Source of the DNA: Bacillota bacterium
Lineage (GTDB): Bacteria; Bacillota; Clostridia; Oscillospirales; Oscillospiraceae
Assembly: GCA_021768085.1 (NCBI GenBank)
Contig: JAETOJ010000005.1
Location: forward strand, 1-64,000
Reading direction: 5' to 3'
Length of the DNA stretch: 64,000 nt
Shown here: positions 1 to 64,000 of the stretch, piece after piece
How the letters are laid out: each line of letters begins with the position of its first letter
Position numbering within the stretch: the stretch's first letter is position 1
Notes under the pieces: generated by a model
Databases searched by the model: none
What the model was told of the DNA's origin: nothing
The model's input: only the letters and a program-made list of their open reading frames with translations
Made by a program: the position numbers and the translations under genes

Positions 1-113
1 CTTTCCGGGCACTTTTTCTGCCCTATGGGGAGTCTATCTTTTTTCCCTCCTCTCCGCCACATAATTACATTTTTTCCTCGGCGTTTTCTTACATTTTATC
101 ACTGGCGCTGACA
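1..113. mobile_element. Probable IS21-family insertion-sequence end interrupting the coupling-protein gene
   Basis: Homology of the coupling protein stops abruptly at about base 114. From there the minus strand begins TGTCAGCGCC, and it then carries two copies of an AAAATGTAA-like motif (about 91-100 and 64-73). A terminus starting TG with internal short repeats is typical of IS21-family ends, where IstA binds. No transposase is visible because the element would extend left of the window. This is an inference from end structure and from the broken reading frame. Confidence 0.4.
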
Positions 114-1056
114 GTAGAAATTTTTGATACTGCCGGACGGCAAAATGCTCCGGCTCCTTTTCCGCAAGCCGGGCGAACATTTCATCCACGGGGCTTTGAA
201 ATTCGGCGTCGTCCTCCCTCGCTTCGCTGGCATTTATCATTTCAAGCAGGGTGGTGAAATTCTTTTCATCCTCCGGGGCCTCGTACCAGATGTAGCCGAT
301 CAGGGCAGTATAGAAAAGCCGTTCGGACTTCACCCAAAAATCCTCGGTGGATTTTTCGCCGTCGCCCTTGGTGTTGGCGATGATGGTGTTTACCAGCTTC
401 AAAATATCCTTTTCGCTGTGCAGGTAGGCGAACGGGTTATACCGCATGGACTTGGAAAAATTGATGGTATTCAGCACCTTTATCCGATAGCCGCCCCGCC
501 TCAAAAGCTGGCCCACCTCGATCAAGAGGCTCCCTTTCGGGTCGGTGATGCAATAGCTGCTGTGCATCTGCATGAGGTTGGGCTTGACAAAAAATCTCGT
601 TTTGCCGCTGCCGGAACCGCCGATCACCAGCACATTTTTGTTCCGGGCTGTCTTGGGGTCTTTGGGCCTGCCGTTCATCGTCAGCCGTTCGGTCTGCGTG
701 AGCAGGATATTATTTTCAAACACAGGGTCAATATAGGGGGCAATGTCTTTGGCTCCGCCCCACCGGGCGCTGCCGTACTCCATGCCGTGGCGGTATTTCT
801 TGGCGTTCTTGCCTTTCAGGTACACCGCCAGCCGTACCAACACCGCGCCCGCGATACCGATACACAGGTCAAAGGGGTGGAAGCTGGGCAGGCCGTTGGC
901 GAACGCCGCCGCCAGGCTGTCCATGAAGTGCAGCATCTTTTGGGTCAGGTCGGCCCCTGCCGCCAGCCGGTAAGCCTCGCCAACCTTGCTGAACAGGTAA
1001 ACAAACAGCAGATAGGGCAAATTCGTGATGATGATTTTCTTTATATCCGGCTTCAC
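34..1056 (-). pseudogene. VirD4/TraG-type conjugal coupling protein, C-terminally truncated
   Basis: Type IV coupling proteins are inner-membrane ATPases that hand the relaxase-DNA complex to the conjugation channel. The N-terminus has two hydrophobic segments (about residues 10-25 and 62-80), then a conserved pre-ATPase region and a Walker A motif GGSGSGKT at residues 146-153. Full-length relatives are about 600 residues. Here recognisable homology ends near residue 314, and the last ~25 residues are foreign lysine/arginine-rich read-through into a probable IS21-type end, so Walker B and the rest are lost. The start is GTG and overlaps the upstream PcfB-like gene by four bases (GTGA), indicating translational coupling. 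The protein is probably inactive, so this copy of the element is likely transfer-defective. Confidence 0.85.
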
Positions 1057-1523
1057 CGCTCCATCCCCCTTTCCCTGATCTTCTCCTTGGCTCGCTGGAC
1101 GTTCCGGCCAGCCGCTTCTCGCAGGACGGACAGCGCCTTGCGGATGGAGGGCTTGGCCTCCCGCGACAGCTTCTTGGCGGTAAACTCCTTGAAAGCCTGT
1201 TCCAGATTGTCCGCGTCCCGGCTCTTGAAAATGACGATGTAGTGGGGTGGCTGGGTGGTCTTGTCCTTTCGCAAGGTGAAGTCCACGCCGTATTTCTTGG
1301 CGCAGGGCTTAAAAGCGGCGATATTGGCGTCGGTGATCTCAATGTTGGACAGCGCCGCCCCGTGCTGCTTCAACTGCTTTAGGCTCTGCTGGCCGTGGTG
1401 GAGCTTGGGGCCGTGCTTTCTGGCCTCCAAATACTTTTTCAAGGCCATTTGCAGCACTTGGGCCGTCAGTTTCCCGGTTTTCATGGATAATGCGATGGTC
1501 TTTTGAGTGACTTCCTCCTGCAA
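1053..1523 (-). CDS. PcfB-family (DUF3801) conjugation protein
   Basis: A 156-residue protein of the PcfB/DUF3801 family, found immediately upstream of VirD4-type coupling proteins in conjugative plasmids and elements of Firmicutes. In Enterococcus pCF10, PcfB acts with the coupling protein PcfC to recruit transfer substrates. The family features visible are an N-terminal helical stretch rich in Lys, a central SNIEITDANI-like strand, the KYGVDFTLRKD segment and a basic C-terminus. No signal peptide or membrane segment is present, so it should be cytosolic. It overlaps the coupling-protein start by four bases. It looks intact although its partner gene is broken. Confidence 0.8.
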   Translation of the reverse strand: MQEEVTQKTIALSMKTGKLTAQVLQMALKKYLEARKHGPKLHHGQQSLKQLKQHGAALSNIEITDANIAAFKPCAKKYGVDFTLRKDKTTQPPHYIVIFKSRDADNLEQAFKEFTAKKLSREAKPSIRKALSVLREAAGRNVQRAKEKIRERGMER

Positions 1524-1598
1524 GTGTCATACCTCCTTTGCCAGAAGTCGAAAAGGGCGGCTACGGTGGAACCACCAGCCGCCGAAGATAAATTTGCA

Positions 1599-1811
1599 TC
1601 AGATACGCACCCGCAGGCCGTTCAGGTCGTCGGCCCGGATGCCCACCAGATACCAGTCGGCGGCGTACTCAATCCGGGTGGGCTTCCAGCGCCCGCCCAC
1701 CATCACGTCGAAGCACTGTCCACAGTGCAGACCGCCGTAGTAGTCGGCCAGGTCAAAGCGAATGTCATAGCGGTCTGTCCGCTCGTCGAAGATCAATGCG
1801 CCCTGTTTCAT
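1599..1811 (-). CDS. DUF5348 family small protein of conjugative elements
   Basis: A 70-residue protein matching the DUF5348 pattern, with an N-terminal LIFDERTDRYDIRFDL segment, a central GLHCGQCF motif and a C-terminal WYLVGI strand. This family is confined largely to conjugative elements of gut Firmicutes and sits between the replication initiator and the transfer genes, as here. Its function is unknown. The compact beta-rich sequence with a CxxC pair suggests a small cytosolic domain. The gene is 20 bases downstream of the initiator gene and about 75 bases upstream of the PcfB-like gene, so it probably shares their transcript. Confidence 0.75.
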   Translation of the reverse strand: MKQGALIFDERTDRYDIRFDLADYYGGLHCGQCFDVMVGGRWKPTRIEYAADWYLVGIRADDLNGLRVRI

Positions 1812-1831
1812 AGTCGGGCCTCCTTGTCAGA

Positions 1832-2716
1832 TTAGATTTTTCCCTCCGCCATATCGTGGGCGACGAGGGCGGCGTAGTAGCTTCCCATAGTGCTGGGGGC
1901 GTTGAACAGCACCGCCAGCAGATATTTCTTGATGTTGCGGATTTTCGTGGTGTTCTCCCGCATACAGTCCATGACGAACTCAATATGCCCGCTGTTCAGT
2001 TTCAGCAGCTTGGCCTTTACCAGCTCGGCGGGGTAGTCGTCACCGGCTACCCGGATCGTCTTGCGGGCCGTGCAGACGGTTTCCACCAACAGCTCCACGA
2101 TGCCGTCCAATTCCTCCGGGTCGATCTGCGAATAGCGCAGGAGGTGGTCGTACTCGATATTCTCCTTGATGATGTCCCGATAAATCTCAACTGCGCTCTG
2201 CGTGGCCGCTTCCGTTCCTTTCCTTTCCGGCGGCGAAGCCGCAGCCCCAGCCGTTTCAGCGGGAGGGGGTGAAAGGGAGGGAATGGAATGGGTACTTGAT
2301 GGGTCTGTAATAGATTGGTCTTTAGTTACTCTATCTTTATTTAATTGCGTTGGATTTTCCGACGGCGGTTTTTCCGTTGTCGGGTTTTCCGACGACGGTT
2401 TATCCAACGACGGCGGCAAAGAAACAGGCTGTTCGTGGATGATGTACTCGTTGCTGCTGAACTTGCCGCCCTCGTCCGTAGTCTGGTGGCGTTCGATATA
2501 CCCGGCCCGCTCCAACTCATTGATGGCGGAACGAATGGCGTCCTTGCTCTCCCGGTTGATGTAGCACAGGCCGGACAGGGTATAATCCCAATCTTCCGGG
2601 AGTGAGAGAATTTGCGACAGCAGGCCCTTGGCTTTCAGGGACAGGGATTTGTCCCGCAGGTGGTAGTTGGACATGACCGTGTAGCCCTTGTTCCTCTCCA
2701 CGCGGAATACTGGCAT
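1832..2716 (-). CDS. Replication initiator / replisome-organiser-like protein (DUF6017)
   Basis: A winged-helix protein of about 294 residues. The N-terminal ~100 residues (MPVFRVERNKGYTVMSN onward) form the phage replisome-organiser/RepA-like DNA-binding domain. A Pro/Ser/Thr-rich linker follows, then a C-terminal helical DUF6017 domain (from about residue 190). Such proteins are thought to start replication of the excised circular element. I place the start at the ATG at 2716, which has a GGAG nine bases upstream. An in-frame start at 2746 would add ten basic residues but lacks as good a ribosome-binding site. It is the first gene of the visible transfer block. Confidence 0.8.
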   Translation of the reverse strand: MPVFRVERNKGYTVMSNYHLRDKSLSLKAKGLLSQILSLPEDWDYTLSGLCYINRESKDAIRSAINELERAGYIERHQTTDEGGKFSSNEYIIHEQPVSLPPSLDKPSSENPTTEKPPSENPTQLNKDRVTKDQSITDPSSTHSIPSLSPPPAETAGAAASPPERKGTEAATQSAVEIYRDIIKENIEYDHLLRYSQIDPEELDGIVELLVETVCTARKTIRVAGDDYPAELVKAKLLKLNSGHIEFVMDCMRENTTKIRNIKKYLLAVLFNAPSTMGSYYAALVAHDMAEGKI

Positions 2717-2746
2717 GGCTTTCCGCTCCTTTCGGTGTCTGGACAT

Positions 2747-2785
2747 GAAAAAACGCCGCAGACTTTTTTCAAAATCTGCGGCGTT
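2747..2785 (-). terminator. Intrinsic terminator at the element border
   Basis: A perfect 11-bp stem (AACGCCGCAGA with TCTGCGGCGTT, arms 2752-2762 and 2775-2785) is followed on the minus strand by a run of six T. It would stop transcription entering the element from the rumA side, just before the replication initiator gene. Confidence 0.85.
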
Positions 2786-2799
2786 CGCCTGTCCCTACT

Positions 2800-2958
2800 C
2801 TATTCAATTTTTGTGTTCCCACACTCCATATCAATGACGACCGAAACGGCGATATAGTCCTCGATGCGCTTATTGCGGAGTTTATCGCCCTCGGTGTCGA
2901 ACACCACATGACGGGCAAAGTATTGGAAACACAGGATTTCTACGAGTTTCCTCTTTGT
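2800..2958 (-). pseudogene. 5'-truncated reading frame at the rumA junction, function unknown
   Basis: On the minus strand an open frame without a start codon runs from the rumA junction to a TAG at 2800-2802. It ends with the protein-like stretch KLRNKRIEDYIAVSVVIDME and is followed by the intrinsic terminator at 2747-2785. The layout (open frame, stop, terminator) suggests the 3' end of a gene whose front was lost at recombination or continues on the other side of the attachment site. I do not recognise a family. The frame overlaps the last rumA codons in another phase. Confidence 0.35.
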
Positions 2959-4286
2959 AGCAACACGATAGCCTCCACATGGGCCGTCCGTGGAAACAGA
3001 TCCACCGCCTCCGCCCGCACCGCCCCATAGTCCAGCGCCCTGAAGCGCCCCAGGTCCCGGGCCAGGGTGGCCGGGTCACAGGACACGTATACCACCCGCT
3101 CCGAACCCATGCGGCCGATGGCCTCCACCACCTCAGGGGCCAGCCCCTTCCGGGGCGGATCCACCACCACCACGTCCGGGCGGACGCCCTCCCGCTCCAA
3201 CTGAGCCGCCAGAGCCCCCGCATCGCCGCATTCAAACCGGGTCTTGTCCGCCAGAGCGTTCCGGCGGGCATTCTCCTTGGCGTCAGCCACCGCCTGGGGC
3301 ACCACCTCCACCCCGATCACCTGCCCGGCCCGCCCGGCCATGGCCAGGGAGATGGTGCCAATCCCGCAGTACAGCTCCACCACCGTCTCCCGCCCAGTGA
3401 GAGCGGCGAAGTCCAACGCCCGGCGGTACAGCACCTCGGTCTGCGCCCGGTTCACCTGGAAGAAGGAGGGCACCGACAGCCGGAATCGGTGTCCGCACAG
3501 CTCCTCCTCCAGCCAGTCCCGGCCCCAGAGGGTGCGGTACTCCCCGCCCAGAATCACGTTGGTTTTCCGGGCATTTACCGACAGCACCACCCCCGCCAGC
3601 CTGGGCTCGGCATAGCGCAGGGCAGCCACCAGCTCTCCCTCGTGGGGAAGCGTCCGCCCGTTGGCCACCACGCAGCACAGCGCCTCCCCCGCGGAGTTGG
3701 TGCGCAGGAACAGGTGCCGCAGCAGTCCATTCCCCGTCCGCTCATCGTAGGCGGGGATGCGGAACCGCTCCATCCAATTCTGGAAGGCGGCCCGGCAGGC
3801 GGTGTCCGCCTCCGGCTGGAGCAGGCAGTCGGCGATATCCACCACCTGATGGGTGCCCCTCCGGTAGTAACCCACCGCTCCGTCCCCAATGGGAAACTGC
3901 ACCTTATTTCGATACCGCAAGGTAGTTTCCGCCCCGTGTATCACGGAAACCGGAAGATCCACCCCACCAATGCGCCGCAGAGCATCCTCCACCCGCTGCC
4001 GCTTAGCCTCCAACTCCTCGGCATAGTCCATGTGCCGGAACTGGCACCCGCCGCACTGACCATAATAGGGGCAGTCCGGGGCAACCCGGGCCGAGGACGG
4101 CTCCCGCAGCGTTTCCATTCGCCCCCAGGCAGCGCTGCGCCCCACGTGCTCGATGCGTACGTCCCCCCGCTCCCCCCGGAGGGCCTCCTTGACGAACACC
4201 GCCACGCCCTCGATCCGGGCAATCCCCTCGCCCCCGCTGGCATAGCCCTCGATGACACCGGGGTAAACCGCCCCTTTTTTCAGCAC
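2940..4286 (-). CDS. rlmD: 23S rRNA (uracil-5-)-methyltransferase, RumA/RlmD family
   Basis: A SAM-dependent enzyme of 448 residues that methylates uridine in 23S rRNA (family substrate U1939, or U747 in some paralogues). An N-terminal TRAM domain (about 1-55) is followed by iron-sulfur cysteines in CPYYGQCGGC (about residue 72), the SAM-binding motif ELYCGIGTISLA and the catalytic cysteine in YVSCDPATLARDL near residue 400. The start is GTG and overlaps the queH stop region by seven bases, so the two are co-transcribed. Its last codons coincide with the attachment-site-like sequence of the neighbouring conjugative element, which probably supplies the final residues and the TAG stop. The exact uridine target cannot be told from sequence. 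Confidence 0.9.
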   Translation of the reverse strand: MLKKGAVYPGVIEGYASGGEGIARIEGVAVFVKEALRGERGDVRIEHVGRSAAWGRMETLREPSSARVAPDCPYYGQCGGCQFRHMDYAEELEAKRQRVEDALRRIGGVDLPVSVIHGAETTLRYRNKVQFPIGDGAVGYYRRGTHQVVDIADCLLQPEADTACRAAFQNWMERFRIPAYDERTGNGLLRHLFLRTNSAGEALCCVVANGRTLPHEGELVAALRYAEPRLAGVVLSVNARKTNVILGGEYRTLWGRDWLEEELCGHRFRLSVPSFFQVNRAQTEVLYRRALDFAALTGRETVVELYCGIGTISLAMAGRAGQVIGVEVVPQAVADAKENARRNALADKTRFECGDAGALAAQLEREGVRPDVVVVDPPRKGLAPEVVEAIGRMGSERVVYVSCDPATLARDLGRFRALDYGAVRAEAVDLFPRTAHVEAIVLLQRGNS

Positions 4287-4864
4287 TGGGACGCCCTCCC
4301 CTCGGCCTTGTGGAGCTTGTGCAGTTCCTTTTTGCGGCGGTTGGAGAACCGATCCTCCTCGCTGTATACGCAGCCGCAGTATTTTTGCAGATAGAGCCCC
4401 AGCGTCCTGGCCTCCTCCTGTCCCTCTCGGAAGCGGGGCCGGAAGTCATAGGGGACAAATTCCACCCCGTACCGCTCCCCCATCTGTGCCCCGGTGGCGC
4501 AGATCAGCTCCCGGTTCTGGTAGGGGGACACCAGCAGGGTGGTGGAAAACCGGTCAAATCCGTGCTCAGCGGCGTACTGGGCGGTGCGCTCCATCCGGCA
4601 GGCGTAGCAGTAGCCACAGCGGTGGTCGCTATCCCGGGCCACGGCGGCGGTGAACTGCCGCAGTCCGTAGAAGTCCTCCTCCCGCAGCTCCAGGCCGATG
4701 TCCTGGGCATACTGACGCAGGGTGTCCCGGCGGGCCCTATACTCCTGGAAAGGATGGATGTTGGGGTTATACCAGAACCCGACGGGCTCCACCCCCTCCT
4801 CCCGCAGCAGCTTGATACAGCCCACGGAGCAGGGGGCGCAGCAGATGTGGAGCAGAACAGACAT
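4280..4864 (-). CDS. queH: Epoxyqueuosine reductase QueH
   Basis: QueH reduces epoxyqueuosine to queuosine in the wobble position of tRNAs, the non-cobalamin alternative to QueG. The protein (194 residues) shows the family signatures in order: HICCAPCS at the N-terminus, NPNIHP, CGYCYACR in the centre and YCGC near the C-terminus, which together bind an iron-sulfur cluster and an adjacent metal. I chose the ATG at 4864 because AGGAGG lies nine bases upstream. The upstream in-frame start at 4903 has no ribosome-binding site. It overlaps the downstream rumA gene, giving a small RNA-modification operon. Confidence 0.92.
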   Translation of the reverse strand: MSVLLHICCAPCSVGCIKLLREEGVEPVGFWYNPNIHPFQEYRARRDTLRQYAQDIGLELREEDFYGLRQFTAAVARDSDHRCGYCYACRMERTAQYAAEHGFDRFSTTLLVSPYQNRELICATGAQMGERYGVEFVPYDFRPRFREGQEEARTLGLYLQKYCGCVYSEEDRFSNRRKKELHKLHKAEGRASQC

Positions 4865-4972
4865 ATAACCGCCCCTCCTAAAATCAAAATGTTTCCCGCA
4901 CACATCCGCCGTCCGTCACCGGGCGCCAACGTGTGTTACCGGACAGTTACCGTCAGCGAGCTTCAAGCTCGC

Positions 4973-5059
4973 GGGTCTAAGACCCTTTTCGGTTCCTTTT
5001 TCTCTCGAGAAAAAGGAACCAGCAGCCAAGGCCGCTCCCGGTCTTGGCTGTTGGAAGAA
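4973..5059. repeat. Cluster of four consecutive hairpins between the S41 protease gene and queH
   Basis: Four inverted repeats lie one after another: GCGAGC/GCTCGC (4974-4990 region), GGGTC/GACCC, a 13-bp stem beginning GGTTCCTTTTTCT (4991-5020), and CAGCCAAG/CTTGGCTG (about 5022-5053). The GGTTCCTTTTTCT hairpin recurs nearly unchanged at 26339-26368. The cluster fills the spacer between two minus-strand genes, where it could end transcription or stabilise RNA. None of the stems is followed by a classical T run. Confidence 0.6.
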
Positions 5060-5062
5060 AAA

Positions 5063-6964
5063 TCAGGGTAAAATCTCCAGGCCGGACAGCACCGCGTACA
5101 TTCCCGCGGCGGCCTCCTCCCGGAGCATGGGGGCCTTGGGGGACAGGTCTTTCAGGGAGGCAAACAGCAGATCTCCCCTGCCGTCCAGCGCGTCCTCCAA
5201 CCCCCAGGCCAGCACCGCCATGCTGTTCCGGGCCCAGTCCGAGTAACCGTTCAAGGCGGCCCGCTGGCCCAGGGTCAGGTTGCTCTCCTTCTCCGCCACC
5301 CAGTCGGCGTAGGCGTCCAGCTTGAGGTTGAAGAACCGGGCCACTCGGCCCAGGATGGTGTGGAATTCCTCCTGGGTGAGGGCGCCGCCGGGGTTGAACC
5401 GCCCGCCGCCCACGCCGTTCACAATGCCCAGGTAGGCCATGGCGTTGACCGCGGGGCCGTACCAGTCAGCCTGATCCACGTCGGCAAATAGGCTCTCCCC
5501 CCGATAGGACACGTTCAGCACGTTGGCCAGCATGGTGCACAGCTCCGCCCGGGTCAGGCCGTCCTTGGGGCTGAAGTGCCCCCTGCCGTCCCCCTGGAGC
5601 AGCTTGTAGGTACCCATGGCGTTGATGGCGGCGGCGTACCGGCTGTCCCCCACATCGGTGAACCAGCGGCTCTCGTAGGTCACGCCCAGCTTTTCGGCAG
5701 CTTCCGCCACCGTCGTCTGTTCAAAGTCCCCGCCGTCGGAGTAGAACAGAGTGGCCTGGGGCGGCAGGGCAGCCAGCAGCGCGGCCAGGGTGTCCGACCC
5801 GGCGTCGGGATCCACGTAGTAGGGGGTGGCCCCCACCATGACGCACAGCTTGGCGTCCTTCTGGCTGCCGCACAGGGCCAGGGCCACCGCCGCCGTGTCC
5901 TCATCGTCCACCAACAGGGTGGGGAGCACGCCGATCTTGTCCGGGCTGTTCAGCCCTCCGGAGTAGAAGCGGTAGACAGTGACCTTCAGGCTGTCCCCCT
6001 GGAAATAGTCCTCGTATCCGGGCAGCTGGGACAGCACCTCCTGATCCAGCATGATCTGGGCCACGCCCTTGCCGTAGGTGCGCCCGCCCACCAGCAGCCC
6101 CCGATCCCCGTCCCGGAGGCTGCCCGCGGTGAGTTCGGAAGCGCTGGCGCTGGCGCCGTCGGTGAGGACAATCACCGGCTTGGTGGTGGCCGCCCGGTCG
6201 AAGGAGGGCTGAGCCTCCACCGCGCCACCCGCCGTCTCAAAGTACAGGTGGTAGCCCGGGCCCATCAGCGCCCCCAGCATCTCCACCGCCGCCTTGGTGT
6301 ACCCTCCGCCGTTTCCCCGGAGGTCCACCACCCAGACGTCCACCTGGCCGTCGTTGTCCTTTACCAGCTTGGCAAACTCCCTGCCGGTGTCCTGGCCGAA
6401 GCTGTTGCAGTCGATGTACCCCACCCGGCCCTGTATGCTCAGCTCCAGGTTGGGCTCCACCACCGGGCGGCGGGTGAGGGTGTACCGGCTGGTCTGCCCG
6501 TCCCGGAGGACGGTGACGGTGACCTGGGTGCCCTCCGCCCCGGTGAGGCGGCCGGCGTTCTCCTCATTGGCCGGGACGCAGGGCTGGCCGTCGATCTCCA
6601 CAATCAGATCCCCGGCCTTCAGCCCCGCCTCCCGCGCGCTGCCACCGGAGATGGTGTCCAGAATCAGGATGCCCTCCGCCGTATACCGGCAGGACACGCC
6701 GATGCCCACCACGTTGGAGTCCCCCTCCAGCAGCTTCAAAAACGCCTCGTACTCCTCGGCGGTCATGTAGGTGGTGTAGGGATCCCCCAGCAGCGCCATC
6801 AGCTCGTCCAGGGTTTCGGCCTCATAGGCCTCGTCGGGGATGTCGTAATAATACACCTCTTCCAGCAGCTCCAGCGCCTGATCCACCGTGAGGGCGGAGG
6901 CGGGGGCGACCAGCAGGAACAGGGCCAGGATCAGGGCCAGCAGGCGGGACAGATGCTTTTTCAT
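5063..6964 (-). CDS. S41-family carboxy-terminal processing protease with C-terminal SLH domains
   Basis: A secreted, wall-attached serine protease of 633 residues. A signal peptide occupies residues 1-24, a PDZ domain about 85-165 and the S41 catalytic domain about 175-350. The Ser-Lys dyad is visible as S274 in DGASASASEL and K299 in RTYGKG, 25 residues apart as in E. coli Tsp (S430/K455). From about residue 435 there are S-layer-homology repeats (FADVDQADWYGPAVNAMAYL is the clearest), which would anchor it to the pyruvylated cell-wall polymer. CtpA/CtpB relatives normally lack SLH repeats. It stands alone, followed by a hairpin cluster, and its substrate is unknown. Confidence 0.88.
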   Translation of the reverse strand: MKKHLSRLLALILALFLLVAPASALTVDQALELLEEVYYYDIPDEAYEAETLDELMALLGDPYTTYMTAEEYEAFLKLLEGDSNVVGIGVSCRYTAEGILILDTISGGSAREAGLKAGDLIVEIDGQPCVPANEENAGRLTGAEGTQVTVTVLRDGQTSRYTLTRRPVVEPNLELSIQGRVGYIDCNSFGQDTGREFAKLVKDNDGQVDVWVVDLRGNGGGYTKAAVEMLGALMGPGYHLYFETAGGAVEAQPSFDRAATTKPVIVLTDGASASASELTAGSLRDGDRGLLVGGRTYGKGVAQIMLDQEVLSQLPGYEDYFQGDSLKVTVYRFYSGGLNSPDKIGVLPTLLVDDEDTAAVALALCGSQKDAKLCVMVGATPYYVDPDAGSDTLAALLAALPPQATLFYSDGGDFEQTTVAEAAEKLGVTYESRWFTDVGDSRYAAAINAMGTYKLLQGDGRGHFSPKDGLTRAELCTMLANVLNVSYRGESLFADVDQADWYGPAVNAMAYLGIVNGVGGGRFNPGGALTQEEFHTILGRVARFFNLKLDAYADWVAEKESNLTLGQRAALNGYSDWARNSMAVLAWGLEDALDGRGDLLFASLKDLSPKAPMLREEAAAGMYAVLSGLEILP

Positions 6965-7004
6965 GGCGTTCTCCTTGTGCTATGCACGGCAAAGGTTTTG
7001 TAAA

Positions 7005-7033
7005 TTGACAAATGGGCCAGGATCTATTACACT
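7005..7033 (+). promoter_or_regulatory. Sigma-A promoter of the alpha/beta hydrolase gene
   Basis: TTGACA at 7005-7010 and TACACT at 7028-7033 with a 17-base spacer, 40 bases before the start codon at 7073. Confidence 0.75.
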
Positions 7034-7072
7034 GAAGTATACCACAAACTGACAGGAACGGAGTGATTTGTT

Positions 7073-7999
7073 ATGGCAGACCTTACGGAATTTTCCTTCC
7101 CCTCCAAGGACGGCGTCCACCAGATCCACGCCAGCCTCTGGCTCCCGGAGGGCCAGCCCCGGGCGGTGGTGCAGATCGTCCACGGCGTGGCGGAGTACGC
7201 GGGGCGGTACGACGCCTTCGCCCGCTATCTCACAGAGCACGGCTTCGCCGTCTGCGGCGAGGATCACCTGGGTCACGGCAAGACGGTGGACGATAGCAAA
7301 TACGGCTACTTCGGCAAGAAGGACGGCTGGACGCTGGTGACCGCTGACGTGCGGCAGCTCCGGGTTCTGATGGGGGAGAAATTCCCCGGCGTGCCCTACT
7401 TCCTGCTGGGCCACTCCATGGGCTCCTTCCTGGCCCGCACCTATCTGTGCAAGTACCCCGGCACGGTGGACGGCTGCATCCTGTCCGGCACCGGCCAGGA
7501 GAAGCCCGCCCTGGTGGCCGCCGGCAAGGCGGTGGCCAACGCCGTGTGCGCCCTGCGGGGGCCGGAGGCGGTGAGCGGCCTCATTGACAAGCTGTCCCTG
7601 GGGGCCTACAACAAGCAGTTCAAGCCCAACCGCACCACGGCGGACTGGATCTGCCGGGACGAAGCGGTGGTGGACAGGTACTTGCGGGATCCCTTCTGCA
7701 CCTTCAAGCCCACCGCCGGGATGTTCCGGGACATGATGGGGGGCCTCCAGTACATCGCCAGCGAGGAGGGGCTGTCCAACATGGATCCCCGCACGCCAGT
7801 ATACCTGTTCTCCGGGGATCAGGATCCGGTGGGCTCCAACGGAGCCGGGGTCAAAACGGTGTACGGCTTCTTCAAAGACCACGGCACCGCGGATCTCACG
7901 ATGAAGCTCTACCCCGGCGGGCGGCACGAGATGCTCAACGAGATCAACAAGGGCGAGGTGTACGCCGACGTGCTGGCCTGGCTGGAGCGGCACATCTGA
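7073..7999 (+). CDS. Alpha/beta hydrolase, monoacylglycerol lipase/lysophospholipase-like
   Basis: A 308-residue cytosolic hydrolase of the serine aminopeptidase S33/monoglyceride-lipase group. The oxyanion-hole region appears as VHGVAEYAGRYD near residue 37, the nucleophile elbow as GHSMGS (Ser about residue 116), the acid as the Asp in FSGDQDPVG and the base as His in GGRHEMLNE. The length is normal. It has no signal peptide. It is monocistronic with its own promoter, and its convergent neighbour is a DMT exporter. The physiological ester substrate cannot be read from sequence. Confidence 0.85.
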   Translation: MADLTEFSFPSKDGVHQIHASLWLPEGQPRAVVQIVHGVAEYAGRYDAFARYLTEHGFAVCGEDHLGHGKTVDDSKYGYFGKKDGWTLVTADVRQLRVLMGEKFPGVPYFLLGHSMGSFLARTYLCKYPGTVDGCILSGTGQEKPALVAAGKAVANAVCALRGPEAVSGLIDKLSLGAYNKQFKPNRTTADWICRDEAVVDRYLRDPFCTFKPTAGMFRDMMGGLQYIASEEGLSNMDPRTPVYLFSGDQDPVGSNGAGVKTVYGFFKDHGTADLTMKLYPGGRHEMLNEINKGEVYADVLAWLERHI

Positions 8000-8005
8000 G
8001 GGGGC

Positions 8006-8902
8006 CTATTTCGCCTCCGGGGCGGGCTTGGGGCGCAGGAACTTGAACTGGGTCTCGGAGCACACCACTGCCAGGAAGATCAGGGCGAAGCCCAGGTACA
8101 TCAGCCCCCCCGGGCTCTCCGCGCCAAAGGCCACCGAGAAGGCCACCCCGAAGGGGGCCTCCAGGCTGAGCAGCAGGGCGGCGGAGGACGGGTCGGTGTA
8201 CTTCTGCCCCACGTTCTGGAACAGCTGGCCGATGGTGGTGCCGAACACCGCCAGGTACAGCAGCACCAGCCAGGCGTTGAGGGACAGCCCCTGTGTGGGC
8301 ACGCCGTGGGTGAAGGCGGTGCCCACGCAGAAGCACAGGGCGGCGGAGGCGAACTGGAGGATGCTCAGCAGCACCGCGTCCCTGTCCCTGGAGAACTTGG
8401 CCACCGCCACGATGTGGCAGGCGTACACGAACCCGGCGCACAGGGTCATCAGATCCCCCCGGGTGAGGGCGATGCCCCCGTCCCAGGACACCAGGCCGAT
8501 ACCCGCCACGCACAGCACCGCCGCCAGCACGTTAAACCGGCTGGGCCGCAGCTTGTCCACCGCCCAGTACAGGAAGGGGACGATGACGCAGTACACGGCG
8601 GTGAAAAAGGCGTTCTTCCCCGGGGTGGTGTCCATCAGGCCGTAGTTCTGCACCGCGTAGCCCACGAACATGAACACGCCCAGCAGCCCGCCCCGCCACC
8701 AGTAGGAGCGGTCGATGATCTTCCACCGCTTCCAGAACACCAGCCCCAGCAGCACCGCCGCGAAGCCGAAGCGGAAGGCCATCAGGAACATGAGATCCAC
8801 ATCGTCCAGAGTGTCCTTCAAAATGAAGAAGGTGGAGCCCCAGATCATGGTGGCAAACACGATCATGGGCTTGGCCAGTTTTTTCATCATGGATTCATTC
8901 AT
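8006..8902 (-). CDS. DMT-superfamily (EamA) metabolite exporter
   Basis: A polytopic membrane protein of 298 residues with about ten hydrophobic helices arranged as two five-helix EamA repeats. The first repeat starts at IVFATMIWGSTFFILKD, the second near LTRGDLMTLCAGFVYA, and it has a short basic tail. EamA proteins usually export amino acids or other small metabolites, but the substrate cannot be inferred here. The gene converges with the alpha/beta hydrolase gene, with only six bases between the stop codons. It diverges from the DNA glycosylase gene across about 50 bases, so both promoters must lie in that short gap. Confidence 0.85.
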   Translation of the reverse strand: MNESMMKKLAKPMIVFATMIWGSTFFILKDTLDDVDLMFLMAFRFGFAAVLLGLVFWKRWKIIDRSYWWRGGLLGVFMFVGYAVQNYGLMDTTPGKNAFFTAVYCVIVPFLYWAVDKLRPSRFNVLAAVLCVAGIGLVSWDGGIALTRGDLMTLCAGFVYACHIVAVAKFSRDRDAVLLSILQFASAALCFCVGTAFTHGVPTQGLSLNAWLVLLYLAVFGTTIGQLFQNVGQKYTDPSSAALLLSLEAPFGVAFSVAFGAESPGGLMYLGFALIFLAVVCSETQFKFLRPKPAPEAK

Positions 8903-8951
8903 AGCAAGCTCAACTCCGAGTCATGATAATCATTGGAAAGGGGGCGGGCGG

Positions 8952-9563
8952 ATGCTGCCGCAGTCGTTTTTTGACCGGGACACGGTGGAGGCCGCCCGGG
9001 ATCTGGTGGGCAGGTACCTGGTGCGCCGGTATGACGGGATCACCCTGTGCGCCCGGATCACCGAGACGGAGGCCTATGTGGGCCGGATGGACAAGGCGTG
9101 CCACGCCTACGGCGGCCGGAAAACGGAGCGCACCAAAGTGCTCTACGCCCCGCCGGGGACGGCCTACGTCTATCTGATCTACGGGATGCACTGCTGCCTG
9201 AACTTCGTCACCGAGGGGTCGGGGGAGCCGGCGGCCGTCCTGGTGCGGGGCCTGGCCCCCAGGCATAACCCTGATATCATAGCAGAAAACCGCTTCCATT
9301 GCAAGTGCCGGGATATGACCCCCTATCAGAAAAAGAATTTCCTCAACGGCCCCGGCAAGGTGTGCGCCGGCATGAACATCGACCGGGCCCTCAACGGCCT
9401 GCCCTGGGGCTCGGAGGCCCTCTTTGTCTGTGAGCGCCTGGAGGACGCGGACCTGCCCCCCTGTCCCGAGGACAACGAACCGTTGAATATCAAAGTGGGA
9501 AAACGCATCGGTATCGACTACGCGGAGGAGGCGGTGGACTTCCCCTGGCGGTTTTATCTGTAA
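8952..9563 (+). CDS. DNA-3-methyladenine glycosylase (AAG/MPG family)
   Basis: A base-excision repair enzyme that removes alkylated and deaminated purines. The 203-residue protein shows the family core: FFDRDTVEAARDLVGRYLVR at the N-terminus, ITETEAYVG with the catalytic glutamate, the YAPPGTAYVYLIYGMHCCLN block and the GPGKVCAGMNID motif. I start at the ATG at 8952, where a purine-rich GGAAAGGGGGCGG precedes it. An upstream in-frame ORF start near 8715 would overlap the divergent exporter gene and adds unrelated residues. A strong bidirectional terminator follows. Confidence 0.9.
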   Translation: MLPQSFFDRDTVEAARDLVGRYLVRRYDGITLCARITETEAYVGRMDKACHAYGGRKTERTKVLYAPPGTAYVYLIYGMHCCLNFVTEGSGEPAAVLVRGLAPRHNPDIIAENRFHCKCRDMTPYQKKNFLNGPGKVCAGMNIDRALNGLPWGSEALFVCERLEDADLPPCPEDNEPLNIKVGKRIGIDYAEEAVDFPWRFYL

Positions 9564-9570
9564 GGACGTG

Positions 9571-9603
9571 AAAGCGCCCCGGGTGTGAAACCCGGGGCGC
9601 TTT
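9571..9603. terminator. Bidirectional terminator between the glycosylase gene and groEL
   Basis: A 14-bp perfect stem (AAAGCGCCCCGGGT and its complement, loop GTGAA) with A/T tracts on both sides, placed between two convergent genes. Confidence 0.85.
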
Positions 9604-9621
9604 ATTATGCCATGCTCGGAA

Positions 9622-11253
<1,632 letters not shown>

Positions 11254-11273
11254 TTACCTCCAAATATTATTCA

Positions 11274-11324
11274 ACAATGGCGAGAATGTCGTTCTGCCGA
11301 ACGATGTTGTACTTCTCGCCGTCC
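11274..11324. repeat. Duplicated copy of the groES 3' end (51-bp direct repeat, copy 1)
   Basis: Bases 11274-11324 are identical to 11478-11528, the last 51 bases of groES before its final codon. On the minus strand this copy reads on into GTT GAA TAA and then the groEL ribosome-binding site, so it looks like the original groES end. It has no upstream coding sequence and cannot encode groES. Confidence 0.95.
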
Positions 11325-11477
11325 TCCCCACGAAACTTCGTTTCGCGGGGCCCCCGCGGGATTTCATGTGCGGCTGCCGGAAGTGAATTCCGTCAGCCTC
11401 CGGTGCTTACGCACCGCCCCATCTTCGATGGGGCCCCAGGTGGACGGCTCCCGGCTTACGGGATTCAGCGTCACTCG
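11325..11477. repeat. Hairpin-array insertion between groES and groEL
   Basis: This 153-bp segment lies between the two 51-bp repeats and is almost wholly inverted repeats: CCCCaCGAAAC/GTTTCGcGGGG (11326-11350), GGCTGcCGGAA/TTCCGtCAGCC (11372-11398), CGGTGC/GCACCG (11401-11416), CCCCATC/GATGGGG (11417-11433) and TCCCG/CGGGA (11449-11463). Loops are three to five bases. It contains no gene. It supplies the last groES codon and stop (GAG TGA). Confidence 0.85.
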
Positions 11478-11755
11478 ACAATGGCGAGAATGTCGTTCTG
11501 CCGAACGATGTTGTACTTCTCGCCGTCCACCTTGACCTCGGTGCCGGAATACTTGCTGGTGAGCACCTTGTCGCCGGGCTTCACGGTCATGACGACCTCC
11601 TTGCCGTCCACCATGCCACCGGGGCCTACGGCCACCACCTCGGCCATCTCGGGCTTCTCCTTGGCGTCGCCGGTGAGGATGATGCCGCCCTTGGTCTTTT
11701 CCTCGGCCTCCAGGGCCTTCAGGATCACACGGTCGGACAGGGGTTTGAGATTCAT
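11471..11755 (-). CDS. groES: Co-chaperonin GroES (10 kDa)
   Basis: The heptameric lid of the GroEL cage, 94 residues, full length. The N-terminal MNLKPLSDRVILKALEAEE, the mobile loop around KTKGGIILTGDAKEKP and the C-terminal NDILAIVE strand are all present. A GGAGG motif precedes the ATG, and a CIRCE operator lies about 50 bases upstream. The last 51 bases before the final codon are repeated in perfect identity 204 bases downstream. The annotated stop (TGA) belongs to the copy followed by the hairpin array, while the other copy keeps a TAA stop in front of groEL. The protein sequence is unaffected. Confidence 0.97.
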   Translation of the reverse strand: MNLKPLSDRVILKALEAEEKTKGGIILTGDAKEKPEMAEVVAVGPGGMVDGKEVVMTVKPGDKVLTSKYSGTEVKVDGEKYNIVRQNDILAIVE

Positions 11756-11805
11756 TGCTGGTTCCTCCTTAAATCTATAGTTTACGTATTAACAAGTCAG
11801 ATGGG

Positions 11806-11832
11806 TTAGCACTCTTTTATCTTGAGTGCCAA
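11806..11832 (-). promoter_or_regulatory. CIRCE operator of groESL
   Basis: TTAGCACTC, nine bases, GAGTGCCAA: one mismatch from the consensus CIRCE inverted repeat bound by HrcA. It lies 51-77 bases upstream of the groES start codon. HrcA is encoded in this window at 20217-21281. Confidence 0.95.
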
Positions 11833-11969
11833 CCACAAGTATGATAATACCCCCTCTGAGCAAAAAAATCAACCCCCATTTTGAAAAAAACAGGGGTTGA
11901 TTCCAAAAAATTCACCCTTCGTTCACAATCGGATGCCAGGAGTGCTAATTTCGGCAGGATCTGGAGCTC

Positions 11970-12881
11970 CTATCTCAACGGATCATAGCTCATTCCCTCG
12001 GGATAGAAGAAATTCACCTTCTTGTCCGACAGCCGAATCACCAGCTCCCTGGCCCGCACCGGCTCGCCGTCCACCACCGCCACCAGCTCCCGCTCCCCGC
12101 GGACGGTGACGCCCGCCCCTCGGCGGTGGTAGATGAGCTCGGGATAGTCCCGGTACTTCCCCTTGGCGTACTTTCCCACCAGCCGAAAAAAGGTGAACCG
12201 GCTCACCCTGGGGATCACCAGCGTCTCCAGCACGCCGTCGTCCGGCCTGTTGTCCCCCACGGGCATGAAGCCGCCGCCGTAGTACCGCCCGCTGCACACG
12301 CAGACGATGGTGGTCTCCCCCTCAAAGTGGAGGTCGCCGCAGTCCACCACCGTGGGCACGGAGATGGGCTTGAACAGCACGTTGGCCACCAGGGAGAAAA
12401 TGTAGGCCCCGATACCGCTCACCAGGGGCAGCACCTTGTAGCTGTCCTTATCCACGGCGATCCGGGCGTCCACCCCGGTGCACACGATGTCGATGCCCAG
12501 CAGGCCGTTGCAGTCGATGAGATCCATGGCCGCCTGGGGCCCCTGGGACAGGGCCCGCAGATCAGAGAACCGGGCCCGGTAGTCCGGGCCGAAGATCTTC
12601 AAAAAGTCGTTGCCCGTGCCGGTGGGCACGTTGGTGACGGCGGCGTTGGCAAAGCCCGCCGCACCGTTTACCACCTCGTTCAGCGTGCCGTCCCCGCCGC
12701 AGGCGTACAGGCGCACCGGCCCCCCGCTCTCCGCCGCCTCCCGGGCGATCCGGCGGGCGTCCCCCGTCTCACTGGTGTGGACGATCTCCGCGGGCACCTC
12801 CAGCGCCCGGATGTCCTCCTCCAGCCTCTGGGCGCCGCCCTTTTTCCCCGCCATGGGGTTAATGATAAATATATGCTTCAT
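11970..12881 (-). CDS. Diacylglycerol kinase/YegS-family lipid kinase
   Basis: A lipid kinase of about 303 residues. The N-terminal catalytic domain begins MKHIFIINPMAGKKGG and carries the GGDGTLNEVVNG nucleotide-binding motif at about residue 60-71. The C-terminal beta-sandwich domain includes the GRYYGGGFMPVG segment. Bacterial members phosphorylate diacylglycerol or related lipids at the inner membrane face to recycle them into phosphatidic acid. I place the start at the ATG at 12881. An alternative TTG at 12902 is less likely, and a purine-rich GAGAGAGGG serves as ribosome-binding site. The real lipid substrate is not determined. Confidence 0.85.
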   Translation of the reverse strand: MKHIFIINPMAGKKGGAQRLEEDIRALEVPAEIVHTSETGDARRIAREAAESGGPVRLYACGGDGTLNEVVNGAAGFANAAVTNVPTGTGNDFLKIFGPDYRARFSDLRALSQGPQAAMDLIDCNGLLGIDIVCTGVDARIAVDKDSYKVLPLVSGIGAYIFSLVANVLFKPISVPTVVDCGDLHFEGETTIVCVCSGRYYGGGFMPVGDNRPDDGVLETLVIPRVSRFTFFRLVGKYAKGKYRDYPELIYHRRGAGVTVRGERELVAVVDGEPVRARELVIRLSDKKVNFFYPEGMSYDPLR

Positions 12882-12932
12882 GCCCCAGACCCTCTCTCTC
12901 AAAATATTCCTCTGGGCGCTTCGATTCGTTCC

Positions 12933-14054
12933 TTATAAGCCGTACATAAAGAAATCACACTTGATCATGCCGTTATATAATTTTCGCTTTTTGTCCGCCG
13001 GACGGCCGAAAGCCCGCTCGAACTCGGTGTGGGAGGACAGCACGTCCACCTCCCAGCCGGGGGGCAGTCCCCGGGCCACCCTCCCAAAGGCCCGGTACAG
13101 CTCCTCCGCCTCCTTCTTCTCCAGCAGCCGCTCCCCATAGGGCGGGTTGGTCACCACCCGGCCCCGGGAGGAATCCCGGTGGAACCTCGCCGCGTCCGCC
13201 GTCTCAAACCGCACCGTGTCCTCCACCCCGGCCAATTCTGCGTTGTGGCGGGACAGCTCCACAGCGGCGGGGTCGATGTCCCCACCCCAGATGTCGTAGT
13301 CCCCGTGGAACTCGTGATCCATGGCCTCGTCCGCCGCCGCCATCCACAGCTTGGAGGGCACCCACCCCCACTTCTGGGCGGCAAAGGTACGATTTAAGCC
13401 CGGAGCCCGGTTCTTGGCGATGAGGGCGGCCTCGATGGGGATGGTGCCCGAGCCGCAGAAGGGGTCGCAGAAGGGATCCTTCCCCCTGTACCGGGACAGC
13501 AGCACCAGCGCCGCCGCCAGCGTCTCCCGCAGGGGCGCGCCCATGTTTTGGGCCCGGTAGCCTCGTTTATAGAGGCTGTCCCCGGAGGTGTCCAGCATGA
13601 CTGTCACTTGATCCTTCAAAATGGAGAACTGCACCTGGTATAAGCTTCCCGTCTCCGGCAGGGTTTCCAACCCATAGGCCCGCCCCAGCCGCGTGCACAG
13701 CGCCTTCTTCACGATGGATTGGCAAGCCGGCACCGAATGTAAGGTTGAGCTGATGGAGTACCCCTTTACCGGAAAACGCCCCTCCCGGGGGATATAGTCC
13801 TCCCAGGGGATGGACAGTACCCCCTGGAACAACTCCTCGAAGCTTCGGGCAGGGAACTGCCCCAGGCTCAGCAGCACCCGGGCCCCGCAGCGCAGATTCA
13901 GGTTCATCCGGGGGATGTCCCCCGCGCCGCCCTGGCACAGCACCCGGCCGTTTTCCGCCCGCACGCCGGGCAGGCCCAACCTTTTCAGCTCCCAGGCCAC
14001 CGTGCTCTCCACCCCCATGAGGGCGGGTATTACAAACTGTAAGGTTTGATCCAT
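12933..14054 (-). CDS. THUMP-domain class I rRNA methyltransferase (RlmL/YpsC family)
   Basis: A SAM-dependent N2-guanine methyltransferase of 373 residues related to E. coli RlmL (N-terminal part) and B. subtilis YpsC, acting on 23S rRNA. A ferredoxin-like/THUMP region covers about residues 1-160. The methyltransferase domain shows FCDPFCGSGTIPIEAA (SAM binding) and the catalytic NPPYGERL motif. I place the start at the ATG at 14054, where GGAG lies seven bases upstream. The longer frame to 14117 adds an implausible leader. It runs in the same direction as the lipid kinase gene, about 50 bases upstream of it. Confidence 0.88.
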   Translation of the reverse strand: MDQTLQFVIPALMGVESTVAWELKRLGLPGVRAENGRVLCQGGAGDIPRMNLNLRCGARVLLSLGQFPARSFEELFQGVLSIPWEDYIPREGRFPVKGYSISSTLHSVPACQSIVKKALCTRLGRAYGLETLPETGSLYQVQFSILKDQVTVMLDTSGDSLYKRGYRAQNMGAPLRETLAAALVLLSRYRGKDPFCDPFCGSGTIPIEAALIAKNRAPGLNRTFAAQKWGWVPSKLWMAAADEAMDHEFHGDYDIWGGDIDPAAVELSRHNAELAGVEDTVRFETADAARFHRDSSRGRVVTNPPYGERLLEKKEAEELYRAFGRVARGLPPGWEVDVLSSHTEFERAFGRPADKKRKLYNGMIKCDFFMYGL

Positions 14055-14304
14055 AAAATACTCCGTAAAATTTTTTAAAAAACCTCTTGACCTTCCATTG
14101 GGTGAAGGGTGTAGCATTGTGTCACAAGGGAAGGAACCCAGCCGATTTCCTTACCATTCCATAGTATAATGTAAAATGGAAGGGATGGCAACAATAATAT
14201 GGCCCCGGCCGCGAAAAACTTCTTTCCCTTGGGCCGCTTTTGTGGTACAATTTATTGGAAGCCCAAACCGGGGCTGGAACGGACGAGAGAAAGGAGTGCC
14301 GAAT

Positions 14305-14784
14305 ATGCCGTTTGATGCAGAATCCATGCAAAAAATCGTCTGGCTGGTGCTGCTGCTGCTCTTTGCGGGCGGGGAGGCCGCCACCGTGGGGTTGACCTCC
14401 ATCTGGTTTGCCGCCGGGGCGCTGGCGGCGCTGATCGCCGCTCTGCTGGGCGGGGCACTATGGATCCAGATCACCCTGTTCCTGGCAGTGAGCCTGCTGT
14501 GCCTGGCCGCGGTGCGGCCCCTGGCCAAAAGGCATTTGAACAACCAGGTGGAGCACACCAACGCCGACCGGGCCATCGGTCAGGAGGCCCTGGTCACCGA
14601 GGACATCGACAACATCCACGGCAAGGGCGCCGTCATCATCCGGGGTGTCACCTGGACGGCCCGCAGCGAAAACGGCGAACATATCCCCACTGGAACCATG
14701 GTCAAGGTGCAGCGCATCGAGGGGGTCAAGGTGTTCGTGGAGCGGGTGCCCGCTGGGGCCTCTCCCAGGCAGGAGAACTGGTAA
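14305..14784 (+). CDS. NfeD-like membrane protein
   Basis: A 159-residue short-form NfeD protein with two or three N-terminal transmembrane helices (about residues 10-75) and a C-terminal OB-fold beta-barrel (about 90-150, with IGQEALVTEDIDNIHGKGAV). NfeD proteins pair with SPFH/flotillin-type proteins in membrane microdomains, and the next gene is an SPFH protein. The ATG at 14305 has AAAGGAG eight bases upstream. Longer in-frame extensions are non-coding leader. A TACAAT box at 14246-14251 may be its -10 element. A hairpin-array element separates it from its SPFH partner. Confidence 0.85.
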   Translation: MPFDAESMQKIVWLVLLLLFAGGEAATVGLTSIWFAAGALAALIAALLGGALWIQITLFLAVSLLCLAAVRPLAKRHLNNQVEHTNADRAIGQEALVTEDIDNIHGKGAVIIRGVTWTARSENGEHIPTGTMVKVQRIEGVKVFVERVPAGASPRQENW

Positions 14785-14785
14785 C

Positions 14786-14946
14786 ACTATTTCTTGATAA
14801 AAAGATTTAAAAATCTTTTTATGGCGGCGTACCGCCGCCGCGCCTGCGGCGCACAAGAAAAGGATTGACAACATTCTTGGCGGCTGCGCCGCCGGGCCGC
14901 ATTCTGCGCCCCATAAAACAGGTAAACTGTTTTATGAAGAATTAGT
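14786..14946. mobile_element. MITE-like hairpin-array element A (161 bp, terminal inverted repeats)
   Basis: The ends are imperfect inverted repeats, ACTATTTCTTGATAAAA at 14786-14802 and the complement of ACTAATTCTTCATAAAA at 14930-14946 (15 of 17 match). The left half folds as a nearly closed four-way junction: outer stem TTTCTTG/CAAGAAA (14790-14796, 14854-14860), then three abutting hairpins at 14797-14822 (12-bp AT-rich stem), 14823-14839 (GGCGGCG stem) and 14840-14852 (GCGCC stem). The right half is arranged in mirror image, with a GC hairpin (GGCGGC/GCCGCC) and an AT hairpin (ATAAAACAG stem). No transposase or ORF is present. It lies inside the nfeD-SPFH operon. Confidence 0.65.
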
Positions 14947-15021
14947 ATAAGCCGTCCTCTTTCAAAAGATCCGCTCTTTTGTTCAGGAAATAAGACATAT
15001 GTCGCGTAAGGAGGAAACCGT

Positions 15022-16023
15022 ATGAAAACACTTGCCCTGTATTCCGCCGGCGCCCCCACAATTGGGGCCATCCTCACCTTCGCCATTCCTCTGGCCCTGG
15101 TGATCCTTATCCTGGCTATTATCGCCTCCAACATCAAGGTGGTGCAGCAGTCCAAGGCCGTGGTCATCGAGCGGTTGGGCGCGTTCCACGCGGTATGGGG
15201 CGTGGGCCTGCACCTGAAGATCCCCTTCATCGAGCGGGTGGCCAAGACCGTCTCCCTCAAGGAGCAGGTGGTGGACTTCGATCCCCAGCCCGTCATCACC
15301 AAAGACAACGTCACCATGCAGATCGACACCGTGATCTACTTCCAGATCACCGACCCCAAGCTGTATACTTACGGCGTGGAGCACCCCCTGTCCGCCATTG
15401 AGAACCTCACCGCCACCACCCTGCGTAACATCATCGGCGACCTGGAGCTGGATCAGTCTCTCACCAGCCGGGATCACATCAACACCCAGATGCGCTCCAT
15501 TCTGGACGAGGCCACCGACCCCTGGGGCATCAAGGTCAACCGGGTGGAGCTGAAGAACATCATGCCTCCCCGGGACATCCAGGACTCCATGGAGAAGCAG
15601 ATGCGGGCGGAGCGTGAACGCCGTGAGGCCATCCTCCAGGCCGAGGGCCAGAAGCAGGCTCAGATCCTGGTGGCCGAGGGCGAGAAGCAGTCCGCCATCC
15701 TCCGGGCTGACGCCGCTAAGCAGGCCGCCGTCCTCCAGGCCGAGGGCGCCAAGCAGGCCAAAATCTTGGAGGCAGAGGCCGAGGCCCAGGCCATTATGAA
15801 GGTGCAGCAGGCCACCGCCGACGCCATCAAGCTTATCAACCAGGCCGCCCCCAGCGAGGGCGTCATCAAAATCAAGGCGCTGGAGGCCTTCCAGAAGGCC
15901 GCCGATGGCCGGGCCACCAAGATCATTATCCCCAGCGAGCTCCAGGGCCTGGCAGGCCTGTGCGCCAGCGCCAAGAGCGTGTTCGACACCGTGGAGCCCA
16001 ACCAGCCCAAACCCGGCAAGTAA
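15022..16023 (+). CDS. SPFH/band-7 (stomatin/QmcA-like) membrane protein
   Basis: A 333-residue membrane scaffold protein. One N-terminal transmembrane helix (about residues 12-34) is followed by the SPFH/PHB domain (about 40-200, including QQSKAVVIERLGAFHAVWG) and an alanine/glutamate-rich coiled coil (about 200-265, repeats of AEG-KQA). The short C-terminal region includes PSEGVIKIKALEAFQKAADG. Such proteins oligomerise into ring-like membrane domains and often regulate proteolysis or membrane organisation together with NfeD, encoded just upstream. A strong GGAGG precedes the ATG. A small DUF4177 gene follows after three bases. Confidence 0.9.
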   Translation: MKTLALYSAGAPTIGAILTFAIPLALVILILAIIASNIKVVQQSKAVVIERLGAFHAVWGVGLHLKIPFIERVAKTVSLKEQVVDFDPQPVITKDNVTMQIDTVIYFQITDPKLYTYGVEHPLSAIENLTATTLRNIIGDLELDQSLTSRDHINTQMRSILDEATDPWGIKVNRVELKNIMPPRDIQDSMEKQMRAERERREAILQAEGQKQAQILVAEGEKQSAILRADAAKQAAVLQAEGAKQAKILEAEAEAQAIMKVQQATADAIKLINQAAPSEGVIKIKALEAFQKAADGRATKIIIPSELQGLAGLCASAKSVFDTVEPNQPKPGK

Positions 16024-16026
16024 GCC

Positions 16027-16212
16027 ATGTATGAGTACAAATACGTCAGGCTCAGGGCGACAGGGGTCATAGGCGCCGAGTTCAAAGGCCGCCAGGAGGA
16101 GATCGACCGCTATGCCGCCGACGGCTGGCGGTATGCCGGCTGGATGCCCGCCACGCTGGGCGCCTACGGCTCAATCGGCCAGATTGACCTGATCTTTGAG
16201 CGGGAGGTATGA
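16027..16212 (+). CDS. DUF4177 domain small protein
   Basis: A 61-residue protein with the DUF4177 pattern: an N-terminal MYEYKYVRL strand, a central helix EEIDRYAADGWRYAGWMPA with the conserved GW, and a final strand IDLIFERE. Function is unknown. In other bacteria such proteins are short, cytosolic and often appended to operons. It begins three bases after the SPFH gene stop, so it is translated from the same transcript. A stem-loop follows. Confidence 0.8.
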   Translation: MYEYKYVRLRATGVIGAEFKGRQEEIDRYAADGWRYAGWMPATLGAYGSIGQIDLIFEREV

Positions 16213-16245
16213 AAACAGGGCCGCAGGCTTTCGCCTGCGGCCCTG
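16212..16245 (-). terminator. Terminator of the dnaK-dnaJ transcript
   Basis: A 12-bp stem CAGGGCCGCAGG/CCTGCGGCCCTG (arms 16216-16227 and 16234-16245), followed on the minus strand by TTTTC. It also lies directly after the DUF4177 gene on the plus strand. Confidence 0.8.
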
Positions 16246-16256
16246 TCCATGTTCCC

Positions 16257-17402
16257 TTACTTTTTCTTCTTCTTGAAGAAGTCCTTCACCGGCGTGGGGG
16301 CCGGGGAGCCCTCCCCCATGGCCTCGGCATAGGCCAGCAGAGCGTCCTTCTGCTGTCCGGTAAGGTTGGTGGGCACCTGTACCTGGATGGTGACATACAG
16401 ATCCCCTCGGCCTCGGCCGTTGACGTTGGGCGCGCCCTTGCCCCGGAGGGTGATCTGGCTACCGGGCTGGGTTCCGGCGGGCAGATTGTGCTTAATGGTG
16501 CCGTCGATGCCCTCGATCTGGATCTCGCCGCCCAGCACTGCCTGGGTGAAGCTCACCGTATGGACGGTATACAGATCTGACCCGTCCCGCTCGAACCGGG
16601 GATCCGGCGTGACCGCCACCACCACCAGCAGATCCCCGGCAGGGCCACCGTTAAGGCCGCCATTGCCCTGGCCCCGCATGGAGATGGTCTGCCCGTGGTC
16701 GATGCCCGCGGGCACCCGCACCTTGATTTTGCGCTGGCGGCGCATCTGACCCGCCCCCCGGCAATCGGCGCAGGGCTGATGGATGATCTTGCCCGTCCCC
16801 CGGCACTTGGAGCAGGGCGCGGAGGTGCTGAAGGCAAAGCCCCCCGCCCCCCGCTGGATACGCACCTGGCCGGTGCCCCGGCAGGTGGAGCACACCTCGG
16901 CGGTGGTGCCCGGGGCGCAGCCGGTGCCGTGGCAGGTGTCGCAGCTCTCCGTCCGGGTGAGGGACAGCTCCTTGGAGCAGCCCGCCATGGCCTCCGCAAA
17001 GGAGATGGTGATGCTGGCCCGGAGGGAGGAGCCCCGCTGAGGGGCGTTGGGGTCGGCCCGGCGCTGTCCGCCGAAGCCCCCGAAGCCGCCCCCGAAGAAG
17101 GAGCCGAAGATATCCCCCAGGTCGATGTCGCCCATGTCGAAGCCGCCGAAACCGCCCCCGCCGAAGTTGGGATCCACCCCGGCGTGGCCGAACTGGTCGT
17201 ACTTGGCCCGCTTGTCCTTATCGGACAGCACCTCGTAGGCCTCATTGATCTCCTTGAACCTGGCCTCCGCCTCGGCATTGCCCGGGTTCATGTCCGGGTG
17301 ATACTGCTTGGCCAGCTTGCGGTAAGCTTTTTTCAATTCGTCGTCGGACGCGGTTTTGGCCACGCCCAGCACTTCATAATAATCTCGTTTCTGATCCGCC
17401 AT
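16257..17402 (-). CDS. dnaJ: Chaperone DnaJ (Hsp40)
   Basis: The 381-residue co-chaperone that stimulates DnaK ATPase and delivers unfolded clients. The J domain is at residues 5-70 with the HPD motif at 35-37. It is followed by a Gly/Phe-rich linker ([11 protein letters not shown] region) and a cysteine-rich zinc domain with four CxxCxGxG-type repeats ([32 protein letters not shown]). The C-terminal client-binding barrels come last. The ATG at 17402 has AGAGGTGA upstream; an in-frame start four codons earlier is less likely. It is the last gene of the hrcA heat-shock operon, 69 bases after dnaK. Confidence 0.97.
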
Positions 17403-17425
17403 ATATGGAATCACCTCTTTACGCG

Positions 17426-17456
17426 GGAACGGCGGGGCGCGACGCCCCGCTGTATC
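17426..17456 (-). other. dnaK-dnaJ intercistronic hairpin
   Basis: GCGGGGCG/CGCCCCGC (arms 17432-17439 and 17443-17450) with an outer CGGGA/TCCCG pairing. There is no T run on the minus strand, so it is more likely an RNA-processing or stability element than a terminator. Confidence 0.5.
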
Positions 17457-17471
17457 CCGTTTTTAGGCTGG

Positions 17472-19322
<1,851 letters not shown>

Positions 19323-19393
19323 AATTGATTTCCTCCAATTTATAAACGAAAAATTATTATTTTATAGAATAAGTTCAGAGTGTGCTTTAATCT

Positions 19394-19606
19394 CTATTTA
19401 GACTTAATTGTTTTTGTTGTGTGAATTGTATTTGTCGATTTATAGCGTATTGCACTCTGCTTATTTTTTCCGTCGTCAGTTGACAGCTTTAACAGCTCAT
19501 CACCTTTTTTTGTAATTTCTGCGGTGAACTTATCACCGGGTTCTCTCAAGCCAAGCTGTTTTGCTAAGCTTGTTTGTGCAATGTTTGCAAGCGAATTCTT
19601 TCCCAT
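19394..19606 (-). CDS. Small AT-rich hypothetical protein inserted between grpE and dnaK
   Basis: A 70-residue basic protein (start at the ATG at 19606, GGAGG nine bases upstream) beginning MGKNSLANIAQTSLAKQLGL and ending in a Lys/Thr-rich tail (IHTTKTIKSK). The segment GDKFTAEITKKGDELLKLST looks beta-rich. I do not recognise a family. A faint resemblance to AbrB-type swapped-hairpin proteins is speculative. The gene and its surroundings (19323-19621) are clearly AT-rich and use A/T-ending codons, unlike the GC-rich genes on both sides, so it looks acquired. Being within the HrcA-controlled operon, it should be heat-induced with dnaK unless it has its own promoter. Confidence 0.6.
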   Translation of the reverse strand: MGKNSLANIAQTSLAKQLGLREPGDKFTAEITKKGDELLKLSTDDGKNKQSAIRYKSTNTIHTTKTIKSK

Positions 19607-19622
19607 AACGTAAACCTCCACT

Positions 19623-20210
19623 TTAATTTGCTACTTTAACCATGGAGAACCGGATGACCTTCTCCCCACAGACAAACCCCTGTTGGAATACCTCCACGAT
19701 GGTGTTCTCCCCAGCCTCCCCGTCGTCCACGTGCATGACGGCGTTGTGGCGGTTGGGGTCGAAGGTCTCGCCCAGGGCAGGGATCTGTTCCACACCCAGC
19801 CCCGTCAAGGCGTCCTGGAGGCCCTTCATCGTCATCTCCACGCCCTTCTTATAGGCCTCGTCGGCGGTCTCCTGCTTCAGCGCCCGCTCCAGGTTGTCAA
19901 ACACCGGGAGGAAAGCCGCCACCGTCTGAGCTTTGGCCTCGCTCCAGATGGACTCCTTCTCCTTGGCGGTGCGTTTGCGGTAGTTGTCGTATTCCGCCGC
20001 CAGCCGGAGGTACTTGTCCGCCGCCTCCGCCAGCAGCTGCTCCGCGCCGGGGGCCTCGGCGGCCTCCTGCGACTGGGCGGCCTCCCCGCCGGGGGTGTCG
20101 ACGGCCTGCTCCTGCTCGGGAGCCGGCTGATCCTCCTGCGTCTGGACGGGCTCCGCCTCGGCCTGGGTCTCCTCCTGAATGGGATTCTGCTTTTTCTTCT
20201 TGTCAGCCAT
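19623..20210 (-). CDS. grpE: Nucleotide exchange factor GrpE
   Basis: The 195-residue exchange factor that releases ADP from DnaK. A long acidic Gln/Glu/Pro-rich N-terminal region (about 1-55) precedes the dimerising helix (YLRLAAEYDNYRKRTAKEKE, about 65-100). The C-terminal beta domain has the conserved GETFDPNRHNAVMHVDD motif. The gene starts six bases after hrcA and is part of the hrcA-grpE-dnaK-dnaJ operon. Confidence 0.96.
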   Translation of the reverse strand: MADKKKKQNPIQEETQAEAEPVQTQEDQPAPEQEQAVDTPGGEAAQSQEAAEAPGAEQLLAEAADKYLRLAAEYDNYRKRTAKEKESIWSEAKAQTVAAFLPVFDNLERALKQETADEAYKKGVEMTMKGLQDALTGLGVEQIPALGETFDPNRHNAVMHVDDGEAGENTIVEVFQQGFVCGEKVIRFSMVKVAN

Positions 20211-20216
20211 GGACTT

Positions 20217-21281
20217 TTATTCCTCCTTTTCCGGCGCGCTGGGGGGCAGCTCCGGCTGTCCGAACAGCTTGGACAGCCCGTCCGCCACATAGGACAGCTT
20301 GGCGGCCACCTTGGCGTAGTCCATCCGGGTGGGGCCCACCACGCCGATGACCCCCTTCATGCCATCCCCGATGTCATAGCTGGCCAGCACCACGCTGGTG
20401 TCCTTCAGCTCGTCGGCCACGTTCTCCGGCCCGATGAGGATCTTGGTGTCATCCCCCTCCAGGGCAGGCAGGGCCAGCGCCTGGGCCAGGGAGCGATCCT
20501 CTGTCAAATAGCTCATCAGCTTCTGGGCCTTGCCCACGTCCTGGTACTCCGGGTGATCCAGCAGATGGCTGGCCCCGGCGGTGTATACCGGGCTGTTTTC
20601 CAGCGCGTCCAGCACCTCCATGGCAAAGGACACCACCAGAGAGATCAGCCCGTAGGACCCCCCCGCCGCGTGCTCCGCCACCCGCATCAGCTCCGGGGTG
20701 AGCTGATCCAGCGTCTTACCCACGAAAGCGGTGTTCAGCAGGGTGGTGAGCAGCTGGAGCTGGGGCTCGCTCAAATCGGCGGGCAGGCGGAACAGCTTGT
20801 TCTTCACCACGCTGGAGTCCGTCATCACCACAGCGATGAAGGACGCGGAATCCACCAAAATCAGGTCGAACCGCTTGATAGTCAGCCGCCGGGAGCCCTC
20901 CGCCAGGGCGAAGGCGGGGTAGTTGGTGAGCTGAGACACCATGCGGCCCGCCTGGCCGATGACCTTGTCCAGCTCCTGCATCTTGAGGTGCAGTGCCTCG
21001 TTGATCTGCTTCGTCTCCTCCAGGCTGAGCCGCTGCTCCTCCATCAGCTCGTTCACATAGAGGCGGTAGCCCTTGGGGGAGGGGATCCGCCCTGCGGAGG
21101 TGTGGGGCTGCTCCAGATAGCCCTGCTCCGTCAGGTCGGCCAGGTCGTTGCGGATGGTAGCAGAGGACACCTTCAGTCCCGCCAGCTCCGCCAGCGCCTT
21201 GGAGCCCACCGGCTCCGCGGTCTGGATGTAGCTTTCCACCACGGCCCGCAGAATTTTCTTCTTGCGTTCGCTCAGCTCCAA
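20217..21281 (-). CDS. hrcA: Heat-inducible transcription repressor HrcA
   Basis: The repressor that binds CIRCE operators and is inactivated when GroESL is titrated by unfolded proteins. It begins with a winged-helix domain (LSERKKKILRAVVESYIQTA, with SKALAELAGLKVSSATIRND as recognition region), followed by the GAF-like dimerisation region with VVGPTRMDYAKVAA near the C-terminus. I choose the TTG at 21281 (354 residues) because AGGAGG lies seven bases upstream. The longer frame to 21314 starts with a GTG inside the CIRCE operator, which is unlikely. It is the first gene of the dnaK operon and autoregulated. Confidence 0.95.
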   Translation of the reverse strand: MELSERKKKILRAVVESYIQTAEPVGSKALAELAGLKVSSATIRNDLADLTEQGYLEQPHTSAGRIPSPKGYRLYVNELMEEQRLSLEETKQINEALHLKMQELDKVIGQAGRMVSQLTNYPAFALAEGSRRLTIKRFDLILVDSASFIAVVMTDSSVVKNKLFRLPADLSEPQLQLLTTLLNTAFVGKTLDQLTPELMRVAEHAAGGSYGLISLVVSFAMEVLDALENSPVYTAGASHLLDHPEYQDVGKAQKLMSYLTEDRSLAQALALPALEGDDTKILIGPENVADELKDTSVVLASYDIGDGMKGVIGVVGPTRMDYAKVAAKLSYVADGLSKLFGQPELPPSAPEKEE

Positions 21282-21303
21282 GGCCAACCCTCCTTCCCCA
21301 GGT

Positions 21304-21330
21304 TTAGCACTCACGCTCCCTGAGTGCTAA
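21304..21330 (-). promoter_or_regulatory. CIRCE operator of the hrcA-dnaK operon
   Basis: TTAGCACTC, nine bases, GAGTGCTAA: an exact match to the CIRCE consensus, 23 bases upstream of the hrcA start codon. Confidence 0.97.
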
Positions 21331-21520
21331 AGATACTCTACCACCACCCCCTCAAATTGTCAATAGGCCAGTTGTAAATTAAATGTGAATGGTTTCCCGC
21401 GCTAAAAAGCTCAACCGATTTCGCACACCATCCCCGGGATTGCTTGCCGCCCTCTGTTGCCCCTCTATGTGCAAGCACTGGAAAAAAGGGCTTCCTTTTC
21501 CGCTCCAATCGTAGTATGAT
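21331..21520. other. Gene-free spacer upstream of element B
   Basis: This stretch separates the minus-strand hrcA operon from the plus-strand mannosyltransferase gene. Both promoters must lie here. The only clear signal is a TATGAT box at 21515-21520 on the plus strand, directly before the hairpin array. No good -35 box is spaced from it, and I see no ORF worth calling. Confidence 0.5.
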
Positions 21521-21657
21521 ATAGTATCATTTCCGAATTCATCATTCGGAAATGATACACTTGATTTAAGCCGTTTTGCTCGCCGCCGCAGGCGGCAACC
21601 GCAAAACATGGCAGCGATTACTTCCGACCTTTCAGTTCGGACGTAATCGCGTATGCG
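21521..21657. repeat. Hairpin-array element B in the leader of the mannosyltransferase gene
   Basis: Successive inverted repeats: a 14-bp perfect stem GTATCATTTCCGAA and complement (21524-21537, 21545-21558), then GTTTTGC/GCAAAAC enclosing GCCGCC/GGCGGC (about 21573-21606), then GCGATTAC/GTAATCGC enclosing TCCGA/TCGGA (about 21614-21650). A further CGCGGG/CCCGCG hairpin follows at about 21663-21683. The left boundary TATAGT follows a TATGAT box exactly as in element C. Terminal repeats are weaker than in elements A and C. Confidence 0.55.
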
Positions 21658-21700
21658 AAGTCCGCGGGCAGGCCTTTCCCGCGCCAATGGAGGTTCCCCC

Positions 21701-24064
21701 ATGATCAATCTGCTGTCCCTGACCGCCTCGCCCTCCCCCGGCCTGGAGTCCCTTACCTGGGAGAAGGTGCGCGAGGGCGTGTCTTGGTTTTTCACCAATC
21801 TGTCCCCTGCCTTTGTGTGGGCGCTGCTGGGGCTTTTGATCTGCATTGCCTTTTTCGTCTATTACTGGTGGTGCCTGCGCCCCCGGCCCCACAGCCTGGA
21901 GTGGATTGCCATGGCGGAGGCGAAAGCCAGCCGCCGGCTCACCCTCACCCTCAAGCGTCACCCCATGGAAAAACGGGATATCCTGCCCGTTCTGGCGCTG
22001 ACGGCGGTGTACGCCTTCACCGCCTTCTTCCAGCTGGGCAGTTTGTCCGCCCCCCAGTCCGTCCAGCCCTTCGCGGAGCGGGAGACCATCACCTGGGAGC
22101 TGGACGGCGAGGTCACCCTGGGCGGCTTCGGCTGGTTTGCCCGCATCGGCACCGGGACATACTCTCTGGAGGTCTCCGCCGACGGGGAAAGCTGGACGGC
22201 CCTTGAGGCGGTGGACGAAGTTTGGGTGGACGGCAAATGGACGGCGAAGCAGCCCGGGCAGGACACCACCGGCCTGTCCACCAGGGTGGCTTACTATTGG
22301 AAGCAGGTGCCCCAGGGGGCGTCTGCCGGAACCGTGCAGTCCATCCGGCAGGCATATAATACACTGCTCAAGTGGCATCACATCACCATTGAGGGCGGCG
22401 CCGTGGCCCAGGCGAAGTACTTCCGCCTGACCGCCTTCCCCGACTCCGGCCACGGCCCCATGGAGCTGGGAGAGCTGGTGCTCTACAACGATCTGAATCA
22501 GATGCTCGACGTCTCCGCCGACGTGGCGGACGCCCTCTTTGACGAGCAGGACATCGTACCGGAGCACGCCACCTATCTGGATTCTTCCTACTTCGACGAG
22601 ATCTACCACCCCCGCACGGCGCTGGAGCACCTGAACAACGTCTATCCCTATGAGGTGTCCCACCCGCCCCTTGGCAAGCTGATCCTCTCCATCGGCATCG
22701 CCATCTTCGGCATGGTGCCCTTCGGCTGGCGGTTTATGGGCACGCTGTTCGGCGTGCTGATGGTGCCCCTACTCTATATCTTCCTGAAAAACCTGTTCGG
22801 CAAAACCCCGGTAGCCCTGTGCGGCACGGCCCTGTTCACCTTCGACTTCATGCACCTGGTGCAGACCCGCATCGCCACCATCGACACCTACGGCGTGTTC
22901 TTCATCCTGGTGTCCTACTACTTTATGTACCGCTGGCTCACGGTGCCGACGGGAAAGAAACTGCGGCACTATATTCTGCCTCTATTCCTCAGCGGCCTGT
23001 TCTGGGGCATCGGCTGCGCCTCCAAGTGGACGGTCGTATATGCCGGGGTGGGGCTGGCCTTGCTGTGGCTGCTGGGTCTGATCTTCAAGGCCGGGGACTG
23101 GCGGGAGGCGGAGCGCCAGGCCCAAGAGCAGCCCGTCTCCCCGGAGATCCGCCAGGAGGTGGCGGAGGCCATGTTCCGGGAGGAGCCCCCCGTCTGGACG
23201 CCCCCCCACATTCCCTCCTTCGCCGTCCATGTCTGGGGCACCATCGGCCTGTCGGTGGTATGTTTCGTGGTGATCCCGGTCATCATCTATACCATGTCCT
23301 ACTTCCCCTACGCTTCGGCCAAAGGCAACGAGGGCGGCTTCCCCGGCATGGCGGCGGAGTCGGTGAGCTGGTTCTGGGAGCGCCTGCCGGAGCACCTGGA
23401 CAAGTACCCGGAGCAGTTGGAGCGGGTAACGGAAACGCTGGCGGCCCAGGACAAAACCCCCGGCCTGGGGGACAAGCTGGGGGCTTTCTTCCAGGCCATC
23501 CCGGACAAGAGCGACAACCCGGTGGACATCATGCTCCGCAACCAGTATTTCATGCTCACCTACCACCAGGGCGTCACAGCCGAGCACCCCTACCAATCCA
23601 ACTGGTACCAGTGGATCCTGGATGCCCGTCCCATCCTCTACTACCGGGATTTGGAGACACCGGGGATGCGCAGCCTGTTTGCCTCCTTCAACAACCCGCT
23701 GGTGTCCTGGGCGGGGCTGCTGGCCCTTGTGGGCGTGGCCGTCCAGATGGTGCGTCGCCGGTGCGGCAAGGCGCTGTTTATCCTCATCGCCATCCTGTCC
23801 CAGCTGGTGCCCTGGCTGCCCATTGGGCGCACCCTGTTCGCCTACCACTATTTCCCCACGGTGCTGTTCCTGTGCTTCGCCATCGCCTATCTGATGGACG
23901 ATATGCTCAGCCGGAAGCGAGAGGGCGGCCGGCTGGCAGTCTACGGCTTTACGGGCTGCGTCGTCCTGCTGTACGCGGTGTTTTACCCAGAGCTCACCGG
24001 CCTGTACGTACCCAACTGGTACGCCACCTATTTCCTGCGGTGGTTCCCAAGCTGGCCATTGTAG
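21701..24064 (+). CDS. Phospholipid carrier-dependent glycosyltransferase (protein O-mannosyltransferase-like)
   Basis: An integral membrane GT-C glycosyltransferase of 787 residues with about ten or more transmembrane helices. The N-terminal part has two hydrophobic segments and an extracytoplasmic discoidin-like beta region (about 120-270). The PMT-type core follows with SSYFDEIYHPRTALEHL, EVSHPPLGKLILSIGI and RIATIDTYGVFFIL, the acidic motif of the family. PMT enzymes move mannose from a lipid carrier to Ser/Thr of secreted proteins, or to wall polymers. The acceptor here is unknown. I use the ATG at 21701 with GGAGG seven bases upstream. The hairpin-array leader precedes it. Confidence 0.82.
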   Translation: MINLLSLTASPSPGLESLTWEKVREGVSWFFTNLSPAFVWALLGLLICIAFFVYYWWCLRPRPHSLEWIAMAEAKASRRLTLTLKRHPMEKRDILPVLALTAVYAFTAFFQLGSLSAPQSVQPFAERETITWELDGEVTLGGFGWFARIGTGTYSLEVSADGESWTALEAVDEVWVDGKWTAKQPGQDTTGLSTRVAYYWKQVPQGASAGTVQSIRQAYNTLLKWHHITIEGGAVAQAKYFRLTAFPDSGHGPMELGELVLYNDLNQMLDVSADVADALFDEQDIVPEHATYLDSSYFDEIYHPRTALEHLNNVYPYEVSHPPLGKLILSIGIAIFGMVPFGWRFMGTLFGVLMVPLLYIFLKNLFGKTPVALCGTALFTFDFMHLVQTRIATIDTYGVFFILVSYYFMYRWLTVPTGKKLRHYILPLFLSGLFWGIGCASKWTVVYAGVGLALLWLLGLIFKAGDWREAERQAQEQPVSPEIRQEVAEAMFREEPPVWTPPHIPSFAVHVWGTIGLSVVCFVVIPVIIYTMSYFPYASAKGNEGGFPGMAAESVSWFWERLPEHLDKYPEQLERVTETLAAQDKTPGLGDKLGAFFQAIPDKSDNPVDIMLRNQYFMLTYHQGVTAEHPYQSNWYQWILDARPILYYRDLETPGMRSLFASFNNPLVSWAGLLALVGVAVQMVRRRCGKALFILIAILSQLVPWLPIGRTLFAYHYFPTVLFLCFAIAYLMDDMLSRKREGGRLAVYGFTGCVVLLYAVFYPELTGLYVPNWYATYFLRWFPSWPL

Positions 24065-24093
24065 ACACAAGCTCCATATTGAGGTGATCTAAC

Positions 24094-24909
24094 GTGTATC
24101 TCTGCGATATTCACAGCCACACCAAGCTGTCCCCGGACAGTGAAGCCGAACTCCTTGACATGGCACGGGCCGCCCAAGCCAACCGCCTTCAGGAGTTCTG
24201 CGTCACCGACCACTGCGATCTCCTGGACATGGACGGCAACCCTCAAGCCTTCTTTGACTGGCCTGCCGCCAAGGCCCAGTTCCGAGCCGTCCAAAGGGAG
24301 CTTGGAGGCAGCCTCACCCTCCGCCTTGGATTGGAGCTGGGCTCCGCCCCCGCCGATCCGGAGGGGGCCCGCGCCATCCTGGCCCAGGGCGGCGGCGAGC
24401 TGGACTTTGTGCTGGGCTCCCTCCACAACTGGATCGGCATGGAGGGGGGCCGAGATCTCTACTTCTCCGACTACGGCAAGGATCCGGCCCTGGCCGGTCA
24501 GGCGGTGGAGAGCACCCTAAAGCACACCTGGACGCTGGTGACCCAGTGCCCCGACTGCTACGACAGCCTGGCCCACATCGTCTACCCTCTGCGCTACATC
24601 CACCGGGACGGAGTCTCCCTCACCCTGGCGGACTACGAGGGAGAGGTGCGGCGGATCTTCACCGAGGTGGCCAAAACGGATCACGCCCTGGAGGTAAACG
24701 TGTGCCGGGGTCGGGATCTGGACTGCTGGCCCCCCCTGCTGCGCTGGTTCCGGGAGTGCGGCGGCGAGCTTGTCACCGTAGGGGCAGACGCCCACCGGCC
24801 CCAGGATGTGGGCAAGGGCATCCCCCAGGCCCTGGAGATGATCCAGGCGGCGGGGTTCGGCCATGTCACCACCTTCGCCGGGCGAAAGCCCGTGCTCCAT
24901 GAATTGTAA
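24094..24909 (+). CDS. PHP-family histidinol-phosphatase (HisJ-type)
   Basis: A 271-residue metal-dependent phosphoesterase of the PHP fold. Metal ligands appear in DIHSHTKLSPDSE (residues 5-17), FCVTDHCD near 40, VLGSLHN near 110, and the final GADAHRP near 235. HisJ-type enzymes remove phosphate from histidinol phosphate, but many PHP proteins have other substrates, and no his genes are nearby. It starts with GTG preceded by GAGGTGAT. It begins 29 bases after the mannosyltransferase gene. Confidence 0.8.
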   Translation: MYLCDIHSHTKLSPDSEAELLDMARAAQANRLQEFCVTDHCDLLDMDGNPQAFFDWPAAKAQFRAVQRELGGSLTLRLGLELGSAPADPEGARAILAQGGGELDFVLGSLHNWIGMEGGRDLYFSDYGKDPALAGQAVESTLKHTWTLVTQCPDCYDSLAHIVYPLRYIHRDGVSLTLADYEGEVRRIFTEVAKTDHALEVNVCRGRDLDCWPPLLRWFRECGGELVTVGADAHRPQDVGKGIPQALEMIQAAGFGHVTTFAGRKPVLHEL

Positions 24910-24928
24910 AGGGAAAGGACTTGACAAT

Positions 24929-25366
24929 ATGAAGATTTCTATTGCCTGCGATCACGGGGCTTTTGAGCTAAAGGAGCGGCTGAAGGCCCATCTGCTGGAG
25001 CAGGGCCACGAGGTCACCGACTGCGGCACCCACAGCACTGAGAGCTGCGACTACCCCGATTTCGGCGTGGCCGCCGCCAAGCTGGTGGCGGACGGGATGT
25101 GTGACAAGGGCGTGGTGCTGTGCACCACCGGCATCGGCATGAGCATGGTGGCCAACAAGGTGAAGGGGGTGCGGTGCGCCCTGTGCCACGAGCCCCTGTC
25201 CGCCGAGATGACCCGCCGCCACAACGACGCCAACGTGCTGGCCATGGGGGCGGGGGTCACCGGGGGCAATCTGGCGGAGCGGATTTTAGACGTGTTCCTG
25301 TCCACCGGGTTCGAGGGCGGCCGCCACCAGCGCCGGATCGACAAGCTGATGGAGACGGAGCGGTGA
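24929..25366 (+). CDS. rpiB: Ribose-5-phosphate isomerase B
   Basis: Interconverts ribose 5-phosphate and ribulose 5-phosphate in the pentose phosphate pathway (RpiB/LacAB fold, 145 residues). The conserved MKISIACDHGAFELKERL start, the nucleophile loop GVVLCTTGIGMSMVANKVKG and the HNDANVLAMG motif with the catalytic histidine are present. RpiB-like sequences can also act on allose or galactose 6-phosphate, but the sequence fits the ribose type. It starts 19 bases after the PHP gene, and its stop codon overlaps the next small gene (GTGA). Confidence 0.92.
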   Translation: MKISIACDHGAFELKERLKAHLLEQGHEVTDCGTHSTESCDYPDFGVAAAKLVADGMCDKGVVLCTTGIGMSMVANKVKGVRCALCHEPLSAEMTRRHNDANVLAMGAGVTGGNLAERILDVFLSTGFEGGRHQRRIDKLMETER

Positions 25367-25608
25367 ACGCTCCCATCGACAAGGGAAAGCTCCAGGAACG
25401 GTTCGCGTACTGGTGCGGCAAGCTGCGCCTCACCCCCGCCTGGAATTTCGCCTACCGGCAGTTTTTTACCAGCCTGGAGATCACGGTGGAGGAGCTGGCC
25501 AAGTGCTTTCTGCTGGAGTTTGGGGAGAACAGGGAGCTGTCCTTCGGGCGGTGCGCCGGGGAGAAGTCCTTCAATGAGCTGTTTAACGGCTTGAACAATC
25601 TGGAATAA
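25363..25608 (+). CDS. Small hypothetical protein translationally coupled to rpiB
   Basis: An 81-residue protein starting with the GTG that overlaps the rpiB TGA by four bases. Recognisable landmarks are KLQERFAYWCGKLRLTPAWN and a Glu/Phe-rich C-terminal half (ELAKCFLLEFGENRE). There is no signal peptide or membrane helix. I do not recognise a family. The coupling overlap, the unbroken frame up to a terminator and the GC-rich third positions typical of this genome support a real gene. Confidence 0.6.
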   Translation: MNAPIDKGKLQERFAYWCGKLRLTPAWNFAYRQFFTSLEITVEELAKCFLLEFGENRELSFGRCAGEKSFNELFNGLNNLE

Positions 25609-25622
25609 TCGACCCACAGCAA

Positions 25623-25655
25623 AACGTGCCGCCTCCCAACGGGAGACGGCACGTT
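25623..25655 (-). terminator. Terminator between convergent rpiB operon and RNase M5 gene
   Basis: A long stem AACGTGCCGcCTCCC/GGGAGaCGGCACGTT with loop AAC, followed on the minus strand by TTTTG. It probably serves both directions. Confidence 0.8.
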
Positions 25656-25658
25656 CAC

Positions 25659-26249
25659 TTATTCCGCCGAACCCAGCAGCTCCTCCAGCTCCGACGGCGT
25701 ATACAGCGCGTTCAGCGCCGCCAGCAGGGCCTTGGCGCTCATGTGCTCGGGCAGCTCCAGCCGGCGCAGCAGGGCCGCCCGCCGCTCCGCCGCGTCCGGT
25801 GCCCCGGACAGCCCCAGAGCATACAGATCCGCCGGGGTCAGGTTCCCCTGTTCCCGGGCGGATACCTCCCCGTCCAGCACCGTGGCCCCGGCATTGAGCA
25901 CCGCCTGCCGCAGCACCGACCGGGACATTCCCTCCACCCCCAGCTTGCCCTCCCTGCCGGGGGCGCGCTTGCGGCGCTCCTTACCGTACACATCGGGGAT
26001 GTAGGCGTGCTTCACCTGCCCCTTGGGGATGGCCCCCTTCAAATAGTTGCGGATCACAAACCCCGCCCCGTCGGAGTCGGTGAGCACGATGAGCCCCCGC
26101 TTTGCCGCCAGCCGCCGCAGCAGGGCCAGCCGCTCCCCGTCCTTGAACACGCCGAAGCCGGCGGTGTCCAGGATCAGGGTGTCCACCACCCCCGCCAGCG
26201 CCGCCTTGTCGTACCGGCCCTCCACCACAATCGCTTCCTGAATTCTCAT
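25659..26249 (-). CDS. rnmV: Ribonuclease M5
   Basis: RNase M5 performs the final maturation cleavage of 5S rRNA in low-GC Gram-positive bacteria. The 196-residue protein has the N-terminal TOPRIM domain with the catalytic glutamate in EAIVVEGRYDKAAL (residues 5-18), the acidic LTDSDGAG motif near residue 56 and the C-terminal RNA-binding part. Length and motifs fit RnmV well. A hairpin-containing spacer separates it from holA upstream. Confidence 0.92.
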   Translation of the reverse strand: MRIQEAIVVEGRYDKAALAGVVDTLILDTAGFGVFKDGERLALLRRLAAKRGLIVLTDSDGAGFVIRNYLKGAIPKGQVKHAYIPDVYGKERRKRAPGREGKLGVEGMSRSVLRQAVLNAGATVLDGEVSAREQGNLTPADLYALGLSGAPDAAERRAALLRRLELPEHMSAKALLAALNALYTPSELEELLGSAE

Positions 26250-26338
26250 TATAATCTCCCGATGTCAACCTGTTTCCGTTGCCGACCGGAAACGGAACGA
26301 TCACGCCCCTGGCGGTAACGGTTTCAAGTTCTTTTTCG

Positions 26339-26368
26339 GTTCCTTTTTCTTTCAAGAAAAAGGAACTA
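26339..26368. repeat. Palindrome shared with the 4991-5020 hairpin, overlapping the holA stop
   Basis: GGTTCCTTTTTCT, a four-base loop, then the near-complement: the same hairpin as at 4991-5020 with three differences. Here it contains the last codons and the stop of holA. A second inverted repeat GTTTCCG/CGGAAAC lies at about 26270-26295. Confidence 0.6.
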
Positions 26369-27413
26369 CCCGACGGCCCGAGGCCAGCTCCATGAGCAGT
26401 CCGGTGAGCACCTCGCTCTCCTGCCCATAGGAGTTTTTCAGCAGAATATCCGTCTCGGCGCACCGCCGCACGGCGTACCGGCACCAGGGCAGGGAGAAGC
26501 CCCGAGCTGCCCCCAGCAGCTTGTCCGCCTGGTAGCCGCTTTTCATGGCCCACACATCCATGAACTCCTCCCGGCCCTTCCCCGCCGAGAGGAATAGCCG
26601 CGCCGTGTAGAGCTGCCGGAAATACTTCCCCATCACCGACAGGATCATCACCGCCGGCTCCCGGCTGTGGAGCAGGTCGGCCAGCACCGACGCAGCCTTG
26701 TCGAAGTCCTTCCGGGTCATTGCGTCGGTCATCTGGTACACCACCGCCTCCACCTTGGGGATAGCCACCGCGTCCATGTCTCCCCGGGTCACCCGCTGGT
26801 TGGGGGCGTAGGCAGCGATCTTGCCGATCTCGGCGGACAGGTCGTGCATCAGATCCCCCACCAGGAAGATCAGATACTCCGCGTCGGAGGAATCCACCGC
26901 CTTGCCCGCCTTCTCAAACTGGCGGCAGATCCACGCCGCCAGCGTCTTTTGCTCCTGCCGCTGGAAGTTCACCGCCGCCCCCTCCTGTTTCAGCAGGGCA
27001 GCCAGCTTGTCCTTCGCCGCGGGCTTGTAGGCCAGCAGATCGTAGACAAACACCAGACAGCAGTAGTCCGGCAGATCGGACAGGATCTCCGCCAGCCGCT
27101 CCTTATTCTTGTCTCCCTGGCCGAACAGGTCGAAATCGGTGACCACCACCAGGGTGTGCTCACTCATCACGGGCAGGCAGTCCACCGCCTGCTCAATCCA
27201 GTCCGCCGAGCACTCCTTCCCCTGGGCGGTGTGGAGGTTGAAGTCCTCCAGCCCCGGGGGCAGGAGGGCCTCCTTCAGCCGGGCCAGGCAGTCGTCCCGC
27301 AGAAAAGCCTCCTCTCCGTAAAAGACGTACAGCCGCTTGGGCGCGCCCTCCTTGATAGCCCGCTTCAGCTCCCGCATGGCGGTGTTGTCCACCGCTTTTT
27401 TCTTGGGCGGCAT
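26352..27413 (-). CDS. holA: DNA polymerase III delta subunit
   Basis: The clamp-loader subunit that opens the beta clamp, 353 residues. The N-terminal AAA+-like domain carries LYVFYGEEAFLRDDCLARLK at residues 27-46 and lacks a functional P-loop, as usual. The central region has EIGKIAAYAPN and ITRGDMDAV-like segments, and the C-terminal collar domain is helical. The stop lies inside a palindromic repeat, so the last residues (VVPFS) are encoded by the repeat arm. It starts 18 bases after comEC, and the comEC-holA order is common in Clostridia. Confidence 0.93.
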   Translation of the reverse strand: MPPKKKAVDNTAMRELKRAIKEGAPKRLYVFYGEEAFLRDDCLARLKEALLPPGLEDFNLHTAQGKECSADWIEQAVDCLPVMSEHTLVVVTDFDLFGQGDKNKERLAEILSDLPDYCCLVFVYDLLAYKPAAKDKLAALLKQEGAAVNFQRQEQKTLAAWICRQFEKAGKAVDSSDAEYLIFLVGDLMHDLSAEIGKIAAYAPNQRVTRGDMDAVAIPKVEAVVYQMTDAMTRKDFDKAASVLADLLHSREPAVMILSVMGKYFRQLYTARLFLSAGKGREEFMDVWAMKSGYQADKLLGAARGFSLPWCRYAVRRCAETDILLKNSYGQESEVLTGLLMELASGRRVVPFS

Positions 27414-27431
27414 AGCGTGCCCTCCTTTCCT

Positions 27432-29792
27432 TCAATAAATCCCCACCCGGCCGTCCCGCACCTGGACGATGACGGTGCCCTCCCGATCGGTGCGGTGGAT
27501 CCGGGCGCCCAGCACCTCCAGCCGCTCCAACGTCTCAGGGGCCGGGTGCCCATAGGAGTTGTTGGCCCCTGCCGAGATCAGGGCAATCTCTGGGGCCGTG
27601 GCCTGTAAAAATTGCTCGCAGCTGGAGCTTTTTGCGCCGTGATGGCCCACGATCAGCAGCTCAACATCCGGGATGGGGCAGTATTTCACCAACATCTTCT
27701 CCACGAAGGCGTCCGCGTCCCCGGTGATCAGCGCGTCGAACTCCCCCGCCGAGCACAGGGCGAACAGCCCCGACTCGTTGGACGTGCCCCCGCCCAGCGG
27801 CGGGAACAGGGTGACCGAGCCTCCGCCCAGCGGCAGGGCCTGCGTATCGTCCACCACCAGCAGCTCCGCTCCCTCCTGCCGGGCCAGCTCTGCGATCCGC
27901 GTCAGCCCCTCGGGATCGGTTTCCCCGCCGGGAACGGCCACCGTTTCCACCCGCATCCGGTAGAACAGCTGCTCCACCCCGTTGCAGTGATCGCTGTCAA
28001 AGTGGGTGAGTACCAGCAGATCCAGCCGGGTGCGGCCCTGGGCCGCGAAGTAGTCGGCGGCCGCATCCCCGGCGCTGCGGGAGCCGCTGCCGCCGCAGTC
28101 CACCAGGGCCGTCCGGCCCCCGGACTGCAACACTGTGGCCGAGCCCTGCCACACGTCCAGAGCAGCCACGGACAGATCCGCCCCGTCCGCCTCCAGCCTG
28201 CCCAGGCCGATGGCGGCGCACAGCAACAGCGCCAGCGCCCCTGCCCCCAGGAGGGGCCGCCGGGGCCGCTCCTTCCCCAGGAAGGCCGCAGCCAAAACCA
28301 GATACACCGCCGCCAGCCAGATCACGCAGTACGTGCTGTCCGTGCTGAGGGAGGCAAAGGGGAACCTGCCCAGGGCAAGGGCCACCCACCGGGCATAATG
28401 GCCCAGCAGTCCCGCAGCCGCCCCCAGCAGGGCGGCGGGCCCCGGAAGAAACACCGCCAGCGTCCCCAGCGCCAGGGCGCACACCATCAGCAGGGACAGC
28501 GCCCACAGGGCCAGAATCCCGGACAGGGGCGACAGCAGCAAAATCTGCCCGAAGTACAGCGCGATGAGTGGCGCGGTGAACAACCCGGCCCCCAGGGAGA
28601 CGCAGGCGCTGGACAGGGCGTACCGCCCTGCTTTCCACAATATCATCGCGATCCGCCGATCCTTCCCCGGCTTCCGGGCCCTGATGGGGCGGTACATCCA
28701 CCGGAACAGGGGCTCCGCCACCAGCAGGATACCCGCCACCGACGCGAAGGAGAGCTGTAAGCCCACGCTGGCCGCGGCAAAGGGGTTCTGGATCAGCAAA
28801 ATCAAGAGGGCAAAGGCCAGCGCCGACGGCCCGTCCCCCTCCCGGCTGGCCAGGGGCGCGAACAGCAGGGCGCTGTCCATGATCACCGCCCGGAAGGCGG
28901 AGGGCGTGCCCCCGGCCATCAGGGCGTAAAACACCAGCAGGGGCAGCAGGGCCAGGGCCGTCCTCCGGTTCCGCCCGAACAGGGCCAGCGCCGCCCCCAT
29001 CAGGAAGGAAATGTGCAGGCCGGACACCACCGCGGCGTGCATCAGCCCCGCCCGGTTGAGGGCGGAGTACAGCGTATCGTCCAGCCCGGTCTTGTCCCCC
29101 AGGGTCACGGCGGCGGCGATAGGGGCGGCGGTCTCGTCAAAGGCGGCGTAGATCCCGTCCCGGAGGGCGTGGGCGCACAGGGCGGGCCAATACCGGGGCG
29201 GCACAGACCGGGCGGAAACCAGCTCCGCCTCTCCCCGGCAGTAGGCCATCAGGTAGACGCCCTTGGCCGTGTAGTAGGTCGTCTCGTCCCCAAAGGCCCG
29301 GTGGGAGGGCCGCAGCCGGCCCGTGAAGGACAGCCTGTCCCCGGGCTTCAGCCCCGCCCAGTCCTCCGGCCCGAAGGCCAGGGCGTCCGGGGCCAGCAGG
29401 CCCTCCCCCAGCCGCAGGGTGACGGAGTACCCGCCGATGGAGGTGCCCACGGGATAGGAGGCCACCTCCCCGGATATGGCAACCTCCTCCCCCGCCATTT
29501 TCTCCGCCGGAGCGCGGAACAGGGAGAAGTAGGTGGCCGCCCACAGCGCGGCCGCCAGCGCCCCCAGGCACAGGGCCAGCCCCCGCCGGGAGATCTGATA
29601 CCACCAGTATCGCTTCTTGTTCTCTCCCCGGCGCAGGAGGATGGGGCCCTCCCCCAGCCGGGGCCGGGTGGCCAGCCAGATCGGCCACACCAGCAGGAGG
29701 ATGGACGACAGCCAGCTCAGCCCCTGAAGCCCATAGCACATCCACAGGCATGCGGCCCCGAAGCCCCCCGCGAACCACGCCAGCCTTCTCAC
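27432..29792 (-). CDS. comEC: DNA internalisation competence protein ComEC/Rec2
   Basis: A membrane channel of about 786 residues that brings single-stranded DNA across the cytoplasmic membrane during natural transformation. The N-terminal part has hydrophobic helices and a DUF4131 region. The central competence domain contains GLHISFLMGAALALFGRNRR and GTPSAFRAVIMD, and the C-terminal metallo-beta-lactamase domain contains LTHFDSDHCNGV and IVGHHGAKSS. I use a GTG start at 29792 with GGAGG upstream. The frame extends to 29909, but those residues would overlap the divergent HAD promoter. With comM nearby it hints at a DNA uptake capability, although the rest of the com genes are outside. Confidence 0.9.
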   Translation of the reverse strand: MRRLAWFAGGFGAACLWMCYGLQGLSWLSSILLLVWPIWLATRPRLGEGPILLRRGENKKRYWWYQISRRGLALCLGALAAALWAATYFSLFRAPAEKMAGEEVAISGEVASYPVGTSIGGYSVTLRLGEGLLAPDALAFGPEDWAGLKPGDRLSFTGRLRPSHRAFGDETTYYTAKGVYLMAYCRGEAELVSARSVPPRYWPALCAHALRDGIYAAFDETAAPIAAAVTLGDKTGLDDTLYSALNRAGLMHAAVVSGLHISFLMGAALALFGRNRRTALALLPLLVFYALMAGGTPSAFRAVIMDSALLFAPLASREGDGPSALAFALLILLIQNPFAAASVGLQLSFASVAGILLVAEPLFRWMYRPIRARKPGKDRRIAMILWKAGRYALSSACVSLGAGLFTAPLIALYFGQILLLSPLSGILALWALSLLMVCALALGTLAVFLPGPAALLGAAAGLLGHYARWVALALGRFPFASLSTDSTYCVIWLAAVYLVLAAAFLGKERPRRPLLGAGALALLLCAAIGLGRLEADGADLSVAALDVWQGSATVLQSGGRTALVDCGGSGSRSAGDAAADYFAAQGRTRLDLLVLTHFDSDHCNGVEQLFYRMRVETVAVPGGETDPEGLTRIAELARQEGAELLVVDDTQALPLGGGSVTLFPPLGGGTSNESGLFALCSAGEFDALITGDADAFVEKMLVKYCPIPDVELLIVGHHGAKSSSCEQFLQATAPEIALISAGANNSYGHPAPETLERLEVLGARIHRTDREGTVIVQVRDGRVGIY

Positions 29793-29868
29793 GCCGCCGC
29801 CTCCCCTCCCAGCCGTTTCCCCTATTTTATCCAATCCGGCGGGACAAGTCAACGGCGGAAAAAATGGC

Positions 29869-29897
29869 TTGCCGGGCGGGCCGGGATCTGGTATGCT
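29869..29897 (+). promoter_or_regulatory. Promoter of the HAD phosphatase gene
   Basis: TTGCCG at 29869-29874 and TATGCT at 29892-29897 with a 17-base spacer, 28 bases before the GTG start. Confidence 0.65.
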
Positions 29898-29924
29898 ATC
29901 TCCAGACATAAAGGAGTTGATCCC

Positions 29925-30554
29925 GTGTACTTATTCGATCTGGACGGCACCATTACCGACACCAACGGCGTCTGGCTGGAGGTGGATCTGGAATTTCTGT
30001 CCCGCCGGGGCCTGCCCCACACCCCCGAGTATCAGCAGGTGGTGGAGCGCTCTATCGCCCCCATCGCGGCCCAATTCACCCGGGACTACTACCAGCTCCC
30101 CGACTCCCCGGAGGAGATTATGGCGGAGTGGGACGACCTGGCCCTCCACCACTACCGGGAACTGGCCCCCCTGAAGCCGGGGGCGGAGGCCTTCCTCCGC
30201 CAGTGCCAGGCGGAAGGCCGTCCCATGGCCCTGTTCACCGCCTGCCGCCCCGCCCTGTGCCGGATCGCGCTGGAGCGGTTCCAGTTGACTAAACTGTTTA
30301 GCCGCGTGATCTTCGCCGAGGAGATCGGCCTGGAAAAGCGGGATCCCCAGTGCTTTGTCCGGCTGAGCCAGCTGGTGGGCGCACCGTTGTCGGACTGCAC
30401 CCTGTTTGACGACAGCCCAGACAACTGCGCCACCGCCGCCAGGGCAGGGATGGACACGGTGGGGGTGTACGACGTCTACTACGCCCACCGGCAGGACGAG
30501 CTGAGGGCGGTGTGCCGCCGGTACGTGGCCTCGCTGGAGGAGCTGGTAAACTAA
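29925..30554 (+). CDS. HAD-superfamily phosphatase
   Basis: A 209-residue haloacid dehalogenase-like hydrolase. Motif I is FDLDGTITDT (residues 4-13) with the nucleophilic aspartate, a helical cap follows (about 15-85), motif II is the ALFTACRP region, motif III includes GLEKRDPQC and motif IV is LFDDSPDNCATA. The architecture fits phosphoglycolate phosphatase-like or beta-phosphoglucomutase-like enzymes. The substrate is not evident. It starts with GTG, AAGGAG eight bases upstream, has its own promoter and ends in a strong terminator. Confidence 0.87.
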   Translation: MYLFDLDGTITDTNGVWLEVDLEFLSRRGLPHTPEYQQVVERSIAPIAAQFTRDYYQLPDSPEEIMAEWDDLALHHYRELAPLKPGAEAFLRQCQAEGRPMALFTACRPALCRIALERFQLTKLFSRVIFAEEIGLEKRDPQCFVRLSQLVGAPLSDCTLFDDSPDNCATAARAGMDTVGVYDVYYAHRQDELRAVCRRYVASLEELVN

Positions 30555-30595
30555 AAAAGCGCCGCCCCCGGGCAGGATCCGGGGGCGGCGTTTTT
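30554..30595. terminator. Bidirectional terminator between the HAD gene and comM
   Basis: A 12-bp stem CGCCGCCCCCGG/CCGGGGGCGGCG (30560-30571, 30579-30590) with AAAAAA before and TTTTT after. Confidence 0.9.
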
Positions 30596-32117
30596 ATGTT
30601 CTGAGATGCTCCGGCGGCCTGTACTGCAATGCCTCGGCAAGGTGGTGCACCTGGATATCCTCCGCCCCGTCCAGGTCGGCAATCGTCCGGGCCACCCGCA
30701 GGATCCGGTCATACCCCCGGGCCGTCAGCCCCAGCCGGTCATAGGCCCCCCGGATCAGCTTCTGGCAGGGCTCGTCCAGCTTGCAGTACGCCCGCAGCTC
30801 GCGGGGCCCCATCTGGGCGTTGCAGGCGGGGCCGTCCGGGCCGTACCGCTCCGTCTGGATTTTCCGGGCAGCGTTCACCCGCGCCCGGATGTCCTCCGAC
30901 GGCTCCGCCGGGGCGGAGGCACCGGACAGTTCCTCATAATCCAGCGCAGGCACGTCCACGCAGATGTCAATCCGGTCCAGCATGGGCCCGGACAGACGGG
31001 ATAAGTACCGCCGCACCGCCTGCTCCGTGCAGGTGCACCGCCCGGAGGGGTGGCCGTACCAGCCGCACTTGCAGGGGTTCATGGCGCACACCAGCATGAA
31101 CCGGCTGGGGTAGGTCACCGAGCCGGACACCCGGGAGATCTGGGTCTGCCCGTCCTCCAGGGGCTGGCGCAGCACCTCCAGCACGTCGGAGTGGAACTCG
31201 GGCAGCTCGTCCAAAAACAGCACCCCGTTGTGGGCCAGGGAGATCTCCCCCGGCCGGGGGATGGAGCCGCCCCCGGTCATCCCGGCGGCGGAGATGGTGT
31301 GGTGGGGTGAGCGGAAGGGGCGACGGCGCACCATGGGGTGCTCCCGGGAGGTGAGCCCCATGACGGAATAGATCTCCGTGCAGGCCAGGGCCTCCGCCCT
31401 CGTCAGGTCGGGGAGTATCCCCGGCAGCCGCTTGGCCATCATGGACTTGCCCGAGCCGGGGGAGCCGGACATGAGCACGTGGTGCCCTCCCGCCGCCGCC
31501 ACCTCCAGCGCCCGTTTGGTGTGCTCCTGGCCCTTCACCTCGGCGAAGTCCGGGCCGGAGACGGGGACAAATTCCCCCTGCCAAACCGGGGCTTGGGCGA
31601 TGGGCTTCTCCCCAGTGAGGTGCCGCGCCAGCTCCTCCACGGAGTTGACCGGGAACACCTCCAGCCCGTCCGCCAGGGTGGCCTCCGGGGCGTTGTCGGC
31701 GGGGACGAACAGACGGTGGATCCCCGCCCGCCGGGCCGCCAGCGCCATGGGCAGCACGCCGGACACGGGCCGCAGGCTCCCATTCAGGGACAGCTCCCCC
31801 ACAAAGGCGGAGTCCCGCTCGTTCCCCAGGGCAAGCTGTCCCCCCGCCGCCAGAATGCCCACTAAAATGGGCAGATCGTACACCGTGCCCCCTTTGCGCC
31901 GGTCGGCAGGGGCCAGGTTCACCGTGATCCGGGACACAGGGAAGTCAAAGCCGCTGGACTTCACGGCGGAGCGCACCCGCTCCCGGGCCTCCTTCACGGC
32001 GGCGTCGGGCAGGCCCACCACGTCGAAGGCGGGCAGGCCGCCGGACAGGGCGCACTCGGCGGTGACCGGGTAGCCCTCCACGCCGTACAGCCCCAGAGAG
32101 ATCACATTGCAGACCAT
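30594..32117 (-). CDS. comM: Magnesium chelatase-like AAA+ ATPase, ComM/YifB family
   Basis: A 507-residue hexameric helicase-type ATPase. ComM extends recombination intermediates during natural transformation, and many genomes carry the gene even without known competence. The N-terminal Lon-protease-like domain (about 1-170, with ALSGGLPAFDVVGLPDAAVK) is followed by the AAA+ module, with Walker A GSPGSGKSMMAKRLPG and Walker B LFLDELPEF. A cysteine cluster (CAMNPCKCGWYGH) follows, then the C-terminal domain. It is full length. It precedes the convergent HAD gene and lies about 100 bases downstream of spoIIE. Confidence 0.92.
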   Translation of the reverse strand: MVCNVISLGLYGVEGYPVTAECALSGGLPAFDVVGLPDAAVKEARERVRSAVKSSGFDFPVSRITVNLAPADRRKGGTVYDLPILVGILAAGGQLALGNERDSAFVGELSLNGSLRPVSGVLPMALAARRAGIHRLFVPADNAPEATLADGLEVFPVNSVEELARHLTGEKPIAQAPVWQGEFVPVSGPDFAEVKGQEHTKRALEVAAAGGHHVLMSGSPGSGKSMMAKRLPGILPDLTRAEALACTEIYSVMGLTSREHPMVRRRPFRSPHHTISAAGMTGGGSIPRPGEISLAHNGVLFLDELPEFHSDVLEVLRQPLEDGQTQISRVSGSVTYPSRFMLVCAMNPCKCGWYGHPSGRCTCTEQAVRRYLSRLSGPMLDRIDICVDVPALDYEELSGASAPAEPSEDIRARVNAARKIQTERYGPDGPACNAQMGPRELRAYCKLDEPCQKLIRGAYDRLGLTARGYDRILRVARTIADLDGAEDIQVHHLAEALQYRPPEHLRT

Positions 32118-32218
32118 CGGGGGCGCCTCCTCTCCCCCATTCCGGGCGGAACGGGGTATTTTTCCCCATTTTACCCCGCCCTTCCCCCAAAGTCAACCGC
32201 GGGCTTTGGGGCCTGCCG

Positions 32219-34555
32219 CTACACCTGCGCCTGAGCGGGACGGCTTCGCACGTCCAGCTTGATGGCGATCACCGTGCGGTCGTCGCCGCCGCCGCTCTTT
32301 CCGCCGCTCTCCTTCAGCACCCGGCCCGCCAGCTCCTGGGGGGACAGGCCGTCAAAGTCTGACAACAGCTGCCGCACCCAGCGGTCGTCCCGGCCGGTGG
32401 TGATGCCGTCGCTCACCAGTAGCACGCAGTCCCCTGCGTCCAGAGCCAGTTCAAAGGCGTCCGGCCCGCCACCGGATCCGGCGGGCACCCCGGCGGGCAG
32501 GGACTCCCCAGCCAAGCGCTCCACCGCGCCCCCCCGGCGCAGGTAGGTGGGTGCGGCCCCCAGCTTGTAAACCGCGCCCTTGCCGCTGAACAGGTCGATC
32601 TGAAGCAGATCCACCGTGGTGAAGCCCCCTTGCTCCTCCCCCCGGAGGGCCAGGGCCTCCCCCACCGTCTCCAGGGCCTCCTCCGGCTCCAGCCCCGCCC
32701 GGAGGAACTTCTCCAGCAGGCGCAGGGCGGTGTCGCTGTCCTCCCGGGCGGCAGGACCGCTGCCCATGCCGTCGCACAGTAGGAAGTTTAGCTTCCCCCC
32801 GCCGTCCTTAAACCAGACGCCCGCGTCCCCGCTGACGCTCTGGCCCTCCCGGTTGGAGGAGGCCACCCCCGCCACCGCCATCAGCGGCTCCCGCTGACCC
32901 AGGTGGGCGTGGCCCCGGCCGCTGTCCACCTCCCGAAGGGGGCAGCCCACCAAGGTGGACAGCCGCCCGATCTCCCCCTCCCGGCACAGCTGCTCCGCCC
33001 CCTGGCCCTCCACCTCAATCTGGAGGTGCCCAAAGGGATCAGAGTACACGGTGCACCGCCCCTCCAGCCCCAGGGCTGCCATGCGCTGCTTGATGAGCCG
33101 CTGTCGGCGTACATCCAGGGCGGGCTCCTGGGCCAGCTCCGCCGCCGTCCGATCCAGCACCGCCGCCATGTGGCCGTACTGTGCGCACACCGCCGCCCGG
33201 CTCTCCCGCACCCGGCTGTCATACTGCCTGCGGCTGAGCAGGGCGGACAGCTCCCCGTTGGCCGCCACCAGGAAGGTGTCGAACCGGATGCACCGGCTGG
33301 AGAAGTGGGGCGGGAAGTCCTCCATGGCCCCCGCCCCCCGATCCAGCATGGCAGGCAGGGCGTCGGCCAGGGCGGTCTTGGTGGCCTGGTACTCCCGCTG
33401 CCAGCACCGCTCCTTCTGCTTGCACTTGGCGCACACCCGATCCGCCGCCCGGTCAAAGATCCGGGCCGCGTCTCCGTCGTTGGGAGGGACGGGCTGAAAG
33501 ACCAGACGCAGCCCCGTTGACACCGACCGAAAGGCCTCAGCGGTCTGCCGCAGCCGTTTGGCGGCCAGCTCCCGAGCCCGGGCGTCCTCTCCCTCCGGCT
33601 CCTCCTGCCGGGCCAGCCCCCCCAGCCGCCGCAGCAGCTTGTCCGGCAGCACTAAAAACACCGCCAGCCCCGCCGCCGTCTCCCAGCCGAAGGGGGCACC
33701 GGCGCCGCTCTCCCACGTCCACAGGATGGCCGCCGCCCCGCACAGGCCGTAGGCCGCGGCGCACATCAGCCGCCCCTGCTTGCAGAAAATGCCGGTGAAC
33801 AGCCCGGGCAGGGCATACATCAGGGTATACCAGGCGGGCAGTTCGGCGGTGAAGCCCATGGCCAGCCCCGCCGCCACGCCCGCGACGGCCCCCGCCCCGG
33901 GCCCCCCCTTCCAGGCGCACAGCGCCACCACCGGCACACACAGCACCCGCCCCAGGGAGTAGTCCCCCGCCACCGTCACCCGGGCCAGGGCCATCATCAG
34001 CGCCGCCGCCAGGGCCAGCAGCCCCGCCCCCTGGGAGACGGTGAAGGTTCCGCCGGGGCGGCGCTTCTCCCAGGCGTCGAAGCCCTCCCGGAACAGGTAC
34101 ACCGTCCCGGCGGTGAGCACCACCTCGGTGGCGAAGCCCACCCAGTCCCCCCGGCCCCAGCCCGCCGCGGACTGGTAGACAAACCCCACCACCCCGTTGA
34201 CGGCGGCGGCCACCCCGGGCATGAACCACCGCCGGCGGTACAGCTCAAACTCGCCCAAAGCCAGGGCCACGGCGTACACCATCATGGCCGCGGCGATGTA
34301 CCGCAGCCCGCCGATGACCCCTCGGAAGGACAGATAGCCCAGGGCCGCGCCTAAGAGGGCGGCGAAGCCCTCCCCGCCCGGGGGGCACACCCCCACCAGT
34401 GCCAGGGCAAAGGGGGCGTGGCCCCCCATCAGCTCCGCCCCGGCCAGCACCGCCGTGAGCAGGAACCGCACCGCCCAGTCCGACAGGCGCATGGCCATGG
34501 AGACGGACAGTCGCCGTCCCCGCTTCTCCCGCCTGGTACCCTCGTTTGCCGTCAT
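32219..34555 (-). CDS. spoIIE: Stage II sporulation protein E (PP2C phosphatase)
   Basis: The septum-bound serine phosphatase that dephosphorylates SpoIIAA and so activates sigma-F in the forespore. The 778-residue protein has about ten N-terminal transmembrane helices (residues 20-310), a central FtsZ-interacting/oligomerisation region, and a C-terminal PP2C-type domain with LLCDGMGSGPAAREDS and LLVSDGITTGRDDRWV, which contain metal-binding aspartates. The length matches Clostridium SpoIIE. It shows that the organism forms endospores. A TATAAT box lies about 60 bases upstream on the minus strand. Confidence 0.94.
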   Translation of the reverse strand: MTANEGTRREKRGRRLSVSMAMRLSDWAVRFLLTAVLAGAELMGGHAPFALALVGVCPPGGEGFAALLGAALGYLSFRGVIGGLRYIAAAMMVYAVALALGEFELYRRRWFMPGVAAAVNGVVGFVYQSAAGWGRGDWVGFATEVVLTAGTVYLFREGFDAWEKRRPGGTFTVSQGAGLLALAAALMMALARVTVAGDYSLGRVLCVPVVALCAWKGGPGAGAVAGVAAGLAMGFTAELPAWYTLMYALPGLFTGIFCKQGRLMCAAAYGLCGAAAILWTWESGAGAPFGWETAAGLAVFLVLPDKLLRRLGGLARQEEPEGEDARARELAAKRLRQTAEAFRSVSTGLRLVFQPVPPNDGDAARIFDRAADRVCAKCKQKERCWQREYQATKTALADALPAMLDRGAGAMEDFPPHFSSRCIRFDTFLVAANGELSALLSRRQYDSRVRESRAAVCAQYGHMAAVLDRTAAELAQEPALDVRRQRLIKQRMAALGLEGRCTVYSDPFGHLQIEVEGQGAEQLCREGEIGRLSTLVGCPLREVDSGRGHAHLGQREPLMAVAGVASSNREGQSVSGDAGVWFKDGGGKLNFLLCDGMGSGPAAREDSDTALRLLEKFLRAGLEPEEALETVGEALALRGEEQGGFTTVDLLQIDLFSGKGAVYKLGAAPTYLRRGGAVERLAGESLPAGVPAGSGGGPDAFELALDAGDCVLLVSDGITTGRDDRWVRQLLSDFDGLSPQELAGRVLKESGGKSGGGDDRTVIAIKLDVRSRPAQAQV

Positions 34556-34653
34556 ACTGCATCCCTCCGTGGAATATCGTGGGTAAAATAACCATATTAT
34601 GGTAACTATGTCATTATAGGACGGCGGGAAAAAAAAGGCAGTCGGAAGCTGTC

Positions 34654-34682
34654 TTGCCTTTTGGGGCGGAATTTGGTATGAT
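34654..34682 (+). promoter_or_regulatory. Promoter of dus
   Basis: TTGCCT at 34654-34659 and TATGAT at 34677-34682 with a 17-base spacer, 64 bases before the dus ATG. Confidence 0.7.
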
Positions 34683-34746
34683 ACCGAGTAAATTCTGTTT
34701 TTTCGTCCCTGTCCGGCGGGCGTGGACGAAAGGGAAAGAGGAACCC

Positions 34747-35745
34747 ATGAACATCGGCGATGTGGAGCTGAACACCCGGCTGGCCCTGGGCCCCATGGCG
34801 GGGGTGACGGATCTGGCCTTTCGGGCGGTGTGCCGGGATAGGTCTGGCTGCTACACCGTCACCGAGATGGTGAGCGCCAAGGCTCTATGCTACGGAGACA
34901 AAAAGACCCCCACCTTATTAAAGCTGGGGGAGGGCGAGCACCCCGCCGCCGTCCAGATCTTCGGCAGCGACGAGCCCTTCCTGGAGAAGGGGGCGGCCCT
35001 GGCCTTAGAGCGCTCCGGCGCGGACATCATCGACATCAACATGGGCTGTCCTGTGCCCAAGGTGGCCAACTCCGGGGACGGCTCCGCCCTGATGCGGGAT
35101 CCGGGCAAGGCCCAGCGGGCGGCGGCCGCCGTGGTGCGAGGGGCTCAGGGGAGGCCCGTCACCGTGAAGTTCCGGCTGGGCTGGGACAAGGGTTCCATCA
35201 ACTGCGTGGAGTTCGCCAGACGGATGGAGGACGCCGGTGTGTCCGCCGTGGCCGTCCACGGCCGCACCAAAACCCAGATGTATTCCGGCAGCGCCAACTG
35301 GGACTATATCCGCCAGGTGAAGGAGGCGGTGTCCATCCCGGTCATCGCCAACGGGGACGTGTTTTCCGCCCGGGACGCGGTGCGGATCCTGAAGGTCACC
35401 GGGGCGGATATGGCCATGGTGGGCCGGGGGGCCTTCGGCAACCCCTGGCTGCTGGAGCAGTGCGCCGCCGCCCTAAAGGGCCAGGAAATCCCGGAGCTGC
35501 CCCCTCTCTCTAAGCGGATGGACACCGCCGCCCGGCAGTTTGCCCTGGCCCTGGAGCACAAGGGGGAGAAGATCGCTTGCCTGGAAATGCGCAAGCATCT
35601 GGCCTGGTATCTGAAAGGGGTGCCCTACGCCTCCTACTGGAAGGAGCGGGCCTGCAAAATCCAGACCGCGGAGGACTTTGAGTCGGTGATCGCGGGGATC
35701 AAACGGGATCTGTCCGACGGGCCGCTTCCAGCGGCAGGAAAATAA
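34747..35745 (+). CDS. dus: tRNA-dihydrouridine synthase
   Basis: An FMN- and NADPH-dependent enzyme that reduces uridine to dihydrouridine in tRNA D-loops. The 332-residue TIM barrel shows LGPMAGVTDLAFRAVCR at the N-terminus and the active-site cysteine in INMGCPVPKVANSGDGSAL (about residue 100). It also has the RNA/FMN-binding VHGRTKTQMYSGSANW and the GADMAMVGRGAFGNPW phosphate site. The ATG at 34747 has GAGG upstream. A longer frame (34654) would begin inside the promoter. Whether it is DusB-like or another subtype cannot be settled here. Confidence 0.93.
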   Translation: MNIGDVELNTRLALGPMAGVTDLAFRAVCRDRSGCYTVTEMVSAKALCYGDKKTPTLLKLGEGEHPAAVQIFGSDEPFLEKGAALALERSGADIIDINMGCPVPKVANSGDGSALMRDPGKAQRAAAAVVRGAQGRPVTVKFRLGWDKGSINCVEFARRMEDAGVSAVAVHGRTKTQMYSGSANWDYIRQVKEAVSIPVIANGDVFSARDAVRILKVTGADMAMVGRGAFGNPWLLEQCAAALKGQEIPELPPLSKRMDTAARQFALALEHKGEKIACLEMRKHLAWYLKGVPYASYWKERACKIQTAEDFESVIAGIKRDLSDGPLPAAGK

Positions 35746-35769
35746 TTCGTCAAAATCCTCAAATAACCG

Positions 35770-35798
35770 TTGCCAAGCGGCGGTATTTATTGTATAAT
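35770..35798 (+). promoter_or_regulatory. Promoter of the EF-G-like gene
   Basis: TTGCCA at 35770-35775 and a perfect TATAAT at 35793-35798 with a 17-base spacer, 54 bases before the ATG. Confidence 0.75.
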
Positions 35799-35852
35799 TG
35801 TTTTTAGCGGCGTTTCTGCGCCAGACCGTAATCGTTAAGGAGTGGAACAACT

Positions 35853-37922
35853 ATGAGCTATTCTCCCCACAGTATCCGAAATATCTGTCTGTTAGGCCAC
35901 GGCGGCAACGGTAAAACCACCCTGGTCGAGAGTTTTCTGCACATGACCGGCGCCATCGCCCGTATGGGCAAAACCACCGACGGCTCCACCGTCTGTGACT
36001 ACGACCCCGAGGAGATCAAGCGCCAGATCTCCATCTCCGCCGCCGTGGCGCCGGTGGAGTATAACGGCTGCAAGATCAACGTGCTGGACGCCCCCGGCAA
36101 CTTCGACTTTGCCGGCGAGGTGGCCGAGTGCCTGTCCGTGGCGGACGCGGGCGTACTGGTGTGCGCCGCCAAGGGCGGCCTGTCCGTGGGTACCGAGCGG
36201 GCCTGGCGGCTGCTGGATGAGCGCAAGATGCCCCGCATCGTCTACATCTCCAAGATGGACGAGGACAACATCGACTTCAACTCCGCCTTCGACACCCTGC
36301 GGGAGTGCTTCGGCAAGAGCGTGGCCCCCCTGGTGGTGCCCATCTGGGACGAGAACAAGAAGGTCACCGGCGTGGTGGACGTGCTCCACAAGCGGGCCTT
36401 CGAGCCGGACGGCAACAAGCGCAAGGAGATCCCCATCCCCGCCGACAAGGTGGACGTGATCAATGAGATCTACGATCAGCTCATGGAGTCCGTGGCCGAG
36501 ACCAGCGAGGAGTTCATGGAGAAGTTCTTCGGCGGCGAGGCCTTCACCTACGCCGAGATCATGCAGGGCCTGCGGGCCGGTGTGAAGGACTGCTCCATGG
36601 TGCCCGTGGTGTGCGGCTCCGCCCTGAACGGGCTGGGCACCCTGATGCTGCTGGACATCATCGTGGATCTGCTGCCCGACCCCCTGGAGGGCGTCCCCCC
36701 CACCGGCGTGAACAAGGACGGCGAGCGGGAGGAGTTCATCACCTCCCAGGGCGCGGTTCCCGCCGCCTTCGTCTTTAAGACTGTGGCCGATCAGTACGGC
36801 AAATTCTCCTTTATCAAGGTGCTGTCCGGCGACATCACCTCCGACATGACCCTGGTGAACGCCACCACCGGCCAGATGGAGAAGCTGGGCCGCCTGTATA
36901 TCATGAAGGGCAAAAAGAGCGAGGAGGTCAAGGAGCTGCTGTGCGGCGACATCGGCGCCATCGGCAAGATGGACAAGGTCAAGACCGGCGACACCCTGTG
37001 CGACGCCCGGAAGTTCATTAAGCTGGATCCCATCCCCTTCGCCGAACCCAACTTCTCCCGGGCCATCGCCCCCAAGACCCGGGGCCAGGAGGACAAGATC
37101 GCCGCCGGCCTGGGCCGCCTCAACGAGGAGGATCCCACCTTTACCGTGGTGAACAACGCCGAGACCCACCAGATGGTGGTGACCACCGCCGGCGACATCC
37201 AGATGGACGTGCTGGTGAACAAGCTGAAGTCCCGCTTCAACGTGGAGGTGGAGCTGTCCGAGCCCCGCGTCGCGTACCGGGAAAAAATCCGTAAGCCGGT
37301 GTCCAAGCAGGGCCGCCACAAGAAGCAGACCGGCGGCTCCGGCCAGTTCGGCGACGTGTGGATCCGCTTCGAGCCCTGTGAGAGCGAATCCCTGGAGTTC
37401 TGCGAGGAGGTCGTGGGCGGCGCGGTGCCCAAGAACTTCTTCCCCGCGGTGGAAAAGGGCCTGCGGGAAGCCTGTGTCCACGGCGTGCTGGCGGGCTATC
37501 CCATGGTGAATCTGAAGGCCACCCTGTACGACGGCTCCTACCACCCCGTGGACTCCTCCGAAATCGCGTTTAAGACGGCGGCGCAGTTGGCCTATAAGGC
37601 CGCCCTGCCCGAGGCGTCCCCCGTGCTGCTGGAGCCGGTGGGCGAGCTGAAGGTCACCGTGCCCGACAGCTACATGGGCGACGTGCTGGGCGATCTGAAC
37701 AAGCGCCGGGGCCGCGTCATGGATATGCAGCCGGTGGGCGGCGGCCAGCAGGTGATCACCGCCGAGGCCCCCATGGCCGAGCTGATGACCTACGCCATCG
37801 ACCTGCGGGCCATGACCCAGTCCAGGGGCTCCTTCACCCTGCACTTCGTGCGGTACGAGGAGTGCCCCGGCCCCGCCCAGGAAAAGGCCATCGCCGCGGC
37901 GAAGGCCATGGCGGAGGAATAA
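35853..37922 (+). CDS. Elongation factor G-like translational GTPase (FusA2 type)
   Basis: A 689-residue paralogue of elongation factor G with all five EF-G domains. The P-loop is GHGGNGKTT (residues 15-23) rather than AHIDAGKTT. The G3 motif is DAPGN (79-83), so asparagine replaces the histidine that activates water in canonical EF-G (DTPGH). G4 is SKMD in place of NKMD. Domain IV (from about 475) has the usual LKDGSYHPVDSS-like loop as TLYDGSYHPVDSSEI. The changes mark it as the secondary EF-G-like lineage of Firmicutes, not the main translocase. Such factors are poorly characterised. It is monocistronic with strong promoter and terminator. Confidence 0.88.
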   Translation: MSYSPHSIRNICLLGHGGNGKTTLVESFLHMTGAIARMGKTTDGSTVCDYDPEEIKRQISISAAVAPVEYNGCKINVLDAPGNFDFAGEVAECLSVADAGVLVCAAKGGLSVGTERAWRLLDERKMPRIVYISKMDEDNIDFNSAFDTLRECFGKSVAPLVVPIWDENKKVTGVVDVLHKRAFEPDGNKRKEIPIPADKVDVINEIYDQLMESVAETSEEFMEKFFGGEAFTYAEIMQGLRAGVKDCSMVPVVCGSALNGLGTLMLLDIIVDLLPDPLEGVPPTGVNKDGEREEFITSQGAVPAAFVFKTVADQYGKFSFIKVLSGDITSDMTLVNATTGQMEKLGRLYIMKGKKSEEVKELLCGDIGAIGKMDKVKTGDTLCDARKFIKLDPIPFAEPNFSRAIAPKTRGQEDKIAAGLGRLNEEDPTFTVVNNAETHQMVVTTAGDIQMDVLVNKLKSRFNVEVELSEPRVAYREKIRKPVSKQGRHKKQTGGSGQFGDVWIRFEPCESESLEFCEEVVGGAVPKNFFPAVEKGLREACVHGVLAGYPMVNLKATLYDGSYHPVDSSEIAFKTAAQLAYKAALPEASPVLLEPVGELKVTVPDSYMGDVLGDLNKRRGRVMDMQPVGGGQQVITAEAPMAELMTYAIDLRAMTQSRGSFTLHFVRYEECPGPAQEKAIAAAKAMAEE

Positions 37923-37932
37923 TCCGGATACG

Positions 37933-37967
37933 AAAAATCCCCACCCGGTTCCGGGTGGGGATTTTTT
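37933..37967 (+). terminator. Terminator of the EF-G-like gene
   Basis: A 16-bp stem AAAAATCCCCACCCGG and complement with a TT loop and a T tract on the 3' side. It also serves the convergent ribbon-helix-helix gene. Confidence 0.9.
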
Positions 37968-38118
37968 ATGGCTGGTTTTCGTGCTGTTCCAGATATTCTT
38001 CCATTACCAGACGGATTAAGTTCGCAACGGGGCGGCGTTCCTTCTCGGCTTGTGCCTCAAGGCGGGCCTTGAACTCCTTGGTCACCCGTATGCCAATATA
38101 AGCATCAGTTTTCTCCAT
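37966..38118 (-). CDS. Ribbon-helix-helix (CopG/Arc-type) DNA-binding protein
   Basis: A 50-residue protein with the classic ribbon-helix-helix layout: a beta strand DAYIGIRVTKEF, helix 1 KARLEAQAEKER, a turn, and helix 2 PVANLIRLVMEEYLEQH. Such proteins dimerise, insert the paired strand into the major groove and often repress their own promoter. The ATG at 38118 follows AGGTGATG. The divergent gap to 38223 contains two inverted repeats that could be its operators. The gene is less GC-rich than its neighbours, as expected for an accessory or element-derived gene. Its frame is intact although very short. Confidence 0.75.
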   Translation of the reverse strand: MEKTDAYIGIRVTKEFKARLEAQAEKERRPVANLIRLVMEEYLEQHENQP

Positions 38119-38132
38119 GTGCATCACCTATC

Positions 38133-38214
38133 TGTTTAACGATGCTAAACATTATACAACAATCACTTGACAAAATATGGTTATCTCTGATAAACTTTAT
38201 TTATCAAATAGAGG
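38133..38214. promoter_or_regulatory. Divergent promoter region with palindromic operator candidates
   Basis: GTTTA-N7-TAAAC at 38136-38152 (overlapping the region just after a minus-strand TATAAT) and TGATAAA-N5-TTTATCA further right (about 38190-38208). A TTGACA at about 38167-38172 faces the plus strand, with an AT-rich -10 inside the second palindrome. Both repeats fit operators for the adjacent ribbon-helix-helix protein. Confidence 0.55.
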
Positions 38215-38222
38215 TGAGCAAC

Positions 38223-38390
38223 ATGGCAGACTATAAAAAAATGTACATCCATCTTATGCAGAGCACAGAACACGCCATTCGGATCCTAATCCAGGCCCAG
38301 CGAGACTGCGAGGAACTGTATATCAGCGCCCCCGAGACGAAGCTGACCGTCCTGGATCGGGAGGAATCCACGGACGGAGGTGCGGACTGA
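38223..38390 (+). CDS. Small hypothetical protein divergent from the ribbon-helix-helix gene
   Basis: A 55-residue protein starting MADYKKMYIHLMQSTEHAI, mostly helical in appearance, with an acidic tail (REESTDGGAD). A GAGGTGA lies six bases before the ATG. Short proteins of this look are frequent in phages and conjugative elements of gut Firmicutes, but I cannot assign a function. It shares a promoter region with the repressor-like gene at 37966-38118, so regulation by that protein is plausible. The sequence after it (38391-38557) is gene-free. Confidence 0.6.
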   Translation: MADYKKMYIHLMQSTEHAIRILIQAQRDCEELYISAPETKLTVLDREESTDGGAD

Positions 38391-38557
38391 CCCGCCCCCG
38401 GTCACGCCGCACCTCCCCGCTCTGGGCCGTGCCAACCACTCCCCCCCTACGGCCCGCCGCGAGGAGGCACGGCGCGCCCGGGGGCTACGGGGTGGTGAAA
38501 AGAAATCTGACCGCCCAGGAGGCGGCCACGAAGTCGATGGAATCAATCCAAAATCAG

Positions 38558-38586
38558 TTGTACTTTGGTAGTTTTTATGCTATGCT
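38558..38586 (+). promoter_or_regulatory. Promoter of the type I toxin mRNA
   Basis: TTGTAC at 38558-38563 and TATGCT at 38581-38586 with a 17-base spacer. The predicted start near 38593 puts the long-range pairing sequence at the very 5' end of the toxin mRNA. Confidence 0.7.
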
Positions 38587-38592
38587 GTTTTT

Positions 38593-38839
38593 GGTGCTAC
38601 CGATAAACGGCAAGCGGTTTGTCCCCCTGCTCAGTCAGGGGCGCTTCTTGGCCCCCTGATCCTACGAAAGGGGGGCTGCCAAATGGTTACATACTCTGAT
38701 CTGATTCAGACAGGTATTTTGATCGTCGGCATTATTGCCCTGTTTTTACAGGCCAATAAAAAGAAGTAACCGCCCAGCCTCCACGCTCGCGGTTACTTCT
38801 TAACCAAAGTCAGGGGGGCAACCGTTTGCCGGTAGCACC
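38593..38839. repeat. Long-range inverted repeat pairing the toxin mRNA 5' and 3' ends
   Basis: 5' arm 38593-38629 (GGTGCTACCG, then GGCAAGCGGTTTG, then CCCCCTG) is complementary to the 3' arm 38811-38839 (CAGGGGGGCAACCG, then TTTGCC, then GGTAGCACC). This would fold the full-length toxin mRNA end to end, as described for translationally inert precursors of type I toxin mRNAs. Confidence 0.75.
38683..38769 (+). CDS. Putative holin-like type I toxin peptide
   Basis: A 28-residue hydrophobic peptide beginning MVTYSDLIQTGILIVGI and ending QANKKK: a short polar N-terminus, one transmembrane helix of about 18 residues and a basic tail. This is the pattern of the putative holin-like toxin family (Hol_Tox) of Firmicutes type I toxin-antitoxin systems, which disrupts the membrane when overproduced. 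A strong GAAAGGGGGG ribosome-binding site is present. An antisense RNA gene overlaps its 3' end, and a long-range inverted repeat brackets the mRNA. It is far too short for ordinary ORF calling and is easily missed. Confidence 0.85.
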   Translation: MVTYSDLIQTGILIVGIIALFLQANKKK

Positions 38840-38848
38840 CTGTTCCTA
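38755..38848 (-). ncRNA. Antisense RNA antitoxin of the holin-like toxin
   Basis: A minus-strand promoter at 38855-38883 would start an RNA near 38848 that runs through the complement of the toxin 3' region. It would end at a 13-bp stem AAGAAGTAACCGC/GCGGTTACTTCTT (38761-38773, 38789-38801) followed on the minus strand by a T-rich tract. The RNA of about 90 bases overlaps the toxin stop codon and its 3' pairing arm, the standard convergent arrangement of txpA/RatA-like loci. Transcription is inferred from sequence only. Confidence 0.75.
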
Positions 38849-38854
38849 TCTTTT

Positions 38855-38883
38855 AGTATAATTCAATTCCGCCGAAATGTCAA
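38855..38883 (-). promoter_or_regulatory. Promoter of the antisense antitoxin RNA
   Basis: On the minus strand a perfect TTGACA (38878-38883), a 17-base spacer and TATACT (38855-38860). It is stronger than the toxin promoter, as expected for an unstable antitoxin RNA. Confidence 0.85.
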
Positions 38884-38891
38884 CCGACTTT

Positions 38892-39416
38892 TTAATCGCC
38901 AAACAGCAGCCGCACCGCCCAGGACGCGGCCAGGAACCCGGCGATGTCCGCGCACAGCGCCGCCGGCACGGCGTACCGGGTCTTGCCGATCTTGGCCGCG
39001 CCGAAGTACACCGCGATGGTGTAAAAGGTCGTCTCGGTGGAGCCCAGCATCACCGCCGCCGTCCGGCCCACCGGGGAGTCGGGGCCGTAGGTCTGGATAA
39101 GCTCCGCCCCCACGCCTAAAGCCGCCGAGCCGCTCACCGGCCGCACCAGCAGCAGGCCGATGGTCTCCGAAGGGATGCCCACCGCCGACAGCAGCGGGCC
39201 TACCAGCTCGCCCAGCAGCTCCAGTGCCCCGGAAGCCCGGAGCATATACACCGCCGTCAGCAGCCCGATGAGGGGCGGCATGATCCGCAGGGACACCTTC
39301 AGCCCCTTCTCCGCCCCGTCGGTGAGAGCGCCCCACAGATCCACCCGCCTGACAAGCCCCCACAGGGCCACCGCCAGCATGAGGAAGGGCACCAACATGG
39401 TGAACAGCAGATCCAT
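38892..39416 (-). CDS. spmB: Spore maturation protein SpmB
   Basis: An integral membrane protein of 174 residues with five or six hydrophobic helices, a nucleoside-recognition (Gate) domain, and the conserved LLLVRPVSGSAALGVGAELI and MLGSTETTFYTIAVYFGA segments. SpmA and SpmB are required for full dehydration and heat resistance of the spore core in Bacillus and Clostridium. It follows spmA after four bases, so the two are translated from one message. The antitoxin promoter lies immediately downstream. Confidence 0.93.
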   Translation of the reverse strand: MDLLFTMLVPFLMLAVALWGLVRRVDLWGALTDGAEKGLKVSLRIMPPLIGLLTAVYMLRASGALELLGELVGPLLSAVGIPSETIGLLLVRPVSGSAALGVGAELIQTYGPDSPVGRTAAVMLGSTETTFYTIAVYFGAAKIGKTRYAVPAALCADIAGFLAASWAVRLLFGD

Positions 39417-39420
39417 GGCC

Positions 39421-39996
39421 CTACCTCCACACGCGGGCGAGCAGCTTGGCCGCCGTGATCCCCACCGCCACCGAGATCACCGACGCCAGCCACACCGCGG
39501 GCAGGATGTCGAAGGGGTTGGCGCTGCCCGCCGCCGAGCGCAGGGAGGCCACCGTGGTGGGGATGAGCTGGAGGGAAGCGGTGTTGGTCACCACCAGCAT
39601 ACAAAGCCCGTCCGACGCCACCCCGGGGGTGCGCTCCGCCATGAGCCGCGCCGCCTCCAGCCCCAGGGGGGTGGCGGCGTTGCCCAGCCCCAACAGGTTG
39701 GCGGACAGGTTGGCGCTCACCGCGTCCATCACCTTTTTGTCCCGGGCGAAGTCCGGGTACAGCCGCCGCAGGGCGGGCCGCAGCAGCCGGGACAGCCCCG
39801 CCGCCAGCCCTGACCGCTCCATCACCTCCATCACCCCCATCCACAGGCACAGCACCCCCATCATGGACAGGCACAGCTCCACCCCGGCGGCGGCGCCGTC
39901 CAGCGCCCCCTTGGCCACCGCCGGGCCGTTCCCCGTGGCCAGGCCGCACAGCACCGCCGCGGCCACCATCACCGTCCAGATCCAGGACATCGCCAT
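39421..39996 (-). CDS. spmA: Spore maturation protein SpmA
   Basis: A membrane protein of 191 residues, partner of SpmB. It has about five helices, the Gate domain motif NLSANLLGLGNAATPLGLEA and the conserved LVVTNTASLQLIPTTV segment. AAGGGGGG precedes the ATG at 39996; an in-frame ATG two codons later is also possible. Together with SpmB it is thought to move a solute or ion needed for spore core dehydration. Sporulation-specific control is expected, but I see no clear sigma-E or sigma-G box. Confidence 0.93.
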   Translation of the reverse strand: MAMSWIWTVMVAAAVLCGLATGNGPAVAKGALDGAAAGVELCLSMMGVLCLWMGVMEVMERSGLAAGLSRLLRPALRRLYPDFARDKKVMDAVSANLSANLLGLGNAATPLGLEAARLMAERTPGVASDGLCMLVVTNTASLQLIPTTVASLRSAAGSANPFDILPAVWLASVISVAVGITAAKLLARVWR

Positions 39997-40142
39997 CCCA
40001 AAGCCCCCCTTGTCCCCCTATCTATACGGGCCAAAGGCCGGGGATATGCCCCCATTCCCGGCCCGGATCCAAGAAAATTCCCCCAGTTTCGGGACGCTTT
40101 GACAGGTATCCCAAAAAAACCTTGAAATCTCCATTATTTTGA

Positions 40143-40170
40143 TTGACAACGGTATACAATGTGTTATAAT
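40143..40170 (+). promoter_or_regulatory. Promoter of the AbrB-type regulator
   Basis: Perfect TTGACA (40143-40148) and perfect TATAAT (40165-40170) with a 16-base spacer containing a GTATAC palindrome, 49 bases before the ATG. Confidence 0.8.
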
Positions 40171-40218
40171 GAAGGTGCCGTGATACTATATCAGCGAAAG
40201 CGCAAGGAGGAATCACTT

Positions 40219-40461
40219 ATGAAAGCAACCGGAATTGTTCGTAAGGTCGATGAACTGGGACGTATCGTTCTACCCATCGAGCTCCGCCGGACTTTGGACA
40301 TTGCGGAGCGCGACCCCCTTGAGATCTATGTTGACGGCTCCTCGATCATCCTCAACAAGTACCAGCCCGCCTGTATTTTCTGTGGGGATTCTCGAGACAT
40401 CGTCTCCTTCAAGGGGAAAAACATCTGCAATGTGTGTCTGAACGACCTCAACAGCAAGTGA
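40219..40461 (+). CDS. AbrB/SpoVT-family transition-state regulator with CxxC pairs
   Basis: An 80-residue DNA-binding protein. The N-terminal swapped-hairpin AbrB domain is clear (GIVRKVDELGRIVLPIELRR at residues 4-23, then VDGSSIILNKY). The C-terminal 30 residues carry two CxxC pairs (CIFCGDS and CNVCLND), as in a zinc-binding tail, a form known among clostridial AbrB proteins. AbrB proteins repress stationary-phase and sporulation genes during growth. An AAGGAGG lies eight bases before the ATG. It has a consensus promoter and a terminator, so it is a single-gene unit probably expressed strongly. Confidence 0.9.
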   Translation: MKATGIVRKVDELGRIVLPIELRRTLDIAERDPLEIYVDGSSIILNKYQPACIFCGDSRDIVSFKGKNICNVCLNDLNSK

Positions 40462-40480
40462 TGGATGGATAGAACGGCAG

Positions 40481-40514
40481 AAAGAGCCTTCGGATGGACG
40501 GAAGGCTCTTTTTT
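40481..40514 (+). terminator. Terminator of the AbrB-type gene
   Basis: An 11-bp stem AAAGAGCCTTC/GAAGGCTCTTT followed by a T run to 40514. The next 200 bases (40515-40715) are AT-rich and gene-free, with only a small CCACAA/TTGTGG inverted repeat. Confidence 0.88.
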
Positions 40515-40715
40515 GTACGCTTTTTTCCAATTTTCCTATTATATTCCAGTTTACATCTTGAAATAGGTATTTTCTTCCTCCCTCGGGGGATTTTTTCAAG
40601 GTTTTGTAACCTTCTCACGAAAATTCCACAATTTTTTGTGGTTTGAACTTTTTTCGACAAAATCTTCGGACACCGCCATCTCCATAATTTGCCAAATATT
40701 ATATACTGTTTGTTA

Positions 40716-41564
40716 TCAGCCGTCCCCGTTCTCCTCCTTCAGCGCCTGATTGTACAGCGCCCGCCGCTTGACACCGAACTCCTCCGCCGCCTGAGCCGCC
40801 GCCGCCTTCAGGGGCGTCCCCGCCCGGCGCAGCTGGGCCACCCGGGCCAGGGCGGCGTCCTCGCTCCCCTCCACCGGCTCCGCTCCGGCAGGGCAACCGC
40901 CCACCACCAGCACAAACTCCCCCCGGGGCTCCTGGGCGGCGTAATGTTCCACCGCCTCGCCGATGGTGAGCCGCAGTACCTCCTCGTGGAGCTTGGTCAG
41001 CTCCCGGCACACCGTCAGGGGGCGGTCTGGGCCGAAGGTGTCCGCCAGATCGTCCAGGGTGGCCCGCAGCTTGTGGGGGGCCTCGTAGAAGATCATGGTG
41101 CGCTCCTCCTCCGCCAGGCCCTCCAGCTGGGCCCGGCGGTTCTTTTTGTTCAGGGGCAGGAAGCCCTCAAAGGTAAACCGCCCGGTGGGCAGGCCGGACG
41201 CGGACAGGGCCACCGTCAGGGCGCAGGGCCCGGGGATGGCCTCCACCCGGACGCCGGCGGCGGCGCACAGGGCCACCAGCTCCTCGCCGGGGTCGGAGAT
41301 GGCGGGGGTGCCCGCGTCGGTCACCAGGGCGCAGCTCTCCCCCGCCTCAATCCTCCGCAGGATGGCGGGGCCCGCTGCATCGCAATTGTGGCGGTGGTAG
41401 GTCACCATGGGCTTTTTCAGCCCCAGGTGGTTGAGCAGCTTCACCGTCACCCTTGTGTCCTCGGCGGCGAGGAAGTCCGCCCGCTCCAGCGTCTCTGCCG
41501 CCCTGCGGCTGATATCCCCCAGGTTGCCGATGGGGGTGGGTACTAAGTAGAGCGTCCCGGCCAT
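40716..41564 (-). CDS. rsmI: 16S rRNA (cytidine-1402-2'-O)-methyltransferase RsmI
   Basis: A SAM-dependent enzyme of the tetrapyrrole-methylase fold (282 residues) that 2'-O-methylates C1402 of 16S rRNA in the decoding centre. The N-terminal GTLYLVPTPIGNLGDISRRA, the SAM-binding LVTDAGTPAISDPG and the MIFYEAPHKLRATLDDL motif are diagnostic. The C-terminal helical tail (KAAAAQAAEEFGVKRRALYN) matches the family. It is the last gene of a minus-strand series tex - MerR/RDD - rsmI, starting 16 bases after the regulator gene. Confidence 0.95.
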   Translation of the reverse strand: MAGTLYLVPTPIGNLGDISRRAAETLERADFLAAEDTRVTVKLLNHLGLKKPMVTYHRHNCDAAGPAILRRIEAGESCALVTDAGTPAISDPGEELVALCAAAGVRVEAIPGPCALTVALSASGLPTGRFTFEGFLPLNKKNRRAQLEGLAEEERTMIFYEAPHKLRATLDDLADTFGPDRPLTVCRELTKLHEEVLRLTIGEAVEHYAAQEPRGEFVLVVGGCPAGAEPVEGSEDAALARVAQLRRAGTPLKAAAAQAAEEFGVKRRALYNQALKEENGDG

Positions 41565-41580
41565 GTCAGGCCCCTCCTTT

Positions 41581-43125
41581 TCATTCCGGCTCGTGGGCCG
41601 TCCCCGGGGACGGGCTGAACACGCCGTCCCGTCCGTTGACGATGGTAAAGGTCACCGTCTTTTCGCAGTGGTGGGGCAGCTCCTCGTCCTCGCACCACAG
41701 CCATGCGCCGAAGGCCTCGGTGCGCTCATAGCCCACCGCCTCCACCCGCTGGCTGACGTGCACGCCCAGGAAGTCCTCATCAAAGTCCTCCCAGCGATCC
41801 AGCAGCTCCTCGGCGTCCCGCTGGGCGAACAGGATATTGAACGGGTTCAGTTCCCCCGCCGAGCGGCACAGGGACAGCAGCGTCAAATACTCCCGGGCGG
41901 CGCCCCCCACCGCCTTGTCCTGACTGCTCATGTGCAGCGTCACCGCCGCCACCCCGCCCTCCATGGTGTACTTCGGCCTCTCATACACCGTGGTGTCGCC
42001 GAATATGGGGATCACCACGCCGCCGTGCTGCTCCCGCTCCACCCACCGGCCCTGGGCGTCCAGGGTGGGGGTGAGGGTCTCGCCGCCCTGCTCCATCATC
42101 CGCAGGCAGTGGTTGTAGTTCCGGGCGAACTCCGGCAAGTCCAGCAGCCCCCGGCAGGGAGGCAGCAAGCTCCACAGCATCACCAGCACCAGCGCCGCCC
42201 CCAGGGCCGCCCGGAGCCCCACGAAGATCTGGACGCTGAACCGCCGCTCCTCCTTGGTGTAGCGAAAGCACCGCTCACTGTTCCAGCAGCCGTCCCGGCC
42301 GTCCAGGGCGTCCTGACGGTTCTTCCAGAACCGCCACAGGCTGTAGAGCGGGATGTTCCAGCCGTACCCCTCCCAGGCCAGCGTTTTGCTCCGGTCGATC
42401 CCCCAGTCGATGGGCAGCTTCTCTCCGTCCTTGTCCCGGAGCTTCAGGCCGAACACCCACTTCCCCGGCGTCCAGCCCCAGAAATGCAGCCACAGCGGCT
42501 CCACCGCCAAGGTGAGGAACAGCAGCGCCATGCCGGACAGCGTGGCGGCGATCAGGTTGGCTGTCTGCAGGCGGAGGAAGCCCCAGTCCCGGAAGATCAC
42601 CAGCCATACCACATTGATAAGGGTGTCGTACAGCGCCATGTCCAGCCCCCGGGCAAAGCACCGCATCCAGGGGTGGTAGCACGCCTTGGGCGCGGTGTCC
42701 ATGGCCGCCTCCTCCTTTGGGGTGGGAGGCGGCGGGTTGGGCAGCACCGGCCGGGACGGGGGCGCGTCCAGCCGCGCCAGGTAGGGCTGGGGATCCAGTG
42801 CGCCGTATTCCACGCCGCTCTCCCCCAGCTCCCGGCACACCTCCGACGCCCGCTGGATGAGGAGCCTGTCCCCCTCCAGCTTTGTCTGCTGGACGAACAG
42901 GGCCTGATCCAGGGTCAGCATCCCCTGCTGCACCTTTCGGATGGTGTCCAGGTCAAGCTGGAGCTGCCGCAGCAGCTTGATCTTTTCCAGCGTCCGGGCG
43001 TCCTCCTCCGAGTAGTCCCGGTAGCCGTTGTCCAGTCGTTTGGGGGCCAGCAAACCCTCCCCCTCGTAAAAGCGGATGTTGGCCCGGGTCATGCCTGTCT
43101 TTTCTTCCAGCTCCTTGATGGTCAT
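41581..43125 (-). CDS. Membrane-anchored MerR-type regulator with RDD domain
   Basis: A 514-residue fusion. Residues 1-70 are a MerR winged-helix domain (MTIKELEEKTGMTRANIRFY, then RLDNGYRDYSEEDARTLEKI) and about 75-115 a coiled coil. A proline-rich linker follows, then from about residue 150 an RDD-type transmembrane domain (RGLDMALYDTLINVVWLVIF and FGWTPGKWVFGLKLRD-like WGWTPGKWVFGLKLRD). A further helix (about 305-325) leads into a C-terminal domain predicted outside the membrane. MerR domains are normally soluble, so this looks like a one-component membrane sensor-regulator. The ligand and targets are unknown. Confidence 0.8.
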   Translation of the reverse strand: MTIKELEEKTGMTRANIRFYEGEGLLAPKRLDNGYRDYSEEDARTLEKIKLLRQLQLDLDTIRKVQQGMLTLDQALFVQQTKLEGDRLLIQRASEVCRELGESGVEYGALDPQPYLARLDAPPSRPVLPNPPPPTPKEEAAMDTAPKACYHPWMRCFARGLDMALYDTLINVVWLVIFRDWGFLRLQTANLIAATLSGMALLFLTLAVEPLWLHFWGWTPGKWVFGLKLRDKDGEKLPIDWGIDRSKTLAWEGYGWNIPLYSLWRFWKNRQDALDGRDGCWNSERCFRYTKEERRFSVQIFVGLRAALGAALVLVMLWSLLPPCRGLLDLPEFARNYNHCLRMMEQGGETLTPTLDAQGRWVEREQHGGVVIPIFGDTTVYERPKYTMEGGVAAVTLHMSSQDKAVGGAAREYLTLLSLCRSAGELNPFNILFAQRDAEELLDRWEDFDEDFLGVHVSQRVEAVGYERTEAFGAWLWCEDEELPHHCEKTVTFTIVNGRDGVFSPSPGTAHEPE

Positions 43126-43194
43126 GAAACCACCTCCCAGGGCTATGCTAACCTGTCAAGTCCCTTCACAGTCAAGGGGTTTTTTGAAAAAACT

Positions 43195-45357
43195 TCAATT
43201 TTTCAGCTTTTCTTTCCGCATAGTCAGAGAGATCCGCTTCTTCTTCTCGTCCACTTCCTTCACCCACACCGTCACCACGTCCCCCACACTCAAAACCTCG
43301 GAGGGGTGCTTGAGGTAGCGGTCGCAGATCTGGCTGATGTGCACCAGCCCGTCCTGGTGGACGCCGATGTCCACAAAGGCCCCGAAGTCGATGACGTTGC
43401 GCACCGTACCCTTCAGCTCCATCCCCGGCTTCAGATCCTTCACGTCCAGCACGTCGGTGCGCAGCACCGGGGCGGGCAGCTCGTCCCGGGGATCCCGGCC
43501 CGGCTTCATCAGCTCCGCCGCCACATCCCGCAGGGTGGGCACGCCCACGCCGCACTCCGCCGCCGCCCTGTCCTCGCCATAGGCGGCCAGCTCCGCCTTC
43601 AAGCCGCCCAGCTTCCCGGCCCGCACGTCCGCCATGTCGTGGCCGCACAGGGCCAGCAGCTGTTCCGCCGCCCCGTAGCTCTCCGGGTGGACGGCGGTGT
43701 TGTCCAGGGGGAACTTGCTCTCCGGCACCCGCAGGAAGCCCGCGCACTGCTCGAAGGCTTTCGGCCCCAATTTCGGCACCTTCAAGATCTGCTTCCGGGT
43801 GGTGAAGGGCCCGTTGTCCTCCCGGTACTTGACGATGTTCTTCGCCGTGGTGCCGTTGAGCCCCGCCACCCGGGTGAGCAGCGGCGCGGAGGCGGTGTTC
43901 ACGTCCACCCCCACGGCGTTGACGCAGTCCTCCACCACCCCGTCCAGGGCCTCGCCCAGCCGGGCCTGGGGCATATCGTGCTGGTACTGGCCCACGCCGA
44001 TGGACTTGGGGTCGATCTTCACCAGCTCCGCCAGGGGATCCTGCAACCTCCTGGCAATGGACACCGCCGAGCGCAGGTTCACGTCGAAGTCGGGGAACTC
44101 CTCCGCCGCCAGCTTGGAGGCGGAGTACACCGACGCCCCCGCTTCGTTCACCATGGCGTAGCTGACCCCGCCCCCTACCTTGCGGATCAGCTCCACCGCC
44201 ATCTGCTCCGTCTCCCGGCTGGCGGTGCCGTTGCCGATGGCGATATGGGCCACCTTATGCTTCTTGATGAGGACGGCCAGCTTGTCGATGGCCTCCTGCT
44301 TGCCCCGCTCCCCGTGGGTGGGGTAGACTACCGTGGTGTCCAGCACCTTGCCGGTGGGGTCAACCACCGCCACCTTACACCCCATGCGGTAGCCCGGATC
44401 CAGCCCCATGGTGACGAAGCCCTTCACCGGCGGTTGCATGAGCAGCGGCTTCAGATTCAGGGCAAACTGCCCGATGGCCCCCTCATTGGCCTTGTCCGTC
44501 AGCTCGGAGCGCACCTCCCGCTCCAGGGAAGGCGCAATCAGCCGGTCATAGGCGTCCTCGGCGGCAGTTTTCACAAACTCCATGGCGGCGCGGCCGGGCA
44601 CCACCTTCCGCCGCAGGGCCACCAGGGCCGTCTCCCGATCCATCTCCACGGACACTTTGAGGATCTCCTCCCGCTCCCCCCGGTTCATGGCCAGTACCTG
44701 ATGCCCCTGGGTTTTGGACACCGGGCTGGAAAACTCGTAGTAGAGCCGGTATACGCTGTCCTCCGGCTCCTTGGCCGCGGCTTGGGAGACGATGGACGCC
44801 CGCCGCCAGTACAGCTCCCGCAGCAGCTTGCGCAGGTCGGCGTCATCGGAGATCCACTCAGCGATGATATCGGACGCGCCCTGTAAAGCGTCCGCTCTTG
44901 TCTCCACGCCTTTTTCCGGGTCGATGTAGTCCTCCGCCGCCTTTTCCACGTCCACCGCGGGGCCGATGGCAAAGGCCAGCTCCGCCAGGGGCTCCAGCCC
45001 CTTTTCCCGCGCCATGGTGGCCCGGGTGCGGCGCTTCTGCTTATAGGGCCTGTAAAGATCCTCCACTTCCGCCAGAGTGGCGGCGTTGTCAATGGCGGCG
45101 GCCAGCTCCTCCGTCAGCTTTCCCTGGTTTTCGATGGCCTGCTTCACCTCGTCCCGGCGATCCTGCAAATTGCGCAGGTATTGCAGGCGGTCGGCCAGTT
45201 GGCGGATGAGCTGATCGTCCATGGCCCCGTGGAGCTCCTTGCGGTAGCGGGCGATGAAGGGGACGGTGTTCCCCTCGTCCAGCAGGGTGATAATGTTTTC
45301 CACGTGCTGCACCGGGCGATCCAGCTCCCGGGCCAGCAGTTCTGTGATGCGCTCCAT
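43195..45357 (-). CDS. tex: Tex-family RNA-binding transcription accessory protein
   Basis: A 720-residue nucleic-acid-binding protein with an N-terminal helical region, a YqgF/RNase H-like domain (LDPGYRMGCKVAVVDPTGKV), helix-hairpin-helix motifs (LTRVAGLNGTTAKNIVKYRE) and a C-terminal S1 domain (LKGTVRNVIDFGAFVDIGVH). Tex homologues influence transcription and are linked to stress and toxin expression. I use the ATG at 45357 with AAAGGAG seven bases upstream. The frame extends to 45402 without a better site. It is full length. Confidence 0.93.
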   Translation of the reverse strand: MERITELLARELDRPVQHVENIITLLDEGNTVPFIARYRKELHGAMDDQLIRQLADRLQYLRNLQDRRDEVKQAIENQGKLTEELAAAIDNAATLAEVEDLYRPYKQKRRTRATMAREKGLEPLAELAFAIGPAVDVEKAAEDYIDPEKGVETRADALQGASDIIAEWISDDADLRKLLRELYWRRASIVSQAAAKEPEDSVYRLYYEFSSPVSKTQGHQVLAMNRGEREEILKVSVEMDRETALVALRRKVVPGRAAMEFVKTAAEDAYDRLIAPSLEREVRSELTDKANEGAIGQFALNLKPLLMQPPVKGFVTMGLDPGYRMGCKVAVVDPTGKVLDTTVVYPTHGERGKQEAIDKLAVLIKKHKVAHIAIGNGTASRETEQMAVELIRKVGGGVSYAMVNEAGASVYSASKLAAEEFPDFDVNLRSAVSIARRLQDPLAELVKIDPKSIGVGQYQHDMPQARLGEALDGVVEDCVNAVGVDVNTASAPLLTRVAGLNGTTAKNIVKYREDNGPFTTRKQILKVPKLGPKAFEQCAGFLRVPESKFPLDNTAVHPESYGAAEQLLALCGHDMADVRAGKLGGLKAELAAYGEDRAAAECGVGVPTLRDVAAELMKPGRDPRDELPAPVLRTDVLDVKDLKPGMELKGTVRNVIDFGAFVDIGVHQDGLVHISQICDRYLKHPSEVLSVGDVVTVWVKEVDEKKKRISLTMRKEKLKN

Positions 45358-45420
45358 GTTGATCTCCTTTGCTTGTTGGGATGTGGGGACAGTATACCAC
45401 ATTTTTCCCGGCTGCGCAAA

Positions 45421-45462
45421 GGAAAAGCGGAAGGGGCCTAAAAAGCCCTCTCCCGCTTTCCA
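45421..45462 (-). terminator. Hairpin between spoVAC and tex
   Basis: An imperfect stem (GGAAAGCGGgAGaGGGC with its partner) and a short T-rich tract on the minus strand. It probably ends the spoVAC transcript. Confidence 0.55.
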
Positions 45463-45466
45463 TCCG

Positions 45467-45910
45467 TCAGAACAGCCCCAGCACGTAAATTATGATCCCG
45501 TAGATCACGCTGGCTGAGATCCCGTAGGCCAGCACCGGCCCCGCCACGGTGAACAGCTTGGCCCCGGTGCCGGTGACCAGCCCCTCGCTCTTGAACTCCA
45601 GCGCCGGGGACACCATGGCGTTGGAGAAGCCGGTGATGGGCACCAGGGTGCCCGCCCCCGCGTGCTTGGCGATGTTGTCGAACACCCCCAGGCCGGTGAG
45701 CAGGGAGGCCAGGAAGATCAGCGTGACAGAGGCCCACGTCCCCGCGTCCTCCTTCCCCGCCCCAAAGCTCTGGTAGAGGGCGGACAGCCCCTGGCCGCCG
45801 GCGCAGATGGCGCCCCCCACGCAGAAGGCCCACAGCAGATCCTTCCACAGCGGGGAGGGATCCGCCCGGTCGCTTACATATTTATTGTACTCCTGATTGT
45901 TCATGTCCAT
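45467..45910 (-). CDS. spoVAC: Stage V sporulation protein AC
   Basis: A 147-residue membrane protein with five predicted helices. SpoVAC is the mechanosensitive channel component of the SpoVA complex that moves dipicolinic acid into the spore and releases it at germination. The conserved stretch ASLLTGLGVFDNIAKHAGAG, then PITGFSNAMVSPALEFKSEG, is clear. In Bacillus and most Clostridia spoVAC is followed by spoVAD and spoVAE; here it stands alone between tex and the sugar transporter cluster, so its partners must be elsewhere. Confidence 0.9.
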   Translation of the reverse strand: MDMNNQEYNKYVSDRADPSPLWKDLLWAFCVGGAICAGGQGLSALYQSFGAGKEDAGTWASVTLIFLASLLTGLGVFDNIAKHAGAGTLVPITGFSNAMVSPALEFKSEGLVTGTGAKLFTVAGPVLAYGISASVIYGIIIYVLGLF

Positions 45911-46049
45911 GCGCGCTTCACCTCGTCCCCAGTATACCCCGCTGCCGAGAGATCATGCGCAGGCCAGGGAGATCTTGGGCGTTGTGCACAAAAAAGGCGG
46001 AGGATTTTTTTGCAATCCTCTGAACTTGTGGAGTTCGGCAAATTTTTAC

Positions 46050-46078
46050 TTGCAAACTGGGTACAATGTGGTTATTAT
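46050..46078 (+). promoter_or_regulatory. Promoter of the maltodextrin-type transport operon
   Basis: TTGCAA at 46050-46055 and TATTAT at 46073-46078 with a 17-base spacer. The expected start point is a few bases before the operator palindromes. Confidence 0.75.
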
Positions 46079-46092
46079 GTGTGCATAGGGGC

Positions 46093-46128
46093 TGGAAACG
46101 TTCCCGGTAACCTTACCGGTAACCTTTC
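46093..46128 (+). promoter_or_regulatory. LacI-type operator palindromes
   Basis: GGAAACGTTCCCGGTAAC followed by CTTACCGGTAACCTTTCC forms an imperfect 36-bp palindrome containing the smaller palindromes GGAAACGTTCC and ACCGGT. Operators with a central CG-type dyad fit LacI-family repressors, and one is encoded at 49495-50505. The position just downstream of the promoter suits repression by blocking polymerase. Confidence 0.65.
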
Positions 46129-46167
46129 CAATACCTGGTATTCAATATTCAGTAGGAGGAAATGAAA

Positions 46168-47529
46168 ATGACCAAGAAGCTCATTGCGCTGGTATTGGCC
46201 CTCAGCATGGCCATGACCATGCTGCTTGCTGGCTGCGCCAGCAACCCCAGCACGGAAGGCAGCACCCCCCCCGAGTCCCAGTCCGGCACCGAAACCAAGA
46301 CGCCCGATGACAACAAGGATCCCGCCCCCGCCGGCGAGGGCCGCGTCTACTGGCTGAACTTCAAGCCCGAGCTGGACACCACCGCTCAGGAGCTGGCCCA
46401 GACCTACACCGCCAAGACCGGCGTGCCCGTCCAGGTCGTCACCGCCGCCGCTGGCACCTACAGCCAGACCCTCATCGCCGAGATGGATAAGACCGAGGCC
46501 CCCACCCTGTTCGTCATCGGCAACACCGAGGGCGTCAAGACGTGGAAGGACTACGCCCTGGATCTGAAGGGCACCGCCATTGAGGCTGAGCTGAACACCG
46601 ACGGCTATAACCTCTATGACGAGACCGGCAAGCTGGTGTCCATCGGCTACTGCTACGAGTGCTACGGCATCATCGTCAACCCCGACCTGGTGGAGCAGGC
46701 CGGCCACTCCATGGACGAGATCACCAACTTCGATGGGCTGAAGAAGGTTGTGGAGGACATCCACGCCCGGGCCGGCGAGCTGGGCTTCGACGCCTTCACC
46801 TCCTGCGACATGGACGGCAACTCCTCCTGGCGCTTCACCGGCCACATGGCCAACCTGGAGTACTTCTATGAGCAGAAGGACAATCCCTGGACCGAGTGCC
46901 CCTCCTCCCTCACCGGCGAGTATATGGACAACTTCAAGAACCTCTATGACCTGTGCATCAACAACAGCCTGACCTCCCCCAAGGAGCTGGCCACCGGCGG
47001 CCACGACCCCGACAATGAGTTCAAGACCGGCAAGGCCGCGTTCCATGTTCAGGGCTCCTGGACCTACGCCGACATCTCCGCCGCCGTTCCCAACGCCACC
47101 ATGATCCCCTACTACTGCGGCGTGGCTGGCGAGGAGAAGGCCGGCCTGAACTGCGGCACCGAGAACTGCTGGGCCGTCAACTCCAAGGTCTCCGAGGCCG
47201 ATCAGAAGGCCACCATCGACTTCATGGTGTGGCTGGTCAGTGACCCCGACGCCTCCGCCAAGATGGTGGCTGAGCTGGGCGTGCTGCCCTATAAGAACGC
47301 CCCCGAGTCCGCCAATGGCTTCCTGGCCGACGCTGCCGAGTACACCGCCAATGGCAACTATGTGATGCCCTGGGTCACCAACTACCAGCCCAACGTGGAC
47401 GCCTACCGCGCCACCCTGGTCGCCGCTCTGAACCAGTACAACAGCGATCAGTCCGACGCCAACTGGGCCACCGTCAAGACCGCCTTTGTGGACGGCTGGG
47501 CCGCTCAGTACCAGGCCGTCAACGGCTGA
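46168..47529 (+). CDS. Sugar ABC transporter solute-binding lipoprotein
   Basis: An extracellular binding protein (family 1, MalE-like) of 453 residues. The signal peptide ends in the lipobox LLAGC, so it is attached by lipid to the membrane. A Ser/Thr/Pro-rich linker precedes the bilobed domain, which includes KTWKDYALDLKG and FHVQGSWTYADISAAVPNAT. The second of two close ATGs (46168) is preferred because AGGAGG is eight bases upstream; the first, at 46162, is only two bases from it. The two permease genes, LacI repressor and 4-alpha-glucanotransferase gene downstream point to maltodextrins as substrate, an inference from context. Confidence 0.9.
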   Translation: MTKKLIALVLALSMAMTMLLAGCASNPSTEGSTPPESQSGTETKTPDDNKDPAPAGEGRVYWLNFKPELDTTAQELAQTYTAKTGVPVQVVTAAAGTYSQTLIAEMDKTEAPTLFVIGNTEGVKTWKDYALDLKGTAIEAELNTDGYNLYDETGKLVSIGYCYECYGIIVNPDLVEQAGHSMDEITNFDGLKKVVEDIHARAGELGFDAFTSCDMDGNSSWRFTGHMANLEYFYEQKDNPWTECPSSLTGEYMDNFKNLYDLCINNSLTSPKELATGGHDPDNEFKTGKAAFHVQGSWTYADISAAVPNATMIPYYCGVAGEEKAGLNCGTENCWAVNSKVSEADQKATIDFMVWLVSDPDASAKMVAELGVLPYKNAPESANGFLADAAEYTANGNYVMPWVTNYQPNVDAYRATLVAALNQYNSDQSDANWATVKTAFVDGWAAQYQAVNG

Positions 47530-47565
47530 TCCTCCCTCCGCTTCAACCCTTAGCTTTGACATCAG

Positions 47566-47594
47566 GCCGGGGCGGGCGCATCGCCCGCCCCGGC
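47566..47594 (+). other. Strong intercistronic hairpin after the binding-protein gene
   Basis: A 13-bp perfect stem GCCGGGGCGGGCG and complement with loop CAT, no T run. In binding-protein transport operons such stems let the first gene be expressed more than the permeases by partial termination or by protecting the upstream mRNA. Confidence 0.65.
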
Positions 47595-47612
47595 TTCCCC
47601 TTCCCGTCCGTA

Positions 47613-47684
47613 TGTAGGGGCGGACACTGTCCGCCCGCGCAGCCTTTCCCCGCCTCCGGCGGGCGCACAATGTGCGCCCCTACA
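47613..47684. repeat. REP/MITE-like palindromic element E (72 bp)
   Basis: The two ends are inverted repeats of about 27 bp starting TGTAGGGGCG (23 of 27 match). Each end itself forms a hairpin: GGGCGGACA/TGTCCGCCC on the left and GGGCGCACA/TGTGCGCCC on the right. No coding content. Similar TGTAGGGGC-ended palindromes are common intergenic repeats in gut Clostridia. It lies between the binding-protein and permease genes. Confidence 0.7.
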
Positions 47685-47707
47685 AAACTTCAAGAGGAGC
47701 TGATATC

Positions 47708-48613
47708 TTGAAAAAAGCGAAACACACCAACAACAACTCCCTCCGGCGCGCCACCCGGATGTGGAGCCCGCTGTTCCTGGGGCCTGTGGTCATCGCCTTC
47801 TGCATCGGCTTTGTCTGGCCCTTCCTCCAGGGTATCTGGCTGTCCCTGTGCCAGTTCAAGACGATCTCTGACGCCAAGTTCATCGGCTTCGGCAACTACG
47901 TCAGGGCCTTCCAGGACACCTCCTTCCGCCACGCCTTCTGGTACACCGCCCTGTTCGCCATCGTGTCCCTGGTGATCATCAACGTGCTGGCCTTCGCCGT
48001 GGCCTACGTCCTGACCCAGGGGATCAAGGGCAGCAACTTGTTCCGCACCGTGTTCTTCATGCCCAACCTCATTGGCGGTATCGTGCTGGGCTACATCTGG
48101 TCCATGATCTTTGACGGCATCCTCAGCCACTGGTCCACCTCTATCCTGATGGACAGCAAATTCGGCTTCTGGGGCCTGATTATCCTCATGTGCTGGCAGC
48201 AGATCGGCTACATGATGATCATCTACATTGCCGGGCTTCAGAACGTCCCCGGCGAGATGCTGGAGGCCGCCCGCATCGACGGGGCCACCCGCTGGCAAAC
48301 CCTGTTCAAGGTCACCATTCCCAACGTGATGCCCTCCATCACCATCTGTATGTTCCTGTCCCTGACGAATGGTTTCAAGCTGTTCGATCAGAATCTGGCC
48401 CTCACCGCCGGCCAGCCCTTCACCATCCTGCCCGACGGCACCACCGTCAAGCAGACCGAGATGCTGGCCCTGAACATCTTCAACACCTTTAATACCCCCA
48501 GCGCCACATCCCAGGGTACCGCCCAGGCCAAGGCGGTTATCTTCTTCATTCTGGTGGCCGGTCTGGGCCTGGCCCAGTTGGCCTACACCCGTAAACGGGA
48601 GGTGCAGCAGTAA
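47708..48613 (+). CDS. Sugar ABC transporter permease (MalF-like)
   Basis: A 301-residue inner-membrane permease with six helices and the EAA loop (EMLEAARIDGATRWQTLFKV, with the conserved G) that contacts the ATPase. I start at the TTG at 47708, with GAGGAG seven bases before it. The longer frame runs into a repeat. It forms the channel with the next gene product. The stop TAA overlaps the start of the second permease by one base. No ATPase gene is present in the cluster, so a shared MsiK/MalK-type ATPase elsewhere is probable. Confidence 0.9.
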   Translation: MKKAKHTNNNSLRRATRMWSPLFLGPVVIAFCIGFVWPFLQGIWLSLCQFKTISDAKFIGFGNYVRAFQDTSFRHAFWYTALFAIVSLVIINVLAFAVAYVLTQGIKGSNLFRTVFFMPNLIGGIVLGYIWSMIFDGILSHWSTSILMDSKFGFWGLIILMCWQQIGYMMIIYIAGLQNVPGEMLEAARIDGATRWQTLFKVTIPNVMPSITICMFLSLTNGFKLFDQNLALTAGQPFTILPDGTTVKQTEMLALNIFNTFNTPSATSQGTAQAKAVIFFILVAGLGLAQLAYTRKREVQQ

Positions 48614-49473
48614 TGAACAACAAAAAATCCCTCTCCCCCGAACGCCGCCGGAAGGCTATTCTGTCCGTGGTGCTGGCCGTGATCTGCATCATCTACGTGC
48701 TGCCCGTGCTGGCGGTGGTGATCAACTCCTTCAAGCTGAACACCTACGTCAAGACCGACACCTTCGCCCTGCCCACCGGTGAGATGTGGGCCGGTTTCGA
48801 CAACTTTATCAAGGGCATGACCTTCGGCAACTACCCCTTCGCGGACAGCGTGAAGTACAGCGTCATCATCACCGTGCTGTCCACCGCCTTGATCCTGCTG
48901 TGCACCTCCATGGCTGCCTGGTACATCGCCCGGGTGAACTCCTTCTTCTGCAAGGTGCTCTACTTCCTGTGCGTGTTCTCCATGGTGGTTCCCTTCCAGA
49001 TGGTGATGTATACCCTGTCCAAGACCGCCGACAAGCTGAAGCTGAACACCCCCTGGACGATCCCCATTGTCTATCTGGGCTTCGGCGCGGGCCTGGCCAT
49101 CTTCATGTTCGTGGGCTTCGTCAAGTCCATCCCCCTGGAGATTGAGGAGGCCGCCGCCATCGACGGCTGCGGGCCGCTGCGCACCTATTTCTCCGTGGTG
49201 CTGCCCATGCTCAAGCCCACTATGATCTCCGTGGGCATCCTGGAGATCATGTGGGTGTGGAACGACTACCTGCTGCCCTCCCTGGTGCTGAACATCACCA
49301 AATACCGCACCATCCCCATCCACATCCAGTACCTGAAGGGCAGCTACGGCACCGTGGATCTGGGCGCCACCATGGCTCTGATCCTGCTGTCCATCATCCC
49401 GGTGATCGTGTTCTACCTCACCTGCCAGAAGCACATCATCAAGGGCGTGGCCGCAGGCGCCGTAAAGGGCTGA
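48613..49473 (+). CDS. Sugar ABC transporter permease (MalG-like)
   Basis: The second channel subunit, 286 residues, six helices, with the MalG-type EAA motif (EIEEAAAIDGCGPLRTYFSV) and the family N-terminus (ILSVVLAVICIIYVLPVLAV). It overlaps the MalF-like gene by one base (TAATG). With the binding protein it makes the importer of an oligosaccharide, probably maltodextrin. The LacI-type regulator gene begins 21 bases after it. Confidence 0.92.
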   Translation: MNNKKSLSPERRRKAILSVVLAVICIIYVLPVLAVVINSFKLNTYVKTDTFALPTGEMWAGFDNFIKGMTFGNYPFADSVKYSVIITVLSTALILLCTSMAAWYIARVNSFFCKVLYFLCVFSMVVPFQMVMYTLSKTADKLKLNTPWTIPIVYLGFGAGLAIFMFVGFVKSIPLEIEEAAAIDGCGPLRTYFSVVLPMLKPTMISVGILEIMWVWNDYLLPSLVLNITKYRTIPIHIQYLKGSYGTVDLGATMALILLSIIPVIVFYLTCQKHIIKGVAAGAVKG

Positions 49474-49494
49474 TTCCCGAAAGGAGGGATACGG

Positions 49495-50505
49495 ATGACC
49501 ATCAAGGATATCGCGCGGCTGTCGGGCGTGGGTGTGGCCACCGTGTCCCGGGTATTGAACGACCACCCCGACGTGTCGGAGGATACCCGCCGTAAGGTGA
49601 TGGCGGTGGTGGAGGAGCAGGGCTTCCAGCCCAACACCAACGCCAAGCACCTCAAGCAGCAGACCAGCGCCTCCGTGGCCCTGATCGTCAAGGGCACCAT
49701 GAATATGCTCTTTGCCGACCTGGTGGAGCGGTGCCAGCAGCTGTTGCAGGACGCGGGCCGGGACGCGGCGGTGTATTACCTGGACGAGGACGCCAACGAG
49801 GTGGCCTACGCCCTCCAGCTGTGCCGGGAGCGCAAGCCCCAGGGGATCCTCTTTTTGGGGGGCGACCTGGAGTTTTTCCAGGCGGAGTTCGGCGGGATCA
49901 GCGTGCCCTGCGTCCTGCTGACAAACTCCGCCCGGGAGCTGGGCTTCGCCAACCTGTCCTCCCTCACCACCGACGATGAAGAGGCCGCCCGGCAGGTGAT
50001 CCGCCTCCTGGCCGGTCAGGGCCACCGGCATATTGGCCTGGTGGGGGGTAACTGGTCGTGCACCCAGATCAGCTACCGCCGGGTGCGGGGCTGTCAGCGG
50101 GCCTTCGACGAGCTGGGCCTGCCCTTTGACCCCCGGCGCTGCGAGCCCTGCCGCTACTCCCTGTCCGACGCCTACGACACCACCAAGCGGCTGCTGGCCC
50201 GGTGTCCGGAGCTCACCGCCCTGTTCTGCCTCAGCGACGTGATGGCCATGGGCGCCATCCGGGCCATCCGGGATCTGGGCCGTAAGATCCCGGAGGACGT
50301 GTCCGTGGTGGGCTACGACGGCATCCCTTTGTCCCAGTTCTCCGTCCCCCGGCTGGCCACCGTCCGGCAGGACACCCAGCTGCTGGCGGAGCAGGGGGTG
50401 GAGCTGCTGCTGCACAGCCTTCAGCGGCCCTGTCCTCCCGTCCACGGCGTGGTGCCCTTCCAGCTCATCTCCGGAGGAAGCGTATCATCGCCTCGGACGG
50501 CCTGA
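49495..50505 (+). CDS. LacI-family transcriptional repressor
   Basis: A 336-residue repressor: N-terminal LacI helix-turn-helix (TIKDIARLSGVGVATVSRVL, residues 2-21), hinge helix near residue 50-58, and a periplasmic-binding-protein-like sensor domain. AAAGGAGGG precedes the ATG. The palindromes at 46093-46128 downstream of the operon promoter are the likely operator. Its position between the permeases and malQ suggests control of this operon by the imported sugar, an inference from gene order. Confidence 0.9.
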   Translation: MTIKDIARLSGVGVATVSRVLNDHPDVSEDTRRKVMAVVEEQGFQPNTNAKHLKQQTSASVALIVKGTMNMLFADLVERCQQLLQDAGRDAAVYYLDEDANEVAYALQLCRERKPQGILFLGGDLEFFQAEFGGISVPCVLLTNSARELGFANLSSLTTDDEEAARQVIRLLAGQGHRHIGLVGGNWSCTQISYRRVRGCQRAFDELGLPFDPRRCEPCRYSLSDAYDTTKRLLARCPELTALFCLSDVMAMGAIRAIRDLGRKIPEDVSVVGYDGIPLSQFSVPRLATVRQDTQLLAEQGVELLLHSLQRPCPPVHGVVPFQLISGGSVSSPRTA

Positions 50506-50519
50506 CCTATCAAACCCCA

Positions 50520-50552
50520 GCCGCCGGACTGATCCACGGTCCGGCGGCTTTG
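50520..50552 (+). terminator. Hairpin between the LacI gene and malQ
   Basis: A 10-bp stem GCCGCCGGAC/GTCCGGCGGC followed by only TTT, so it is a weak or partial terminator. Confidence 0.5.
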
Positions 50553-50572
50553 ACGAAAGGTGGAACCTTGTG

Positions 50573-52066
50573 ATGAGATCCGCCGGCATCTTAATGCCCA
50601 TCTCCTCTCTGCCCTCCCCCTGCGGCATCGGCACCCTGGGCGCCGCCGCCCGGGAATTTGTGGATTTCCTCGCCGCCGGGGGGCAGTCCTGCTGGCAGAT
50701 CCTGCCCATCTGCCCCACCAGCTACGGCGACTCCCCCTACCAGTCCTTCTCCTCCTGCGCCGGCAACCCCTATTTCATCGACCTGGATACCCTGGCGGAC
50801 TGGGGCCTCCTCCAGCGGTCGGAGTACCAGGAGCTTGACTGGGGGGACGACCCCGCCCAGGTGGACTACGCCCTGCTCTATGAGCGGCGCTACCCGGTGC
50901 TGCGCCGTGCCGTCCAGCGGCTGTTGGCCGCCCCCCCGGCAGACCTCGCCCCCTTCCTGGCAGACAACGCGGACTGGCTGGAGGACTACGCCCTGTTCAT
51001 GGCGCTGAAGGACAAATTCGGCGGCGTGTCCTGGTTCCAATGGCGGTCGGAGCTGCGCCGGCGGGATCCCGCCGCGCTGAAGGCCGCTGAGCAGGAGCTG
51101 GCCCAGGACATATTGTTCTGGAAGGCCGTCCAGTACCTCTTTTTCACCCAGTGGTGGAACCTGAAGGAGTACGCCAACAGCCAGGGCGTGTCCATCATCG
51201 GCGACCTGCCCATCTACGTGGCCGGGGACAGCGCCGACGTGTGGGCCAATCGACAGCAGTTCCAGCTGGACGAAAACCTCATGCCTACCGAGGTGTCCGG
51301 CTGTCCCCCCGACGGCTTCGCCGCCGACGGCCAGCTGTGGGGCAACCCCCTCTTTGACTGGGATCGGATGAAGCAGGACGGCTATCAGTGGTGGCTGCGG
51401 CGCATTGCCTTCCAGCTGAAGATCTACGACGTGCTGCGCATCGATCACTTCCGGGCCTTTGACGCCTACTACGCCATCCCCTACGGGGACCACACCGCCC
51501 GGAACGGCCGCTGGCGGCCCGGCCCCGGCATGGACTTCTTCCGGGCAGTGAACGAGAAGCTGGGGCGGCAGAACATCATCGCCGAGGACCTGGGCTTCCT
51601 CACCGACTCGGTGCGAGAGCTGCTGCGGGAGACGGGCTACCCTGGCATGAAGGTGCTGGAGCTGGCCTTTGACAGCCGGGATCCCGCCCCCGGTTACCTG
51701 CCTCACTGCTACCCCACTAACTGTGTGGCCTACCCCGGCACCCACGACAACGACACCATCCAGGGCTGGCTGGCCTCCGCCGCCCCCGAGGACGCCGCCT
51801 TCGCCAAGGCGTACCTGCGCCTCAGCAAGCGGGAGGGCTACCACTGGGGCATGATGCGCGCGGCCTGGGCTTCCCCCGCCGATCTGGCGGTGATCCAGGC
51901 CCAGGATCTGCTGGGCCTGGGCAGCGAGGCCCGGATGAACACCCCCTCCACCCTGGGGGGCAACTGGCAGTGGCGGGCTCTGCCCGGCTCCTTCTCCCCC
52001 CGGCTGGCCCGCCGCCTGCACCGGGAGATGGAGGTATACCAGCGTCTGCCGGCACAAAACCCATAA
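50573..52066 (+). CDS. malQ: 4-alpha-glucanotransferase (amylomaltase, GH77)
   Basis: Transfers alpha-1,4-glucan chains between maltodextrins and releases glucose. The 497-residue GH77 protein shows ILMPISSLPSPCGIGTLG at the N-terminus, the nucleophile region RIDHFRAF, the acid/base in IIAEDLGFL and the HDNDT motif with the third acidic residue. The ATG at 50573 has AAAGGTGG upstream; a GTG one codon earlier is also possible. As part of the transporter cluster it provides the intracellular maltodextrin-processing step. No maltodextrin phosphorylase gene lies nearby. Confidence 0.93.
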   Translation: MRSAGILMPISSLPSPCGIGTLGAAAREFVDFLAAGGQSCWQILPICPTSYGDSPYQSFSSCAGNPYFIDLDTLADWGLLQRSEYQELDWGDDPAQVDYALLYERRYPVLRRAVQRLLAAPPADLAPFLADNADWLEDYALFMALKDKFGGVSWFQWRSELRRRDPAALKAAEQELAQDILFWKAVQYLFFTQWWNLKEYANSQGVSIIGDLPIYVAGDSADVWANRQQFQLDENLMPTEVSGCPPDGFAADGQLWGNPLFDWDRMKQDGYQWWLRRIAFQLKIYDVLRIDHFRAFDAYYAIPYGDHTARNGRWRPGPGMDFFRAVNEKLGRQNIIAEDLGFLTDSVRELLRETGYPGMKVLELAFDSRDPAPGYLPHCYPTNCVAYPGTHDNDTIQGWLASAAPEDAAFAKAYLRLSKREGYHWGMMRAAWASPADLAVIQAQDLLGLGSEARMNTPSTLGGNWQWRALPGSFSPRLARRLHREMEVYQRLPAQNP

Positions 52067-52071
52067 CCTCC

Positions 52072-52108
52072 AGCGCCCGCCCCCTCACGCCGAGGGGACG
52101 GGCGCTTT
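52072..52108 (+). terminator. Terminator of malQ
   Basis: An imperfect 15-bp stem AGCGCCCGcCCCCTC/GAGGGGaCGGGCGCT followed by TTTC. Confidence 0.7.
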
Positions 52109-52113
52109 CAGCG

Positions 52114-52142
52114 TTGACAGCCCTGGGGAAAGCGGGTATGAT
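52114..52142 (+). promoter_or_regulatory. Promoter of the PfkB kinase gene
   Basis: TTGACA (52114-52119), 17 bases, TATGAT (52137-52142). The -10 box touches the left end of element C, so the element would be transcribed as the first part of the kinase mRNA leader (about 190 bases). Confidence 0.8.
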
Positions 52143-52307
52143 ATAGTCAGCACACTTGAAAATCGGTATATACCGATTTTCAAACAGCGGCAAAGCCCGT
52201 GTGCTGACTATGAAGTCTGCCGCAAGGCCGCTTTGCGGCCTTGCGGCGCGTAAGCGCCGCACAAGTTGAAAAGAAGTATTTACTTCTTTTCAACTGCGTC
52301 AACTATA
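52142..52307. mobile_element. MITE-like hairpin-array element C (166 bp, terminal inverted repeats)
   Basis: The 21-bp ends are imperfect inverted repeats (16 of 21), TATAGT at the left (52142) and ACTATA at the right (52302-52307), each followed inward by TTGAAAA/TTTTCAA. Inside are a 13-bp outer stem ATAGTCAGCACAC/GTGTGCTGACTAT (52143-52155, 52199-52211) holding a perfect 28-bp AT-rich hairpin (52156-52183), then a 13-bp GC-rich stem GCCGCAAGGCCGC with loop TTT (52219-52247), a GTAA-loop hairpin, and a 15-bp stem AGTTGAAAAGAAGTA with loop TT (52264-52295). No ORF. TA at each end could be a target duplication. Confidence 0.65.
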
Positions 52308-52338
52308 GAATCTGAACCAAACGACAGGAGGATGCCCT

Positions 52339-53304
52339 ATGACTGAGAACCGGTTCGACGTCACCGCCCTGGGGGAGCTGCTCATCGACTTTACGGAGAG
52401 CGGGCTCAGCGGCCAGGGCAATGCCCTCTTTGAGGCCAACCCCGGCGGCGCGCCCTGCAACGTGCTGGCCATGCTGAAGAAGCTGGGCCGCTCCTGCGCC
52501 TTCGTGGGCAAGGTGGGGGAGGATATGTTCGGTCATCTCCTCCGGGACGTGGCCGCGGAGGCGGGGATCTGCATGGATCACCTGGTGTTCGACCGGGACG
52601 CCCGCACCACCCTGGCCTTCGTAAAGACCTTTGCCAACGGCGACCGGGACTTCTCCTTCTACCGCAATCCCGGCGCGGATATGCTGCTGACAGAGGACGA
52701 GCTGCCCCTGGACGTCATCGCCAGCAGCCGGATCTTCCACTTCGGCACCCTGTCTATGACCCACGAGGGGGTGCGGAAGGCCACCGCCAGCGCCATCGAC
52801 TGCGCCCGAGAGGGCGGCGCGCTGATCTCCTTCGATCCCAACCTCCGCCCGCCCCTGTGGGCCAGCCTGGAGGACGCCCGGGCCCAGATCTCCTATGGCC
52901 TCGCCCACTGCGATATCCTGAAAATCGCCGACAACGAGCTGGAGTTCATGACCGGCGAGACGGACTTCGACAGGGGCGCGGCCCTGCTGCGGGGCAAATA
53001 TCCCAACATGAAACTATGCAACGTCACCGCCGGGGCGGAGGGCAGCTACTCCTACTATGAGGACAAGCGGGTGTTCGTCCCCGCCTGCAAGCTGGGCGGC
53101 ACCATCGAAACCACCGGGGCGGGGGACACCTTCTGCGCCTGCGTGTTGAGCTTCGTGCTGGAGCGTGGCCTGGACGGCCTCACCGAGGCGGATCTCACCG
53201 AGATGCTCCGCTTCGCCAACACGGCGGCCTACCTGGTCACCACCCGGAAGGGGGCCATCCGCTCCATGCCGGAGCGGGCGGAGGTGGAGGCCCTGCTGGC
53301 CTGA
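52339..53304 (+). CDS. PfkB-family carbohydrate kinase (fructokinase-like)
   Basis: A ribokinase-fold sugar kinase of 321 residues. The N-terminal glycine motif NPGGAPCNVLAMLKKLG and FVGKVGEDMFGH, and the C-terminal anion-hole signature ETTGAGDTFCACVL with the catalytic aspartate, are present. Sequence style is closest to bacterial fructokinases (ScrK type), but ribose or other ketose/aldose sugars are possible. Its promoter and long structured leader separate it from malQ, so it is not simply part of the maltodextrin operon. A strong terminator follows. Confidence 0.88.
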   Translation: MTENRFDVTALGELLIDFTESGLSGQGNALFEANPGGAPCNVLAMLKKLGRSCAFVGKVGEDMFGHLLRDVAAEAGICMDHLVFDRDARTTLAFVKTFANGDRDFSFYRNPGADMLLTEDELPLDVIASSRIFHFGTLSMTHEGVRKATASAIDCAREGGALISFDPNLRPPLWASLEDARAQISYGLAHCDILKIADNELEFMTGETDFDRGAALLRGKYPNMKLCNVTAGAEGSYSYYEDKRVFVPACKLGGTIETTGAGDTFCACVLSFVLERGLDGLTEADLTEMLRFANTAAYLVTTRKGAIRSMPERAEVEALLA

Positions 53305-53308
53305 AGCG

Positions 53309-53347
53309 CAAAAATCCCGTCCGGCTGGGCCGGACGGGATTTTTTTA
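53309..53347. terminator. Bidirectional terminator between the PfkB kinase and alpha/beta hydrolase genes
   Basis: An 11-bp stem ATCCCGTCCGG/CCGGACGGGAT with AAAAA before and TTTTTT after, between convergent genes. Confidence 0.9.
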
Positions 53348-54295
53348 CCCCATATGTTTGTCTAAAAACGCCTCAACTGTGGCCCAGTACAGCTCCGGAT
53401 CCTCCCAGGACGCCTCCCCGTGGGCCGCGCCGGGGATGGACAGTCGCTCCTTGTCCGCACTGTCGCAAGCGTCATATACCACATCCAGCATGGCGTAGGG
53501 CACGAAGGTGTCGTCCTCCCCGTGGATGAACAGCATGGGCAGGGCGGTCTTTTTCAACTGCTCCACCGCCGATGCCTCCTTGAAGCTCCACCCTGCCCGC
53601 ACCTGGGTCACCAGCGAGGCCGCGTCCAGCACCGGGAAGGTGGGCAGGCCGAACAGCTCGTCAAGCTGTCCGGCGAACTCGTCCCACACGGAGGAATAGC
53701 CACAATCCTCAATGACGCATTTCACGTTGGGGGACAGATCCGCCTCCCCGGCGGTCATCATCACCGTGGCCCCGCCCATGGACACGCCGAACAGCACGAT
53801 CTCCGCCTGGGGATCCCGCTCCACCAGGGTATTTACCCAGGCCACAATATCCCGGCGCTCCGGCCAACCCATGCCGGTGTACCGGCCCTCGCTGCGCTCA
53901 TGGGCCCGGGCGGCGGGGGCCAGCACATTGTACCCCATCTCATAAAATTTCAAGGCGAACCGGCCCCCGTACTGGGGAATGCTGCCATAGCCGTGGCAGA
54001 TCACCGCGTATTTGTGGCTACCCTCCCGGGGCAGGTACAGGCCGTGGAGCTTCAGCCCGTCCTGGCTGGTGAGCCAGCGATCCTCGCTGTTCTCGTCAAA
54101 CCAGGCGGCGTCCCCCTCCAGCGTCACACCCTCCGGGTCATAGGCGCCCAGCATACCACCGAACCGGGGATCCAAAGCAAAGTGGAACAAGTAGTTCCCC
54201 GCGAAGGCCAGCGCCCCGGCCGCCAATACCAGCAGCACAGCCAGGACAATCAGGACGATCTTCAGCCCCCGGCGTTTTTTCCGGGTCTTTTCCAT
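53345..54295 (-). CDS. Membrane-anchored alpha/beta hydrolase
   Basis: A 316-residue hydrolase with a cationic N-terminus and one transmembrane or signal-anchor helix (about residues 11-33), so the catalytic domain faces outside. The S9/YqkD-type fold is visible as ICHGYGSIPQYGGRFA, the nucleophile elbow FGVSMGGATVMM (Ser about residue 172), the acid in HGEDDTFVPY and the histidine in GAAHGEASW. The substrate is unknown. It lies 27 bases downstream of the flavodiiron protein gene on the same strand and probably shares its transcript. Confidence 0.85.
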   Translation of the reverse strand: MEKTRKKRRGLKIVLIVLAVLLVLAAGALAFAGNYLFHFALDPRFGGMLGAYDPEGVTLEGDAAWFDENSEDRWLTSQDGLKLHGLYLPREGSHKYAVICHGYGSIPQYGGRFALKFYEMGYNVLAPAARAHERSEGRYTGMGWPERRDIVAWVNTLVERDPQAEIVLFGVSMGGATVMMTAGEADLSPNVKCVIEDCGYSSVWDEFAGQLDELFGLPTFPVLDAASLVTQVRAGWSFKEASAVEQLKKTALPMLFIHGEDDTFVPYAMLDVVYDACDSADKERLSIPGAAHGEASWEDPELYWATVEAFLDKHMG

Positions 54296-54322
54296 GGGTC
54301 TTTCCCCCTTTGCAGGAGCGGA

Positions 54323-55489
54323 TCAGAGGGCCGCCGCAAACGCCTTTGCCAGCTCGCCCATCTGCGCCCGGTTTTCCTCCGTGGCGGCGGAGCGGATGGT
54401 GATCTTCGGATCCAGGATGGTCAGCCCCTTCATGGCCTCCAGCTCGCCCAGCATGGTTTTCAGGGCGGAGGGGCCCCAGGAGCCGTTTTCCATCAGCCCC
54501 ACCGTCCGATCCCGGAAGCCCTTGGACTTCAGCCGGGCCAGGAACTGGGCCATGGGCGGGAACACCCCCGCGTCATAGCTGGACGCCGCCAGCATCAGCC
54601 CGCTATACCGGAAGGCCCCGGCCACCGCCTCCGCCCAGTCCCGCCGGGCCAGATCGATGGTGTCCACGGCCAGCCCTGCCGCCCGCAGCTTGTCCGCCAG
54701 CTCCAGCGCCGCCCGGGCGGTGTTGCCGTGGATGGAGGCGTAGGCCACCAGCACGCCCTTCTCCTCCGGGACGTACCGGCTCCACAGATCGTACTTCTCC
54801 AGGGCCAGGGCCAGCCCCTCCCCGGACAGCACCGGGCCGTGGAGGGGGCAGATCCGCTTGATGTCCAGCGCCGCCGCCTTTTTCAGCAGGGTCTGCACCT
54901 GCACGCCGTACTTGCCCACGATGTTCAGGTAGTACCGCCGGGCCTCGTCCACCCAGGGGGCGGCGGGGTCGGCGTCCCCGAACCGGCCAAAGCCGTCGGC
55001 GGAGAACAGCGTCCCGCCGGTCTTTTCAAAGGACACCATCACCTCCGGCCAGTGCACCATGGGGGCCATGTAGAAGGCCAGGGTGTGCTCGCCCAGGGCC
55101 AGCTCCTCCCCCTCCTTCACAGTGAGGGAGCGGTGGGCAAAGTCCCGCCCGGTGAAGGCGGCCAGCATGGGGAAAGTCTTGGCGTTGCCCACCAGGGTCA
55201 TGGCGGGATACTTGTCTGCCATGGCGGAAATGCTGCCCGCGTGGTCGGGCTCCATGTGGTGGATCACCAGATAGTCCGGCTCCCGGCCCTCCAGCGCCCC
55301 CGCCAGGTTGGACAGCCACTCCTCTGTTTTCCGGGGATCCACCGAGTCCAGCACGGCCACCTTTTCGTCCAGGATCACCCAGGAATTGTAGCTCACGCCG
55401 TTGGGGACGGCGTATTGACTTTCAAACAGATCCAGATCTCCGTCAAAGCACCCCACCGGGCGGATTGCCGGGTCAAACGCAGCGCTCAT
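54323..55489 (-). CDS. Flavodiiron protein (FprA family, A-type)
   Basis: A cytosolic oxygen or nitric oxide reductase that protects anaerobes. The 388-residue protein has an N-terminal metallo-beta-lactamase-like di-iron domain with ligands in HHMEPDHAG (H-x-E-x-D-H), MVHWPEVM, FSADGFG and CPLHGPV. The C-terminal flavodoxin domain shows VAYASIHGNTARAALELA for FMN. All iron ligands are present, so it should be active. I prefer the ATG at 55489; a GTG three codons upstream sits only two bases from the GGGAGG. The redox partner (rubredoxin) is not in the window. Confidence 0.93.
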   Translation of the reverse strand: MSAAFDPAIRPVGCFDGDLDLFESQYAVPNGVSYNSWVILDEKVAVLDSVDPRKTEEWLSNLAGALEGREPDYLVIHHMEPDHAGSISAMADKYPAMTLVGNAKTFPMLAAFTGRDFAHRSLTVKEGEELALGEHTLAFYMAPMVHWPEVMVSFEKTGGTLFSADGFGRFGDADPAAPWVDEARRYYLNIVGKYGVQVQTLLKKAAALDIKRICPLHGPVLSGEGLALALEKYDLWSRYVPEEKGVLVAYASIHGNTARAALELADKLRAAGLAVDTIDLARRDWAEAVAGAFRYSGLMLAASSYDAGVFPPMAQFLARLKSKGFRDRTVGLMENGSWGPSALKTMLGELEAMKGLTILDPKITIRSAATEENRAQMGELAKAFAAAL

Positions 55490-55597
55490 ATGTGTCACAG
55501 CCTCCCTATTAAATAATAGTTCGATTCATCCCCCGATTTTACTATGGACAGCCCCTCCCGTCAAGCGGCAATTTGCCCAGATTCCGGCGGTTTTCCC

Positions 55598-55626
55598 TTG
55601 ACTTTCCCAATGGGCTCTGCTATGAT
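55598..55626 (+). promoter_or_regulatory. Promoter of the DegV gene
   Basis: TTGACT (55598-55603), 17 bases, TATGAT (55621-55626), 34 bases before the start codon. Confidence 0.75.
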
Positions 55627-55660
55627 GTAATTATCAAAATGATATTTGGAGTTTTTTTGT

Positions 55661-56497
55661 ATGAGCTTTAAAATCATCGTTGACAGCTGCTGCGACCTGA
55701 GCCCCGAGGTGCTGTCCACCGGGGTATACCAGAGCATCCCCCTCACCATCCATGTGGGGGAGAACGAGTTCCGGGACGACGAGACGCTGCGCACCGAGGC
55801 GCTGGTGGACGCCATGGCCATGTGCCAGGAGGCGTCCCACACCGCCTGCCCCGCCCCGGCGGAGTATCTGGCGGCCTACGAGGCGGCGGAGGGGGACGTG
55901 TACGTGGTCACCCTGTCCGCCCTGCTGTCCGGCTCCCACAACAGCGCCTGGCAGGCCGCCCAGATCTTCCACGAGGAGCACCCGGATCGGAACCTCCACG
56001 TGTTCAACTCCTGCTCCGCCTCCGCTGGGGAGACCCACATCGCCCTGGCCCTGTCCAAGCTGGCGGGCTCGGGGATGCCCTTTGATCAGGTGGTGGCGGA
56101 GATGGATCGGCGCATTGCCCGGATGAATACCCTGTTCGTGCTGGAAAACCTGGACGTGCTGCGCAAGGCGGGACGGCTCACCCGGGTGCAGTCCCTGGTC
56201 ACCGGGGCGCTGCGGGTGAAGCTGGTGATGGGCTCCACCCCCCAGGGGGAGATCATGCGCCACGGGCAGGCGCTGTCCATCAAGCAGGCCCTGAACAAGC
56301 TGTGCGCCATCATGGCGGCGGACGAGCGCCACCGGGGGCAGCTGCTGTGCATCTCCCACTGCCTGTGCCGGGAGCGGGCGGAGTACCTGCGGGCACTGGC
56401 CTTCAAGACCTGCGATTTCGCCGATGTACGCATCGAGGAGACGAGGGGGATCAGCACCTTCTACGCCAACTCCGGGGGCATTGTGGCGGCGTATTGA
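55661..56497 (+). CDS. DegV-family fatty-acid-binding protein
   Basis: A 278-residue protein of the DegV/FakB family, which binds a fatty acid and presents it to a fatty-acid kinase. The N-terminal MSFKIIVDSCCDLSPEVL with the SxxD region, the SALLSGSHNSAW motif contacting the fatty-acid carboxylate and the C-terminal domain starting near VTGALRVKLVMG are present. GGAG lies nine bases before the ATG at 55661. A kinase gene is not nearby. It is monocistronic between its promoter and a strong terminator. Confidence 0.88.
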   Translation: MSFKIIVDSCCDLSPEVLSTGVYQSIPLTIHVGENEFRDDETLRTEALVDAMAMCQEASHTACPAPAEYLAAYEAAEGDVYVVTLSALLSGSHNSAWQAAQIFHEEHPDRNLHVFNSCSASAGETHIALALSKLAGSGMPFDQVVAEMDRRIARMNTLFVLENLDVLRKAGRLTRVQSLVTGALRVKLVMGSTPQGEIMRHGQALSIKQALNKLCAIMAADERHRGQLLCISHCLCRERAEYLRALAFKTCDFADVRIEETRGISTFYANSGGIVAAY

Positions 56498-56514
56498 CCA
56501 ATGCAACTGAACAT

Positions 56515-56551
56515 AGGGCCGCGGATCAGACTGCCGCGGCCCTGTTTTTTT
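56515..56551 (+). terminator. Terminator of the DegV gene
   Basis: A 10-bp stem AGGGCCGCGG/CCGCGGCCCT followed by GTTTTTTT. Confidence 0.9.
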
Positions 56552-56669
56552 GCAAGTCTTAAAAAACTCGCCCTTCCCACAGCGGGCGGTGTATGTTATA
56601 ATTGTTTCATCTTTTGGCAAACTAAGGCAGACGGGCCCCGCCCGTCCGACACAGAAAGCTGGGATCAAT

Positions 56670-57866
56670 TTGAAGCAATACGACGCGCTGATCGTGGGCG
56701 CGGGCTATGCCGGCGCGGTGACCGCCCGGCGCTTAGCCGAGGACGGCAACAAAAAAGTGCTGGTGCTGGAGCGCCGGAGCCATGTGGGCGGCAATGCCTA
56801 CGACTGCCCGGACAGCGCCGGAATCCTGATCCACCAGTACGGCCCCCACATCTTCCACACCAACGACAGGCGGGTGTTCGACTATCTGTCCCGGTTCACG
56901 AACTGGCGGCGCTACCAGCACCGGGTGATCGCCAACCTGCCCCGGGACAACCCCGAGGCGATCCCTCCGCACAAGAAAACAGACGGACGGATGTTCTTCC
57001 CCGTCCCCTTCAACCTGGACTCCATGAGAAACGCCTTCGGGGAAGAGGAAGGGGAGCGGCTGGGCCGGAAGCTGCTGGACGCCTATCCCGCCCAGAGCCA
57101 GGTCACCATCCTGGAGCTGCGGCAGAACCCGGATCCCGAGATCTCCGCCATCGCGGACTATGTGTATGAGCACGTGTTTGTCCACTACACCATGAAGCAG
57201 TGGGGCCAGACCCCGGAGGAAATCGACCCCAACACCACCGCCCGGGTGCCGGTGCGGCTCAGCCGGGATGACCGCTACTTCCAGGACGCCTATCAGGGGA
57301 TGCCCTTGGAGGGCTACACCCCCATGTTCGAGAGGATGCTGGATCACCCCAACATCACCGTGGAGCTGAACACGGACGCGCTGAAACGCCTGGAGCTGGC
57401 GGACGGCGTGATCAAGCTGGACGGCCAGGCTTTTGACGGCCCCATGATCTACACCGGCCAGGCCGACGAACTGTTTGGCTTCCGGTTCGGGCCGCTGCCC
57501 TACCGCACGCTGGAGTTCGGGTTTGAAACCCTGCCCCGGGACGTTTACCAGACCCACGGCACCGTGAACTACACCGTGGATCAGCCCTACACCCGGATCA
57601 CCGAATTCAAACACCTCACCGGCCAGGAGCTGCCCGGCGTCACCACCATCATGAAGGAGTACTCCCGGGCCTACACCGGGGCAGGCGGTGAGATCCCCTA
57701 CTACGCCATCATCAACCCGGACAACAACGCCCTGTACGCCAAATACGCTGATCTGGCCGCCCAGTACCCCAATCTGCGCCTGCTGGGCCGTCTGGCGGAA
57801 TACAAATACTACAACATGGACGCCATCGCGGCGCGGGCCCTTGCCCTCACCGACGAGCTGCTCTGA
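56670..57866 (+). CDS. glf: UDP-galactopyranose mutase
   Basis: A flavoenzyme that converts UDP-galactopyranose to UDP-galactofuranose for cell-surface glycans. The 398-residue protein has the FAD-binding ALIVGAGYAGAVTARRLAED at the N-terminus, the substrate-site QYGPHIFHTN and FPVPFNLDS motifs, and the YKYYNMDAIAARAL C-terminal signature. The start is a TTG at 56670; the longer frame would begin inside the preceding terminator. A TATAAT box is at 56597-56602. The adjacent GT2 gene (57884) fits use of the product sugar in surface polysaccharide. Confidence 0.93.
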   Translation: MKQYDALIVGAGYAGAVTARRLAEDGNKKVLVLERRSHVGGNAYDCPDSAGILIHQYGPHIFHTNDRRVFDYLSRFTNWRRYQHRVIANLPRDNPEAIPPHKKTDGRMFFPVPFNLDSMRNAFGEEEGERLGRKLLDAYPAQSQVTILELRQNPDPEISAIADYVYEHVFVHYTMKQWGQTPEEIDPNTTARVPVRLSRDDRYFQDAYQGMPLEGYTPMFERMLDHPNITVELNTDALKRLELADGVIKLDGQAFDGPMIYTGQADELFGFRFGPLPYRTLEFGFETLPRDVYQTHGTVNYTVDQPYTRITEFKHLTGQELPGVTTIMKEYSRAYTGAGGEIPYYAIINPDNNALYAKYADLAAQYPNLRLLGRLAEYKYYNMDAIAARALALTDELL

Positions 57867-57883
57867 GTGGGAGAGAGAGAACT

Positions 57884-58912
57884 ATGGATAAATTGATCAC
57901 CTTCGCCGTCCCCTGCTACAATTCGGCGGCCTACATGGATCACTGTATTGAAACCCTGCTGTGTGCCGGAGAGGACGCGGAGATCATCCTGGTGGACGAC
58001 GGCTCCACCAAGGACGACACCCCCGCCAAGTGCGACACCTGGGCGGCAAAGCATCCCGATATCATTCGGGCCATCCACCAGGAGAACGGCGGCCACGGCG
58101 AGGGCGTCAACCAGGGCATCCGCAACGCCCGGGGCCTCTACTACAAGGTGGTGGACTCGGACGACTGGCTGGACACCGACGCCCTGGGCCAGGTGATGGC
58201 CAAGCTCCGGGAGTTCGCCGCCATGCCCGCCCCGGTGGATCTGTTCATCGCCAACTACGTCTATGAGCACGTGGAGGACAACACCCGGAAGGTCATGGGC
58301 TACAAAAACGTGTTCCCCCTGAACCAGATCTTCACCTGGGAGTCCATCCGCCACTTCCGCACCTCCCAGTACCTGCTGATGCACTCGGTGATCTACCGCA
58401 CCCAGCTGCTGCGGGACTGCGGATTGGAGCTGCCCAAGCACACCTTCTACGTGGACAACATCTTCGTCTATCAGCCCCTGCCCTACGTCAAGACGCTGTA
58501 CTACATGGACTTGGATCTGTACCGCTACTTCATCGGCCGGGCGGATCAGAGCGTCAACGAGGCGGTGATGGCGGGCCGCATCGATCAGCAGGTGCGGGTC
58601 ACCAAGCAGATGATCGCCGCCCACGATGTCATGGCCATCAAGGCCACCCAGCCCCGGCTGGGCCGGTATATGCTGAACTACCTGTCCATGATGATGTCCA
58701 TCTCGTCCATCTTCTCGGTGATCGCCAACACCCCCCAGTCCCTGGGCCTGCGCACCGAGCTGTGGGAGTACCTGCGGCAGAAGGACGCCGCCCTCTACCG
58801 CCGCTGCCGCTACAAGGCCACCAACGTGGGCACCAACATCCCCGGCTATCAGGGGCGGAAGCTGTCCGTGGGGCTGTACCGTCTGGCCCGCAAGATCTAT
58901 AAGTTCAACTAA
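57884..58912 (+). CDS. Family 2 glycosyltransferase
   Basis: A GT-A fold transferase of 342 residues. The N-terminal ITFAVPCYNSAAYMDHCIET and ILVDDGSTKDDTP bind the sugar nucleotide. The DSDDW (DxD-like) metal site follows at about residue 90. The C-terminal 100 residues are helical and basic, probably membrane-associated. It starts 18 bases after glf, in the same operon. It may use UDP-galactofuranose, but that is inferred from gene order alone. Confidence 0.88.
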   Translation: MDKLITFAVPCYNSAAYMDHCIETLLCAGEDAEIILVDDGSTKDDTPAKCDTWAAKHPDIIRAIHQENGGHGEGVNQGIRNARGLYYKVVDSDDWLDTDALGQVMAKLREFAAMPAPVDLFIANYVYEHVEDNTRKVMGYKNVFPLNQIFTWESIRHFRTSQYLLMHSVIYRTQLLRDCGLELPKHTFYVDNIFVYQPLPYVKTLYYMDLDLYRYFIGRADQSVNEAVMAGRIDQQVRVTKQMIAAHDVMAIKATQPRLGRYMLNYLSMMMSISSIFSVIANTPQSLGLRTELWEYLRQKDAALYRRCRYKATNVGTNIPGYQGRKLSVGLYRLARKIYKFN

Positions 58913-58938
58913 ATTAACGCAAAAGGAGAAATGAAGCC

Positions 58939-59247
58939 ATGTCCGTACAGACCATTACGCAGCAAAACTTTGACCAGGTGGTGCTCCAGTCCGACAAGCC
59001 GGTGCTGGTGGACTTCTGGGCCCCGTGGTGCGGCCCCTGCCGCATGGTGTCCCCCCTGGTGGACGAGATCGCCGGGGAGCGGGACGACATTGTGGTGGGC
59101 AAGGTGAACGTGGACGAGCAGAACGAGCTGGCCGCCCGCTTCGGCGTGATGAGCATACCCACCCTGCTGGTGTTCAAGGATGGCGAGATCGTCAACAAGG
59201 CGGTGGGCGCCCGGCCCAAGACGGAGCTGTTGAAGCTGCTGGACTAA
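58939..59247 (+). CDS. trxA: Thioredoxin
   Basis: A 102-residue thioredoxin with the redox motif [11 protein letters not shown] (about residues 28-38) and the cis-proline loop [12 protein letters not shown]. Reduces disulfides of cytosolic proteins with thioredoxin reductase, which is not encoded here. AAAAGGAG precedes the ATG. It follows the GT2 gene by 26 bases without an obvious terminator, so the two may be co-transcribed although the functions differ. Confidence 0.95.
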
Positions 59248-59250
59248 ACG

Positions 59251-59354
59251 CGAAAAAGGCAGGGCCTTTTTCGGCGAGGGATTGCGGCCCGACTGCGGGC
59301 GCGAACTCTGCGAGGCTTTTTCTGGGCCGCCCCGACGGGCGGCCCTTGCTTTTT
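59251..59354 (+). terminator. Two hairpins after trxA, probable terminator
   Basis: CGAAAAAGGC/GCCTTTTTCG (59251-59273) and GGGCCGCCC/GGGCGGCCC (59324-59345), the second followed by TTGCTTTTT. The rest of the spacer to 59452 contains only a TATACT-like box near 59368. Confidence 0.6.
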
Positions 59355-59452
59355 CCCGAAAAGCTGATATACTGTAACTTGTTAGGGTCTGCGCCGCATA
59401 GAATGGAGCGGCAAATTCAACAGACCGCTGTTTTTATGGGAGGTTATCCATC

Positions 59453-60799
59453 TTGCCCGACGACCCATTCTTACCGAAGCTAATCATCCTGATCGTCCTG
59501 ATCCTGATCAACGCCTTCTTTGCCGCGGCGGAGATCGCCGTCATCTCCCTGTCCGAGACCAAGCTGAAAAAACAGGCCGAGGAGGGGGACAAGAAGGCCG
59601 CCCGCCTCCTGGCCCTCACCCAGGCTCCCGACCACTTCCTGTCCGCCATCCAGATCGCCATCACCCTGGCCGGGTTTCTGTCCTCCGCTTTCGCGGCGGA
59701 CAGCTTCTCCGACCCGCTGGTGCGCTGGCTGGTGGACGATCTGGGCGTCACCGCCCTATCCCCCGCCGCGCTGAACAACCTGATGGTGGTACTCATCACC
59801 GTGGTGCTGTCCTACTTCAGCCTGGTGCTGGGCGAGCTGGTGCCCAAGCGCATCGCCATGAAGAAAACCGAGGGGGTGGCCCGGTTCACCGTAGGCGTGG
59901 TGTCCGGGGTGGCGGCGGTATTCCGGCCGGTGATCTGGCTGCTGTCCAAGTCCACCAATGGGGTGCTGCGCCTGCTGGGCATCGACCCCAAGGCGGACGC
60001 CGAGGACGTGAGCGAGGACGAGATCCGCATGATGGTGGATCTGGGCGAGGAGCGGGGCGCCATCGAGACCTCAGAAAAGGAGCTCATCGAGAACATCTTC
60101 GAGTTCAACAACACCACCGCCGAGGACGTGATGATCCACCGCACCGACATGGTGATGGTGTGGGTGGACGACTCCAATGAGGAGGTGCTCAGCGCCATCC
60201 TGGCCTCCGGCCGCTCCCGCTTCCCGGTGTACCGGGAGGACGCGGACGACATCGTGGGCATACTCAACACCCGGGACTTTCTCCTCAACGCCCAGGAGGA
60301 CGATCCCAAGCCCCTGGCCGGTCTGCTGCGCCCCGCCTACTTCGTGCCGGAGTCGGTGCGCACCGACGTGCTGTTCCGGGATATGCAGAGCAAAAAGGTA
60401 CATATGGCCATCGTGGTGGACGAATACGGCGGCACCTCGGGCCTGGTGACCATGGAGGATCTGCTGGAGGAGATCGTGGGCAACATCTACGACGAGTTCG
60501 ACCCGGCAGAGGAAAAGGACATCGAGCCGGCGGGGCCGGGGGTGTGGAAGGTGTCCGGCTCCTGCCCGCTGGAGCAGGTGGCCCAGGCCCTGGGGGTGGA
60601 GTTCCCCCAGGAGGAGGAGTCCGACACCCTGGGCGGGCTGGTGTTCGCCCAGTTGTCCGTCATCCCGGAGGACGGCGCCCAGATCGAGGTGGACGCCCAC
60701 GGGCTGCACATTGAGGTGCTGGGCTTCGCCGACCGGCGAGTGGAGTGGGCGCTGGTATCCAAGCGGTCGCCCGCCCCCGAGAACGAATCTGACGTGTGA
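59453..60799 (+). CDS. CNNM/CorC-type (HlyC) membrane protein with CBS domains
   Basis: A 448-residue membrane protein. An N-terminal DUF21/CNNM domain with three or four helices (about 1-185) is followed by a pair of CBS domains (about 205-330, with EDVMIHRTDMVMVWVD and MAIVVDEYGGTSGLVTMEDL) and a C-terminal CorC_HlyC domain (about 345-430). Such proteins are linked to magnesium and cobalt efflux or homeostasis rather than haemolysis. The start is TTG with GGGAGG ten bases upstream. It is full length and monocistronic, ended by a strong terminator. Confidence 0.9.
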   Translation: MPDDPFLPKLIILIVLILINAFFAAAEIAVISLSETKLKKQAEEGDKKAARLLALTQAPDHFLSAIQIAITLAGFLSSAFAADSFSDPLVRWLVDDLGVTALSPAALNNLMVVLITVVLSYFSLVLGELVPKRIAMKKTEGVARFTVGVVSGVAAVFRPVIWLLSKSTNGVLRLLGIDPKADAEDVSEDEIRMMVDLGEERGAIETSEKELIENIFEFNNTTAEDVMIHRTDMVMVWVDDSNEEVLSAILASGRSRFPVYREDADDIVGILNTRDFLLNAQEDDPKPLAGLLRPAYFVPESVRTDVLFRDMQSKKVHMAIVVDEYGGTSGLVTMEDLLEEIVGNIYDEFDPAEEKDIEPAGPGVWKVSGSCPLEQVAQALGVEFPQEEESDTLGGLVFAQLSVIPEDGAQIEVDAHGLHIEVLGFADRRVEWALVSKRSPAPENESDV

Positions 60800-60800
60800 G

Positions 60801-60836
60801 AAACCGGCGGGGCGCGCTGCGCCCCGCCGGTTTTGC
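60801..60836 (+). terminator. Terminator of the CNNM gene
   Basis: A 14-bp stem AACCGGCGGGGCGC/GCGCCCCGCCGGTT with loop GCT and following TTTTG. Confidence 0.88.
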
Positions 60837-60908
60837 TCAAGTTCGCCGAACTTTTCCCCCCGCCCTCCGGGGAAAACCGGCATATTGTGAAAGTTCTCCT
60901 GTCAAGTC

Positions 60909-60936
60909 TTGACTTTTCCCTCCGCTTGTATATCAT
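60909..60936 (+). promoter_or_regulatory. Promoter of pyk
   Basis: TTGACT (60909-60914), 16 bases, TATCAT (60931-60936), 50 bases upstream of the ATG. Confidence 0.65.
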
Positions 60937-60986
60937 GTGGACGGACAATTAGAATTCAGAATCTGTAACCTTGGAGGAACCCTGTT

Positions 60987-62405
60987 ATGAGAAAAACCAA
61001 AATTATCTGCACCCTGGGCCCCGCCTGCGACAGCGAGGAGACCCTGGAGCAGCTTATCCTGTCCGGCATGGACGCCGCCCGGTTCAACTTCTCCCACGGC
61101 ACCCATGAGACCCATGCCGCCCTGCTCACCCGGTTCAAGCGGGTGAGGGACAGCCTGGGCCGACCCGTGGCCACCATTCTGGACACCAAGGGCCCCGAGA
61201 TCCGCATCCGCTCCTTCGGCTGTGGGCGCATCGAGCTGGCCGACGGCGACCGGTTCACCCTCACCACCCGGGAGATGGAGGGGGACGCCCATCAGGTGTC
61301 CGTCACCTACGGCAACCTGCACCGGGAGCTCCAGCCCGGCTGCCACGTCCTCATCGACGACGGGCTGGTGGATCTGGAGGTGGAGGAGATCCAGGGGCAG
61401 GACATCCTCTGCCGGGTAGTCACCGGCGGCCCCCTGTCCAACCACAAGAGCATCAATATCCCTGGCGTGTCCATCGCCCTGCCCGCCCTCACCGACAAGG
61501 ATCGGGAGGATCTCCGCTTTGCCGTGGACAACGACTTTGACTTTGTGGCCGCCTCCTTCGTCCGCCGGGCCGCCGATGTGGCGGAGATCCGCTCGGTGCT
61601 GGATAGCTTCGGCGGCCAAGGCGTGGGCATCATCGCCAAGATCGAAAACCGGGAAGGGGTGGAAAACCTGGACGCCATCGCGGACGCCGCCAACGGGATC
61701 ATGGTGGCCCGGGGCGACCTGGGGGTGGAGATCCCCGCCTACGAGGTGCCCGGCGTCCAAAAGCGGATGATCAAGTCCGCCATCCACAAGGGGAAGGTGG
61801 TGATCACCGCCACCCAGATGCTGGACTCCATGATCCGCAACCCCCGGCCCACCCGGGCCGAGGTGTCCGACGTGGCCAACGCCGTGTTTGACGGCACCAG
61901 TTGCGTTATGCTGTCCGGTGAGACGGCTTCGGGCAAGCACCCCCTGGAGGCCCTCCAGACGATGGCCAGCATCGTGGAGGCCGCCGAGGGCGGCATCGAC
62001 TACTGGAAGCGGTTCCGGGCCATGGCCTTTGACCACACCGCCGCCATCTCCGACGCCATCAGCCATACCAGTTGCCTCACTGCCATGGATCTGGGCGCCA
62101 CCGCCATCCTCGCCGCCACCCAGTCGGGGTATACCGCCCGGATGATCTCCCGGTTCCGCCCGGGCTGCGCCGTGGCCGCCCTCACCACCGAGGAGCGGGT
62201 GCGCCGCCAGCTGGCCATCTCCTGGGGGGTGGCCCCCTTCCTGTCCGGCAATGTGGACTCCACCGACCGGCTGTTCTCCCTGTGCGTGGACACCGCCAAA
62301 AAGGAGGGGCTGATCCAGTCCGGGGACACCGTGGTGATCACGGCGGGCGTACCGCTGAGCAGCAGCGGCACCACCAACCTGATCAAGGCGCAGGTGGTCA
62401 AATAA
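60987..62405 (+). CDS. pyk: Pyruvate kinase
   Basis: Glycolytic enzyme making pyruvate and ATP from phosphoenolpyruvate and ADP. The 472-residue chain begins MRKTKIICTLGPACDSEE and contains the catalytic IIAKIENREGVENLDAI (with the active-site lysine) and the MVARGDLGVEIPAYEVP motif. It ends with the allosteric C-domain, without the extra PEP-utiliser domain carried by Bacillus enzymes. GGAGG precedes the ATG. It has its own promoter and terminator. Confidence 0.97.
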   Translation: MRKTKIICTLGPACDSEETLEQLILSGMDAARFNFSHGTHETHAALLTRFKRVRDSLGRPVATILDTKGPEIRIRSFGCGRIELADGDRFTLTTREMEGDAHQVSVTYGNLHRELQPGCHVLIDDGLVDLEVEEIQGQDILCRVVTGGPLSNHKSINIPGVSIALPALTDKDREDLRFAVDNDFDFVAASFVRRAADVAEIRSVLDSFGGQGVGIIAKIENREGVENLDAIADAANGIMVARGDLGVEIPAYEVPGVQKRMIKSAIHKGKVVITATQMLDSMIRNPRPTRAEVSDVANAVFDGTSCVMLSGETASGKHPLEALQTMASIVEAAEGGIDYWKRFRAMAFDHTAAISDAISHTSCLTAMDLGATAILAATQSGYTARMISRFRPGCAVAALTTEERVRRQLAISWGVAPFLSGNVDSTDRLFSLCVDTAKKEGLIQSGDTVVITAGVPLSSSGTTNLIKAQVVK

Positions 62406-62408
62406 ACT

Positions 62409-62448
62409 CACCGGCGGCCCGGAACAGACCGGGCCGCCGGCTTTTTCT
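62409..62448 (+). terminator. Terminator of pyk
   Basis: A 12-bp stem CCGGCGGCCCGG/CCGGGCCGCCGG with loop AACAGA and CTTTTT. Confidence 0.92.
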
Positions 62449-62449
62449 C

Positions 62450-62478
62450 TTGCGGGAAATCGATCCGTATGCTATAAT
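62450..62478 (+). promoter_or_regulatory. Promoter of the L-serine dehydratase operon
   Basis: TTGCGG (62450-62455), 17 bases, perfect TATAAT (62473-62478), 35 bases before the sdaAB start. Confidence 0.78.
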
Positions 62479-62513
62479 AGGATCTGTAAATTGACCTTTC
62501 GGGAGGCGTTTTT

Positions 62514-63179
62514 TTGAATCTGTTTGACATCATGGGCCCCGTGATGGTGGGCCCCTCCTCCTCCCACACCGCCGGGGCCGTCCGGATGGGCTACGTGGCC
62601 CGGAAGCTGCTGGGCTTCCAGCCCGCCCGGGCCAACATCGCCCTCCACGGCTCCTTTGCCGCCACCGGCGCGGGCCACGGCACCGACCGGGCCATCGTGG
62701 CCGGCCTGCTGGCCATGAAGCCCGACGACCCCGATATCCCCCGCAGCTTCCAGTTGGCCAAGGAGGCCCGGCTGGACGTGCGCATCCAGACGGTGGATCT
62801 CAGGGACGCCCACCCCAACACCGCCGTCATGACCCTCATCGGGGAGCGGGGGCGCACCGTGGTGGTGAACGCCTCCTCGTTAGGCGGCGGACGGATCCGG
62901 GTGAACTCCATTGACGGCATGACCGCCGCCTTCTCCGGCGACCTGCCCACCCTTGTCATCCGCAACCAGGACAAGCCCGGCATCGTCTCCGAGGTCAGCT
63001 CCTGCCTGGCCCATCACGCGGTGAACATCGCCACCATGCAGCTCTATCGGGATCGCCGGGAGGGCCTGTCCGTCATGGTGTTGGAGTGCGACCAGCCCCT
63101 CACCCCGGAGATCATCGGCAATATCCAGCTTCTGGGCGGCGTGGTGCGCTGCATCTATCTAAATCTTTCGGAGGATTGA
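62514..63179 (+). CDS. sdaAB: L-serine dehydratase, iron-sulfur type, beta subunit
   Basis: One half of the oxygen-sensitive enzyme that deaminates L-serine to pyruvate and ammonia. The 221-residue subunit starts with TTG (GGGAGG upstream) and has the MGPVMVGPSSSHTAGAVRMG motif (residues 7-26 region), the HGSFAATGAGHGTDRA segment and a C-terminal ACT domain (VIRNQDKPGIVSEVSSCL). The alpha subunit gene begins two bases after its stop. The separate alpha/beta form is typical of Firmicutes. Confidence 0.95.
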   Translation: MNLFDIMGPVMVGPSSSHTAGAVRMGYVARKLLGFQPARANIALHGSFAATGAGHGTDRAIVAGLLAMKPDDPDIPRSFQLAKEARLDVRIQTVDLRDAHPNTAVMTLIGERGRTVVVNASSLGGGRIRVNSIDGMTAAFSGDLPTLVIRNQDKPGIVSEVSSCLAHHAVNIATMQLYRDRREGLSVMVLECDQPLTPEIIGNIQLLGGVVRCIYLNLSED

Positions 63180-63180
63180 T

Positions 63181-64000
63181 ATGTTCGGTTCTGTGGAAAT
63201 GATGCTGTCCGCGTCGGCGGACAAGCCCTTGTGGCGGGCCGTTTTGGAGGACGACTGCCGGGATCGGGACGCGGATCCCGCCGCCAGTCTGGCCCGCATG
63301 GGCAGGCTGTGGCAGGCCATGAAGCAGTCCGAGACGGAGTACGACCCCGCCCGCCGCTCCGCCAGCGGCCTGTCCGGGGGGCAGGGGGCCAAAATGGCCA
63401 AGCTGGCCGACCCCATCTGCGGCCCCTTCGTGCAGGAGGTGGCTTCCGTGGCCCTGAAGATGGGGGAGCACAACGCCTGCATGGGCCGGATCGTGGCCGC
63501 CCCCACTGCCGGGGCCTGCGGGGTGCTGCCCGCGGTGCTCCTCCCCCTCCAGCGCCGGGAGGGGCTGTCTGATGACGCCATGGTGGAGTGCCTGTACGTG
63601 GCCGGCGGGTTCGGGCAGGTCATTGCCCAGCGGGCCTCCATCTCCGGGGCGGAGGGCGGCTGTCAGGCGGAGGTGGGCTCCGCCTCCGGCATGGCTGCCG
63701 CCGCGCTGGTGCACGCCCGCGGCGGCACGCCGGATCAGATGGCCGCCGCCTGCGCCATGGCCCTGCAAAACGTGCTGGGGCTGGTGTGCGACCCGGTGGC
63801 GGGGCTGGTGGAGTGCCCCTGCGTGAAGCGCAACGTGATGGGGGCGGTGAACGCCCTGACCTGCGCGGACATGGCGCTGGCGGGGCTGACCAGCCCCATT
63901 CCCTGCGACGAGGTCATCGACGCCATGGGCGCCGTGGGCTGTGCCCTGCCCTCCTCCCTGCGGGAGACGGGGCAGGGGGGGCTGGCCGCCACCCCCACCG
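63181..64000 (+). CDS. sdaAA: L-serine dehydratase, iron-sulfur type, alpha subunit (partial)
   Basis: The catalytic 4Fe-4S subunit, cut by the window end after about 273 residues of an expected 290 or so. The frame starts with ATG at 63181 and CGGAGG seven bases upstream. Visible family features are VAAPTAGACGVLPAVLLPL, the first cluster cysteine in SGAEGGCQAEVGSA, and further cysteines in LVCDPVAGLVECPCVKRN. It forms the enzyme with the SdaAB subunit encoded immediately upstream. Only the last few residues and the stop are missing. Confidence 0.95.
   Translation, partial: MFGSVEMMLSASADKPLWRAVLEDDCRDRDADPAASLARMGRLWQAMKQSETEYDPARRSASGLSGGQGAKMAKLADPICGPFVQEVASVALKMGEHNACMGRIVAAPTAGACGVLPAVLLPLQRREGLSDDAMVECLYVAGGFGQVIAQRASISGAEGGCQAEVGSASGMAAAALVHARGGTPDQMAAACAMALQNVLGLVCDPVAGLVECPCVKRNVMGAVNALTCADMALAGLTSPIPCDEVIDAMGAVGCALPSSLRETGQGGLAATPT

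What the first reader, a model, noticed from the sequence alone, without database searches (positions are those of the whole stretch)
11274..11528. 51-bp perfect duplication of the groES end around a hairpin array
A 204-bp insertion separates groES and groEL. It consists of a perfect 51-bp copy of the groES 3' end and 153 bp made almost entirely of five hairpins. The copy joined to the hairpins ends GAG TGA, the other ends GAA TAA, so both keep the GroES C-terminus. A target duplication of 51 bp is far longer than transposases make. Recombination with a homologous locus, template switching or an unusual element is required. It must alter the groES-groEL expression ratio or RNA processing.
Basis: seen in the sequence. 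Interest (0 to 1): 0.7.

Follow-up and report, generated by a model that had tools for sequence, protein, structure and literature searches.

The report
Hairpin element that duplicates gene ends
In a group of gut bacteria a short hairpin-rich DNA element sits at the ends of many conserved genes, usually with a spare copy of that gene's end and a short stretch complementary to the exact point of insertion, which looks like a new kind of guided mobile element whose machinery is still unknown.

Summary
Confirmed, and part of something larger. The 204 bp between groES and groEL is one copy of a repeat family for which I found no description: 7 matches in this genome, 3 of them strong, 0-35 in the 42 genomes of the genus (own included), 8-66 in eight genomes titled as isolates or complete. 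A typical unit is: gene body - J - gene end (DUP) - 'guide' - structured core (about 110-145 nt) - second DUP. Of 168 cores with full flanks, 127 have the duplication, median 64 bp. The guide abuts the core and is the reverse complement of the sequence across J (85 of 122, against 26 of 568 with swapped guides); it co-varies with the host's target. Targets include groES, groEL, asnS, aspS, lepA (both ends), infB, uvrA, uvrB, recG, tsaD, eno, rpsI and phage terL. Cores cluster by target, not host. Four loci scanned gave no Rfam family at its threshold. Reverse transcriptase, Y1, TnpB and IS110 domains are all missing from a genome with 29 cores. Most likely: a gene-less, base-pairing-guided mobile element that spares its target gene by carrying its end. 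Enzyme and present mobility are not shown.

The parts
11471..11755 (-). groES; the left copy (DUP 1) is 11478-11528 and ends four coding bases before the stop TGA at 11471-11473
   Evidence: ORF, NCBIfam co-chaperone GroES, repeat
11522..11532 (-). 'a': AGGT|GGACGGC, sequence across the junction J (between 11529 and 11528); J is where the second copy starts
   Evidence: (inverted pair I3)
11478..11528 (-). DUP 1, 51 bp identical to DUP 2, joined to the groES body
11449..11470 (-). short segment between left stop codon and guide, with hairpin H0 (11449-11463)
11438..11448 (-). guide: GCCGTCCACCT, reverse complement of 'a', directly before the core
11325..11437 (-). conserved structured core: GGGG + H1 11417-11437, H2 11401-11416, H3 11372-11398, H4 11326-11350, final A
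   Evidence: model R1 hit 11324-11437, alignment and covariation, coordinates
11274..11324 (-). DUP 2, second copy of the groES end; continues to GAA TAA (stop 11267-11269)
9622..11247 (-). groEL, downstream gene

Best explanation
A gene-less, site-specific mobile element of roughly 200-270 bp made of [copy of the target gene's end][guide][structured core]. The guide pairs with about 10-12 nt that span the insertion point J, so target choice is by base pairing between element and target; the element enters at J, and because its first part is a copy of what lies beyond J, the interrupted gene is at once restored with a stop codon (or, at 5' ends, a start and ribosome site). The closest working model is the single-strand reaction of IS608, where a guide 5' of the base of the end hairpin pairs with the cleavage site kept in the left flank. 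Shown here: anatomy, recurrence, guide complementarity and co-variation, clustering by target, patchy presence. Inferred: that the guide directs insertion, that the unit moves as DNA, that an enzyme acts in trans. Tandem units and the likeness of the two gene-end copies are best explained by recombination between the direct repeats, which could also remove the unit without a scar.
For: Duplication in 127 of 168 cores. Guide pairs across J in 85 of 122 against 26 of 568 with another target's guide. In 71 same-register host pairs, 65 target differences: pairing kept in both hosts 39, in one 21, in none 5; 13 distinct compensated changes in 7 targets, 6 of them in asnS. In 89 of 99 loci read as sense-coding the left copy has an in-frame stop before the core, and the right copy usually still encodes the C-terminus too. 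Core tree of 95: 35 changes of target, shuffled mean 75.9, 0 of 200 as low; host 83 changes, shuffled mean 80.3. 37 of 42 genomes of the genus positive, 0-35 copies. Two phage contigs that agree at 99.9-100% carry one unit (L245) or two (L246) at terL. IS608 guide logic: PMC5934647, passages.
Against: No enzyme found: RVT_1, Y1_Tnp, Cas12f1-like_TNB (TnpB) and Transposase_20 (IS110) are all absent at E<=0.001 from G041 (29 cores, 98% complete). No movement caught except the unit number in L245/L246, which assembly collapse could also give. Gene-end copies agree better within a host (0.92) than left copies between hosts (0.78), so an element arriving with a foreign gene end is not seen directly; groEL and trmL go the other way. 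tuf cores do not cluster (500 of 500 shuffles as low), and eno, malic enzyme and gdhA only weakly (18-29 of 500). Mismatches in the paired window show little excess of G-T over A-C (12 to 9), so RNA pairing is not favoured over DNA pairing. 41 of 168 cores lack the duplication; some lie beside tRNA genes with a left flank that is not target-derived. Guide score >=9 is met by only 11 of those 41 and missed by 30 of 127 with duplication.
Confidence: 0.55

Rival explanations
1. A resident, vertically inherited structured RNA at mRNA ends (stability, termination or regulation). The hairpin between gene end and guide is kept for its function in the mRNA; the two gene-end copies are kept alike by recombination between direct repeats; patchiness is loss.
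For: Core and guide follow the target gene across hosts; guide co-varies with host target; copies alike within host; strong structure.
Against: Complementarity straddles J, a point defined only by where the second copy begins, which an mRNA function would not need; the unit also lies antisense at lepA and miaA 5' ends and in frame inside recG; core number ranges from 0 to 35 within the genus.
Confidence: 0.2
2. A MITE-like element moved by a transposase with very long, variable target duplications (IS1634/IS1549-like); the guide is incidental.
For: Direct repeats 36-113 bp (5th-95th percentile); IS1549/IS1634 give 8-514 bp (PMC2266710).
Against: Guide complementarity and co-variation; no inverted repeat between the two ends of the core in the 28 aligned (1-5 of 10 in register); the distance from stop codon to guide is nearly constant within several targets across hosts, e.g. 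asnS 35-40, groES 21-24, infB -4 to -1, though tsaD varies 0-10, so the far end is not a fresh random cut.
Confidence: 0.12
3. RNA-level mobility (intron-like): the guide aligns both exons as the internal guide of a group I intron does, and a reverse transcriptase copies the unit into DNA; the duplicated end may stem from the gene's mRNA, which would explain copies that run to a terminator T-run.
For: Guide contiguous over both sides of J; by eye, several copies run to the end of a terminator-like T-run before the guide; 5'-part remnants of the core after the last copy.
Against: No Rfam intron match in four loci; no RVT_1 in G041, G020 and G046 with 29, 35 and 24 cores.
Confidence: 0.1
4. Hairpin-provoked template switching or slippage without any element-specific enzyme.
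For: Hairpins, direct and inverted repeats together.
Against: A conserved core with fixed ends at unrelated genes.
Confidence: 0.03

Closest known systems
IS200/IS605 family elements (IS608, ISDra2) and transposase-less relatives
   Same: Hairpins at the ends; cleavage site kept in the left flank and chosen by pairing with a guide just 5' of the base of a hairpin; insertion 3' of that site (PMC5934647, passages).
   Different: Guide pairs with about 10-12 nt on both sides of J, not 4 nt on one side; a gene-end copy of 36-113 bp lies between junction and guide; no Y1 transposase domain in two core-rich genomes, G041 and G046.
IS110/IS621 bridge RNA
   Same: Non-coding element part that pairs with both sides of the target and co-varies with it (PMC11208160, passages).
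   Different: There two guides pair with opposite strands and sit in an internal loop; here one contiguous guide pairs with one strand. Transposase_20 domain absent from G041, G046, G003.
REP/BIME and TnpA-REP
   Same: Short palindromic non-coding repeats in many copies.
   Different: REPs are 20-50 nt with a conserved tetranucleotide, mostly GTAG (PMC8266576, passages); here the sequence before the core differs by target and a gene copy is present.
IS1549/IS1634 with long direct repeats
   Same: Direct repeats of variable, large length (PMC2266710, passages).
   Different: Those are IS of 1.5-2 kb with a transposase; the guide has no counterpart that I know of.
Genomic islands and phages that integrate in gene ends and restore them (recalled)
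   Same: Element-borne copy of the gene end keeps the target working.
   Different: They are kilobases long and encode an integrase; this unit is about 200-270 bp without a gene.
Group I introns, P1/P10 guide (recalled)
   Same: One internal guide lines up both exons.
   Different: Core of about 110-145 nt, no Rfam match in four loci, gene intact without splicing.

Membership tests
IS200/IS605 | Guide 5' of a hairpin base pairing with the retained left cleavage site | tested here: met
   Guide abuts the GGGG of the core (gap 0 in 70 of 85 anchored); pairing begins 2-6 nt left of J in 65 of 85
IS200/IS605 | Y1 (HUH) transposase in the genome, in cis or trans | tested here: not met
   PF01797 absent from 26 of 42 genomes of the genus, among them G041 (29 cores) and G046 (24)
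IS200/IS605 | No target duplication | tested here: inconclusive
   If the gene-end copy is counted as element there is none; if not, 36-113 bp
IS110 / bridge RNA | IS110-type recombinase present | tested here: not met
   PF02371 absent from 19 of 42, among them G041, G046, G003
TnpB/IscB omega-RNA | RNA-guided nuclease present | tested here: not met
   PF07282 over its cut-off in 14 of 42; no match in G041, G045, G003; IscB itself not searched
Group I or II intron | Match to an intron covariance model | tested here: not met
   No intron family at E<=10 in window 11000-12000 or at E<=0.5 in L062, L106, L097
Retroelement | Resident reverse transcriptase | tested here: not met
   PF00078 absent from G041, G020, G046
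REP | 20-50 nt palindrome preceded by GTAG | tested here: not met
   GTAG occurs in 1 of 28 aligned cores; cores are longer, with several hairpins
IS1634-like long-DR element | Terminal inverted repeats fixed by the element | tested here: not met
   First 10 against reverse complement of last 10 bases: 1-5 matches in 28 cores
Any Rfam 15 family | Score at or above gathering threshold | tested here: not met
   four loci; matches listed were all below the families' thresholds

The most novel reading that the evidence does not exclude
A new class of guide-programmed mobile DNA without any gene: a 110-145 nt structured core with a replaceable 10-12 nt guide that selects an exact site in a conserved gene, together with a carried copy of that gene's end which makes insertion into essential genes harmless; new targets arise when guide and gene end are exchanged together, and an unknown trans-acting recombinase does the work.
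Probability: 0.4. Interest if true: 0.93.

Novelty: categorically new. Interest (0 to 1): 0.82.

Why it matters
If the reading holds, it is a gene-less element that reaches essential genes by base pairing and spares them by supplying their end. That would add a case to the few known systems where nucleic-acid pairing sets the insertion site, explain duplicated gene ends in a group of gut bacteria, and open a search for the recombinase. Even if it is immobile now, a structured element tied to the ends of groES, infB, lepA, eno and others bears on how these genes' transcripts end.

Tried and rejected
Assembly artefact: judged unlikely, same anatomy in records titled as isolates and in a complete genome. 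Chance repeat: rejected. Tracking a resident RT, Y1 transposase, TnpB or IS110 domain: the number of cores does not follow any of them by eye; no formal correlation was run. A ~2-kb autonomous version flanked by two cores (L171, L188, L196): not supported; these cores lie beside tRNA genes and the reading frames between them were only listed, not named. Small ssDNA phages as carriers: the four phage-record hits are short unannotated scaffolds, two of which I fetched; of two 5.5-kb IMG/VR contigs, L245 has a terminase large subunit by NCBIfam and L244 like reading frames. G-T wobble as a sign of RNA pairing: no clear signal. First naming of targets by longest frame was spoiled by long antisense frames and was replaced by codon-position GC and NCBIfam. 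The target of L088 got no NCBIfam name at 1e-20 and is an AP_endonuc_2 protein in Pfam; its label 'nfo', like 'typA', is recalled. The sense/antisense split is a heuristic; some of the 28 'antisense' calls, such as L025 and L075, are probably wrong. Literature: searches returned nothing, 59 one unrelated paper, 83 listed 10 of 230, unrelated by title; the library lacks most subscription papers.

Full report
Observation. On the minus strand the window reads groES - insert - groEL. Two identical 51-bp stretches (11478-11528 and 11274-11324) lie 204 bp apart. Both copies keep the GroES C-terminus with different stop codons. Between them are five hairpins; guide plus core folds at -68.5 kcal/mol, z = -4.3. 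Rfam lists only matches below threshold, none in the core on the gene strand.

A family, not a single event. The same genome has a diverged core at the 3' end of asnS with a second copy of the asnS end, and one at lepA (L125). A DNA pattern of the core's first part found 45 stretches in GTDB genomes; titles that name a host give Intestinimonas, Flavonifractor, Pseudoflavonifractor, Oscillospiraceae bacteria and Candidatus Enterenecus, besides 'uncultured Clostridium', 'Firmicutes' and unnamed ones; several are isolates and one, CE91-St43, is a complete genome. A covariance model from 28 cores hit 37 of the 42 genomes of the genus (own included) with 0-35 copies at E<=0.001; 7 in the window's genome, of which 3 are strong (E<1e-15) and 4 weak (one search lists 8 at E<=1). 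Eight genomes titled as isolates or complete have 11, 42, 55, 8, 66, 12, 9 and 26. In 295 genomes drawn evenly from the order, 28 (15 of 148 genera) have a match at E<=1e-5. These searches scored at most 77, 150 and 11 candidates per genome, so copy numbers are lower bounds.

Anatomy. The set is not random: it comes from the pattern search and from the best-scoring matches. From I took 187 of 199 rows, 178 distinct cores, 168 with enough flank (155 loci). 127 of 168 have a direct repeat across the core (score >= 40; 6 of them under 50), against 60 of 3000 cross-locus pairs and 7 of 168 reverse-complement controls; length 36-113 bp (5th-95th percentile), median 64, identity median 93%, 11 perfect. 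The 22 bases before the core match the reverse complement of their own upstream flank at score >= 9 in 108 of 168, against 64 of 1500 cross-locus and 10 of 168 same-strand; 97 of 127 with duplication, 11 of 41 without. Anchored near J, 85 of 122 usable duplicated loci have at least 7.5 of 9 pairs, against 26 of 568 when the guide of another target is used. The paired stretch begins 2-6 nt left of J in 65 of 85, most often 5, and pairing falls from 93% at +4 to 39% at +10; the high values inside the first nine positions follow partly from the selection. The guide touches the core directly in 70 of 85.

Targets. By NCBIfam: asnS, lepA (5' and 3'), uvrB, recG, tsaD, eno, infB, tuf, aspS, gdhA, a malic enzyme, pta, lysA, miaA (5'), ileS, rpsI, uvrA, trmL, groES and phage terL; some are partial matches below the whole-protein cut-off because only part of the gene was given. 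groEL 3' ends (L141, L226) are named by likeness to the window's GroEL. In 89 of 99 loci called sense-coding the left copy has an in-frame stop before the core and the right copy usually encodes the C-terminus as well; one row (L095) is trivial. In recG the unit lies inside the gene, stop-free and in frame with a 156-bp period. In some loci the copy runs, by eye, to the end of a terminator-like T-run before the guide (L062, L092, L099, L102, L111).

History. A tree of 95 cores that I labelled by 22 targets needs 35 changes of target (least 21; shuffled mean 75.9; 0 of 200 as low) and 83 changes of host (shuffled mean 80.3; 199 of 200 as low): cores follow the gene, not the host. The tree is a quick one on 140 columns with many open forks; tuf does not cluster, and eno, malic enzyme and gdhA only weakly. 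The two gene-end copies agree within a host (mean 0.92) more than left copies between hosts (0.78; gene body 0.82); 172 of 190 pairs, with groEL and trmL the other way. The stop-to-guide distance is nearly constant within several targets. I read this as units inherited or transferred as wholes, with the two copies homogenised by recombination between direct repeats; fresh duplication on arrival is the alternative. Where hosts differ in the target, the guide mostly differs to match: of 65 differences 39 paired in both hosts, 21 in one, 5 in none; 13 distinct compensated changes in 7 targets (which corrects for register shifts). Pairs share hosts and are not independent.

Machinery. Pfam searches over the 42 genomes for reverse transcriptase, Y1 transposase, TnpB and IS110 domains leave G041 (29 cores) without any of them at E<=0.001, and G046 (24) with only one TnpB match below the cut-off. 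A plasmid- or phage-borne enzyme, a host enzyme, another family, or loss cannot be excluded. Phage contigs carry the unit at terL: L245 once and L246 twice, the two being 100% identical over 1533 bp and 99.9% over 4380 bp.

Mechanism. The topology is that of an IS608 left end: a cleavage site kept in the left flank, paired by a guide just 5' of a hairpin base (PMC5934647, passages). A possible route to the gene end: a core first lands after a gene; its guide then pairs inside that gene, so the next excision takes the gene end along, and the circle re-enters at the same J elsewhere. This is inference. Long target duplication (IS1634 type; PMC2266710, passages), RNA-level mobility and an immobile regulatory role remain open.

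Limits. Most genomes are draft or MAG; core-rich regions may break assemblies. The window's genus was not named by the tools. Expression effects on groES/groEL are untested. Statements about novelty rest only.

Noticed in passing
L138, L171, L178, L180, L188, L196, L198, L201, L210, L212 (tRNA genes called); L099, L185 (none called): A subset of cores without duplication lies next to tRNA genes; several (L099, L171, L178, L180, L185) share a left flank like AACAGTATAGATGCCAAGAGAACAT in place of a target-specific guide, and another hairpin replaces GGGGnCCCC+H4. Possibly a parental or separate class.
   Followed up: partly
L245 1297; L246 1297 and 1596; L243 1289 and 1562; L244: Phage contigs carry the unit at the 3' end of the terminase large subunit gene; near-identical contigs L245 and L246 differ in unit number.
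   Followed up: partly
L051 956-1338, L052, L087, L094: recG carries the unit or its first part inside the coding sequence, in frame and without stops, in tandem in L051; about 52 residues per unit.
   Followed up: partly
L092 3669-3756, L095, L108: Variant with a short core and an extra 3' module (GAGGAGGAGCAAGGGAG...GCGGACTTTGCGACGACG or like it) before the second copy.
   Followed up: no
L057, L070, L073, L097, L111, L087, L098, L103: After the last or only gene-end copy stands a guide plus only the first part of a core (GGGG to H1 or H2), as if copying or insertion stopped early, or by later deletion.
   Followed up: no
groES-groEL spacers of L024, L027, L030, L042, L044, L022, L023: Other small repeats occupy the same spacer in relatives, so it seems a hot spot for short insertions.
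   Followed up: no
window 11806-11832: Upstream of groES an inverted repeat TTAGCACTC...GAGTGCCAA, which looks like the CIRCE heat-shock operator (recalled motif).
   Followed up: no
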